DNA of 64,000 nucleotides from Pseudoscleropodium purum (taxonomy: Eukaryota > Streptophyta > Bryopsida > Hypnales > Brachytheciaceae), in contig OZ017801.1 in assembly GCA_963969395.1 (NCBI GenBank), forward strand, positions 1,614,501-1,678,500, in the 5' to 3' direction. The position numbers and the translations under genes are program-made. Below, in pieces: positions 1 through 64,000 of this stretch. Each line of letters begins with the position of its first letter. Positions within the stretch are counted from its first letter, which is position 1. The notes beneath the pieces were generated by a model that saw only the letters and a program-made list of their open reading frames with translations, had not been told where the DNA came from and made no database searches.

Positions 1-136
1 CTTATAGCACCTCCCATCTTATCGACAGTTTCAGCTCAATCAATGATTTTGTGGGATTCTTGATGGATTGAGTATGGATTCCACTTTAATTACTCAAATC
101 TAAATTTTGTGTCTAATTCATGTGTGACAAATGCAG

Positions 137-2634
137 TTGCTGGATGGGCTCAACATCTAATTGATACACACTTGTTTAAGAAGAGCGGCCATGTTGAACG
201 TCAATGGTCCTTGTTTGGAACCAAAGATATGGTGTTCAAAGTGCAAAGAGATTACAATGCTCGATGGATGGAAAATTTGCGCTTTGAGCTCACTGGCAAT
301 GGCTTTGGCTATCCTGTAAGATATTCTACCATTCTAATTCACAAGCTTTTCATCATAGAAGTTGTAGAGTCAATTCAAATAGTACGGCATGAAATTGACT
401 ATTCTAAGAAGTCAATTGCTCAAATTACTTAAACAAATTTGGGGTGAAGGTGATTTAGTTAATGTCAACATTATATGAAATTTAGAAGAAAATCACTACT
501 TGAATTTATAGGATATAAATAGTATAGTCCACATTAGATTGATTTATTTAAAATATTTTGCTTGCATATTGCATTGCATCTAATTCATTTCCTTTGTTTA
601 TAATATATTCAGTAGAGATTTTGACAGTATGGCTCTCATTAAAGTGCAACATGGTTTAATTTCATAAGTAGAAAGAACAAATTCTAAAGTGGGGGGTTCA
701 TTTGGTTTGGGTTTGTAATTATGTAGTGCTAAGGTAGGAGACTCCATTTGTGTCACAGTTATGAAGCCATCCTATTTGTGCCACTATGTATGTTTAGTGT
801 ACATTTCAAAATTTCAAATGTACTCTATTGATTCTTAGGGATCAAAAAATAGCACAAATTGTCACATGACACAAATAGGATCTTCCTACTTTTAGTTAAT
901 CCCTTGATTGTTATAGATGAGTTTCTTGGTACCTTTGCCTTCAGTTGCCTGGTCTGATAATACCATATATAGTTTAGATGTGCAAGTATATGATACCATC
1001 ATTGAAGTAATTTGAGTTTTGGGTTTTTGTCAGGTGGAATTACGCACAGGTAGGCACTTGCAATATGAGGTCTCTCCTGGGAAGCAGCAAGACTTTGAAT
1101 CAGGATATGTAACTGTCATTCGAAAAACCCCGGAATTTCCAACTGGGAAGGCAACTGCGTTATTCAACTGGAAAGCCATTGCAGTGGAGGTGCTCTATTG
1201 AAATCCGAACCCCTTGTTCAAAATGAGTTTGGTAGAGAGCATGTTCTTTTACTGTAAATGATGTTCTTCTTTTCTAAAATATTAAGAAACTTTGGTTCTA
1301 GTAGAAAAATGCAATACAGAATGCAATATAGAACAATCAATGTATCTCACTCTTTGAATTAACTTGCATTTGAGTAGCCAAATTGATGACAATGGAACCG
1401 ATGAGATAACAATTACCAATCTAAAAGACATTGCATTAATTTTTCAGTTGTGGTCATTTATGAGAGTTTAACACCTTTGCTTTTTAGACATTGGTTTTGT
1501 GATGTAGTCTCTCATAGATGACCCTACACATTTCATACTTTACTCCATTTAATGATTTTTTTCAGGTTTCTCCGGAGGAAAATGTGACAATGGTCATGTT
1601 GATGGCCATTGTAACAGCTCTAGTCGTTCAAAGTTGGTATGAAGAAGAGACTACAGACATAAAAGCAAAAGAGACGAAGAAGATGAAAGTAAAAAACTCT
1701 CGAGCAGACAAATACGGCATTTGGGGTAAGCAGTTCCATCGTCTTTGCTTGAAACTTTGGTACTCAAATTTACTCAAATCAATGCAAGCTACACTCATTT
1801 TTTTACATATTATTTTTGTACTAGAATTCATTTATCATGATTTGTTTAGTGGCTCTTGGGAGAAGAAAGAAGCACTATCTTTGCCTAGAATTCATTAAAA
1901 AATTTCAAATCATTTTCTGTTCTACTCGAAAAATGCAATATAAGCATTTAGCCCAATACTCTTAATTTCATGAATTTGAGTAGTCTTTTTAAGATTTGGA
2001 AACAATAGTTTCTAAAACTATTATACAAGTGATGTATTTGATATGTATTTGATAACTTGTCGGGTTTGCTTACTTTTGAAATCATAGATATGACACTTAT
2101 TTCTTATTTTCTATTATTGTAGGTGTAGTGAGTATGGATAGCAACAACAGCATGGCACTTTCAACCTTATTGCGGGAATTCAAAGAAAGCCCCTCTACAA
2201 ACAACATAGATGCCAAAATATATCGTGACAAGTTGAAAACACTCCCACAATCTGAGTGGTCTCTTGAAATGCTTGAGCTACTTTATGACATTTTCGGTGG
2301 TGGCATCAAAATTGATGATGTTGCTGGATTTGAAGGCGGATATATTAGCTTCAATAAGGGTAAACTAGGATTTCTTGATGGTAGGGGTGGTAGAGGTGAT
2401 GGTGGAGGTGGTAATGGTGGAGGTGGTAATGGTGGAGGTGGTGATGGTGGCGGATGTGGTGATGAAGGAGGTGGAGATGGTGGTGGTGGTGGTGGGGATG
2501 GTGGTGGTGGGAATGGTGGTGGTGGAGATGGAGGAGGAGGATGTGGTGGTGGTGGTGGTGGTGGCGGCGGTGATGGCGGCGGTGGAGGTGGTGGTGGAGG
2601 AGGTGGTGGTGGTGGTGGTGGTGGTGGTAGTTGA
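137..2634 (+). CDS. LURP-one-related-like protein with glycine-rich tail (5' partial)
   Basis: Exons, from splice consensus and phase: 137(?)-315 (donor GTAAGA), 1034-1189, 1566-1725 (donor GTAAGC) and 2123-2634 (TGA). The frame stays open across all three junctions. The N-terminus lies upstream of the window or in an exon I cannot identify. The motif FGTKDMVFKVQRD and the later VSPEENVTMVMLMAIVTALV resemble the LURP-one/tubby-like fold, where a 'LLF-VKR' strand comes early and a 'V-P-----------A-V' hydrophobic helix ends the barrel. A lysine/glutamate-rich stretch follows, then about 55 ordinary residues, then about 85 residues that are nearly all glycine with Asp, Asn and Cys interruptions. 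Plant LURP-one proteins are linked to pathogen responses; a role here is inference. Family assignment is by motif memory only. The glycine tail is not typical of that family. Confidence 0.5.
2380..2631 (+). repeat. GGT/GGA codon repeat encoding a polyglycine tail
   Basis: Imperfect (GGT/GGA/GGC)n with GAT and AAT interruptions, ending in a nearly pure GGT run just before the stop. It forms the C-terminus of the LURP-one-like protein and probably varies in length by slippage. The antisense strand reads as a histidine-rich ORF and another sense frame as a valine-rich ORF; both are shadows. Confidence 0.85.
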
Positions 2635-2946
2635 ATGAGGAGTCCAAAATCTTATTAATACTTTTAAGAGTGATAAATCTTATTTTAGTCATAATAGTAA
2701 TAGTTGTAATAGCAATTATTAGAATGTGTATATGATGATTCAATGCCCATCATGAATAAAGAGTTGTTTGGAGATTGTGCACCTAGCCATGCTACAAGGA
2801 CTTGGATGACAAAGAAGATCCTTTCAATGCAAATTTATGAGCTTTGAGGATGGGATTTTAAATAAATTAAATAACTTCTTTATAGAAATCCATTCATGAA
2901 CTTGTAGATTCAACAACATTCAAATGTATGTACTTCATATCCACTA

Positions 2947-3183
2947 ATGTGTCTTGTACCGTTGCTACAGTCAAAACAAACAAATAATAATTTTCTAATT
3001 TTTTTATTTCATAAAAACTTCAAAATTCAATAACTTTTACACCCTAGGTTAGAATGCCACAAAACCAAGCCTGTGCACCCTTCCTCACCAAGGGCTTTTC
3101 GACAATATTAAACCTAGAAACAAGAAACACATGATTCAGGAGATCTCAACGTAACAAAACAAAACAAATAGCTTAATTTAAGA
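2947..3183 (+). repeat. Dispersed repeat family D, copy 1
   Basis: About 235 bp. It starts near TGTGTCTTGTACCGTTGC, passes through ATAAAAACTTCAAAATTCAA and CACCCTTCCTC, and ends near CAACGTAACAAAACAAAAC. The same unit recurs at 19320, 19565, 39298 and, reversed, near 50605. No terminal inverted repeat, poly(A) tail or coding capacity is visible, so the class is unknown. It lies about 310 bp downstream of the stop of the LURP-one-like gene. Confidence 0.7.
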
Positions 3184-3384
3184 GGAGGATTGATTGATAA
3201 ATATTCTTCAACTATTGAGTTATATGGATGTCTATACTTGTTTAGATGGCAGTTTATAGACCACTAATATAGTCATGATCCCATGTTGAATGTAGTAATT
3301 ATTTTGGAATATAGTATAAAATTCTTTAAAATAAATAAAATATAATAAATATTTCACTCAACAATAAAATAGAGACACCCCAAA

Positions 3385-4319
3385 TTAACCCTTAAAGGTC
3401 AAAATTGCATTTTTTTGGCAACATAGCAATTTTGGACAGCTCACTATGAATGGAGTTTTTATTTTGAAATTTTGAAATTTTTACGCAACATGTGCCCAAA
3501 GAGTAGCTTTAAGGCCCAACAATTTTCATAACTTTTGAGTACATGGTTCAAAATTTATTGTATGATATGTAGTTTTCAATGTTTGACAGGCAACCCAAAA
3601 ATTTATTAAAAATTTATTTTTTTCAAAAATAAAAATTTGAAATTTATTTTTTAGATTTATATATTTGAGGAAAGCTTTGAATCATTCCATTTTGATTTAC
3701 AAGATGAAAGTTATGAGGTGTTCTAGTTTGTAGGTAGTTATGGGTTCCGTACTTGAAAATAAACTTTGGAGTCCTTTATTTAATTCAATTTTTAATATTT
3801 TTTGAAAAAAATAAAAACATATAATGTAAATTGTTTATTACTACATCACTAATGTTGAGATTGGCATTTCCAATTTTATAATTAAATTCTTCACGATTTA
3901 GTGTTTTGAATCACTTTGTGCTTCTTTCAACTTACTATTTTTTTTCCTGTATGTTGTACAATTCCAAATGATCTAAAAAATTTCAAGCATGTATTCAACT
4001 TTTCTTGAAGAATGAATCCGAAGGTTAACTACCACTTTGGACATTTTTTCATACAAATGTGACCTTGTGAAGTGCAATTGCCCGTATTTCCATAGGTTCA
4101 AAAATAATGATTTTTGTCACTTCAAACTTTAATATCTTGCAATCTACATAGTGGAAAATTCTAAAAAAATTTCCACATCTTTTCAAACTAATTTACAACA
4201 AGATTCAACAATTACATGTGTCCAAAGATGTTTTTCATCTAAAATTTGGTGCTTGTATTAGAAATGACAGTTTTCGAGTGTTTTTGGTGAAAACATAGTC
4301 TCCAACCTTTAGGGGTTAA
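3385..4319. mobile_element. TTAA-flanked inverted-repeat element (family P), copy 1
   Basis: About 935 bp, bounded by TTAA on both sides. The left end reads TTAACCCTTAAAGGTC; the right end, read inwards on the other strand, is TTAACCCCTAAAGGTTGG. It has no coding capacity. Its interior is clearly related to the copy at 42764-43696, for example AAGCTTTGAATCATTCCATT and the TAGTCTCCAA before the right end. TTAA target sites with CCC-starting ends resemble piggyBac-type transposons; that assignment is inference. Confidence 0.65.
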
Positions 4320-5250
4320 GTCTAGGCTCTAATGCTTTGAGGACCTACATTTTAGATGAGCATCTAATAAAGCAAGATGGGATGGTTTTATAAACAAGTT
4401 AGAGTTACCTCAAAGCATTTCAAATTAGATTTGTTTTCTTCAATCAAGTATAAATATATCATTTTATTTTGATAAAACTAACATAGATTTATAATTATAC
4501 ATTTATATTCCATATGTTCTTGTTGAATTATAAGGTTTGAATTACAATTGTTGTTCAATGTTTAACCTTGAAAGGACACTCAAGCCCAAAAGTGGGCAAA
4601 AGATGACTCCATGATTACTATAGAAATGAAGAATGCTCTTGTAATTCCAAAAATGATATCACTTTTGGCAAAATACCTTGGTCACAGGTCTCATCCTTTC
4701 CAAGTTAAGAATCTTTATAAGAATGATGATTTCATTTAATTTGTCATCTTCTTGTCCAAAATATCATAATTACCATCTACAATTTTATCAAGATTTTTTT
4801 TTCCATCACTTTGAGTGCATTTTAGATATATAAGGTAGGATCATCTGATTTTGAATAATAAATGATAGCATGCCAAGAACAAGTTGTTTTTTGAACCAAT
4901 AGGTGGATTTTTAATTTCTCTAGTAATCTTGAAAGTCATCCATCAACCATTTTTTGACCTCAATTAGCATCCTTGTAGCATTAAACAATCCAAAGAATCA
5001 AATATATAATTATTGTATAACAACCAGAGTGTGAATATAGGAGTTATAGAAAGATATCAAGAAATTTACCAATTTCAAATTTTGTTGTCTTATAACTTTT
5101 GTATATATTATTCAAAGAATATTCTTAGATTTCATGCTACTTTAGTTGCTCTTAGTTTTCATATGTTTAAAAAGAATGAGAGCTTGCTTGAACATGCTAT
5201 AATGGTTATTAAACAAATTTTGTATGTTTCATCTCTAAACATTCTAAACT
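4320..5250. other. AT-rich intergenic DNA
   Basis: No gene, RNA gene or clear repeat recognised. An 81-codon ORF at 5013-5258 has no recognisable motif and the biased composition of AT-rich spacer, so it is not called. Confidence 0.6.
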
Positions 5251-5454
5251 TGCTATAAAAAAAACCCATGTTTTAGGTGATAGATTTTAGGTGACGTCAA
5301 ATGTCACCATCTATGTTTTTATATCTAGTGAACTATAACATTCAACATAATATCAAGATGTTACATTGGACTTCATTGTTGACATAAAAACATGGATTGT
5401 TACATTTGACATCACCTAAAATCTATCACCTAAAACATGGTTTTTTTTATAGTG
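5251..5454. mobile_element. Foldback MITE with CACTA-like ends
   Basis: About 204 bp with terminal inverted repeats of roughly 55 bp. The left arm runs GCTATAAAAAAAACCCATG then TTTTAGGTGATAGATTTTAGG; the right arm is its near-perfect complement and ends TTTTTTTTATAGTG. The right terminus reads CACTATAAAAAAA on the minus strand, similar to CACTA-superfamily ends. The short unique centre has no coding capacity. Confidence 0.75.
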
Positions 5455-7886
5455 TAGAAGGATGTTGGAACCTAATTTGGATTTACCCAACTAGTATAGT
5501 TCGTTCCGGAGGAGGCTATTTAAATAGGATTGTCACTAAATGAATCGAAATTAATTCCTAATGAGTCATTGCAACATAGTATTTTGAGAAAAATAAAGTT
5601 CCTTAAACCAACTATATCTATGTTTTCCTCACATGAGATCTAATTACACAATTTGGCACTCCACTCTTAATGGCCACAAAGGTAAGAAATTCTCCCAATT
5701 AATTATTTTTTTCTATATGAATTCTTCTTTCATCCTTTTTATCTTTATCTTCAACTCAGTTCTTGATTCTTTTATTTAGCACTTGAATATTCTTCAACAG
5801 CATCCACCAACCAGGAAAGAACTTGTCTCCTAATCGGCTATCAAATTTTACTTTGTCCCGTCTTTCTCTGCTTCCGATTTGGTTTACTATAGCAACACTC
5901 TTTACAACTTCCTAAACTGGTTTACTTCATCCACTATCAATCCCATAACTTGGTCTCAAAAATTCTTCAAATTCCGAATTGAATATGTAATTCATTTACT
6001 TTAATCATCCAGTGCATACAGCCACACAAGCCATCTGACTGATCTACAATTTGGATCTTATAAAATTACTACAATGACATCCAACACACACAGGAAGACA
6101 ACTTATAAATCAATTCCATTATATTCATCATGCCAAATTGGCGAACAAAATCACCACTACACTTTGAAAGTATTACACTAAACTGCTTTGCTACACTTGG
6201 GCTCTTCAACTTCCCAAATAGGATCTTATCATTCAACTAACAAAACAGCCTTAATATTCATAATCCTTTCCCAGTTGCTCATCAACTAAAAATATATTCT
6301 ATTAAGTTCATTCCATTTCCTCCAAGTATTACAATTTGGTTTTAATCTCTACAGCACTCCAATCACTCAACTACAGATTTAACACTTCTGCATAGATTTC
6401 TCCGAATAGGATCCATCAATTCAACACAACTACTCATCCAAATTCGACTAATATAAATCTCCGCACCAACTTGGACTATCACATATCCACTGCATTCTAA
6501 CTTAAATCACACTCCTCCAAGCCTTCACTCAACTTGGCAAAGTCTCCATCGAACTCCTGCATAACTCTGCACACTTTCCCACTGCCATACACTGGCCGAA
6601 ACACACTTCCAACTAGGACACACACACACAAACCGATCCAACCTTGGATCCACAACACACTTCTCAATTGGGAAATCACACACATAGACACAAACACACA
6701 CAAGCAAACAAATACGCAGCCTACACTGACTGGGACACGCACTGGAATTCATTCAACAGACGGTAAAAAGAAATAACCGCCAAAACGACCCAAATAGGAA
6801 CTAGGGAAGACGACGCTCAACTGCTCAACCAACTCGGCAGCTTCAACTAGAGCAACTGACATTCCTACTTAGACCTCTCACACTCCCCGACTTGCCAACT
6901 CGGACTCATTAAATAGCATCCTAATAGGCTAGCAGACCACCAACCAACCATGACCAAACTTCCGACTTGGACTTCAAACCACACTAATTGACCCAAATTT
7001 ACTCCAAATTGGACACCATTCAATGCTCTAAAACAACCAAATAGCACTCCCAACTAACCAACTGCTTGCAATAAACTGCAAATTACTCTCCGATTTGTAC
7101 AAAATAGAACCAAAATTTACCACCTATCAGACTATCTACATATAGGTACTCCATATTCTTAAAGATGCACAAAGTGCTTCTTGGCAATGTTTTGAACTAA
7201 TGATTTTTCATCCATCCTACTCAATTCTTTAATCTCTAAAAACTAACCTTTTTCAACAATGAATTTGATGAAATTGAAATAAAGAATACTCCATATGAAT
7301 TAAGCAATCCTTCTAAAAGAAGATTTAGATGTTAAAGGATTCAAATTGTAATTCTTCAAATCATCCAAATAAAATTTGTAGAATAGATCTTTTTATTGAA
7401 TTGACAAAGTTTTTACTAAATCTTAATGGTGATAACAAATGGATTCTAGTTTCTTTTTCAAATGCATTTTGGGATGCCTTATAAATAATTTAAAAATTGA
7501 AGCAAGAATCTACAAAGATTGATTTTAGAAAAATATTACAATTAATTGCAATTATATTCTCAATTGGATGTTTATAAAACCCTAGCATCAAAGAAAAGTA
7601 AGCATGGGGATAAACCCTAGCATTTTACCTCTGTATAGTACATAGAAAGGTTGATGAGGTAGGCAAAACCTAGCTTCTACCTTGCCACTTTGAAGCTTAA
7701 GAATGTTTCAAACATCCAAGATTTTAGGTGACTTACTGCAACTCAAAATCTACTCTAATGGTAGTGCCGCTCCTGGATTTTAGGCAACATGCTGTAAATG
7801 ACAGTCACTTAAAAAACACACAAAATTTGGGCAGACACATACGAAAGTGGGCCTTCCCTCCACATCATCACCAACAATAAGAATCT
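5455..7886. other. Gene-free region with a C/A-rich non-coding stretch
   Basis: From about 5,800 to 7,140 the plus strand is unusually rich in C and A and poor in G. It carries a short (CA)n tract near 6620 and many scattered words such as CCAAATAGG, AACTTGG and CAACTCGG. No ORF with protein-like character is present; the 75-81 codon ORFs near 6500-6770 follow the CA repeat. It could be a decayed retroelement or non-coding transcript. The flanks are ordinary AT-rich DNA. Confidence 0.5.
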
Positions 7887-8863
7887 TTAACCCTAGAAGG
7901 CCCAAGGCCGTTTTGGGTTCAAAAACATCATTGCTTTTGAAGTAATATAGATCTAAATGTCACTAAGCTATAGAGATCTTAACTGTGCAATCTTGTAGTG
8001 TACATGTTATTAATGATGTATATCAAATTTGAAGTCATTTGATCGCATAAATTGCGAGATTATAATGTTTTAATGTTGAAAAAGAATGCTGAAATTTTCC
8101 TAAAAACACATTTAGAGGCGAAATTTGATTTCTAAACCTAATCATATGAAAAAACTTCAAACTACAAAGTGATTCAAAACCAGCAAACACATTGGTGAAG
8201 AAAAATATCATTCATTTGACTCAATGTGTTTGCAAAATGGCTTGCAAATATCAAAAAATAGGCAAGAAAAGTTGCAAAAAACACATCTAGGGCTCAACCT
8301 CCTACTAATATGCTTTTCAGTAATTCATTACTTTTTGGATTGATAAGTAGTTTTGTCCACACAAACTAGATTAGTATGTGCAACTTTTCCAAAAAAATTT
8401 ATTGGAAACAGACATTGTATGAAGAAGATACTAGCAGCCGAAGTTCATTGTAATCCATAAATGGCAAGATTTTGAATTTTGAATTTCGAATTGCTCCCAA
8501 ACATTCAGAACAACTTGGATTGACATGAAAATTTTACCACAATAACTAAACTTCAAGGGAAATATTACCCAATAAATTTTAATGAAATCAAACATTGGAT
8601 GAAGGAGATACAAGCCCCCAAAGTTGCAGCCATGAAGTGCACTTTGGTGAATCAAATTGAACCTGTGAACTTCAATTGGCTTCCAGAAAATCAGTACCTC
8701 TTAAATTGATCTGAAAATTTTACCACACAAACTAGAAGAAAAGGCGCAAATTTTCCAACAAGTTTTTATTGAATTTGGACATGGGATGCAAAAGTTACAG
8801 TACTTTGAATCAAACTTAAAACTATGTGAGGACACTTTTTGTCCCCTTGGGGTCTAGGGTTAA
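7887..8863. mobile_element. TTAA-flanked inverted-repeat element (family P), copy 2
   Basis: About 977 bp. The left end is TTAACCCTAGAAGGCCCAAG; the right end read inwards is TTAACCCTAGACCCCAAGGG. Both edges coincide with TTAA. There is no transposase ORF. The terminal CCCTAGAA word is the closest in the window to a piggyBac end. Confidence 0.65.
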
Positions 8864-10355
8864 GACACAACTGTTTTGATTTGATGTGTGTTGGGATATT
8901 ATTTCCAAAACACATCCACATCTCTCTACTAGCGCTGTCCAAAACATCAAGATAACATCCAACCAAAGAAACAACGAACTCCCGGACACACAACAATTCT
9001 CGGGCCACTGGAATTCTATAAACTCCAATCATTCAATGTTGCACTTCCAGTTTAAATTCTGAGCATCAAATGTGCATCCGTCCACAAACATACATCAACA
9101 GGATCCAAGACCCATCTATTTGCTACCACAGCCCAGCCACCCTCCCTAAGAAAATAGTACTAGAAAGAATTCCTAATAAAGACTCAAATCGGTCTTCACA
9201 CACCACTATGATCCAAATAATAAGACATGAGCATGACCACCAAAAGTTCATGTATCAAAAAATTGGCACAGCGAAACTCAGTCTGGCTTTTCCGACCAGA
9301 TGAACCAGCGCCAGAATTCAATCCTCCTAACGCCAATCCGCCGCATTACATTTCCAAATAGGAAATGCTCAGAAACGGCTCCACAAAGTCGGCCACCATC
9401 ACAGCCGCGGTGGAAAATTTTTATAGAAACTTTTTAAGGTCAACCATCTCGGCATTATCAGACCCATCAGGTAAATCATATTTTACATCGAGATCTCGGT
9501 CATATACAGCTCTCCTTCAGACAGTGCCCGATATCCTCCGTATTCCAAACCTCCGAATTCCCAATTAATAACCCTAAAAATTGCAAGGCGCTCCAGCCAG
9601 TACCAACTCCAGAAAGCCCAAAAATGGTGGTGGAAACTGTTTGTTGCCAGACTTCAAATTCATTAATCGAATATCCTTATTCCTACTCCCACCAATAACC
9701 TACTCGATTTGAATCAACGAATCAACAAAAATTCCTCCTGTCCAACTCGAGGAGGAGCACCAAGTGCAAAAAAATCTCGTTCCAGGAGTCTATGCTCACC
9801 GGCTCTCGGGATGTGACGGCCTCTTCTCTGCTCCCACCTGCCGAGTTCTATATTCTTTTCCAGTTTTTGGTGAAGGCTCTCATTCAACTGCAAACCTTCA
9901 AGTCTCTTGCTTGGATTAGTCGTGCGTAAGCTGAAGAGCTGCATTGTTCTCAAGGCGACCCAATAATACACAAAAAGTAACATCGCTTCAGGTACCCTGA
10001 AATGCAATCCCATAGCGGAAGCCACCACCATCGCTGCTGTCGTCGCCAGTCATCAACTGTAGTTGGTTCGACCAGAAAAGTCCACTTCGTCCCCCGTATA
10101 TCCACATCTCCGCACCACAGCGCTGAAAATATCTAAAGGCTCCAAAACGCTTCCGACGATTAATCCATATTAAGAAATAGCTGTGTGGGACAATGTCTTT
10201 CAGCCCAATGACGCACACTCGCACGGGAAGATCCTAAACGACACACTCGTGCCAAGGAATTTCCGAACCATGTTGCCTCCACAACTCGGCATCGACGTCA
10301 CTTCTTCGAAAAGCATCGCAAGCACGCGGATACACGGGCACGTGATGCGCCAAAA
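8864..10355. other. Downstream flank of the DCD-TRF4 gene
   Basis: Base composition becomes GC-richer towards the gene, so part of this is probably its 3' UTR. A minus-strand ORF at 9714-10031 contains about 75 charged residues after an acceptor-like CAATGCAG, but its phase does not fit the last exon of the neighbouring gene and I recognise no motif. No polyadenylation site was assigned. Confidence 0.4.
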
Positions 10356-13300
10356 CTACAGCGGCGCAAGGGACGCATTCCCATTCGAAAATAGTTGGTC
10401 CAGCAGCGGTAAGGCACGCCTCCTTCCTGGACCCATTCCAACGCTCTCAAGACTTGACAACGGTGCGAGTCGCGTCAAAATGCAAAACATCTCCTGCATT
10501 GCACCCTGCAAAGCACAACATCACAAAACGCACCAACCTCAATCCCTCTTATCTTGCAAGCCTCCACACCAAAACTATTCCAGAGGTGGCACAGGATGAC
10601 GCACGAAACAATTACGGAATAAGAACTCGGGTAACCCTGCCTGCCCCTTTGGCAATCGAGAAGTATTCAAACAATCCAGATCACGTGGATTGCAGCATCA
10701 GCTCAAGAAGCCCAAATCTCAACTCCCATCATCTCAAGTCGCTGCCATCACAAGGTACCAATGCCACGAACCTGAACTCGATGCATGTTGAACGATCCAG
10801 CTCCAATATTGGCACCAGGACGAAGCGGGTCATCGATTGTCAAAGCGACTGGACCTGATGCCTTGTCAATGTAAAACAAACCGCCGCTGCCGCCGACACC
10901 CTGACATAACACACACCAGCACACAAAACAAACAGTCACTCAAATGAAATTCTAAACCAACGAATCGTGGGAACGTCGTTGTCATCCGAAAACCTAACCC
11001 AAAACATACGCAGTCGATGGAATTCTTCACCCACACACTGCCGGACACCATTCGGTGTCAATGTCATCTGTAAGTCACCCATCCAACACAAAGTCGACCA
11101 CTTCGTGAACTGAAAAAACGATCCAACTACGTACCTTCGTCACGAGACGCACTTGGGTGAAATCGATCGCCCAACCAAACACGTACAGGAACCCAATCAA
11201 AAGGGTCCCGAGATTCGGAGAAGAAACTGTATGCATGGAAGTCAGCAACTGCTCCACGATTCCTCCTGTCCATTGATTGCAACCTCCACTCTTCGAACCG
11301 TTCAAAGCGACCGGACCATGAACACCAACGCTGGATCCTGTTCGTCATCCAATCATCCTGTTAGAGCTGCAAAACGGACACTGCCTAAACATATACATCA
11401 TCTCGTCCACCACCACCTCATTCAACATCGCACACGCGAAGCACCATGTCCACACCCCAACACTTCACGAGTTGTCAATCGGGGGACGACAACTGCAATC
11501 CACCCACCGGGTTCTGAAGGGGCTTCAGAAATGGACGTCAATGTTGACCTCCTATCTGATGACGAGACGGCGTCGCTTGCAGGAGAGAAAGACGACTCTG
11601 CCTCACAAAAACCCAAGGACTCTGTACCAGCTAGGGTGGAAGACATATGCGTCGGCTCAGCGGATGATGTTGAGCTCGTGCAAGCATTCGTAGCCGCAGC
11701 ACTCGGCGCTCTCGCTTCTGTGGGTGTGCCACAAGTAATGGGCACCCTCTGTCACCATCACAAAAAAACTCACCAAATCAAATTCATCGTCCTCGACAAA
11801 TCATCAGATCAAACCCCTGCTCCACACAACAACATGCACACCGCCAAGACCGGGACCAACGCCGAAAGCAGCAAAGATGTACACCAATTAAATCCACATG
11901 CAGTAAAGATCAACTGAGGACGCTAGGATATCACGAAACGTGACCCAAATACGTCATGCAAATCGTCCCAAAGAAACACCGCCGGCGCATTCACAAACAC
12001 ACGGGTTGCGGGACGTACCTCCAGATAAAATACGAGCATAATCGTCAGAGAAAACGATCCAAGGCCTCCAGTGTAAACATCCTTCAGCCCTTTCGAGTGC
12101 AGATAAGACTTCAGAAGCAGAACCTGTTCACAGGTCGACAACGTTGTCAACCACAACCCTCAACATCAACTCAACATAGCACGACGACCCACAAAACCGA
12201 CCCTCTCCACCACGTAACCCTCCACCCCAACAAACATTCGAGCGCATCATATCCGCACTACCACAAACAATAGCACCAACTTCCCAAACTGCACAACAAA
12301 GAGGATCCAAGTACCAGGGGCGCCAAAGCAGGGTGCTGGTGCAGGCGCTTGATCACGTACTCACGGGCTGCAGCACCGTTGTGGAACTGGCTCGCCAGTT
12401 CGTAATTCGAACTCACCTGTCGCACGCTTTCAAGAACTTCGCTGTTCTGCACTGCACCGACAGCTCCTTCACGCCTCATCTTCCTCCCACCGATCGTGAT
12501 ATCGATCTTCACCACCGGAGAAAACGCAGACAAACAACTAACAGAAGGCCTGCAGTGCAGCTTGATCACAGGCATAGTGGCGCTGTCGATCGTGGCAATG
12601 CTCTTGCACCACTCGTAGCCGCGCAACGCTGCACCCAACAAACGAATAGATGGCGCAAGCAAACGGGTTCCCGTAAGACCCGCAGTTTCAGCGGTTTCCA
12701 AAGGAGGGGGCGCATCCACTACCACCACGTCCACATCGCTCTGGGATAGGCACAGACCAGTGGCATACGAACCGAACACCTGACCCCGAAAAAAGAAACA
12801 CACCAGTCAGAACCTGCTCGACGCATACACCACACGAAAAAGGGGCAAGGCATTCACTCTCGCTCCACACTGCCGGTGCCTACCTCCACGTCAGCAATCG
12901 GCCACAGTCGCTTCACGGCATCCCTCACACAATCGATGGCAGCCTCCGCACAACTCCGGGCTTCCGACGACGGGCTGGCTGTGTGAGCAAAATCCAGGAT
13001 TTCCGAGTGCAGCTCCTCGGCGTTCACCAAAAATTGCTGCGGGGGAATTGGAAACATGCCATTCACGTCGAAAAGATACCCCGGCGCCATCGCTGGCACG
13101 GACGAAGGGACGCCCCACCCACCTTGGACGACTCCGTTCTGGACTCCATATTCTCCCTCTCGCAATCCACGAGGGATAGCTCGATACGCCATCTCAGGAT
13201 GCAACACATCTGCAACACATGTCACTCACTTTCAGTTTCTAAATAAAACAAGAATTGACATACGAAAGTCATCCGAAAACGCTCCCCCAATTCCCTGCCC

Positions 13301-16300
13301 AGAACACGAATTCCAATGATATGTACAATCAAAACACACGCATCACAAGCAAATGCACACAAACGGCTACCCACGCTAAAACAATGATGACGTCCTTGCC
13401 ACCGGATTCACCGAAACCACCTATTCAAAAACATTGGTTTAGCTCCGACAGGATCCCCACAGATTGCGTCACCTGAACCTCCTCTCGTACTCACGGAAAT
13501 TAATCTCGCAGCCAAAACCAAGCTCCAAGTCTCTCATACAACTGTCGCCTTCCACGGACACAAGGAGAAAAAGCAACGGACAAGGCGTACAGGCCGCACT
13601 GAACTCAGGCGCAGGACGAATGCAATCCCGCTACACTAAGAACAGACACTCCCGTGTCACTGACTTCGGCAGACCAAATTGCGGACCTTCAGCTTCTACC
13701 ACACCGGAAACACAAACAACCACCTCAACAGCATCCGCAAACACCATCACCAGGACTGACATTGTCACGTCACTCACCAGGACGAAATGACTGTTGAGAA
13801 GGCTGCAGTGGAGGCGGAGATATCGTCGCGGGAATCGACGTAGGATCACTCGGACGCTGCTGGAGAATGGACGGAGCTTCAGCAGCTGAAGGCGATTGCG
13901 TCCTCTGAAAATGTGATTTTTCGTCCCTCTCTTTCGCGACCTTAGACTGCTGATCCCTTCCAACATCGTTTGCAGACCTCGTCGACATAGACACTCGGCC
14001 CTCCTCTTCACCCTTCGTCTGAGAAGCACTGGAGGCCATGCTGGACCTCGCTTCCGACGGCCGAACTCTCTCCTGCACTAAGCTAACTGCCGGAACCATG
14101 TGATCGGCATTCTCTCGGGCTTCCTGTGCCTGCGACCTCGTTTTCGTGCTGCTCTTAGACTCGGCCACACTCGTCGAGACATCCACCTGAGTCTGCGTCT
14201 GCTGTCCAGATGACGCAGGAGGCATTGGAGTTCCAGCAACCGAACCCGACGAAGGCTCCAGCAATCGTCGAAGGACCCCATCACTCCCTTGCCAAGGGAC
14301 CTTCTTACCAGCACTTTCGGGGTCCACACTGCCCGCACCGACTCCAGCAATGGGACGACCTTGGCTACTGGAGCTCCCCGTGCAGTCGTCCTCGTCAGCG
14401 ACTGGGCCACCGGGAGGGCTCTTCTTACCATTGCTACTGCCGTCTCCCGAAGGAACCCTCGCCAAGGGACGCCCACCTTCGATCACCCCCCCACCAACGC
14501 TTCCGCCATCTGTACGAGGTGCCCTGTTTCCTCCCTCTGGCACTGCCGTCGTGGCAGGCACACACGATTTCGTGTCGCTCCACGCCGATCGGCTATCTGC
14601 CTTCTTCGCCTCGCCGTCCCAACACGTCGAGGATTTGCCCACTTTCCTCTCGAGCCACACTAGGTCGCCTGTGTTGTGAGATCCCAAAACCGCTTGCGCG
14701 CCACTGCCAGACGCCTCTGAATTGGTCGATGACCTTCTACTCCCTACCGCCTCAGTGTGTTTACCACTCCCTACTTTACTAACGTCTCCAACAAAATCTG
14801 CGTTCGCACTCGACGGGACACCAACATTAACAATGGATCCAACGCTACTGACGCCGTCCTGACCGCTTTCAACACACTCAGTCCTATCAACACTATCGAC
14901 ACTACCTACATCCGCTGGCATTCCCGCTTTCAACGCTGCACTATACGAACTAAACCCGGCACGAGTCGGAGACTGGGACCCTACTTGCGAGTCCCCTTCC
15001 ACACTACTCCTCAATCCACTACACTCCGTATTTAGCTCATCTGAATCTGACCTAGAACCCCTCTCACTCCCGGTTTCACACAACCCATTCGTGTGCTCAT
15101 CGCTCTTCACAGTGGTGGCGTTGCGAGGGTCGAGATACTCACCTGCTCTAACTACACCATTGGCCTCACCATACGCTACGCCGTTCTCCTTCGTACCCTT
15201 CTTCAACCTTTCCTCATCGTGCGACGCCCAACTCGATGTTGACAATCCCGCACTCGATGACCCGATCCAGGAGTCTGGGTCCAACCGCCATCGCTGCGCC
15301 GTATCAGCCCTGGCCTCCCTGCCTCGTCCGAAGTCGCCGTTCGAAGAATAGTGGCCGCTGGACTGTGACGCATTGCTATTCGCACTCGACCCGTTCAGAG
15401 GAAGCCCCAATCTTCTTCTCCCTGACGAAGAGGTCGGAGAATTCGATCTCTTTGTAGTCTGCGGACGATGAACGCGAGTCCCACTCCCCTTGCTCTTCAC
15501 CTTCACTCTCTCCCACTCGCCTTCTGGGTCGTCCGCACTCTTCTGCGTTTTCGGTGCGCTAGAAGTGCCAAAAAGCTTCAATAACTCTTCTGCCTGAAAG
15601 TTACGCATCACCGATACTCAGACACAAGCCCCACACACAAAGATTCTTCAATCTTCTACACGTGAGCAGCCTGAACACTCGACTCTGGATTTCAATCAAC
15701 ATGCTCGCACTTGACAGTGCCGATAAGCTGTGAAAAGTCTCAAACAGTGGTCTATCACATTCATCTCCTATCTACCTCCATTTCGACCCGTGCACCATTC
15801 GATCAAGACCTAAGGTGAGAGAAAAGTGGCCTAATTCAACTTAATTACTAAAAACCACGGTAGTCACGACCAAGAAAAATGAGCATTTTGAAACAGAGAG
15901 ATGGACCACAAGACCCAGTGGACAGTCCATTACGAGCTTGTTGGCAAGATTCAGCTCACCTCAGGCACTGTAAGCTCTAACCTAAACTTAGGACCATCGT
16001 AGCGATGAACTTTGGAACGAAACGCTGCTTCCTCCAATGGGGGTCTTTCCTCCCTCAGACGCACTCGAACCTGCACAACCAAATTATGGAGATTTAAACG
16101 AATGCATTTTTACGACACCGAAACACACAGAACGAACATGACGAGACTTCGTATTTTTAAGGTTCAATGCGGAAACGTCGCAATTTGGATAAGTACAATT
16201 TAGCGATGCTTGCCCGAATGAATGACCGATGTGTTCGAATTGTTCGACTCGAACATATTGTGTCAAGACACAGTAAGTGATTGGTTGGTAGTGTCAGCAA

Positions 16301-18528
16301 ATGAGTACTAATAACCGATTACCTCCAAAATTAGTGAAAACCGAAGTATTAAGTAGAATTAGTTTTTTGCAGCAGACACGGAAACGATGTGGAGGAAGAG
16401 GAAACATGCCTGGGCAGGAAAACGAGACACTGGTCGTCCGTTCCTTCTTGTTTCTCTCAGTTCCCAGGCCTCGGGTTCAATATTGAAGCCACCATCACTC
16501 GTCGCCTGAAAGAACAAGTTTAGCAAAGCAGACAAAATGTCCCAAAGCAGCAGCCATCCGTACAGGCTAAAAATCCAGTTAGCAGCGAACAATTGAAGTA
16601 GGTCAATTGTATTTATGTTGTGCACCTCACGTGAAAGTCATGCATTTACCTCGTAGACGCCATGCATAGATCTTGTGGTGTAGTTGTAGAGAAACAGTGG
16701 AAGGCCCGGCTGAATTGCCCTCACGGAATCTTGATACCTTTGAGGGAGCCCTGAAAAAGGTAAGGATTGGTTGAGAAGCAGCCTCAAATCTTAATGACGT
16801 AATACAGCGTTGCTTTCTCGTCTACTGCACTGACAATGACCACCCTAACTACTGACATATCTACGTCGCCGAGAACCGACAGTAAAGCAGAGGCTGCAGT
16901 AATAGTACCTACGACCAGAAACACTCCTCCTCAAGCAACGCAAAGTGCACAAAATTGTTGACACAATTCTGCGATTCCCGACAATGTGTGACCTGTCTAC
17001 TGGTCGAGCAGGCTCCTGGTAGAGGCGCCTACCTTGAAACGCCAACCCAGAGATACTAGTTTCTGCAAATTATTCAGGACAAAGGTAATTGAGCAGACGT
17101 TGTATCAGACAAGGCTACGCCACGGGAAATCATTGAAATTCTGGAAACAGAGTACCATACTCAGCCTACATACTCTCCCCGTTCAACTGTCCAAGGAACC
17201 GCAAATCTTTTCCTCACACCAGCTTCCAATAACGAATCTCCACAGAGCTATCTTCACGGGACAACCTCACTACCCGATTCTGAGTGAGTGAATCATGGTT
17301 TCGTCAAACTCCGACTCACTCACAACGCTAATTATAAATCCATTTCCTAGACGCAGTAGGAACACTAGAATACCAAATATGCTGCAGTGATCACGACATT
17401 CTATCCAGAACACTCTGGACACCACCGAGATCAGACTCCAAGGCCATAGGTCCTTCTCATACATCGAAAACATCGTTCAGAGGTATAATTGAACAAACCA
17501 AACGAATCTCCCTTCATGTCCATTGAGGTATAATCCTCGTAAGCATAGACTAAACGTGTAATGGCGTCGTCAGACTTGAAGTGTCTGTCTTAAACGTTGA
17601 GAGAAACGCATCAGTAGTTGCAAATCGCAATGACAGTGTGTCACCCTGCTACTGCAACAGAAGCTATTTCCTTCTCCACATGACCGATGGCTACACAATA
17701 CCAGTCTCCTCAATAGCATGCCTACGGCAGAATTCCGTGAGAGCAACAACACTACCTCATCCCGAAAATCAACCTTTCTAATGAACAAAACGATTCTGCA
17801 ATACCGCGTGCATTCTCATCTCTCGCCATCTCATCTCTCCGCCGGAATTCTTCTACGACGTCATTGCCATCACTGCGTTAAGACCGTGTTGCATAATCCA
17901 GTCCCTAATCCCAGACTTCCTGAAAAGGTCTTACCAACTGCTTCAGAAGATAGCAGGAATTGACCTCTCTCCATTACCAATGCCACCAAATCCTCCTAAC
18001 CCGGCACGTTAACAGGTCTGTGCCAAACCGTAGACGAGGGAGCAAGATTTACAAATAAAGGAAGGCGCAGTCAGTTAGGACCGCTCCACTATACAATCGA
18101 ACATGTTCGGCTCCCTAATAATTCGACACGCCTCGTGTGAGACTCCAACAACAGATGCGCAAATCCTATTCAAATTCCAATAGACAGATGTCCCCAATGT
18201 TCAAAAAAAGGTGACATTCGTAATCCCTGCTCCGATTGCCCTGAAAACCTAACGTCACCTAAAGCGATGGGAAAACTGTAACATGACCAAGTCGGAGTCG
18301 GGAGGCAGAAACATTGATTGAAGGAGAAGAGAGTATACCGAACAAGTGACGCTCCAAGTCTTCGCGCATGGTGTCATTGTTGCAAACGAATATGAAGCCT
18401 CCGAGAGGCTCATTCAGACCGCCGGCATTGCCAGCAGAGGCGCCTCCATCCACCTTCCGCTCTTTCATGTGACTCACGTCCATGGGCACCGTCGGTCCCG
18501 GGCGATGGTATTTGGCGGTGGCCACCAT
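10356..18528 (-). CDS. DCD-domain / TRF4-type nucleotidyltransferase fusion protein (12 exons, 1,273 aa)
   Basis: Exons (descending): 18528-18339, 16750-16650, 16505-16410, 16070-15960, 15593-13778, 13209-12884, 12779-12315, 12123-12019, 11748-11508, 11226-11135, 10900-10772, 10505-10356. The total is 3,822 nt, all phases agree and the end is TAG. The start ATG sits in AGGATGG context; no in-frame ATG precedes it after an upstream stop. Residues ~41-166 are a DCD domain (FIFVCNNDT, LFGLPQRY, PGLPLFLYNY, HGVYE, FPAQVRV, YDGPKFRLEL). Residues ~167-772 are a Ser/Gly/Thr-rich linker. Residues ~845-1273 are a non-canonical poly(A) polymerase: GSYATGLCLSQSDVDVVV with Asp895/Asp897, third Asp973 in VVKIDITIG, then VYTGGLGSFSL, NLGTLLIGF and LTIDDPLRPGANIG. 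TRF4/PAPD5 enzymes add short A tails to nuclear RNAs for exosome decay; that activity is inferred. A misjoined pair of genes is possible, but no stop or phase break separates the halves. Confidence 0.85.
11508..11748 (-). other. Ser/Thr-rich insert exon inside the nucleotidyltransferase core
   Basis: Exon 9 of the fusion gene, 241 nt, entered after GGTGACAG and left at GTGGGT. It is the only candidate that reconciles exon 8 (ends in phase 0) with exon 10 (needs phase 1). It adds about 80 residues rich in Ser, Thr, Ala and Glu between VFYLE and NLGTLL, where TRF4-family proteins usually have a short loop. It may be alternatively spliced. Confidence 0.6.
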
Positions 18529-19300
18529 CCTCACAACCGTCTCCTCCCAGTTCCGCGTGTTTATCCACCTCTGTCTCTCATACCACAATCGCCCCCAACC
18601 ACTCCCTCTTCACCATCACAGCCAGTTCCTAATCACGTCAATTCCCACCCTAGGGTTTCCCTTTCGCAATGCAGGTCAAAATTCCCTCCCAAAAATTTGA
18701 AGCCGAAGGTAACTCTACTCACAAGCCAATGCCTCCTCGTTTACAGATCGCAAGTGACACACACAGGCTCGATCCCTCGAGGCGCAATGGCTAACTCCGG
18801 GTCCGCCAATCCCCCGCGTCAGTCCGGAACGGCGCCGAATTCCCTAATGGCCACGCATGCAACGTCCGCGGGAGAGGCTGTGAGCGATGCAAATGAATGT
18901 GGAACGGGCGCTACAGGGCGCGCGAGGGGGCGAGGAATTGTTCGTTGGAGCGAGGAGAAAGAGGGCAGCGCGAGGCGTGATCCATGGAAGGGGAAGAATG
19001 CGAGGTGAATACCAATCGCGCGCGTAACGATAGGAAGTCCACGAGAGTCGTTGTCGTTCGTATGGGGAGAGGGGCGGCGCTGCGGAAGACGAAGAAGAAA
19101 GAGGCGCCCTCGAATGCCATGCCATGAATGACCCCATGGGCATGGCATGGCATGGCCCCATGCCGCCCCATCACCGTCGCTTCCATGCATGGCCGCGTCA
19201 GTGGGCCATGTCACGTTCCCTTTGCGGCTGCTGTTCGACATTCCCTGAACGTACGGGAATGTGACCTTGAATGTGGTTGGATCCTTGAGAAAGGGAGATT
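18529..19300 (-). promoter_or_regulatory. CpG-rich upstream region of the DCD-TRF4 gene
   Basis: From about 18,780 to 19,250 the DNA is strongly GC- and CpG-rich compared with everything to its right. It contains a run of GGCAT/CATGCC pentamers near 19110-19165. It lies directly upstream of the first coding exon and probably holds the 5' UTR and promoter. A plus-strand ORF from 18787 to 19008 starts with ATG but has no recognisable domain and is not called. No TATA box was assigned. Confidence 0.45.
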
Positions 19301-19319
19301 GAATCTTCAGTTTAACCAC

Positions 19320-19558
19320 TGTAGTGTGTGCCCTGTGCCGTTGCCACACTAAAGTAAAAGTACAGTTAATTTTCTAATTTCTTAATTCATAAAAACTTCA
19401 AAATTCAACATTTTTCACATTATAGGTCCAAACGCCATGAAACAAAGCTCTTGCACCCTTCCTCATAGTGGGCTTTCCAACGGTATCAAGAACACTACCA
19501 GAAGACACATAATGTAGGAGATCTCACTGTAATAAGCAAAACAATGTGTAATTGAAGG
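19320..19558 (+). repeat. Dispersed repeat family D, copy 2
   Basis: Starts near GTGTGCCCTGTGCCGTTGCC, passes through CATAAAAACTTCAAAATTCA and ends near GAGATCTCACTGTAATAAGC. It abuts the CpG-rich upstream region of the DCD-TRF4 gene and is followed directly by a second copy in the same orientation. Confidence 0.7.
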
Positions 19559-19564
19559 TATGGA

Positions 19565-19797
19565 CTAGTGTGCCTTGTGGAGTTGACACAACCAAAATAA
19601 AAGTAATTTTCTAATTTTTTTAATTCATAAATTCTTCAAAACTTCATAACTTTCATACCATAGGTTTGAATAGAACAAAGTCTTTGCACCCCTCTTTGCA
19701 AAGGGCTTTCTTAATGATACCAAAAATACAATTGAGGGATGCATGGTTTAAAGGATTTCAACATAACGAACAAAACAAAAAACCTAACTTAAATCCT
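19565..19797 (+). repeat. Dispersed repeat family D, copy 3
   Basis: Tandem neighbour of copy 2, starting near AGTGTGCCTTGTGGAGTTG and ending near CAACATAACGAACAAAAC. It is more diverged from the other copies, for example GTGGAGTTG where they have GTGCCGTTG. Confidence 0.65.
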
Positions 19798-20710
19798 AAG
19801 CACCCTAGGGACTCAAATATGGCCTCTCCAATTTGAAAGATTTTCTTATTTGATTATTGTAATCTTCTCAATGGTAAGGTCAAAGGACGTGTCCTTTTCC
19901 CTCTAGTTCTGGGCATGTCTCCACTACCAATCAACAAAGTTAATTTATGTGGATTGATTGGAATGAAGTTTGGATAATGGATTGATTAGAATGAATTGAG
20001 AAGGATTTGCATTTCAGTGAACATGAGTGAGGCACTTAGGGATTAAGGTATGAATAGAGCAACCTTTTTATACTTTTTGAGAAAATACTAAGATGGCGAT
20101 TTCTTATATTTGGTGGAGCACTCTATTTCTACATTCATCCATTTTTGGACCAAAAAATACTTTTCAATTACATTAATGCACTTTTTCATTCAAAATTGAT
20201 AATATCAAATATGTTTCAAATAGAAATGGAAATATTTTGGCAAAAAAACATTTATTTTAATTTTTCAAGAAGTAAAGATTTATTTTGAAATTATACAATT
20301 TAGCCCTACAGCTTCATCAAGTAAAAAAAAAGATAGTTATAGAGCAAGAACATCAAAGCTTTCAATTGACATGCTTGCCATTTGATTTTTACAATAATTT
20401 AAAATTTATACTAATAACATTCATTTGGAACTTATTGTTATTACCACAATCATAGAGTTTTGGTTTATAGAATGACATAAAATTTGATTTACACTGTAAT
20501 TTTTTTTATTACACAACACATCTAATTATGGTGAAAATTTTATATTTTTTAGTCTTAGATTTTGTATTGAATGTGAACTATTAGCAAACTTTTAAAAAAT
20601 TCATGATTCTCACCAAAAAATTTGAAATTTTCACTCTTTCTAGAATACATGTGATTTCATGTCATTCAAATTTAGATGTTTCAACAAATCATGTAATAAA
20701 AGAGTAGCAT
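19798..20710. other. AT-rich intergenic DNA
   Basis: No gene, RNA gene or structured repeat recognised. Confidence 0.6.
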
Positions 20711-22058
20711 TTAACCCCTAAATGCCCAAGCCTTTTTAAGTGTGTTTTGACTATGAAAAAAGAGCATGGACTTAATATAGTTAACCCCAAATCTCCAATG
20801 AAGCAAATTTATTTTTTCAAAGTCTAACCATATAGATGTTTAAAGAGCTTACTTATTAGAGTATACACCAATTTTGAGTGCAAATTGCATAGAAGTTGTA
20901 AGATTATAACAAGCAAAATGCATATTTTCTATTTTAAGTATGTTGCCCTTCTCCACAATGTTTCATAAATTTTCACATAATTTTCTTTTGAATTGGAGGT
21001 GACATAAAGAACTACAAATTGTGTTAGCACACCAAAATGAATTTTCAGAAAAATTAATTCACATAAAAAGCTATCAAATTCATTAACAATCTACCTTACT
21101 TTGTTGAAGTATTTCATGTCTATTTTCAACTTATTTTTCAACATAATAGTTTTATTACAAGTTGCAAGAGATATAGGCATTCTTTAGTAACAAGTTTGAA
21201 AGATAAAACTTCACCATAAGTAAAGAATTTCTTAAAAACTAATTTTTAAGATGAAAGTATCATAATTATGCAATTGTTGAAGTTTTTTATTTTGAAATTT
21301 GAGAAAGATGTACTTTAATAAGTTAAATAAGAAATCTTATATGATTGAATCTCTAAATATTTAAAATAACAACAAAGATTTGAGCATTATTTTACCCTTA
21401 AATGTCCAAGGTACTATAAACTTTAAAGTTGGTATTGATTAAACTTTGAAGTTGTATAAAATCTTACCAAACCACTATTTTGAATAAGATTTTATTAGTT
21501 GAATAACCATTAAAGTCTATTTCAAGCATGAAAAATCTAATTAAAAAAATATCCATGATTTTTTTATTGAAGACTTTGTACAAGGATATCCGATGTGAAT
21601 CTTGAATTTTTTTGTGTAATAAGTTTATAGAGATGAGACTGAAATACACTAGTTTTTGAGGGAAAATCACATTGGAATTCATTGAAAAAATTGTGGAGTA
21701 GATTTTGAGAAGTTATAAATCAACTATGGTTATGCATGTTATATCCTTTAGCCTCATTTTTTTTTCATAAGCTCAATTTTAGATTTGACGTGTATAAAAG
21801 TGGATTAAAAGACTTCATATGACTTTTATAATTTTAATACCTTCTATATCAAACATTATAATCTTTCAATGCATAAGAGATATTCTTTTCTTCTTTTTTG
21901 AACCTAGTATGTACTTCATAACATGTCTATCTAAATTCATATAGTTATAATTTTCATTTCTTTGATAAAACTATCATAACTTATTTAACTTATTGTTTTA
22001 TTTAATTTTGAGCAAACTTTAGAAAGATCAAAAAAGGCCTTGAGAATTTAGGGGTTAA
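20711..22058. mobile_element. TTAA-flanked inverted-repeat element (family P), copy 3
   Basis: About 1.35 kb, the longest member. The left end is TTAACCCCTAAATGCCCAAG; the right end read inwards is TTAACCCCTAAATTCTCAAG, both at TTAA. A second left-type end, TTACCCTTAAATGTCCAAGG, occurs inside near 21391, so this may be one element inserted beside or into another. No coding capacity. Confidence 0.6.
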
Positions 22059-23544
22059 ATGAAGGATGATTTGAGATAGTTTATGGAAAAAACAAATGGA
22101 AAAAACTTTTTGCATTAAGTGGATTCTTACCAAATATATGTTTTTAGTGTGTACTATACATATAATCATTGAATTCTATTTTAAGCTGAATTTTTTTTTG
22201 AAATTATCTTCTAAATCTTCCATTAAATTTTTTGTTTATTATAAGAACATGTTGAATAGATTTTGAAATAAGATAAATGAATTATAGCTAGAGTAAGGCT
22301 AATTTTGTATCTTATTCTTTTTTTTAAATGAGATTTAAGAAACTCTCTCAAATGTATACACATTTTCAAACAAGATGCATAGAAAGCCAACAATCTTTCT
22401 TCAAACCCATTTTATTTGTAGAAAGTAAAGACTAGAAATATCCAAGGAAATATGTTTTTTTTCCATTCTTAGTATTCCTTTCATTGTAAGAAAATTATGT
22501 TTGCTCCCTTTTTCTATTAGACTATTTTCGTAAATAAATTTTTAAATACTTCTCAAATTGAAATTTTGAAAATTGAAGAACACAACAAGTATGTCAACTT
22601 GTTACTCTACAATACAAGTCTGTAGTTTACAAAACATTGAGATTTATTTCACCCTACCAAGAATTTACCATTGAAAATTTGAAGAAGACACATTATCTCC
22701 TCTTTGTCCTCGAGGAGTTAAGGACCACTTCAAACAATAGCAAGAGCAATAAGTTCTTATCCTACAAAGAAATGCAATCCCATAATCATTCGGTACCGAT
22801 GGCAAAACAATGCAATGTACAAAACATTAAATTTTTTCCCCCATGAATGAGAACTTCAAGCCATGTATGATCATTTCTTTTCATGCAATGTTGCCTTCCT
22901 GAAATGGACTCCAGATTTCCACTCACACCCTGATTCAATGCAACGATGCTGCAACTTGAAGAATTTGCCATGAAGTCACAATGAAGCGGAGGATGATTTG
23001 AACTGAATTCACTTTAGTCTTACAATGTGCACAAGTTGTAGAGAAGATCACCAAGGCTAATGTAAAGTACACTAAAAGCCTGCTAGCAAACCATGTTTGA
23101 ACATTACATTGAAGTCAATTTCTACTTACTTTGGCACAACTCGAAGCAACAAAACTGTAGCATTCAACAGCACAAAAGCTTGAAAAACTGAGACTGGTGT
23201 AAGCCATAAGGTAACAACAGCTCATTGTAACCTGTTTGCAAAACTTTCCATTCTAGAGTCTTGTACAGTCTTCATACATAGGTACACGTATTTGTATTCT
23301 AAGTTTATTCTTATGGAGTCCAAAAAATGCATTCTAAGAAATTGAATCTAGAATTCCAACAATCACCCAACAAATTCTTTTCCGATTCAATACTAGAAAC
23401 CATGATCAAATCCTTAAGCGAATGCATTAAGGTGATGTTTGTTACCTTCGATGAAATGAAAGAGTTTGACTTCTGATTCAATTCGAAATGGCAAAGAACA
23501 GCAAACACTTTACTTCTATCCAAAATTATACGCATGTGACTAGT
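22059..23544. other. AT-rich DNA and downstream flank of the GST gene
   Basis: No gene recognised. The 60-75 codon ORFs near 22637-22971 and 23311-23535 show no motif. The last few hundred bases probably include the GST 3' UTR. Confidence 0.5.
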
Positions 23545-25591
23545 CTAGTGCAAGGTCGGGGCGCTATCCCAGTCCAACTGCAGACACTTCCGAAATGCCG
23601 AACGGGAGGTAACGGCATCCCTCCACGCAGCAACAAGCGGCAAATCGCGCATCACCTCGGGTATCAATTCCCCCACCCACCTCAAGTAGGGCGCATGGCA
23701 CGCATCCGCCAGACTATATTCTTCACCTACCAGAAACCTTCCCTTCCCCTGCTTGGCCAAATGCGCCTCGTATACCCCCAGAACCTCTCGGAGTTTCACC
23801 ACACCCGTTGTCACGAGCTCTTTGTTCACAGGGCGCTGGAATCCGCGGGCCATCAGAATCTCACGGACCAACGGCTGTGCCACGGGGTACAAGTTGTGCG
23901 CCTCGCATTCCACCCACTGGTTCACAGTCGCCCGCTCTTGCAAGTTACTGCCTAGGAGCGCTTGCAACCCATACTTCTCCACGATGTAGCGAGCTATGGC
24001 TCGTGACTCTGATTGAAATTACAGAAACAAGTGTGAAAATCTTTCAAAATTTATGAGGTCTTTCATAATATCATAAAAATGTGCACATCCTTGGAACACC
24101 CTTGAATGGAAAGGCCGAGGGGTCCTTCTACAGTATCACTACAAGAAGAATATATTTGTGTTACCATGGCCTAGAATACATTGACAAGCTTGCATTCAAA
24201 ATGTTGTCCAGCGAAAGGAGCCTTCAATTCAAGGAAAGCAAAGGGTCTTAGGGTTTTAGTTATGCCTGCTTCTAGGGCCAGTGGGTACTTTTAAAACCCA
24301 TCTTTCTGCTCAGAGGAGATGAGTTTTCAATGTTGAAAACGGGTACCCACATGCTTGACACGGGTGACACTTTCTAACATTGGAAGAGCAGTTCAACAAT
24401 GCCAATGTACCCCATAGCAAGGATGGAAGTGGCTGCGCTGAAACTTACTGATGACAAAATGACACACAACAAACCAAGTAGCTACATTGAAAGAGACTCT
24501 ATGCTTGCAACAGTATGAGAGGCTCTGTAACTAATTACTTCGTGAGGTTTTCTTTAGAGCAAGGCCTAAGTTTTTAGTGGCAAAGAACACTGAATACATG
24601 AACCCACACAAGCTTTCTTACTTCACTATAATTGCAAATTAAGTTGATGCAATGCAATGTCCGTTTTGCTCCAGAGGAGACATACGAACGTCAAAGAATC
24701 GTGTGAGTTCTTCGATGACGTCACCAAAAGAACCAACCATCACGAATACGTGGCAAACTTCACAGGTTTTTGTGGTGTTTTAGTGCAGAGTGGGTGGGGA
24801 GCATTCTTACCAAAGAGTGAGATGTCGTCATCTTCTAAATAGGGAATCTGTCCAAATGGCTGCAGAAACAAGGATGCAGAGCTTGTTGTGAGCAACTAAG
24901 TGTGATTCGAGAGACAGCACGCCTGAGATCGATCATTTGGATGCTGGAGGGAAACTGACCTGTCTGGACAAAAAGCTGGGCTTCCTTTGATCTTGAGAGA
25001 ATATGATGTCCACCTTCACCAACTCTAGTTCCTTCTTCACGTCCACCTTCCAAGGCAGTCCACAAATATTAGAAATCGGACTCTGCATCCTCCAAAATGG
25101 CAGGACTTCATGATCAGCTGCGACTACAGAGTTGTTTACACAAGTACTGCCTGCCAGCCTGCCTTAAAAATTTTAGGGTTAGTTTAGACTTCCTAAGGTA
25201 ATCAAAAGTACTACAGTCAGACACTTGCAGGTTAGCTGACCTAATCTCACAACCTCATTGGGTTAGACTCGAAAATCATGGTGCCACCACATTTTGTAGC
25301 ACACAATTACGTTTGCGTCTCAATTAGACAGTACTACCTTATCAATAACATCCGCCAATTACCCTTTGTTTCAGCAAACAGTTGTGGCAGTGGAATTCTT
25401 TTCCATTAGGCCCAAACAATCTGGACACGACTCAGAAATGAAATTGTGTGCAACAGCAATCGGACCCATAATCACAAGAGTGTTTCATGATATAGAACCA
25501 GGGTGGGTAACGTTTGTACCTCCGCCTCGAAGAGCGGCAGAATGGCACGCTGCACATTCGTAGTGTCTGCGCCATACAACTTCATCACCAT
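23545..25591 (-). CDS. Phi-class glutathione S-transferase, 223 aa, four exons
   Basis: Exons (descending): 25591-25520, 25046-24960, 24859-24811, 24008-23545. The total is 672 nt and all phases agree. The thioredoxin-like domain is residues 1-~80: KLYGADTTNVQRA at the start, with Thr11 where phi enzymes carry the catalytic Ser; then VKVDIIFSQDQRKPSFLSRQ, the cis-proline motif PFGQIP (54-59) and the glutathione-binding ESRAIARYI (from Glu70). The all-helical C-domain is entirely in exon 4 and includes NQWVECEAHNLYP and FLVGEEYSLADACHAPYL. Phi GSTs conjugate glutathione to electrophiles or reduce peroxides in the cytosol. Length is normal for the family. An intron after residue 24 splits the first helix region; angiosperm phi genes, as I recall them, lack it. 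A possible 5' UTR intron ends at TTATTTATTTCAG just before the ATG. ATG 25591 or the one two codons later could be used. Confidence 0.93.
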
Positions 25592-26080
25592 AGCTGATGC
25601 TTGGTTCCTGAAATAAATAAAGAGGAGTAATACAAGTGATCTTCTATACACTGACAACCTCCCTCCTGGCAGAGCTTGATCTGAACTCAAATCAACACCC
25701 AAAAACTAAAACTAAAACTTGGGGGATCACCATGTCACCAAGATGGTAGTGAGCAACACACCTTTACGAAGTTTTGTTGCGAACTCATGTACTCGATTGG
25801 AACCAGCTCAGTTGGTTCTAGAAGGAAAATATTGAAGAGTACGGTTCCTCCGAAGGTTTCCGTTTTCCCTTCTCGGTTCGATCGAGGCTTTGGTTTCCTC
25901 GATTTATCGAAGAATGTCAACAAGCTCTTTCCCTTCGGACATGTGTCCCTGTCCAGTTGTTGCAATAGTGACGGTCTAATGGGGGATACCGAAAGCTGTT
26001 GAATGACGTCATGCTGAGGTCATGCTGAAAATTAAATGATTTGCCAATATTCTTAGCTGGGCGTCATTATAATATAAATT
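25592..26080 (-). promoter_or_regulatory. Upstream region of the phi GST
   Basis: Contains a block at about 25848-25950 that is almost unchanged in copy 2 (47403-47505), although the flanks differ more. A palindromic TGACGTCA, the core bound by TGA-type bZIP factors, is at 26004-26011, and a second TGACG core on the minus strand at 26062-26066. Both pseudogene copies lack the palindrome. A TATA-like stretch (TTATATTATAAT, minus strand) is near 26067-26078, so the TGACGTCA would lie downstream of it. The true start of transcription is unknown. TGACG elements are common in plant GST promoters; function here is inference. Confidence 0.35.
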
Positions 26081-26717
26081 AATAAGAGACTAGGCCCTCA
26101 AATTGTGAAGGATGCTGTAAAGTTGTGACAGTTTAAGCTTAGTGTTGCATGAGACAGTGACCTAACAAAGCGTGTTAGTGATAGTGAGAGTATAGTGAAA
26201 TGTGGATTCGGTTATGTTGAATATGTAGGATTTGGTAATGGAATATGGGATGCATTCATAAGAGAAGGTGGTTTTCAAGAGTCATGGGTGCAAAAAATAG
26301 AATTGTATAACTAATCTACAAATAACTATAAATATTGAAAATAAAACTTCCCAAAATTTAGTAACAAACTTAAATAAAAAGGCCAAGGAAGCAATGCAAT
26401 GTTTGACACTTCTTAACAAGAACTTAGAATGCAACAACCTGTAAAAGACATGCCCTGGCTAGGGAATATAGTTTTAGGATCAAACTTGAATTTTACATAG
26501 TTCTTGATTTTCAATATCTTGAAGTTTGAATAAGAAAATGTAGTTCCAATAATCTATCTTTTATTCCCTTTTACAATTTAAAAAATTTTGAAATCCTTAT
26601 TCTTGTGCCACTTTGACAATAGCTTAAAATACAACACTTTTGAACTTTTTTACTTAATTTCTCTTTATGTGTCTAAGCTCAAGGAGTACACCAACTACAC
26701 CACAATGTTGATCACTA

Positions 26718-27599
26718 CACTAGAAGAAAAACATGTCCGACACATACGACTACTATACAACTAGTGTCCTATGTAATTATCATGCAACTAATTACCTCTC
26801 TATTAGCACCAAATCTAATGTAATTGTTTTATGTCATTGTTTTATAACATTCATACATTGTTTTAGTTGCAAAGTAATCATTCCATAGTTGCAAAAAACA
26901 ACTAGAAAACAACTAGTGTCCTATACAACTATCATGCAATTAAAAAAATGACCATAGTTGTTTCTTAGTTGCAAAAAACGACTAAGAAACAATTAGTGTC
27001 CTATACAACTATCATGCAATTAGAAAATGACCATAGTTGTTTCCTAATTGCTTTCAAAATTCATTTCCAATTGTCTTATATCAATTGTCCCATATCAATT
27101 GTAAAGAGTACCATTAGATTGGGCATATGAGACTCGTAAATTATTGTAATCTTGTACAATGAATTTTTTTGATAGAGGTTGAAATTTCTATAGGTTGTAA
27201 AAATAAAAAAATAATTAAAATTCAAGAAATTTTAAAATCTATGAAATTGAATTTTTTAAATCTAAAATAAATAGATTTGAAATTCTAAAATCTAGAAAAA
27301 GGTAGTTCTAAAATTTTAAAATCTTGAATGAAAGTAAATATATAATTTTGAAATCTTGAATGAAAGTCTATATAAAATTTTAAAATCTACAAATCTACAA
27401 GCTGCAAACCAGTTGCACACAAGAATGAGGTTCTTCACATATTGTTGGATGACAAAAAAAATCTGCAACTAGACAACAACTAATGCAACTTGTCCATTGC
27501 AACTATGGGCTTTAGATTGTCAATTAGTTGCAAACATCCTATACAACTACAAAGCGAGTTGCACATTGTAATTGCAAAACCTCTCATTTTCTTCAAGTG
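26718..27599. mobile_element. Non-autonomous CACTA element, 882 bp
   Basis: Ends are CACTAGAAGAAAAACATG and, read inwards from the right, CACTTGAAGAAAATGAGAGG. It is flanked by a 3-bp target duplication CTA at 26715-26717 and 27600-27602, as expected for this superfamily. Copy 3 of the surrounding segment has an uninterrupted site near 62170 with CTA once. The interior has repeated units around TTAGTGTCCTATACAACTAT and ATAGTTGTTTC, and no transposase. Confidence 0.88.
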
Positions 27600-27664
27600 C
27601 TATCATCTCCATTTCAACTAAAAATTTAACACTATTTTCAATATTTTAGTCATTAATATTATTT

Positions 27665-28568
27665 TTACACCCCTAAAGTCACTAGGTCTTTTTCCCAACA
27701 AAAATATTGAAAACTACCATTTCTATTTCAAAGAGCAAAAAACCTTAAATTTTACTTTTTGCATATCTAGCCATAGGATCTTGCGCTAGACTAATGTAAG
27801 CATGTATGGAAAAATTTCAGAAACTTTGATTATTACATTATGAAATATTTGCATTTAAAGTGAAGAAAACAAGCATTTTGGACTAAATTTTTTGGCTTTT
27901 AATCTTCTTAACATAAAGTTTTTTCATGGCTAATTTTGAGTTTCCAATTTTTCATCTAAAAAATAGAATTGAGAGTCTAGAATTATTTTTTAAACCACAC
28001 TTCAATTTCACTCATTAAAAAATTGTTGAATAAAAATAGATTCAAAATAGAGAAACAAAACCTTTAAGAGCTCAAAGATGGAATGGAACACACTAACTTC
28101 AACAATGAGATTTTTTCAGCAAGAGATCTTAACCTTTTGAAACTAATTTTTTCTGAAAAATTGTGAAAATGTAGTTAAAAAAAAGAATCATAGCAAGTTA
28201 TTTATTCCAAAAGATGCTTTGATTCCCTCCAAAATAAGATTGTCCATAAGTTTCACGTAACAAATCTAAATGGAATAAATCAATTCTTTCAATGTAGTTA
28301 TTAATACAATCTACAAGAAATAAACTATTTTAAACTTTTAATTTTAGGCTTTTGACTGAGGGTAATGCCTACCGAACTAAATTTGGTCTTTTTGTGCTAT
28401 AAAATTCAATCTTAGGCAATCAAATATCAAGTGAAATAAAAATTACATTTCCAAAAAGATGGTGTATCTTTCTAACTTGACAAGAAATCTTAGGAAATCA
28501 AAACAAATTTTGAAACTATATGAGCCAATCCAAAATCCATTTTGTCTCTCAAGGACTTTAGAGGTTAA
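27665..28568. mobile_element. TTAA-type inverted-repeat element (family P), copy 4
   Basis: About 900 bp. The left end is ACACCCCTAAAGTCACTAGG (TTAA lost or mutated to TTAC). The right end read inwards is TTAACCTCTAAAGTCCTTGA at TTAA 28565-28568. No coding capacity. It was inserted in the tail of GST segment copy 1. Confidence 0.5.
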
Positions 28569-31500
28569 ACCTATGTGACTTTAATAACCTTGCATAAATA
28601 TAAAAAATAGATGAAATATAAAAATTAGACTATCCTTCATATAATAACAAAATAACTCAAAAGCTATTAGAAAAACAAAACATGTTTGTCAATTAAAATC
28701 ATAAGCTACACTTACTTTGTAATGTCTACATCATAATCCACATCATATTCTAATTTAATGTCTAGATCTTCCCTAATTAGCACTTCAATTCATCAATTTC
28801 ATTTTGATGCCTTGAAATGCAGTCATCACAAATCCAAGCTATGGATCCACTCAATCCTCTATATCTAACCTTCTTCAATTTAAATTTAGCATAAAACTCT
28901 CTCTTATTTTGATATAGTAGCTCTAAAAATTCTTTCAACCACCTTTGTGCTTCAACCTTTGAATTGTCATCAATCAACATCTTGGATTGGTTTCTCAAAT
29001 CATTTGGCAAGGATTCCAAAGTTGCTAAAGGAATCTAATAATCTAAAAACTTGGGAGTGTCAAGAATCAAGGCTATAAAACCAATACCATCACTAAAATC
29101 GGGGACCATTGCACCCATCCCACAAGCAACATGTGCACGAATCTTCATCAATATGGTGGCTATCTTTAATCCCCAAAATAACATGCCAAGAAACTTCTCG
29201 GTGTATTCCGTTCCAAAATTGACCCTACAACCTTCTTGGCTTACAACCTCATGGAATTTGTGTCTACTTTCACACATGAGGTGAAGTTGGATTTTGTTGG
29301 GATCAAGCACCCATCTTGTCAAGAGCTCTTTCTTTCCAATTTCACAAAGATAAGCTAGCTTTGGAATTTGTGATTTTTGTATCTCTACAAAAAATGCCAT
29401 CAAATCATTAATCCTTGAATACACCTCATCCAATAATTCCCCTTGCATGATTTTAATATCATGTTCCAAACCTTGAATCAATTGCACTACATCAACAAAT
29501 TTTGACATTGTCTCTATATGATGTGCATGATTTTCTTGTATAAAGTGGTCTATTTTGGCATCCCATAGTCCATAAAGGAATCTTTGAGGCATTTGCTGAA
29601 GTGAAGTAGTTGATAAAGCAATCTTTTCATTGCACTTGGATGGATCATTTTGAACCAAAGTATTCAAAGACTGGATTTCCTTGCAATACTCTTTAAGATG
29701 AAGTGACTTCTTTTCCAAAAAAAATTTCCAAGTCAAGCCTCCTACTAATGTCTTCACCTTGTTAAACCCCACATCCAAGTTTTCACATGATTTCAAGTAT
29801 ATGTAGCAAGTATACTATTTTTGATAACCTCTACTTCCAAATCTTTCATGTGAACAAATTGATTTTTGTAGTCTATAGGAGAAAGTAACTTTTCCACACA
29901 TGCAAGACGCAAAATGTAATCCTCTAAAAGAACTCCAAAACAACCCAAGGTGGGATCTCTTTGATGATGTTTGATATGCATGAGTATTCGATTTTCAAGG
30001 AATTCCAACACCTTGTCTTGACTTTGATGGGATTGTAAAAGGATGTTGATATCACCATGATTGAATTGAAGAATGGCTTCAATTCCTTCACTTATGAATT
30101 TAATAACATCTTGAAGTACCTCATATGCATCTCGAATATTCTTGCTTTGAAGCATTTTGAAGAATGAAACCTACACAACATGTCAACAAATGAAATGTAA
30201 ATAATAAAAATTGAGGTCAATTTACAATCCAACAATTTTAATTCATGCACTTCATGATTTGCTTTTAAATCAATAGATATAAATAATAGATGCAACTATT
30301 TTTTATACTAAATCAATGACAGAAAGATATTACATTGGAAGCCATCCAAAAATGTGCAAATTTATGAATATTAGCTAGATTATTATTGTAATAGGATGGT
30401 ATGTTTAGTATTTTACATCAATAACGATTCATTTTCAAACATGTAAACACAAAAACCTATTGAACAAGAAACATTAAAATATCATAGGAATTCAAAATTC
30501 ACCTGAAGACGTGTGAAGAAGCTTGGAGTCATCATTGTTTTGGTTCCATCCTTGCAAGCCAACCTCCTTCCAACATATGTGAAGCTTGTTGTTTCATCAT
30601 GTTTGGACCAACTCAAATAATTGAGTTTGTTTCTTAAGGTTGATGGAATTATAATGTGATGAGCATCTTGCTCATAGCATATACATAGTTTGATCATCAT
30701 GCCCAAGATGTCATCAAATTGTTTCTCCATGTCCCCTTCACCTTCAACAAGATCTAATACAACACACCTCACATATTCAATTGATATGATCCCATTTGAA
30801 GAAACCATATCCAATCTAGGACCCTCGATTGAGCATTGGTGTAGGAATTGTCTAATGATGTTGTGACAAAACCAATGGGGATTTGTAATGACAACTCCTT
30901 CTTGCTCATTGTAAATGATGTGTCCTCCATCATTTAAGGCTATAGCCACAAACTCCTTCCACTTTTTAGCAAGCTCCTCATCCACATCATTCAATTCTTC
31001 CACTTCCTTGCACATGCCTTCACAAAACTCATCCCACTTCAACAACGGTGGTTTTGATTTGTCTGTGTTCCAAGATGCCACCAAACGTTGCACTTCTTCA
31101 CATGCTTGTATGGTTTGGGCAACCTCTCCAACAATCTCTTCAAGTGCGTTTTGATGAATTCAAATACACCACAAGCATGTGATACAACTCTACCATCCAC
31201 CTTGAATACAAACTTGTCTTCATCAAAGTTGAGGATCTCTTGAAATTGAGTTTTCAACTCCAAAACCACATCATCAATGCGTTTTGCAAATGCATGATCA
31301 TCCTTCCAATAGTCAAAATGTGTCATGACTATAGACACATGCGGATGAAATGAAAGTGATTGCCTTGTATTGGATGCAATGAATCGCAACCAAAACTCAA
31401 GTTCAACTTTTATACTTGGAAGCCTACGTCCGTTAGAAAGATTAGATTGTTCCATGGGATTGCACATGAGCAAAAACATTGAACAACTTCCATCCTCTGA

Positions 31501-32505
31501 TAGATTTGGCATCACCAACTCATGGAAAGAATGATAGTTGGTTTGACCAGCCATGTCCCAAATGGTGATGCCAATGTCATTACATTGCACACTATCAACT
31601 TCAATGCCATGTGTACGTTCAAGTTGAAGGTCCTTTGTCACCACTTTGGGGGCATTTGAAGTTTTGAAAGTGTTCTTTATTTTTTCTCGAAATCTTGAAC
31701 GTTTTTGAATTTCATCTTTCCCTTGAAATTCCTTCAATTCCTTCATTGACATTCGCAATGATGTTAATCCTCCACAAAAGCCAAATTATGTCTGAATAGC
31801 TTAGATTTGAACACAAAATTCATACATTTGCCACATCCATCACTCATATGATATTGAAGATATCTAATTAACTTCTTGAAGTTTTAAATTATTGTAATGA
31901 CCAAATGTTAATCAACACATGATATGTCAAAGCACTCTTAAATCCTTTGTTTTGAGTCATTTCTATTGATTGTAAATTATAATGAAGATGACTTTAATCA
32001 TTAATTAGAACATATACTCTACAACTTTAACAATAAAACTATTCTTTTGTTGCAAGAGAATGAAGCTGAAACATCATATGGAGGTTTTTTCTAATGAAAT
32101 CTTTGCAAAGTTGAAGTTTTATATTTCAAACCTTGATTCACTTACAAATAAGTGGACTTAACAACTAGTGTTGTTCTTATAACATACTTGGAGCATGTCT
32201 GCAAGGTGCATAAAAAGATTTAACATAAAGAAATAGTATAGATGTGCTCATTTTTTGAATGAGTTATTAAATGGAATATATCACTACTGAGAAGGCATTT
32301 AAATTTATTGATATGAAACTAAAAATACATCAATGATGCGGGGCATGAGGGTTTAGGGTATGTAACTCGTATCTTGTGGTTTTTGTTTGTACATAAACAT
32401 CTTAATTGATATGTATATCCAAAAAACAGAATTTTGCTTGGTATATATTTTTAATGTCATGTGATTCATTTGCTCAAAACAAAAATCTTTGAGACTATCA
32501 CCTCA

Positions 32506-33444
32506 TTAACCCTAAAGTCCCATTGTCCTCTTGGAGAGACAAATCAAATTTGGGGCAAGCTCTTGTGACCTCAATTTTTGGTGTTTTTTAAGAAAAAATT
32601 TATAAGATAAAAAAAATGATTAGCTATGTGGGAATATATATTTTTTTATTTCAACTAGTGCCCCAAAGCAAAAGTTATACGACAAAAAACCTAGAAGTGA
32701 ACTCGGTGGGTAGCACCAAAAAATTGCAAAAAATCAAAATAAATTCTAATTTTTTCCCAAAAAATAGACTATATCTTTGTCTAAATGTGAAGATTTTCTT
32801 TGTTGTCTTTGGACTAATAATGAGAAAGTTAAGGACAATCTTTTGGGGTGGGTGGGTGGGGTAATTTAAGCATCTTCTTGAAAAAATAACTTGTAGGATT
32901 CATTTCTAAATGCAATTTTCACAATTTTTCACAATTTTTGTTAAAATGTTGTATTTTCTTGCTCAAAAAATCTCACTATTAAGATTATTGTCTTTCAATC
33001 CCATATTGGAGCTATTAACAATTTAGTTTTTTTTCAATCTTCGACCTACTTCGACTTAATAATTTCTTAAAGAAAGAAAATCAAGTGTGTGTTCTTTTTA
33101 GAAAAAATTTCTTAGATTTTCAACTCAATTCTTCAACATAAAATTATTTTCATTCAAAGTTTGTAATATAAAAAAATTCCACAAATGGTGGTCAAAGTCA
33201 TTTGAAATTGCAAGCTAGTGTTCAAAAAAATTTTCTTTTTCAGCTTTGAATGCTAATATCTTTCAATCTATGCAGTCAAACTTCATGAAATTTTTACCAC
33301 ATGAGCTAAGTCAAGTGAAGTACAATATACTATAATTAGATTCTAAATAAATGTTTCTTTTTGTTTTCTTGGGTGAATACAATAAAAATGGCAATTTTGA
33401 GCAGTTCTGGACAAAAAAAAGGCCTTGGGACTTTAGAGGGTAAT
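32506..33444. mobile_element. TTAA-type inverted-repeat element (family P), copy 5, in the ROCO intron
   Basis: About 940 bp. The left end is TTAACCCTAAAGTCCCATTG at TTAA; the right end read inwards is ATTACCCTCTAAAGTCCCAAG, with the target site degraded to TAAT. No coding capacity. Confidence 0.55.
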
Positions 33445-33962
33445 CAAAATGGAATCATGTAAATTATTTCTACACATATTCAAATTCAATAAATCAAACA
33501 TATATCATTGGCTTAATATAAAACTTTTCAATTACTAGCAAATAATTGAGACTAGAAAAAGTTGTAATTTTTGTGACACTTACTTGAATCATATAAATCA
33601 AATATTTGTGTGTAGAATATGATTAATACTTAACTGCTAAAGTTCTTTCATGTTTAGAGGCCTAAAACTTTTTTAAATACTAGTTTCCAAAGTAAGGCTA
33701 AAATCTTCATCTATATTTAATATTTAAGATATTAAATTATAGGATCCTTTAGTTCCTTTGTTAAAGTAGATCCTCTTGAATTTTTAGAATAAGGAACTTC
33801 ATTATTCAAAAAATCTTGATGCTTGGATTTCTAGAAGAATTTTTTTCAATTATTATTAGTGGTTGGGTTCATCTTTCAAACTTTTACCCAAAAATTTGTA
33901 GATTCTACAACCAATGGTGCTAGTATGTGAGCCCAAAAATGCGAGCTTGTGAGCATTGAGCT

Positions 33963-34090
33963 TATAATATAGGTACCTATATTATAGATACCATATACTA
34001 TAGAAGGTGTATACTATAGAAACCATTTATGATTATAGTATATATATATATATATATACTATAATCATAAATGGTTTCTATAGTATACAC
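33963..34090. repeat. Perfect palindromes, 24 bp and 84 bp
   Basis: 33963-33986 is a perfect palindrome around GGTACC. 34007-34090 is a perfect 84-bp palindrome centred between 34048 and 34049; its arms start GTGTATACTATAGAAACC and its core is (TA)n. It should be able to extrude a cruciform or fold as a long hairpin if transcribed in the ROCO intron. Confidence 0.9.
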
Positions 34091-34469
34091 ACTTGTAACA
34101 TAGATGTATGGTATTCTAGACTCATAGGCTCACATTCCTATATTTACATAATAACAACCCTCATTCTATAACTTGCAACTTTCTATAATATTGTTGAAGA
34201 AATAATTGCATTAGAAATACATATAAACAATTTCAATAAAAAAATATCCTAGATTCATGATTAAAAAAATTGTAAATAGAAAGAAGTGGAGAATGATTTC
34301 AATTAGTAAATTGTTAAGATTTTAGTATTGGAATTGAAAAATGTCAATCCCCATAGTTGTAATGTAAGTTGTAATAATAAACAATTTACATCCTATAATT
34401 TTATTTTATTTTTCCAAAATATTCAATATTCAATTAAATAAAGTCTTGGAAATATATTCTAAAGTAGAG

Positions 34470-34818
34470 TTTCTTTTATTGCCCCCAATCTAAAATTACT
34501 CATAACTTTCATCTCATGAATGATTCAAAGCTTCTTAAGTATTTATCAAATCTAGAATATCAATTTCAAATTTTTATTTTCTTAAATATTGATTTTTAAG
34601 CTACCCATGATTCACAAATTCTAAAAAAATTTGCATATTGTCCAATAACTCCTTAACCATGTATTGAAAAGATATAGAAAATGTTGTGTCTTCAAGGTAT
34701 TCTTAAACCACATGTTGTGTGAAAATTTAAAAAAACAAATTGAATGTTTTGTTCATAAATTGATGTCTTAAAATACCATTTTCACAAAAAAAATGCTATT
34801 TGGTTTGTTAGGGGTTAA
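34470..34818. mobile_element. Family P fragment, reversed
   Basis: The right end GTTAGGGGTTAA is intact at TTAA 34815-34818. The interior (CATAACTTTCATCTC, GAATGATTCAAAGCTT) matches the complement of the inner part of copies 1 and 7. The left end was not found, so this is a truncated copy. Confidence 0.5.
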
Positions 34819-34995
34819 ATCTACAATGATTACAACAATCACTATTTAGTGGGCACTATTTATTTAGGGACAACCTCTACTAGGATAAAGTGAAATAAAA
34901 TAAATTTCTCTTAAACATATTGCAATGGATAGCTTTTGAACAAGTGTTTGAAATTTAAAAATACTATTGTCTACATTTTTTTAATGAAGAAAGCT

Positions 34996-35528
34996 TTAAC
35001 CCCTAAAAGCCTAAAGGGTTGGAACAAAACGCAAATGTGTTATAAAATATAAGTTCTATAACTTTTTTAAAGTTTATATCAACAAAGATGATGTGAAGTA
35101 TAAAAAATAGAAAGTATCCATACAGTTGAAATTATAAAAATACTTTTAAATTCCCTTCAAATGAATTTTGAAGAGAAAACTTCAAAACTTCAAAACTTCA
35201 CCAAAAATACAATTTTTCTTTTTAGCATTTGAATTTTTTTATTGGTCAAAATTGTAGTTTTTATCGATTTATGAAAAAAATGCATAAGATCTAGTAATGA
35301 GAACACCAATACTTTCCCGAAATAGTATATTTTTCAACATTAGGCAAATCTAAATTCTTTGTGCCATTTCTCTTATAATTTTTGATGGACTGTAGCAATC
35401 TTAGTTTTGAATGTAAATACTGATAGGCAACCCAATCTTTTACCAAAAGAAAAAGAAATTCTGCCCAAAATTTTTGCCCAAAGTCGAGCAATGACTAAAA
35501 AATGATCACTTGAGTGCTTAGGGGTTAA
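34996..35528. mobile_element. TTAA-flanked inverted-repeat element (family P), copy 6
   Basis: About 533 bp, the shortest complete copy. The left end is TTAACCCCTAAAAGCC; the right end read inwards is TTAACCCCTAAGCACTC. Both edges coincide with TTAA. Confidence 0.6.
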
Positions 35529-37855
35529 AAACAAAATGCAACATAATTGAAGAGTTGAATATTTTACTAGTTGAAGAAGTTAGGGTCTAATTAAAATAAG
35601 ATAAAATCTTCCAAATTGAAAAGCAAAAAGTCTATTTTGAATTTTTGTGAATTGTTCAAGTAAAATGCATTGAAGTTGATTTTTTATTTTAATAAACATT
35701 ATTTCAAGTTTGATCTTAAATTCTTATATATTATCATTTTTATTCATTCTATAGAAATTTCATTTCTTTTGATGATAATCTCAAAGAAATTAGAAAAGAT
35801 ACGTTTTATCACACAATCATCTATATATTGTGTGGTTTTCATTGAAGCTAAAGACTATCTTTTTATTTTAATGCAAAAATTAAACAAAAAATTGTTCATT
35901 AAAATTAGTCGAAATCATTGAAGGCTCTTGAAGACTTCCACAGTTAAACAAAAGTCAATTGCTACATTCATCAGAAAATTCCAATATTTTATTTGTACAC
36001 CCCACACATATTTCTCAAAATATTTTGTATACTTACAAAAATTGTTTTAAAGTATTCAGAAATTAGAATTTTCAATAAAGTTTGGATATATTGTAGTGCA
36101 AATAACACACTTATATAAAATGACTTTTTCAAAATTTTCAAAGAAAATTTAGTTATTTTATAAATTGAATTAAAATTTTATAATAAGGAATTTTATAATA
36201 AGAAATTCATGAATTTTTAAATTTAGTTGATTGACACATAATCCTAAATACTTAGAGTTTTTAGAATATAGTCAAAAACATCAAGGAATTCATGAAAATT
36301 TTGAAAACAATATATAATGCTTATGTACAATGTTTCATAATTTGTTGGGAGATTCTTGAGGGGAATTCCAAAAGCCTAACTATTTTACACACAAATATAT
36401 GTGACTTCTAAACTAGCATGTCTAAAATTTGTTGAATAAAAATCTAATTTCTCTTTTAATTATAGTAGATTTTGAAATGTACAAAAACATATGAAAGCTA
36501 GTATACTTTTAGTATCTAGTTTTATTTTGAAAAGTAGTTAATTAAGATCAATCATAAAATACTTGCATGCAAAAATTGAATGTATAACTAGGAAATATTT
36601 ATAAGCTTGACTTATCAACATATGGATTTCCACACAAAAATACTCGCCTAGATGTGGGTTTCACATTTGCCATGCCTTGTACAATACCCCACAATTTCAC
36701 TTTCTTTCTATTTGATAATGCAGAAGACACATAGTTTGCATCTCTTAACTTCATCAAACTAGTATTGTACAAATTGATGTCTTGAATGCAATGATTCTCC
36801 AAGAGCAAGTCCATCATAGCTCCAAGCACTTTATAACCACCAATAGCTTTGCACCCTTGCATATCAATTCTCTTCAAAGATTTGTTGGTCTTGAGGGCTT
36901 CTAAGATCGTCAAAACATTTTCAATACTTTTTATTTCATATGAAGATAAATCATCCATGTTAGCCAAACTCAATTCTAGCAAGGTTGAATTGGTGCAAAT
37001 CATGTGAACTAAGGTTTCAATCCTTTCTTTCCCTCCGATACATCCTTGTATAATGAGCTTGGTAAGGGTGGTATTGCATTGAAAATTGTTGATCTTAGGC
37101 ATGAAAGGATCTAACAATGCCTTCATCTCCAAACTATTAGAAATTCTAAAAGTTAGGGATTCAAGAGATTGGTTGGAACACAATGCAATTGCTATACTTG
37201 CACATCCTCTTGTGAAGGCCTTCTCGGAATTAGAATAATAAATATCGATGGAAAGTCTTTTGTGGGATGTGCTTGAAACAAGCATGCTACTAATATGTTC
37301 AAGTTGAGCATTTGATGATATACGATAAAGGTCCAGGTTTTCAAGTGTACTAGAAGGGCTTTGCAAGAGCTTCATTAACTGCTCCATTCCCTCAATATTT
37401 ATCTTTGTGACATCGATTTCAAATGATTTGAGGATTTGGAGATTGCAAGGCTTAGCAATGATAGCCACAAACTCTTCAACCAGCTCTTTGCCCATCTCCT
37501 CCTCTAGACTCCAGATGTCGAGGCCAAGATGTTGAACATCATTGCTTCCAACAAGCACACTAGAGATACAATTGGCAAATTGGATTGCGGAACCATCATG
37601 ACACATAAAGAATAATCTTTTGAAACCATGGCCAGTTCGACGGAGTGCATCAACAAATGCTTTCACGTGTTTGCAAGAACTGTCCCCAATCAAGAAGATG
37701 ACCACTTTTTCACGGAATATAATTTTTGATGAAGCAACTGTGTCGAGAAACTCTCGATAACTTGCTTTCATGCTAGTGCCATGGATTAATGTAATCCAAG
37801 AGCTTCCAGCTTGAATTCTGACTTCGGAGTCTCCATCAATATCCAACCAATTGCA

Positions 37856-39297
37856 CTAGCGTTCACCTTCAGGTATGGGAGAGAGAAAACGTGCCAACTC
37901 CGATTCCAGTTGCCCTTCCTTGAAAGGCAAATGCTCCCTAGTCTCTCCTCTTGGATGGCCATGGCCCCGAAGCCAACGAAGGAAAAATTCTTTCCAAGTC
38001 TAGAAGCTAAACAGCCACACCAGGAAAGACAAAGCCCTTGTCATCTTAATTCACCTCGATGCACCGCCAATCTACAATCTCACCAACGAACAGAAGCTGC
38101 GATGGTCAGAAGAGGTCGAGGCTCACAAACATATATGGAAGCCTATCTCCTCTGCAACCTGACGCTCACGACCCGTCTCCCTGCCTCGGAACGGAAGGCC
38201 TCTCCTACGTTCTGCTCAAAATACCTACACAACGTCGTCACCAGCCTCCCTTCATCTCTACCAAAAGGGCACTTCTATGTCTTAGCAACAATCTAGTCAT
38301 CATGTGCTTGCAACGTAGGTGGAGTGCATTGAGTGCACTTCAAGTCCATGCTTCATGCAACCAAAGAAACGGAGAGGATGAATACTGCAACTACTCCTGA
38401 TGCGCTCTACAGAAGCAAACCCATTGGAGGGAACCCTCTTACCCTCCAGCAAGGGTTGCTGCGGTCGACGGAGGAAGCAGGGCTCGCCTAGCCGTGCAAG
38501 AAATCTTCGTCCTTCGTGGATCCTCTCTCTTGAAACCACTTGCTGTCATCTGAAGAAGAGCAACAACTCTACACGGTACCAAAGCTCTATGAACAGATAG
38601 ATAAGCAAAGCACTCTCGAAAGTCACGCCTTTCGACCAGAAAATGGCCAAGAGAAATTGCAAAACGCTCTACTACTTGGGCTCTCCAAGACTGACGTGTA
38701 TTATTGGAGCTTTGTGGACTCTCGAAGGAAGTCACAGCGGCAGGAAACCCGCTCCTTCCCTGTACAGAACCGAACAAAACCGAGTAATTCCTGGTGGTAT
38801 TCCAGGTAACATTTGATGGTGGAAATCTGAGACTGGTTTGCCTTGCAAACTTGAGACCAGGTATGTAGAATTCCGTCTCCTACATCTTGCTATTGCAACA
38901 CAAGTGAGCTTATACAGCCCTGTGAATGGAATTGTTTATTGCAGCAATGCAGCCAAGTAGATGACAACTCCTTGCTTGGCCAATCCTGCGCACTCATTGC
39001 TAGTCACAGTCGGCATCGTGGTAATGTGTGCAGAGCTGTGCAAGTGGGGACCCTTTGGAGGACGCAACCTACAGTACCGTCATGGTTATCCTTTCATCCA
39101 AATATATTATTGAATGGCGGACAAGACTGCGTCAAAGAAATTGGACGGATGCAAAGGCACCAAATTTGCGGACCAAGTCCAGAGATGTATTGCCGACAGT
39201 AAATACGTCATTTCGTCCCGGCCGGCCTGAGGACGCACAGTTGATCCAGTCCAGGGCTCCAGGCAAGCCAAGCCATAACTTAAGATAGACTAACTTA
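37856..39297. other. GC-rich island without a recognised gene
   Basis: Directly upstream of the ROCO LRR exon and much richer in GC than the DNA around it. ORFs of 60-160 codons occur in all frames on both strands, none with a recognisable motif, which is what GC-rich non-coding DNA gives. A minus-strand ATG in GCCATGG context near 37960 opens a short frame that does not stay in phase with the LRR exon. It may hold the ROCO promoter and 5' UTR or a captured fragment of another gene. Confidence 0.4.
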
Positions 39298-39530
39298 GTG
39301 TGACCCGTGCCGTTGCCACAATTAAAAATCAATAAAGTAATTTTATTTAGTTCATGAAAACTTCAAAATTCAATAACTTTCACGTTGTAGGTTTGAACTC
39401 TATGAAACAAAGCCCGTGCACACCTCCTTGCCAAGAGCTTTCCAACAATATCAAGAATGCGACCTAGGGACACATGGTCCAGGAGATTTCAACGTAACAA
39501 AACAAATCAGAACAAACAACCAGCCTATCT
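39298..39530 (+). repeat. Dispersed repeat family D, copy 4
   Basis: Starts TGTGACCCGTGCCGTTGCC, then CATGAAAACTTCAAAATTCA, and ends near CAACGTAACAAAACAAATC. As at 19320, it marks the right edge of a GC-rich island. Confidence 0.7.
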
Positions 39531-41974
39531 TACGGTATTGATAATGAACAAGGTCTGTAGCTCTGCAGGCTACGGGGAGCTACAATGACTGAAGAATCTT
39601 TCAACAACATTGGCAAGGGGTGCAGGACTATTGGTGCTACCGATTTTATAAGTTAAATGATTTTTCCTTTGCTTGACCCAATATAAGTTAAGTTTAAATA
39701 TTGCCATTATTTACCTCCAAGTCAAGATGTGCATTTGACGCAGTCCTTGCAAGGCAGACCACAACAACGTTCACAAAACTGGCTATATTTCGCTCCATTG
39801 CTACTAAAAATTTCTAGTAGGTAAATCACTACAGGAAAAAATCCTTGAAAAATTTAGATTTTAGCCAAGATTTCAACAACCAATAGAATTTGATAGCCAA
39901 TTTGTTATTTCCTCCACATTGGAATTAGCATCTCTGTAGTTAGTTTTGGGTTTTTTTACCCCCAACCATCCATTATAACTTGCAAAATCCTTTCTTTTCT
40001 AATTTTTTTTAATGTCACTCACACTCAAAAGACAGCCAAAGTTGATGCTTGTTTGTTTTGAAGGGAGCAAATTGCACTAAATTCCCTAAACCAGGTAGCA
40101 TATTGCACTAAATTTTATTAACTAGTTCTGGGATCACTAGACCACAGGCGTGCTGGCGTGCTCGATCGTTTGGACTTCGATCCAGAGCATATGATCGAGA
40201 ATATTTATAGGACGACATGCTTGAGGACTCTTGAAAATAGTTCGTGAAGAATGTTAACTTACATGGGTGAACTTTGAGTCAAACTCCTGCAATCTAGAAC
40301 GGAGTATGATGTACTACAAAGATTTAGGCCAAGGTGAATTCACCCCCTCATTCCCCCTACAGTTCATCCTTGGAAAAATCACTGAAACTTTTTTACTTAT
40401 TTGCCACCCATGATGAAATTTGGAAATTTTGAATTCATATTTGACTCCTACAATCAATTCTATATCAAAGAGTGTGGTAGGTTAGATGGAGGTTGAAGTT
40501 GGGATGTTGTGTGCTATGGGGTCATGGGCCATGGCGTGATTTCTCTCATTGGTTTAACCAAGTTTGATCTCCTCGTTGGTCCACCTTATGTAAATTCATC
40601 AAATGAAAATATCAAACGTAATATTTGTGGTAGTTGAACTTAGTTTCATTTCTACATTACCAATTATTTACTTTAGATGTTGGTATGCAAAATGGTTATG
40701 TTTCATTTGACATAGATTCTTAAAGGGATAATTTGGAAATCTTCAATTCATATATAGAATCAATGACTTTTGAGTTCTCTAGAGAGATTGCAAAATATAA
40801 AAAGTTATCAATCAATAGGTAGCCTTCAATGTTCATATGTATTACTTTACAAAAAAATACAAAATAGTATTTTCATGTAACAATTATTTTGCAAGTGACA
40901 CTAATTTTATGCCCTCACTAATAGGATAAATATGAATTGTGGTATATCTTTTGGTAGGAGAATGGATGTAGGTGCTTGCAAAAAACACTTGTCAAATTTG
41001 TTGCATTTCTAGTTTTTGTGGTATTAGTACTATAAGTCCTACGATTACGTTGGAGTACTAATTATGAGAAAAATGGAAGATGAAACATTGTTAGTGGGCC
41101 ATTTTACAAATACTAAAGAGTCCTTATGTATACCCTTGAGTATTACCGGCAGCCAGAGTCTTCTATTTTCAACAGAACACAAGGTTTCTACATTTTCATT
41201 TTTGAAAAATAGTAAAGGTGGGTGAAAAATTAATAAAAAGTGATCATTGTTGACAACTCAGAGCACTTTCTAGCATCAAAGGGAGCCGCTAGAAAACTTC
41301 TCTAATTGTTCATAAATTTGTGATAATTGCTTCTCTATTTGAAGCCTTCCCAAAGACATTTGGAACATGCTTTGTGAAAATTCTCTCTAGAGAGTATGTA
41401 TTTCTATTTGAAGACCTAGACTATCGATTTTTTTAATGTCACTCTTCATGAAAAAGGTACTTGATAGTACCAAAAAATCCCAAAATTGCAAGTGTGACAT
41501 ATTATGAAAAATCTCTTTTACCAACTAAACTAATTTAGAAAAAATTGAAATAATTTGAGTACCTCCGTCACTAATATAGGAATCTTGCTCTCAAATTTCA
41601 TGTTTATTCAATCATTTTTGCAATAATTATGGCAAAAGGTCACTTCAACATGCAACGTGTGATTCAAAATAGGACAAGTGTTTCTTGCAATCACCCATGT
41701 AAAGAAAGGATTAAATTATCTTGAACAACTTATTATATGAAGAACAAATGCTGAAAATACCCTATCAAGTTTAAATACTAATTTTCTACAAGTTAGAGTA
41801 TTTAATGCATCTAAACATCATAAACTAATTTCCAACCTTGAATATTTCAATATTTCTACCAATTAAAACTTTGTAGGTGTAAGAAAGATATATATATGAA
41901 TGTTGGAAGTTGTGGATGAGCTCATTCAATTTTGAAATTTGTGTAAAAAATGAAGTAAAATATATCAAATGACT
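39531..41974. other. AT-rich intergenic DNA
   Basis: No gene recognised. A lone CACTA-type end (CACTACAGGAAAAA) is at 39827; no partner end was found. Confidence 0.55.
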
Positions 41975-42251
41975 ATTAGAGGATTTTTTCACCTTCGGGA
42001 GGGCTGTGAGTTCTCACATTGTGAAGACAGCCCCATAAGGGGCCGTGGCAGCTTGCTAACATGGCATAGCGACTACCACGTCTAAAAAAATAAAAAATAA
42101 AAATGAAATCTTTTTTTGGGTTTTTTCTTGCATTTCAAAAGTATTTAAAAAAAAATTTATCGAGAACAATTGATCCCTAAAACTGTAGGAGAGGGTAGTT
42201 CCCAACACACCTACTTGAAGTGGCCCTCCTTGAGCTTAAAAATCCTCTAAT
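41975..42251. mobile_element. Small TIR element with GC-rich core (family M)
   Basis: About 277 bp. The left end is ATTAGAGGATTTTTT and the right end the complement AAAAATCCTCTAAT. The core contains GCCCCATAAGGGGC and GTGGCAGCTTGC, unlike the AT-rich flanks. It shares layout, not close sequence, with the element at 51536. Confidence 0.55.
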
Positions 42252-42763
42252 GTTTAATGAACCACAAGAATAATTAAATCTTATATATATGGTATAGTTT
42301 TAAAAATAGCAATTACTCCATATTCTTATGCACAATAGAACTTTTACCTCTAAGGTGCGTTTCAACCTATATATGGAAGGAATTTTTGTCATTAAAATAT
42401 TTTATAACCAAGGTATCAAAGAAATTTTTACTACAAAAAATAACTTTGATTTATCACATTAGTGCACATCAAAGTCAAACTATACATTAGAAAAAATCTG
42501 AGCCTTATAGAGGGCCATTAAGGATTTAGTTTTTGGCGCCCCATAGTGCAATTATAGGAAAATAAAAAAATATTTTTTTTTGAAAAAAAATATTAAAGAA
42601 GTATGAAAATGTGATGTGGTGTTGACATGGCACAAGTAGTGCCACATCATCAAGTTTCATTAAAAAATAGAAAAAACTGTGGAATTCCTCTCTAATTGAA
42701 TCGGGGTAGTTGTGGGCAATTCAAAACTTGAAGCCTTTTCAGGGCCTGAAATTTTTTGTAATG
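42252..42763. other. AT-rich intergenic DNA
   Basis: No gene recognised. It has a weak resemblance to the extra DNA around 62640-63170 (GTGCAATTATAGGAAAATAA compared with GTGCAATAATAGACAAAAAA). Confidence 0.4.
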
Positions 42764-43696
42764 TTAACCTCCAAAGGTCAAAACTGCATTTTCTGGCAAC
42801 TTAGTAATTTGGGGTAGCTCACTACAAATGCAGTTTTTATTTATTTTTGCTGAAATTTTCACACAACCTATGCCCAAGGAGTAGCTTTAAGGCCCAACAA
42901 TTTTCATAACTTTTGACGATATGGTTCAGAAGTTATCGCATGATATGTAATTTTCAATGCTCGATGGGTAGCCCTAAAATTCTTTAAAAATCACTTTTTT
43001 TTAAAATAAAAATTTGAAATTGATTTCCTAGATTTATATATATATGTAAAAAGCTTTGAATCATTCCATTTTGATTTATGAGATGAAAGTTATGAGGTGT
43101 TCTAGTTTGCGGTTAATTATGAATTTCCTACTTGAAAATAAACTTTGAAGTCTTTTATTCAAGTCAATTTTAATATTTTTTGAAAAAAATAAAAACATAT
43201 TATTTAGATTGTTTAATAATACAATATCGCCATTGGTATTTGAATTTTTCAATTTTATAATTAAATTCTTAACAATTTAGTGTTTTGAACGATTATCTAC
43301 TTCTTTCTACTTACTAGTTTTTTCCTACATATTGTGGAATTCCAAATGATCTAAATTTTTTCAAGCATGTAGCCAACTTGATTTGAAGAATGAATCCAAA
43401 GAGTAACCACCATTTGGGACATTTTTTCATACAAATGTGACCTTATGAAGTGCAGCTGCCCTTATTTTCACAAGGTCAAAAAAGTGATTTTCGTGACTTC
43501 AAACACTCATATCTGCAATCTACATGGTGGAAAATTTTGAAATTTTTTTACACATCTTTCCAAACTAGTGTACTACATGATCTTATGGCTTCATGTGTCC
43601 AAAAACGTTTTTCATCTAAAATTTGGTGCTTGTATTAGAAATGGCAATTTTGGAGCATTTTTGGTGAAAATATAGTCTCCAATCTTTAGGGGTTAA
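42764..43696. mobile_element. TTAA-flanked inverted-repeat element (family P), copy 7
   Basis: About 933 bp. The left end is TTAACCTCCAAAGGTC; the right end read inwards is TTAACCCCTAAAGATTGG, both at TTAA. It is nearly the same length as copy 1 and collinear with it throughout, so the two are recent relatives. No coding capacity. Confidence 0.68.
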
Positions 43697-44513
43697 ATTA
43701 ACGCACATTCAACTATTATAATGGTGTTGTATCAATTTCTACCCAAAAATATTGTGGTGACACTAATTGGAATGGTGATATTGATCTTGTGTCTTCATTA
43801 ATAGAATAAATCAATGTAGCTTGATCATTTGCTCATATGAATTGAACATAAAAAGTTTCATAAATGACAAAGAGGTCATATACTTAAATTCATACATGGG
43901 ATATAAAATTGCAAAATTTAAAAAAATATATATCATGTATAGAACAAAGTGATCATAATTGAATTATATTTGTGTAACTTTTATATTGTGTTATGCACAT
44001 GAGCAATTTTTATGACTGCATGGTGTTATCTACTATGGAATCAAGTGAAATTGATTTGTCTTATTAGAGATTGAAATTAGTAGTAGTTTTTACAAAATTT
44101 GTACCACCACCATATTATTTGGTTATAAACAAGTAAATAATTTGTTTCTACTTATTGTTCCATTTGGATCAAAGTGCATATAATTGAACTTTCATGTTTT
44201 GTGCATGAGAGCATTTTTAATTGCTACATGCCAGTGTTCCACACAAGTTCGAACTAATCCTATATATTTTCATGAAGGATGAGCAATACTTGTCAAGATT
44301 ATCCATCAATTATCCATCAATTTAGAGCTATTTGTAAAATAATCAAATACAGGTGACCATATAATATATAGCAATATCTATTAATATGTCTAATATATTT
44401 TGGTAGAGCTTGACTTGTCCATTCCTAGTATTTGTGACAATACTGCATTACAAAATTAAAAAAAACTTTTAACCTTTCTTCATGGCAAAGATCTTTGCCT
44501 TAACCCTTAATAG
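43697..44513. other. AT-rich intergenic DNA
   Basis: No gene or clear repeat recognised. Confidence 0.55.
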
Positions 44514-44640
44514 CATTAGAAGAGTTTTCGGGGGTCCAGAAGCTTGTTTCGGGCCTATTCCCTCACAGTTGTTCCCTGCAGCGAGGGGAACGGCCCATTG
44601 TCAGAATTTTATTTTTCATAAATAAAAAAAAATTAGTCTC
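44514..44640. mobile_element. Truncated family M element
   Basis: Starts CATTAGAAGAG and contains GTTGTTCCCTGCAGCGAGGG and AACGGCCCATTGTCAGAAT, matching the left half of the element at 51536. The right end was not found. Confidence 0.5.
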
Positions 44641-45279
44641 CAAATGCAAAAAAAAATTTTGGTCAATGATGTGACTTTCTTCTTAAAGCCTAAAAATGTA
44701 GGCAACTTTCACCTATTGCTATGTATCAATGCTTTGCACAAACGTGTACGAACACACGGGTTGAGTGATGAAGATACTACTAAAAAATTCAGTTATTTTG
44801 ATGATTTGGTCACATTGATTTGTTTCACTTTTCTAAAAGTGAAATTTCTTTGTGACCGTTGAAGCTTTGAAGGTGAGAATAAAGTCATAGACCACACTAA
44901 ACACATGCAACATTTAAATTGTTTCCTCTAAGTCAGTAGTGCTGAAAATATTAGTGCTATGTACATCTCGAGGTTCAAACTTACTGTCCCTCTTGATGCT
45001 AATTAAATGAATAATTGTGCTAAAAATCTGAGTGAGGATTATGTTCTAGCTCCAAAAATTGTGACATGTATTTATGAACATAACTGTTTAAAATCTAGGA
45101 CAAGCATTGATTTATGTTTCAAAAGGTGTCAATGTGTTGGATCATTTACCTCCAAGTTATCAAAATGAACATTACAAGCAATTAGTAACTCACCAGAAAG
45201 CTCAGGCCACGCAATGGCTTCCACAGCAGTGCAACAAACCAAAAGGGAAAAGGAAAAGTGTCCCGATCATTTGAAACAC

Positions 45280-48200
45280 GGTAGTAGGAGCACAATCAAT
45301 TGCGCGGAGGGCCACTCCTTTACAAGGTACAATAGGGCTCCTTGAATTGGTTTTGGGGCTTCTATGAAGCCCCCTTCAGCTTTGGAAATGCTTCCCTGTT
45401 GATTGCTACTTGTCTCTGCCAGAAACTTTGCCCCACTTCCCTGGATACATGTGGAGTTGCTTCACAACATATATTTGTTGTGAATGCTTTTTGCCTTAAA
45501 ATGCGGAGCCTGTTGTTTCTAAGATCAAATGGGCCTGCATTGAATTGTTTGGCGAGCTACAAATTGTACAAGTGCCTCTTCATGGACACATGTTCTGTAG
45601 AGGCTAAGCTCCCAGTCAATGCCAACCCAAGGGAGCTTATCACTTTGTGCAGAGTGCCAACATACTCCAACGAGAAGGACACTAAATCCTCCATTCAAAG
45701 TGGGCCCTGCTGGCCAAATTTACCTTCAGGGAAGACGCAGGAATTTTTTATTTGCTGCAAATTTTTGCAAATTCTGAATTCATATTTCCAATCAGAGACC
45801 CCAAATTAGACAGGGGAGGTCTACATCTTACCCTAGACAGAGCACAATATAGGGGACTTTTTTTGTACTTTTACCCCTGGTGAATCGCATAATTATCCTG
45901 CAGGGCCCACTTCCAATGGAGGATTTAACGTCCTGCCTCCAACGAAGGTTGTTTGCCCTGCAAAAGGTGATTACGTACTTTGCTTGTGCTTTTTGGATGA
46001 TGGGCTCCATAAACTTGGCGTAAGTTATCAACCAGGATGTCATTCCTATTGAATCTTCAGTTATAGCCATAAATATCGAAGGCAAGTTGGACTTGAAGTA
46101 GGGCTGACTCAAGCTACAAGGCACTTCGGCGAACATTTTGGGTGAACAAGGTCTAATGGCAACGAGCACTGAATACATATGAACCTACTCAAGCTTTTTC
46201 ACTTCACTGCAATTGCATATTAAGTTCATGCAATGCAATGTTTTAGAGCAAGCAAACAAACTTTAGAGAGTTGTGTGAGATCATCGATTAGGTCACAAAG
46301 AGATCAGATCTCAACTAACGCCAATACTTCAAACTTCACAGCTTTTTGTGGTCTTTTAGTGCAGAGAGGGTGTACAGAAATCTTACCAAAGAGTGATTTG
46401 TCGTCATCTTATAAATAGGGAATCTGTCCAAATGGCTGCAAGAACAAGGATGGAGAGCTTGTTGTGAGCACCTAATTGGGATTCAGGAGCAAGCACACAT
46501 GCATGAGATCGATCATTCATTTGGATGCTGGAGGGAGACTGGTCTGTTTGGACAGGAAGACGGGCTTTCCTTCGATCTTGAGAGAATATGATGTCCACCT
46601 TCACCTGTCCAACTCGAGCTCCGTCTTCACGTCCACCACCTTCCAAGGCAGCCCACAAATACTAGTAATCCACTGCATCCTCCAAAACTGCAGGGCTTCA
46701 TCTGGAGGGTTGTTTGCACAGAAATTACCTGTCAAGACTTCCTAAGGTAATTACAAGTATTACAGACACTTGCAGGTTTGCTGACCTAATCTCACAACTT
46801 ATTGAGTTAGATTCTAAGATCTTGGTGCCACCACATTTTGTAGCACAATTACGTTTGCGTCACGATTGGATACTACTACCTTAGGTATCAATAACATCCG
46901 CCAATTACCCTTTGTTTCAGCAAACAGTTGTGGCAGTGGAATTCTTTGCCATTAAGCCCAAACAAATCTGGACACGACTCAGAAATGAAATTCAGTGCAA
47001 CAGCAATCGGACCCCTCTTCACAAGAGTGTTTCATGAATTAGAACCAGGGTGGGTAACGTTGGTACCTCCGTCTCGAAGAGCGGCAAAATGGCACGCTGC
47101 ACATTCGGAGTGTCTGCGCCATACAAACTTCATCACCGTAGCTGATGCTTGGTTCCTGAAGTATATAAAAAGGAGTAATACAAGTGATCCTCTATACAAC
47201 AACCTCCCTCCTGGCAGAGCTTGACCTGTAAAACTCAAATCATAGGCTTCCAACAACCAAAAGCTGCAACTTCGGATCATCATGTACTACGCCGGTTGTG
47301 AGTTACACCCCTTCTGAAAGCTTTCTTGCGAACTAGCTGAGGTACTCCACTGGAACCACCTCAGCTGGGTCTAAAGAGGAGAAAAATATCGAAGAGTAAG
47401 TAAGGTTCCTCCGAAGGTTTCCGTTTTCCCTTCTCGGTTCGATCGAGGCTTTGGTTTCCTCGATTTATCGAAGAATGTCAACAAGCTCTTTCCCTTTGGA
47501 AATGTGCTCCTGTCCAATTGTTGACGGGCTGATGGAGATACCGAAAGCTCTTGGATGAGGTCATGCTGAAAATTAAAAAGATTTACCAAAGTTCGCATCT
47601 GAGCCTCGACAGTATATTGGCACTGAGACTAGGCACTGAGACAAATTGTGTATGATCACGGTAGACAAGCCTATTATCACTTTGATTTGCAATCTGAATA
47701 TCTTGGGGTAACTCCAGGAGGGGCACATTTTTTTTTATCCAGAGGTGTGCACTTGTTTCATGAATCAAACCCAAGCGGAATTATATATTCTCATGAAAAT
47801 TATAATTTTTGTGAATTTTTGAAGTAGTTTACCCTGAAATTACAAAACCACCTATAAAGTGGAGCCAGGAATGTCTTATAAACAAACTATAATCTCCTTT
47901 CCATGAATCTAATGGCACTTAAGTACTCACCAATAAAGGATTGACACCTTATCCACTTATCCCTTGTTGGCACTAGTGCATTGATTTTGTCAGATAATGA
48001 ACAAATTTGGATGATTTTCAAGGATAAGGTGATGGAGTTGGAAAGTGAATGGAATTGGGCTAGTTTACCTTGAGTGTTGTTTTGTAAAGTGGTGATAGTT
48101 TAATCAGTTTTGCATGTGAAAATGACATTAAGGATGTACTTAGGGACTCAAAATTGAAGGAAGAAAATGATCTATACTAAATAGTGAAATTGGATTGCCT

Positions 48201-50495
48201 TTCACTAATTCCTCAACTTCTTAGACTATATAAGTATTTACTATTACTATAAAGATACAATAATTTTCATCAAAAATCACAAAGTTGGAGAGTCATATGT
48301 GCATCCACGTAGATAAGCTATGAATAAGGCAACCTAATTTCACTATTTTTGTATAGAATCCTTTTACTCTTTTTTAAACTTTTTATTATATATTTTTCAT
48401 GTAATTGTTCTAATGTGATAGTAATAAAGTAGTAAAATGTATATTTAGGACTTAGTGAGAGAATAAAGGATGTGTTTGTAGAGAAGGTGATTTTAAAGAA
48501 GCAAGGGTATAAATTAGAATTGTATACCACTAAATAATCTTGATTTCTACCAATATTGAAAAATGTTACCAAACTTTGGTAACAAACCTACAAAAATGCT
48601 AAGCAAGCAATGCCATGCCTAACACCTCCTATTTAGAATTTAGATTGCAACAAAGTGTTCCTTAAAGACAATTCCCTGTAAGGAATATAGTTTTAGGATC
48701 AAACTTGAATTTCTTGACTTCAAATGTCATGGAGTTTGACTAAGGAAATTTTGTCCCAATAGTCTTCTTTTTATTCCTTCCTATTTCATTCTGAAATTGT
48801 TAAAATCATAATTTTTGTGTCATTTTGTCAATAACATTTTGAAAGCTTGAAACACAACACTTTTAAACTTTTCTATTGAATTTTTTTTAGTGTGAGTTTA
48901 ACCCAGTAAGGACCGGCCACACTTTTTGGTTGAAATTGACACTTTTTCATTGGTAGCAAGAGCTTTAGAATGAATTTGGATTTAGACAAAAGGGGATGGA
49001 TGTGGAGGTTGGGAATTGAATGCATTGGGACAAGAATTAGGACAATTTGTACTGGCATGTGATTTTGGGGTTGAAAAAACAAATAAAATATTGGCCAAGA
49101 ATATGGAAAGTAGTATGGAAATCAATGCAAAATTTGTCATCCATTTACTATAGAGCTACGAGCATTCAAATCAATTCCATTGGTATGGTCAAATCTTTAA
49201 ATGCATCACAGTTTGGGATTTTTTTCCATGTACAACTTGGGACTAGAAAACATATTGTCTACCTCTAAAATCAACCACAGTCTTCAGTGGATTAAGGAGT
49301 TGATTACTACCATTTCCAATTTTTTCTAGATATACTATAGTATTTTAAGCATTTTGGTGATTAACATCAATTGTATTCTAAAATTATTCTAAAAAATCAA
49401 GTAAATTAATTTTAATATTTTCAATTATGAAAAGATCAAATTAAATTGTAGATATATTACTACATGAAAAAAGTACCAAATATTTAAAAGGTATGTTTAA
49501 CTATAGAAAACTAATGAAGTTGGATTGATCATTAATATGGATTGCCTTTTTAAAATTTAATCTTTGAGATATTTTGTCCCAACAAGATTTTCCTTCCAAA
49601 TCTTTATTAAGACTAGGATGAAGTACATTAGAACTATTAATTTGCAAATTAACTATAAAAACACTCTAACACCACATATACAAAGATAAGTCCAATATAT
49701 TCTTAAGATTAGCATGAATTAAAGGTATATTCATCTTTGTGCCCTCACAAGCTCCAAAGAACAAGAGCAAGTGAAGCCCTTTTCACAAACTCTTGGACTA
49801 CATTGCACCATGTCAATCCTAATAGATAACGAGGTCTTTGTCACAAAGCACTACAAGGGGGTGAGATTTCTTTTATAGCAAAATTTATAATATTCTTGTA
49901 AGTCTTTAGAATCACAACAATTGTATATTTGTGTTCCTCTAATTCTAGAATATTTTTGTAGATTTATATTTGACTTTGATGTCCAAACTTTAGATTATAA
50001 GGGTTGAGAAATGATATATTTAATTTTTTGTTATTTTAATGTGTATGTTGTACAAATTATAAAATTAGAATTGTCTTGAGTTTTTCTATTTAAGTTATAA
50101 ATTAGTTGTAGCAAAAGGGGTGGATATTCTAGTGCAATTAATGATGTTAAATTACTTAAGTCACATTGAACAATGCATACACCTTGAGTGCATGTGAGGA
50201 TTTTATATATTTTAGTGTACATTTGTTTATGTGTTCTTTTATCCTATCGAAATTAGATTGTTGTTGTTGTGTTTCAATCTTAGAGCCATTGTACAATTGT
50301 ATTATATAATAATTGGAAGGCAAGGTGGGCACTTTCCTGCAAAATATTTATTTATTTTCAAAAAAATAAAGTTCAGTATATGTAGGTTATAGGATATCTT
50401 GCAATATTCTTCAAAAAATAAGGATTCAAATTCTTTGGTATTCTTTTTTAGAATTCTTTCCTACTAAATGTAGCCTACAACTATGATGCAAGCTT
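45280..50495. repeat. GST segmental duplication, copy 2
   Basis: Collinear with 58790-63920 over most of its length and with 24380-26710 in its GST part. Landmarks shared with copy 3 include CTTCATGGACACATGTTCTG, TCCATAAACTTGGCGTA, GAGAACCAATATTTATTG-like AT-rich DNA, and the closing block ending CTACAACTATGATG. It carries a GST pseudogene and no other gene. The ORF at 45342-45809 lies in the shared block and shows no motif. Confidence 0.65.
46387..47133 (-). pseudogene. Phi GST pseudogene, exons 3-1 only (copy 2)
   Basis: Exon 3 (46387-46435) has TAA at 46409-46411 where the intact gene has GAA. Exon 2 (about 46548-46645) has in-frame insertions of 6 and 3 bases and its donor is changed from GT to AC. 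Exon 1 (about 47062-47133) has an extra base near 47126 that shifts the frame five residues in, and the first ATG has become ACG. Exon 4, which encodes the whole C-terminal domain, is absent downstream of exon 3. It cannot make a GST. Confidence 0.88.
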
Positions 50496-50604
50496 GTGAG
50501 CTACTACATTGACTCACAAATTAAAATTAAATTTTTTTTGACAATTTAAGTGAAATTGCAAGTTAGAAATTACAAATTAGATGGATTTAAGCAATCCTCC
50601 TATT

Positions 50605-50845
50605 AAATTAGGTTGTTTTGTTTTGTTTGTTACGTTGAGATCTCTTAAATTGTTTGTCTCCTATTAGTATGTTTGGTATCGTCAAAGAGCTCGGTGAGGA
50701 GGGGTACATAGGCTTGGTTTTGTGGCATTCCAATCCTATAGCATGTAAATTATTGAATTTCAAAGTTTTTATGAATTAAATTTTTTCTTAAATACTTTTA
50801 CTTTCATTTTGACCATGGCAATGGCACAAAGCACATTAGTAATCA
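50605..50845 (-). repeat. Dispersed repeat family D, copy 5 (reversed)
   Basis: Read on the minus strand it starts near ATGTGCTTTGTGCCATTGCC and ends near GAGATCTCAACGTAACAAAC. It lies just beyond the end of GST segment copy 2. Confidence 0.65.
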
Positions 50846-51535
50846 TGAACTAATAGATTTTCCAATACGCATAAATGGACATTTTGTAACAATGGTGTGC
50901 ACTTAAGGAATTGCAATTATGCAAAAATATGAGGGAATTTTAAAGAAAAATTAGGAATTTTGAATCAAAATGACATTAAATAAAAAACATGTATTTAATT
51001 AAATTAGGCAAAATGATGGTTAAATGCGAAGAAATTGAAAACAAAACACTACATGAAGAAAATTGCATAAAAATGAATGAAAAATGAAAAATACAAATAC
51101 AAAAATATAAAACTAATTAGAAGAGTTAAAATCATTAGAAAGGCATTTTAAAATAGTGAGAAAAACAATAAAATAGGGAGATTTACAATAAATAGGGAGG
51201 TTTACAATAATGTAACACATTTTACAATAAATTTGTACAATTTTCTACAATTTTGTGTTTTTTTTCAATAAATTAGAGTAGGTATGAAGTTTTAATGGAT
51301 GAATTGTTAAACAAATGGCTCTTAGAAAGGGAGATTAGGTTTTGAAGCTCTCTTCTTTCTTTCCTATGTGTGTGTGTTTTGGTGTAAAAAAGAATCTTGG
51401 AAGTTTTAGGTTTTGGGTGAAATTAGATGAAAAAATGTCTTAATAAATTTGTTGATTAAGGTAGGTACTCCCAAAACCACCACTTTTTTCTACTAAGCCT
51501 ATTTTCTATTGTTAGAATGGTCAAATTTTCATATG
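50846..51535. other. AT-rich intergenic DNA
   Basis: A-rich, low-complexity sequence with no gene recognised. Confidence 0.55.
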
Positions 51536-51780
51536 CATTAGAAGAAATTTGAGGGCACTAGAAGCCCATTTTGGGCTCATTCCCCTACAGCTGTTCCCCG
51601 TAGTGAGGGGAACGGCCCGTTGTCAGAATTTTTTTTTAAAAAAAATAAAAAAAATTGGGGTGTGTGACAATGACGTGGCAGGGTCTCGACCACATCTGTA
51701 GTCGAGTTCGGACGTTGCACTGGTCCTTTTCCCAGCTTGATAACTCACAAGCTTCCGGAGCCCTCAAACTTCTTCTAATG
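51536..51780. mobile_element. Small TIR element with GC-rich core (family M)
   Basis: 245 bp. The left end is CATTAGAAGAAATTTGAGGG; the right end is the near-complement CCCTCAAACTTCTTCTAATG. The core contains TGTTCCCCGTAGTGAGGGG and GACGTGGCAGGGTC. Its left half is repeated at 44514. Confidence 0.75.
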
Positions 51781-53600
51781 TTCTTGTTCGCAAGTGAAAG
51801 GGGGTTTCAACACACTAGAGAACGTGGCATTTGGATATTGTATGCAAAAATTATTAAGGATCAAAGTTTCATTGGTCCTAAAAGCATTTCTTCCACGTAG
51901 GTACACAACTGACTTTGGAGATGTATGCATAATACAGATGGCGGTTTAAGGTCAGTGGCACATTTGGGTGTGTACCTTTCTTAGTTCTTCCACAAAGCAG
52001 TGGGAAAGAAATCTGGGGAACAGTAGTAAGGGTGGAAAATGAGTGAGTACGATGAAGGGCTGAATGGGAGTATGCCATGAGTCCAGATCTGGAATTTTGG
52101 GTGCGATGGATCGAGAAAACATTGCAAGTCTGGTTGGTGGCGAAGGATGCAACTCGAGTTTGTAGCCAGGCGGTTCGTCCCAGCAGCAAGGAGGAGCGAC
52201 GGAGCACCCGAAGTATATGTTGGTTCCCGGCAGTTGATGGAAGAGATTCCCGATCCAGCTGCCTAGGATTCAGCAAGAGGCGAGTCGTGGAGAAACACGA
52301 GAATCTAGGGACACGAAGATCGGCAAAGAACGGCAAGAAGGAGAGTCAAAAACCAGGAGCTGAAGACTCGAATATCCATTCCGAAGGCCCTTGCAGAGAT
52401 CCCGGCAGAGACAACGAGACCCCACAGCGAATGAAAACGTCAGGACGATCCAAAATCCAACCCCGAACAAAAGCAGCAGGCCATTCGAGTTCAACAAGGA
52501 AGAAATCAGCAGTAATCAAGACCACGAGGACGAGAAGATGATTCGGGCCCGGGGATCAGCCAGCCAGGAGCTCTGGAGGAGATCAGCTGAAGGAGCCTGA
52601 GAAATCTTGGGCTTCGAACCCAACGCGCAGTCCCCAAACGAGCAATTTTGCCATGGACACTGGTTGGGTGTTTCTACCTTGGAATCACTGCAACTTTGTT
52701 TGAGAGTAGATTAATGTGTAAACGATGCAGCGGATGTTCTGTGTCCAATGAATGACAGAGAATCACGTGAGACACAAGTGCAACTCTTTGTCCTCCAAAT
52801 TTTGTTGTAAAAAAGGGAGGTCTTGCACAGGAGGTTGACTTGCAATGAGTGCTTTTGCATTTTGTAAGCCAATGAGTCCCATGGTATCCGAAGGGATGAT
52901 TTCCACATTCGCCAGTCAGTCCTTTAACCCCTCACCACCCATGGGCGGTCACAATGTTGCGGCGCTTTCTATGGATTTTCACAGAGACTGCCAATTAGCA
53001 TGAGTTAGGGGTATAATCGGCACAATGTAATTGCACCGATTGAATCATCCCTTCGATCCGCCTACTCTAACTTGAATGTTTTGATCAAATTTCCATCGAT
53101 TCGATTTCATGCAATTTGAGGTTGATCTTGAGGAAAGCATGAATTTGCGCCGCAAAACGTTAGTACCTCTGAAGAGAGTGCTTCTGAATTTCTCGCAAGC
53201 GGAGTGATTCATGGAAGTGCGCCACAATTGGTAGGTGTGAGGTTTGAAGTATGATCATGCAATGTTCAAAATTGGGCGATCATCTGAACAAGAGAAACAA
53301 CAATTTGAATGCAACAAGGTTCCTTCTGGCCATGGAAGTACCGGTGGTGACCTCCTGGTGTGCCTCATTGGTAACCAGCAGTCCCATAGAAGAAGCGACA
53401 TACGTTTAGAGCATCTCCTACCATTCTTGGATTTTAGCCCAGCACATGGAATTTACAAGGGGAGAGTGGCAAAGTCAGAATCTTGTGACAAGGCGAAGAT
53501 GTAAAATCTCATGTGGCTTGGAGAAAGATGGCCGGCAAAGGACTTCAATAGCAATAGTTGCTAGGTCTTTCAGAGTCAGTATCGCAAGGAAAGGTTGTCG
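51781..53600. other. GC-rich island without a recognised gene
   Basis: GC-rich, with its strongest part at about 52050-52640 and a milder tail to 53500. ORFs of 60-155 codons run on both strands (51878-52336 minus, 52077-52541 plus, 53244-53504 plus) without recognisable domains. Like 37856-39297, it has the composition of the exons or upstream regions of this genome. It could be a gene fragment, the 5' region of an unseen gene or a non-coding transcript. Confidence 0.4.
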
Positions 53601-53679
53601 TAGATAGCCACGTCCTTCATAGGTTGTGCAAGGATAAAAATCTTCTCCAAAGCCTTCACTCTAAGATGTTTTCCTCCAA

Positions 53680-54715
53680 AATCCTAATTTTTTTAATTTA
53701 CACTTTGAAAAATCTAAAAGTGACCTACAATCACACAAATTTGTAATTAGATGTATTACGTATTATAAAAAAAAATGTATACATTTTAGGAATTTTAACA
53801 CATCCACTCATCAATTGTGAAAGATTTAGTATATTGTGACTAATGTGACTAAGGGGCATTAGTCACAATTGAACAAATCTACCACAATACTTACCTTTTG
53901 CATTCCAAATTTTTTTTTAAATGTGATTAGGTCCTAGATATACTAGACAAGCATCCTAATATATAAAATTAGATATGTCAATGCTCATTTTTATTAATTT
54001 TTGAGTTGGGAGATGAAACATTTTAGAAATTGTAAGAAATCCTAAAAGTATCTAATGCCTACATAAATTAGCATTTAGATGTTTAATATAGTATAAAAAA
54101 TGTACAAAATTTTTTAGAAGATTTTAAACCCCCATTCAAGAATTGTGGCAATTTCCTCAATTGTCACTAACGTGACTAATGCCCCAAAAGGGGCAATACT
54201 CATATTAGTCACAGTTGGGTAAATCTCCCATAATACTTATCTTTGAGATTCCAAACTTTTCCAAAACATTCCCATTAGTTACTAGATATTCTAGACAAGC
54301 ATCCTACCACATCAAATTTGACTTCTCAATACCAACTTTTATTAATTTTGGAGTTGGAAGTTGAAACACTCCAAAAATTGTAAAAATGCTAAAAGTGTCC
54401 AATGCTTACATAAATTAGCATTGAAGTGTCTTATTTATATAGAAAATGTACCACAATTTTCAAAAGATTTCAAACCCTCACTTAAGAGTTGTGGCAAATT
54501 TCCTCAATTGTGCCTAATATTATTAAGGCCTAGAAAGGGCATTAGTCACATTAGTCAAAGCTAGGCAAATCTCCTACAATACTTACTTTTTGCATTTCAA
54601 AATTTGCTGAGACATTTCTATTAGTTACCAAACATCCTAAACAAGTATTTTAGTGTATAGAATTGGACATGTCTTAAGCCAACAATTGTAATGTATATAG
54701 TATCAAATTTTATAA
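53680..54715. repeat. Tandem repeat, about 348-bp unit, three copies
   Basis: The words GACAAGCATCCTA (near 53947 and 54293) and AACAAGTATTTTA (near 54642) are spaced about 347-349 bp. The words around TTTTATTAATTTTTGAGTTGG and ACATAAATTAGCATT recur in step. Each unit also has a palindromic block around GTGACTAATG...GCATTAGTCAC. Units have diverged by roughly a fifth by eye. No coding capacity. Confidence 0.8.
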
Positions 54716-57700
54716 AACATTGAATAATTTAAATCTTCATTTCTAATATTATATCTATACTTCCATATTACTTCTATTCCCTCCATTTTGAAACAAGTCT
54801 ATTTACTTTGGCAAACCAAGTTTTCAAGCTTCTTATTCTAGTTTTTATATTTTAAATGTAAGCCCTATTCAATTTCTTTTTCCAACCTATGTAAACTATT
54901 AATAGAAGGTGGTGACAAAAAAAGAGTCAAGTAGTTATTGAAGAAATCATTACATTTAAACAAACAACATATAAATAATGAAATGCATGAAATACATACT
55001 TTAGAATCTATTGTATAACCTTGTTGACTTAAAAATATTATTTTAAAATACCCAAATTATATATCTTAAACCTCACAAAAATATTCAAAGATCAAAACAC
55101 AAAAGCATTAAATAGAAATCTATATTTGACTTTTGCAGAAGACTTCCTTAGCTATGAGTAATGAGACTAATGACCCTTCAAGCAAAAGTTACATTAGAAA
55201 TCCTAAACCCTAGATTCTAAACTCAATTTTTATTTTTGATAGGTGGGTCCTTGAAAAAGAAATCCAAAAAAGTTTGGTAAAATACCAAGGTTTAAGAAAG
55301 CTTACCTGGCAACTTAGCCCAAGCAACTCATTGTACTTTGAGGTAGGACTCTTTGGCAAAATTTGGTCTCAAAATTGGGCCTTGGGTCCATTTAAGTAGG
55401 GATAGGAAAGTTGCAAGCTAGGATAGGTGGGAAAAATGAAAGAGAAGCATAATTCATTCACACTCAAATTAGAACTCTCCCTATCTCTAACACAAATTGC
55501 AAAGAGGAAGATGAAAGTGTTTAGATATTGAAGGAAGTAGGAATTAGATATTAGGATGGAATCTCAAAGATCTTGTTGCCCACTAAAATAGGGGATTAGA
55601 TGTTGGAATTAGGTATCTATTGAGCATAAGTGTCCCATTAAACCTCACCTTGGGAGTTGGAGCAAGGATAGTTGGAAGACACTAGCAAAAATACTTTCTT
55701 GTATAATGTTCAATTAAAAAAAATTGAATTTTTAGTACATATTTAGAAATTCTACTAATTCAACTTTGATCTTGAACTTTGATTATTAATAGTTGCAATT
55801 TGTTTTTTATGTGATTAAAAAAGGAGAGCTTTCCGATATAGGATAATGGTTATCAATCAAATTTGTTTGCTACTATTATAAGTGATAATGCTTTCTACAA
55901 TGTTGTAAGCGCCAATACAAAACATATCATATTCATAGTGAATTATAAATTGCACTACTAATTTTGCATGCCATCTCCTAGCTACCAAAATATCACATAT
56001 CTCAATCTAAAAAACTTCAACATTTTGTAGCAAAGACTATAAAACAAAGTAATGAAAGCACCTTGGAACAATTGTACTTTGTAAGAAATTTGAATTAAAG
56101 ATCATAAAGAAGGATGTTTAGATTTGTATGATGAAATCATTATTTTCATGGAAATTGTTTGATACTATCCTAAAATATTCTTTTTATCCTGAGAAGAAAT
56201 TGATGGAGAAATTTAAATCCACCTATAGAAAGATCAAAATCCAAGAATGAAAATTTAAGGATTTTAGGTAGGCTTTTTGTGATGTCAAATTCTACTATGA
56301 TTTTTGGAAACTTTTTTTGAAGGCAAAAGATTCTACAAGCTTTTTAGAAACATTGTTTTTTAATTTTGAATCTTTTAAGAAAAATGAATATCTATATTAG
56401 CACAAAAGATTTGGGCTTGACCAATTAAAAAAAATCTAAAAGCAAAATATTTAAATTTCTTTTCATTAAAGAAGAAATTTATTTTTATGATATGAAAATC
56501 CTTGATTCAATCCATTTGGATTATTGATGTAAAAATTAAAAAGAGTCTTGTTTAGCAAGTAGTTGAGGCAACTTTTTGAAAAAGGAACAAATTGAATTGG
56601 TTTTTGAATTCAATTTTCACAATTTTTCAAAGCAAAAAAGTCAAAAGGTGTATTTTCAATGCCAATTCAATCTCACTATTAAGATTGATATGTTTCATCT
56701 CCAAATTAGAACTATTTTGGATTTTATTTTTCCTTTTATCTTCAATCTATTTTTATTCAACAATTTTGAGTGAATGAAAATTGATTGGCTTATTAAAAAT
56801 TTACTAGATTTTTAATTCATTTCTAAATCATCAGTATTTAGACTTTGAAAATTTGTAGGGTAATAAATTTAAGTTAAGAGGATTCCAAGTCTTAAAACCT
56901 AATATGGCTGGTGCAAAAAAAATTCTTTTTATTTTGAATACTAATATCTTACAATCTATTCGCATAAAGTTTTTAAAATTTTTCTAAACATTCTCATACA
57001 AAAGAAACACAAGATCCTATGGTTAAATAAGCAAAACAAAATAGTTTTTTTCAATGGATCTCTTTGCATTAGAAATGGAAGTTTGAAGTGTTGTTTTGGA
57101 AAAAATAATATTTAGCTAATCTTGTAGTTGTTATATTTATCTATTTATTTTCATCTTTTATTACAAAATGATAATAACAAAAGAAATTGAAAAAATTCAT
57201 TAAACTCTTTTACACCATTTTATTTGACATTTTCATGCAGACTATTCACTATAAGTATTAAAAATGAAAAAGGAAATTATTGCCTCTTTTGAACTCATTG
57301 TTATTGTGATAAATTGTCACAATGAACTCAAAAAAAAAATTCCTTTAAATTAGTAAGTGCAATTCATGAACTGTACTTGTTAAAATATCACCACTTCTAC
57401 ATCCACTCTATATTTTTATTTTCCAAAAAGTAGTTTTGATTGCATTTGATATGGGATATATGGGATTGCCAAATGTATTTTGTAATCTACATTCTATGTT
57501 TGTAATCCATAATCTATATTTGTATATATATTTCAAAAACACATTCCTATAAATATCTAGATCAAGATTGATGGAGAGAAGGGGGGTCCAAATTTTTATG
57601 CTTTCAAATAGATAACTTAGATTTTCTAAGAAGAAATTTAATCAAAAAATGAAGGAGGTTATAGAGGGAGGGAGTGTTTAATTTTTTCCCCTATTAGATT

Positions 57701-58789
57701 TGATGGTAGTGGATTTTTTATTGGAGGGGGTCAAGCATGTGTTAATCACAAGGATGTATTTGCCTCTTTTGGGCTCATTGTCATTGTGCAGTTTTACACA
57801 TAATTCTGAAGTCTTAGTTTAATATTCTCTTCATTATATAGGTCTTAACCTTGAAGACCTTTGATGCACAATTTCAAAATGAAAAACAAATTTGAAACTA
57901 TTTTTACATATATAGGATAATCAAATATCATGCATCCATTTTGTAGATCAACATTATTGAGTTTCAAGTTCCTCCATAGAGACAATATGCATTCTTGGAA
58001 TTAAATGCTTTATAAAACAAAAATATACCAAATGGCACAATTTCCATCCTTAAGAAGTTCCTTGAGCATATAGAAGTATAAGATGCAGGAAAAAACTAAA
58101 TTGCTAATGTTTTTAATAATTTAACATAAATTTGAATAATATCAATTCCAAAGGTGAAAATGTTTCAAAAAGACATGTGTTGAATGGAAAAATTTGAGTT
58201 CAAAATAAACTAGAGATGGATTATTGTAACTTTTAATGTACTAGTAATTAGGGATGGATGAATGTTAATGTTCTTAACTTTGATGCTTCTGTTGCAATCA
58301 CAGCCACAACACAAACTATAATGGCCAACCCATTTCTAATCATGCTCCCCATTTTGGTTATATAGGCTTTCCTCTTTTCGTATAGATAGAAATGAGTAGA
58401 TATGGTGCTATTCCTAGCACAATTGTGGTGCATTATGATTGGCTGCAAGACTCTCAATATTACAACCTATCCTTGATCAATTTTGCAACTAGCTTGTGGT
58501 TGGAAATAAGAAGACCTTTATGACTAGTATAGGTCAAACAAAATCTTCAACTAAAAAATTCTTAGTAATTATACTTTGAGAATTGAAATTTTGAAAAATT
58601 ATGGAATCCTTCCAAACTCTATTTCTGCACATGGGAAATATTTCCCACTCAAGAAACCTGCACTCTAGATAAGTGTAGTTGCTTAAGTGCTTGAAAATGG
58701 GTCGACTATCTTAGAGTTCAAAATTAACTTGAGCTATCATTCATGCTTTCTGGGGATTCATGAAGGTGTGTAGTGAGCGTCTAGATCAG
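54716..58789. other. AT-rich intergenic DNA
   Basis: No gene, RNA gene or terminal-repeat element recognised. The short ORFs at 56576-56777 and 58248-58457 have no motif. The phrase TGCCTCTTTTG(G/A)(G/A)CTCATTG occurs twice (near 57284 and 57760), so a diverged local repeat is possible. Confidence 0.5.
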
Positions 58790-60369
58790 ATCAAAACAAT
58801 AGGAGCACGATCAATTGCACGGAGAATCAATCCTTAATATGTTTGGGCTCCTTGATTTTGAGGGCCTCCATGAAGCTATGGAAATGCTCTCCTGTTGATT
58901 GCTGCTTGTCTCTGCAAGAAATTTCGCCCTAGTTTACTCGAAACATGTGGAGTTTCCTCACAACATATATATCGTTATGAATGCTTTTTGCCTTAAATGT
59001 CGAGCTTGTTGTGTCTACAATCAAGTAGGCCTGGATTGAATATTGTCGCAAGCCATGAATTGTACAAGTGCCTCTTCATGGACACATGTTCTGTAGAGGC
59101 TAAGCTCCCAGCTCAATGCCAACCCAAGGGAGCTTATCACATTGCAGAGTGCCATGCCAGTGTACTCAAACGAAGGTTATTTTCCCCAGCAAAGGTGATT
59201 ACTCTGCTTGAGCTTATTGGATGATAAGCTCCATAAACTTGGCGTATCAACCATAATATCCTTCCTATTGAATCTTCAGGTACCAACCATAAATTCCAAA
59301 AGAAAACAGGGACTCAAATTAGGGCTGACCCAAGTTACAAGGCAGATGAGTTTCACACACATGCACTTGGTCGAACATTTGGGGTGAAAAAGGTTTAGAT
59401 CACATGGATGTGAAATTTGAAGTAACCTGCAACAACAAAGAATGTGCCTTGCAAAGACAAAGTTGAGGGTGAAGCTTCTCTCTATGAACAAAGGGACGGA
59501 TTTGAAGGTCTTTTAGTGGGCATTTGTGTCTGCCAGGAGTTTGTAAATTGCACTCCCCATGGTCACATTTGAGAGTTAGAACCTCCTTCAGAATCAACAG
59601 CATTGGCCTCAGAGTTGGATGTTTGACCGAATCCATTCATTGTTTAACTGAGCTCTCACATTGTGCGAAGTGCCAACCTATCATACTCAATCTAAGGTTG
59701 TTTGCCCTGGCAAAAGTGATTACGTACTCTGCTCAAGTGTGCTTTTTGGATGATGGGCTCCATGAAAAAAGGGATGGAATTGAAGGTCCTTTGTGGGCAT
59801 TTGAGTCTGAAGCGCTAGGAGCTTGTGATTGCACTCCCTGTGGTTACATCTAAGAGTCAGAATCATCAACATTGGCCTCAAAGTTGGATGTTTGACCAAG
59901 TTCATTCATTTGCATCGTGATGCTGTTGAACAAGTCGAAAATCAATGCAATGTTGTCTTGCATAGCAAGGACAAGAAGTCTCATGACAGAAGTGGCTGAA
60001 ACTTGCTCATTGATGACAAACAACCTAAGTGAAGCAGCTATGTTGAAAGAGACTCTATACTTTACAACAATATGAGAGTCTCTGTAACTTTTTACTTCAG
60101 ATTGTTTTTTTATTCGGCAAGACTTGGGTTTTTAGTGGCAGTGAGCATTGAATATATGAACCTACTCAAGCTTTTGCACTTCACTATAATTATAATTGCA
60201 GTTTAGGTTGATGAAATGCAATGTCCCTTTTGGTCCACACCAAACAAACCAACCTCAGAGAGTTATGTGAGATCATCGATTAGGTTACAAAAAGATTCGA
60301 TCTCAACTAACACCAATATTTGGCAGACTTTGTGGTATTTGGTGCAGAGTGGGTGCGGAGATTTCTTAC

Positions 60370-61147
60370 CAAAGATTGAGATGTCATCATCTTCTAAATG
60401 GGGAATCTGTCCAAAAGGCTGCCGGAACAAGGACGGAGAGCTGGTTGTGAGCACCTAACTTACTAGAGATTCATGAGCAAGCACACCAAAGATCGAACAT
60501 TTGGATGCTGGAGGGAGACTGATCTCTTTGGACAGAAAGATGGGCTTCCTTCGATCTTGAGAGAATATGATGTCCACCTTCACCAACTCTAGTTCCTTCT
60601 TCACACCCACCTTCCAAAGTAGCCCACAAATATTTAGTGATCAGACAATGAATCCTCCAAAATGGCAGGACTTCATGATGAGCTGTGACTTAAGAGTTGC
60701 TTGCACAGGTACTGCCCGCCTGCCTTAAGAAGTTTAGGGTTAGTTTAGACTTCCTAAGGTAACTACAAGTACTATAGACACTTGTAGGTTTGCTGCTCTA
60801 ATCTCACAACCTTATAGGGGCAGAATCTACAATCTTGGTACCACCATATTCTGTAGCACAATTAGGTTTGCGTCACAATTACATCATGCTACCTTATCAA
60901 TAATATCCGCCAATTACCGTTTGTTTTCAGCAAACAGTTGTGGCAGTGGAATTCTTGGCCATTATGCCCAAACATGTCTGAACTTGACTCAGAAATGAAA
61001 TTGTGTGCAACAGCAATCGGACCCCTCTTCACAAGAAAGTTTCATGAATTCAAACCAGGGTGGGCAACGTTTCTACCCCCGCCTCAAAGAATGGCAGAAT
61101 GGCATGGCATGCTGCACATTCGTAGTGTATGCACCACACAACTTCAT
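60370..61147 (-). pseudogene. Phi GST pseudogene, exons 3-1 only (copy 3)
   Basis: Exon 3 (60370-60418) is still open and reads PFGQIPHLEDDDISIF. The donor of exon 2 (about 60519-60608) is ATCAGT in place of GTCAGT. Exon 1 has a 5-bp duplication (GGCATGGCAT at 61101-61110) that shifts the frame, the first ATG is GTG, and the Tyr of LYG is Cys. Exon 4 is missing. The lesions differ from those in copy 2 except for the shared loss of exon 4. Confidence 0.87.
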
Positions 61148-62778
61148 CACCACAGCTGATGCTTGATTCCTGAAATAAATTAAAAAGAGTAATACAAGTG
61201 ATCTTCTATTGCCACAACCTCCCTCTTGGTAGAGCTTGATCTTAACTCAAATTATGCATCCAGTTCCAACACCCCAAAACTAAAAACTTGGGACCACCAT
61301 GTAAGTTACTACAAGATGGTAGAGAGTAACACATGTTTATGAATAAAGTTTTTCTTGAAAACTGCTGTACTGTACTTGATTAGAACCCACCTCAGCAGGG
61401 TCCGGAAAGAAAATATCAAAGAGAAGACGGACAGATGATTCCTCGGAAGGAATTTCCATTTTTCCTTCTCTGTTGTAGAGTAGCTAACTGCTTTGGTTTC
61501 TTTGATATGGAAAAATGTCATTCAACAAGCTCTTCCATATCAAACTTGTGTTCGTGCTCTTGCATTGGTGATGGTTTGATGGAGATAACCAAAGCTGTTG
61601 GATGCGGTCATGCTGAGGTAGGTCAATCATGCTGAATGGGCCAAAGATGAAACTAATGGTCCTTGATAATATTAAATATTTACTATTCCTGTACAAGGAT
61701 GCAATAATTTTCATCAAAAATCACAAAGTTAAGAGAGGCATAGGCACCTCCAAGCATGAGTTAAAGAGTTGCATGTGCCTCCATGTATGTGGACAAGTGG
61801 CAAGACTTAAGACAACTTAATTGTTAAGGCAATCTAGTTTCACTATTTTGCGCAAAATCCTTTTATACTCGAATCTTGAGCTTTTTATTATAAATTTCTT
61901 ATATCATTGTTTCTAATGTAATAGAGTGTGATGGTGAGAATATAGTAGAATGTAGATTTGGTTTGTCCTATGTGTAGGATTTGGTGAGAACAGAGGATGT
62001 ATCAAAAGAAAAGATGCAAAAGTATAACTTAGAATTGTGATTTTTGTGTTACTTTGACAATAGCATTTAAAGGCTTAAAATATAACACTTTTGAACTTTT
62101 GTATTGAATTTCTCTTTGTATGTTTGAACTCAAGGAGTACACTAACTATACCAAGTTCTTAATCTCTATCATCTCAAATTTTGCTAAAAATTTCCGACTA
62201 TTTTAAGCATTTTGGTAAATATTATAATTTTTATACAAAAATTACTTAAAAATATTAGGTACAATCATTTTAACATATTCAATTTTAAACCTGAAACTAC
62301 AAAACTAAATTTAGGTTCAATTGGTATATGAGAAAAGTAATAAATATTTCAAAGGCGTATTTCATTCATGAAAATAAATGAAATTTGACCAAACAAGAAC
62401 ATTGTATGTCCATTAAAGGTTAATACTCAAGATATTTTGTTCCATCAAGATTATCTTTTCAAATCTCTATTAATATTAGGGTGAAGTGCATCACGAAATC
62501 TACTTTGCAAATTTATTACCACAAAAAAGACTCTAACACCAAGCACACAAAAATAATGCCAATCTATTTTGGAAATAATATAAAGCATGTTCATCTTTAT
62601 GCCCTAACAAGCCCCCTAAAGAATAAAAACAAGTGCATAGGAAACACTTCAGACCACAAGAAGGCTGCGAGTTTTGCACTCCTTGGTGCAATAATAGACA
62701 AAAAAATCTTTTTAATTTTATATTTTCTTGAAATTTGAAATCTCATGTGCACTACTAGCGCCACACGAGCAATACATC

Positions 62779-63023
62779 CATGGTTGTCATAGCGGACGGA
62801 CGTCCGGTTCGCCCGTCCGTTAGAGGTCCCGCCTGTCTGATACAGTCAACACATAGTTGACTTTCTGATAACGGAAAAATACGCCTCGTGGATGCCATGT
62901 GGATTAAGGAACATGCTAGGTGCAGACGAGATCGTCAGGTTACAAAATTAAAGCTGTCCGGTCCGATTTGCTCGACCGTCCGTCCCGTCCGATGACCCTA
63001 ACTCGCCCGTTATGACAACCATG
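62779..63023. mobile_element. hAT-like MITE, 245 bp
   Basis: Flanked by a perfect 8-bp target duplication AATACATC (62771-62778 and 63024-63031). Terminal inverted repeats are CATGGTTGTCATAGCGGACG at the left and its near-complement ending TTATGACAACCATG at the right. It is GC-rich, with several GTCCG/CCGTCC words, in AT-rich surroundings. An 8-bp duplication points to the hAT superfamily; there is no transposase. Confidence 0.9.
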
Positions 63024-64000
63024 AATACATCGGATATTAATATTTTTTCTACAAAAAAATATTTAGATAAAAAAAATTAGAAATAAATGTTTTTTTATTT
63101 TTCATGTACTTTCAATGTGGGGTGCCAAAAATTGAAAGCTTAGGGGTCTTCCCAAGGATCAAATTTTTACTAATGATAGCCTTTCAAAAAGTCTTAGACT
63201 ATAAGTGCATGATGTCAATTCTAAGAGATAACAAGGTCTTTGTCACAATTCACTCCAAGGGTGTGTTTTGAAATCTCTTTTATTGCAAATGAGATCATTT
63301 TCAAAAATTATAATATATCAGTAAGTCTTAAGAATCATGACAATTGTATACTTCTGTTCCTTTGATTCTAGGATTTTTTTGCGTATTTATATTTAACTAT
63401 GATTTTCAAAACCTTGGTAGACTAGGGTTGAGAAATGATATGTTTTGTTTCTTGGTAGTTAAATGAGCATGTTGTTCAAATTATAAAGGAGGAACTATTT
63501 TTAATATTTCTATTAAGCTACAAATTAGTTGTAGTAAAAAGAAGTATATATTTAAGTATAGATTATGATGCTTAATTACTAAGTTCAAATTGAGCAATGC
63601 ATGCACTTTAATTGCATAAGAGAATTGGGTATATTGTAGTGTGCACTTGCTTATATGTTCATTTTTCTTGCCAAAAGTGAAATACCCATTATTGTGTTTC
63701 AAGCTAAAGATCATTTTTATTATATTAGTGTAACTCAAGGACAAGGTGGACACTTCTGTGCTAAATGTTAATTTATTTTTGAAATATAAGATTTTATATA
63801 TCAAGAATATAAAATTTCTTCCTATATTCTTCAAAAAATTATTATTCAAATTGTTTGGCAGGTTGTATTAGAATTTTTTTTCTATCAAATGTAGCCCACA
63901 ACTATGATGTATTACCAAAGTAACTTAGTACCTATGTAGCACCAATTTAGGGCCAAATTTTTTTAGTGCTAATCAGCCTAACAAAAATATTCCATCTAAT

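Follow-up and report, generated by a model that had tools for sequence, protein, structure and literature searches.

A DCD domain joined to a TRF4-type nucleotidyltransferase in a single moss gene

A single gene of the moss Pseudoscleropodium purum encodes a DCD domain, a long linker and a TRF4-type nucleotidyltransferase in one polypeptide. We propose that the product is a single-chain RNA-tailing enzyme guided by its own DCD reader, which would stand in place of the separate partner of yeast Trf4; we give this reading about an even chance of being correct. No description of a DCD-nucleotidyltransferase fusion was found in the open-licence literature, and unnamed members of the family are already present in UniProt. 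Among the listed papers, the one that mentions both a DCD domain and a nucleotidyltransferase concerns BREX (PMC12839542).

Twelve minus-strand exons within the analysed window (the whole stretch of DNA, 64,000 nt) join in frame into 3933 nt encoding 1310 aa, from an ATG at 18528 to a TAG at 10356, with exon phases that close throughout. A sequence-only reading of this DNA had described this exon chain and the joining of both domains in one polypeptide. All 12 exons could be placed as listed here, and the Pfam matches together with the in-frame chain bear out the architecture.

10356..18528, minus strand: complete coding region (12 exons, 1310 aa); DCD domain, long linker and TRF4-type nucleotidyltransferase (Pfam)
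18339..18528, minus strand: exon 1 with the start codon, aa 1-63; initial part of the DCD domain
16650..16750, minus strand: exon 2, DCD domain
16410..16505, minus strand: exon 3, DCD domain; the next intron is GC-AG and shares its donor with the second copy
15960..16070, minus strand: exon 4, DCD domain
13778..15593, minus strand: exon 5, aa 167-771; end of the DCD domain (AEELLKLF), then linker
12884..13209, minus strand: exon 6, end of the linker and initial nucleotidyltransferase helices
12315..12779, minus strand: exon 7, encoding the palm domain and its GS (883-884), Asp895, Asp897 and Asp973
12019..12123, minus strand: exon 8, central domain; GGLGSFSL from aa 1054
11508..11748, minus strand: exon 9, mainly a variable insert within the central domain
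11135..11337, minus strand: exon 10, PNLGTLLIGFL helix, PAP-associated region
10772..10900, minus strand: exon 11, IDDPLRPGANIG; nucleotide-recognition region, with Ala where Cid1 has His336
10356..10505, minus strand: exon 12, final helix and stop codon TAG

Each of the 11 introns has an AG acceptor; the donor is GT in 10 of them and GC in intron 3. Exon GC content is 45-58%, against 36.5% for the whole window. A different acceptor for exon 10 broke the frame; the acceptor before 11337 closes it. Rfam gave no matches within the window at the gathering threshold. A second intact copy of the fusion gene lies 63 kb from the first and keeps all 12 exons, their phases and the GC donor. Relatives that carry the DCD domain only are also found elsewhere in the same genome.

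The locus is one gene. Of 49 proteins related to the catalytic half (some of these rows are isoforms), 46 are single chains with both domains, and the named hosts span the range between the green alga Closterium and the conifers Taxus and Cryptomeria. The idea that the fusion may be unique to this DNA is not supported: the family is widespread in public databases. The earlier reading had named separate genes for the two halves at orthologous loci as a refuting outcome. A Physcomitrium protein of 1347 aa aligns in one stretch with fusion residues 3-1310 (63% identity), a Ceratodon protein does the same with residues 1-1309 (70% identity), and a Physcomitrium contig whose length leaves no room for introns aligns end to end with the moss fusion. 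The alignments of relatives run unbroken across the junction between exon 5 (15593-13778) and exon 6 (13209-12884). No separate orthologous gene pair was seen among the 49 relatives, setting aside four clade members that have no DCD call. Members of the same clade without such a call are P0026 (eroded), P0040, P0050, P0051 (Klebsormidium) and P0053, and at least some of the last four look like short gene models.

The remaining worry, that annotation or assembly has run two neighbouring genes together, could draw on the DCD-only relatives elsewhere in the genome and on faults in some public models of the family (a doubled DCD start in P0027, foreign N-termini in P0033 and P0035). Against it stand the exon chain, in frame across the whole span, the fused relatives from many species and sources, contigs of relatives too short for introns, the intact second copy, and a linker with features in common between moss and algae. 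Together with the end-to-end Physcomitrium alignment, these observations lead us to reject such a chimera, to which we assign a next to negligible probability. The linker itself spans about 660 residues between the DCD domain and the catalytic core and is predicted to be disordered in a Selaginella relative. It holds short conserved motifs shared by the moss protein and its algal relatives, EWExV (aa 192), SYxAxLK (aa 382) and WQGxD (aa 600), as patterns picked after inspection of the alignment.

The nucleotidyltransferase occupies residues ~837-1266. Its GS pair, Asp895, Asp897 and the third Asp, Asp973, are all present, as the earlier reading had stated, and they are kept across the clade: for each Asp, 55 of the 56 members in the alignment retain it, the exceptions lying among rows P0016 and P0053. 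The TRF4 kinship put forward earlier is likewise supported, with Trf4 (3nyb) ranking first both by sequence (E 5.9e-25, the best solved match and well ahead of Cid1) and in a Foldseek search with the catalytic model of the Selaginella relative, which returned Trf4/TENT enzymes. Structures were predicted on this Selaginella relative, not on the Pseudoscleropodium purum protein, and the stretch of it that matches the exon 9 insert has a pLDDT below 50. The PAP_assoc family (PF03828) gave no match in the moss protein at E ≤ 0.001 (Pfam) and scored 22.2 bits in the Selaginella relative, against a cut-off of 22.6. That the protein might be an idle scaffold, devoid of catalytic activity, is compatible with our having found no clade member whose activity has been demonstrated; we consider it very improbable in view of the clade-wide retention of GS and the three Asp residues and of a dN/dS of 0.19 between the nucleotidyltransferase exons of the two copies, a ratio based on just 7 synonymous changes.

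A preference for ATP is predicted, and the addition of U or mixed tails, with a role in cytoplasmic decay or small-RNA control, appears improbable to us, if less so than the idle scaffold. On the Selaginella model the uridylyltransferase URT1 scores level with Trf4 in VIA-align. The identity over the structural alignments is 30% to Trf4 vs 15% to URT1, however, and the closest solved sequence relative is Trf4. The His that selects UTP in Cid1, His336, is replaced by Ala in the moss protein, and His occurs at this place in 0 of the 52 rows that have a residue there.

The DCD domain (PF10539) is matched at residues 43-174 over the whole profile, 1-126 (Pfam; E 4.5e-38, 130.3 bits against a cut-off of 27.8), and there is no Kelch or ParB match in the moss protein at E ≤ 0.001. 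FGLP, PLFLYNY, PAQV and PLEE in the translation correspond to the motifs FGLP, LFL, PAQV and PLxE given in the available text of the 2005 paper on the domain. A Cys in FVCNN is a candidate for one of the conserved cysteines described there. Because VIA-align on the two-domain model listed the catalytic half only, the DCD domain was folded alone, as a fragment of the Selaginella relative. This model takes the fold of the EVE and YTH modified-base readers, and its 23 Foldseek matches at E ≤ 0.001 are to base-reading families only. The sequence likeness to EVE/YTH is weak (profile match to 2p5d, E 0.0091), and it is the fold match together with this profile match that leads us to place DCD among the kin of EVE/YTH. 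When 10 DCD fragments were scanned against Pfam for EVE and YTH families, DCD itself was the sole family matched, apart from a chance NMT_C match in one member (E 0.044). All 10 fragments keep a GxP with an invariant Pro and an aromatic residue (F/Y, 10/10) before an invariant Pro. VcaM4I holds its flipped base in a pocket formed by P24, W82 and Y130; by sequence alignment, and through weak alignments, the kept GxP and aromatic-Pro may match P24 and W82. From the modelled fold, we take the DCD domain to be a probable binder of a base within the target RNA, and this base may carry a modification.

The sequence-only reading had instead proposed that a stress or cell-death module is attached to the enzyme, which is not supported as stated. 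That link derives from the DCD family name and from other proteins, and the EVE/YTH fold points to base recognition. A related possibility is that DCD serves as a localisation or protein-binding module, directing the enzyme to a stress granule, P-body, nucleolus or cell-death partner, so that partners and not base reading would steer it. Plant DCD proteins owe their name to development and cell death, processes in which they have roles, according to the available text of the 2005 paper, and the short linker motifs, as patterns picked post hoc, resemble docking sites. We regard this possibility as rather unlikely: the Foldseek matches of the DCD model speak against it, as does a partner half that acts on RNA.

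In the mechanism that we favour, the N-terminal reader would hold the body of the RNA through its base while the long flexible linker lets the enzyme work at the 3' end, and the C-terminal TRF4/TENT4-type half would probably add short A-rich tails there. The DCD domain would thereby supply, within the chain, the RNA binding that Air1/2 gives Trf4. In most cases the tail would direct the RNA to the exosome for trimming or decay, a plausible outcome of the predicted tailing.

The age of the fusion bears on a bolder version of this proposal. No flowering plants appeared among the matches with a named organism, where the 7994-7996 best word-sharing candidates were scored and many matches were nameless, so that absence from flowering plants is an indication and not proof; no hornworts appeared among the matches of the same candidate-limited searches. 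One tree places the Klebsormidium protein P0051, without DCD, within the zygnematophytes (97/93), and a second puts it at an open fork; grouping the other streptophytes without it gives a p-AU of 0.051, which is not a clear rejection. Its model has 548 aa, with only 22 residues preceding the enzyme. The pair P0058/P0061 groups with the family on long branches, both against 8 outgroup rows (99/97) and against 5 (99/95), where out57, out59 and out60, the longest or gappiest branches, and several near-duplicates were left out. The DCD domains of this pair likewise sit on a long branch, and the pair may represent a separate fusion event. In the bolder version, the DCD domain would be a true reader of modified bases, an internal mark would direct the writing of the 3' tail, and the fusion would be older than land plants, perhaps even older than the green lineage (P0058, P0061), and lost towards flowering plants, which would explain why work in Arabidopsis missed the enzyme. 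We hold this version to be possible, with roughly one chance in three of being right.

If the proposal is correct, a plant enzyme couples recognition of an RNA base to 3' tailing in one chain, whereas readers, adapters and tailing enzymes are separate in known systems. The DCD domain, for two decades known mainly through stress and cell death, would gain a concrete and testable function. Physcomitrium patens and a Marchantia relative have the gene, which makes genetics feasible in model mosses and liverworts. Should flowering plants truly lack it, maps of RNA tailing based on Arabidopsis miss one branch.

The moss fusion shares its catalytic core, with GS, DxD and the third Asp, with yeast Trf4, the TRAMP polymerase, and with human TENT4A/B (PAPD7/PAPD5). 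Trf4 is aided by its partner Air1/2. To our knowledge, neither Trf4 nor PAPD5 has a DCD domain; the moss protein differs from both in the DCD domain and ~660-residue linker ahead of the core. The composition of TRAMP is stated in a published abstract. Within plants, Arabidopsis TRL/NTP10 (AT5G53770) is a TRF4/5-like adenylating enzyme that acts on pre-rRNA, and the available text of the 2026 review describing it, on which this comparison draws, mentions no DCD domain. DCD groups I-IV, as far as the available text of the 2005 paper sets them out, have the domain C-terminally, centrally, N-terminally/with ParB, or with Kelch. These proteins (NRP, DCD-Kelch, ParB-DCD) share the domain and its motifs with the moss fusion, which nevertheless falls outside all four groups in having an N-terminal DCD followed by a nucleotidyltransferase. 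The earlier reading's view that this pairing is missing from known DCD architectures agrees with what is available of the 2005 paper and of a 2020 paper on EVE and DCD domains (PMC7641849). The latter, in its available part, describes heterokont DCD-YTH-CPSF30, DCD-CAPAM-like and eTudor-DCD proteins, in which DCD is joined to mRNA-processing parts and which are predicted to read modified RNA; they have no tailing enzyme, and TRF4 is unnamed there. The EVE/YTH readers share the fold of the fusion's DCD domain but belong to another family with another catalytic partner. Plant CPSF30-YTH, in which a reader-fold domain is joined to the 3'-end machinery (PMC7641849, available part), resembles the moss fusion in uniting a reader fold and RNA 3'-end machinery in one chain.

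The window corresponds to C45:1614501-1678500 in a 313-Mb assembly of 52 contigs. Spliced together, the gene's 12 minus-strand exons, from 18528 to 10356, give an open frame of 1310 codons followed by a stop; ten introns follow the GT-AG rule, and intron 3 is of the GC-AG type. The same exon borders had been proposed in the sequence-only reading, and we recovered them. Its central proposal, a DCD domain and a nucleotidyltransferase on one polypeptide, is borne out by Pfam domains in both halves of this in-frame chain, and we are nearly certain that the fused architecture is genuine. The domains of the window protein are:

aa 43-174, DCD domain (PF10539, Pfam E 4.5e-38)
aa 838-958, MTPAP-like_central (Pfam E 1.1e-12)
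aa 866-902, NTP_transf_2 (Pfam E 1.8e-9)

Among solved structures, the C-terminal 540 residues match best the yeast polymerase Trf4 (3nyb, E 5.9e-25), followed by Cid1 chains (E 2.8e-7 and weaker). A tree built on the catalytic half places the window gene nearest to Ceratodon and Physcomitrium (support 100/99), hence among the mosses.

Two Physcomitrium proteins, P0006 and P0009 (1347 aa), carry the source label 'lgn', which we take to denote assembled sequencing runs. Because their longest contigs measure 4918 and 5252 bases (coding part, 4041 bases) against 8173 bases for the intron-bearing window gene, these contigs look like spliced RNA. P0006 matches the RefSeq protein P0008 at 99.8% and 95.6% identity in two stretches, and its residues 10-1347 align with residues 3-1310 of the window protein in a single unbroken alignment (63% identity). 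P0024, another relative, is named in the manner of a transcript, with an ORF at 654-3620. Where exon 2 begins, the Ceratodon and Physcomitrium models P0001-P0005, P0007 and P0008 disagree over about 15 residues (ETSISGLVRASLRFR and EPSISWLVRESLRLQ); an alternative acceptor may be the cause.

Related fusions are present in bryophytes, lycophytes and algae, where the sequence-only reading had suggested looking, with Physcomitrium, Selaginella and Closterium among the hosts. With residues 780-1310 as query and a whole-protein length range of 720-2290 aa, PF10539 and PF22600 occur together in 46 of the 49 proteins listed, rows that are non-independent (one Ceratodon locus accounts for five models). 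The named hosts are:

mosses: Ceratodon, Physcomitrium, three Sphagnum
liverworts: Marchantia paleacea, two Riccia, Calypogeia
lycophytes: Diphasiastrum, Selaginella
ferns: two Adiantum, Ceratopteris
conifers: Taxus, Cryptomeria
alga: Closterium

Protein ids starting SM0 and Mesen1 are presumably Spirogloea and Mesotaenium. A DCD call is missing from three proteins: P0026, where an eroded DCD is still discernible, P0040 and P0049. When the Cryptomeria enzyme half served as query, both domains were found in 35 of 46 proteins among the matches listed; the other 11 comprise P0026, P0040, P0050 and P0051, more or less within the clade, a fifth clade member that is a fragment (P0053), and distant enzymes. 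No flowering plant appears among the organism-named matches listed in the protein searches, which scored a capped set of candidates; conifer and moss proteins are 40-45% identical, and orthologues that similar would be expected to surface among the matches listed.

Two linker patterns, composed after viewing alignment A1 and thus counted descriptively rather than as tests, recur between the domains. Of 28 proteins, 15 have SYxAxLK, among them the window protein and those of Selaginella, Taxus and the SM0 algae, and 11 have WQG[N/S][D/E], with a spread that reaches from the window protein to Closterium and to P0040, a model that lacks a DCD. Neither occurs in P0058 or P0061, two proteins that combine DCD, a TRF4-like enzyme and a C-terminal RRM (mutual identity 42% over part of their length); P0061 is automatically annotated 'Terminal nucleotidyltransferase 4B ... 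PAPD5'. Since the streptophyte fusion enzyme halves cluster with these two, on long branches, against eight outgroup rows (99/97) and against five (99/95), the pairing would either predate streptophytes or have originated twice.

Two exons scored in the genome searches, one for the DCD domain at C45:1554743 and one for the enzyme at C45:1559013, both on the strand opposite to the window gene. Both belong to a complete second gene outside the window (C45:1553628-1561439; loci L016 and L017), inverted relative to the first and 63 kb distant, which retains the 12 exons, their phases and the GC donor and reads through 1310 codons with no internal stop. The DCD domains of the two copies pair in the DCD tree (100/99), which on the simplest reading places the duplication after the split from Ceratodon. 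Divergence between the copies is uneven: 5 changes in 190 in exon 1, too few to interpret, dS 0.60 and dN 0.074 in exons 2-4, dS 0.049 and dN 0.022 in exon 5, and dS 0.017 and dN 0.0033 in exons 6-12. The simplest reading of these sequences is an older duplication, after which gene conversion would have homogenized the 3' two thirds while the DCD exons escaped; given that reading, purifying selection would have acted for a long time on the DCD exons of the two fused genes (ratio 0.12).

DCD-only relatives are dispersed in the same genome:

L018 4348-5526, contig C45
L022 2016-3462, contig C42
L025 4829-3959, contig C1
L026, contig C41, apparently broken

These loci are 60-80% identical to the DCD exons of the fusion, with similar exon borders, and no enzyme half lies downstream of L018, L022 or L025 within the 4 to 14 kb examined. 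Because the SM0 algal model P0027 has an almost identical DCD start, the DCD-only line may be old. Other features of the window are:

29038-31785, minus strand, open frames, perhaps a ROCO-type protein judging by weak similarity to Roc (22.6 bits against a cut-off of 27) and to COR-A (19.5 bits against 35.3)
23548-24018, minus strand, glutathione S-transferase C-terminal domain (PF00043, E 1.7e-13)
3385-4319 and 42763-43699, a dispersed repeat that occurs here twice, with about 80-84% likeness between the copies, and is also found next to L018

We propose that the fusion protein would be a TRF4-type tailing enzyme with an RNA reader on the same chain. Its architecture, conservation and catalytic residues are observed, and its folds are modelled; we consider the proposal evenly balanced. 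The enzyme half would be expected to tail RNA with a preference for A, the DCD domain to bind RNA or a base, and the tailed RNA to be directed to the exosome. The main rival, in which the DCD domain would instead bind protein or set localisation, seems to us rather unlikely. The earlier interpretation is partly supported: its DCD/TRF4-type fusion in one chain stands, and the fusion can be explained without recourse to cell death.

The four DCD groups in the available part of the 2005 DCD paper include none with such an enzyme, 'DCD' and moss are both missing from the main text, as available, of a 2026 review of plant tailing enzymes, and the open-licence papers searched do not describe the fusion. 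Because databases label it generically ('DCD domain-containing protein' or 'hypothetical protein') and no paper on it was found, the fusion is, as far as searched, present in databases yet undescribed in the literature. A conserved fusion of a reader fold with a tailing enzyme, apparently missing from the usual model plants, should surprise the specialist, and it can be tested directly in model mosses.
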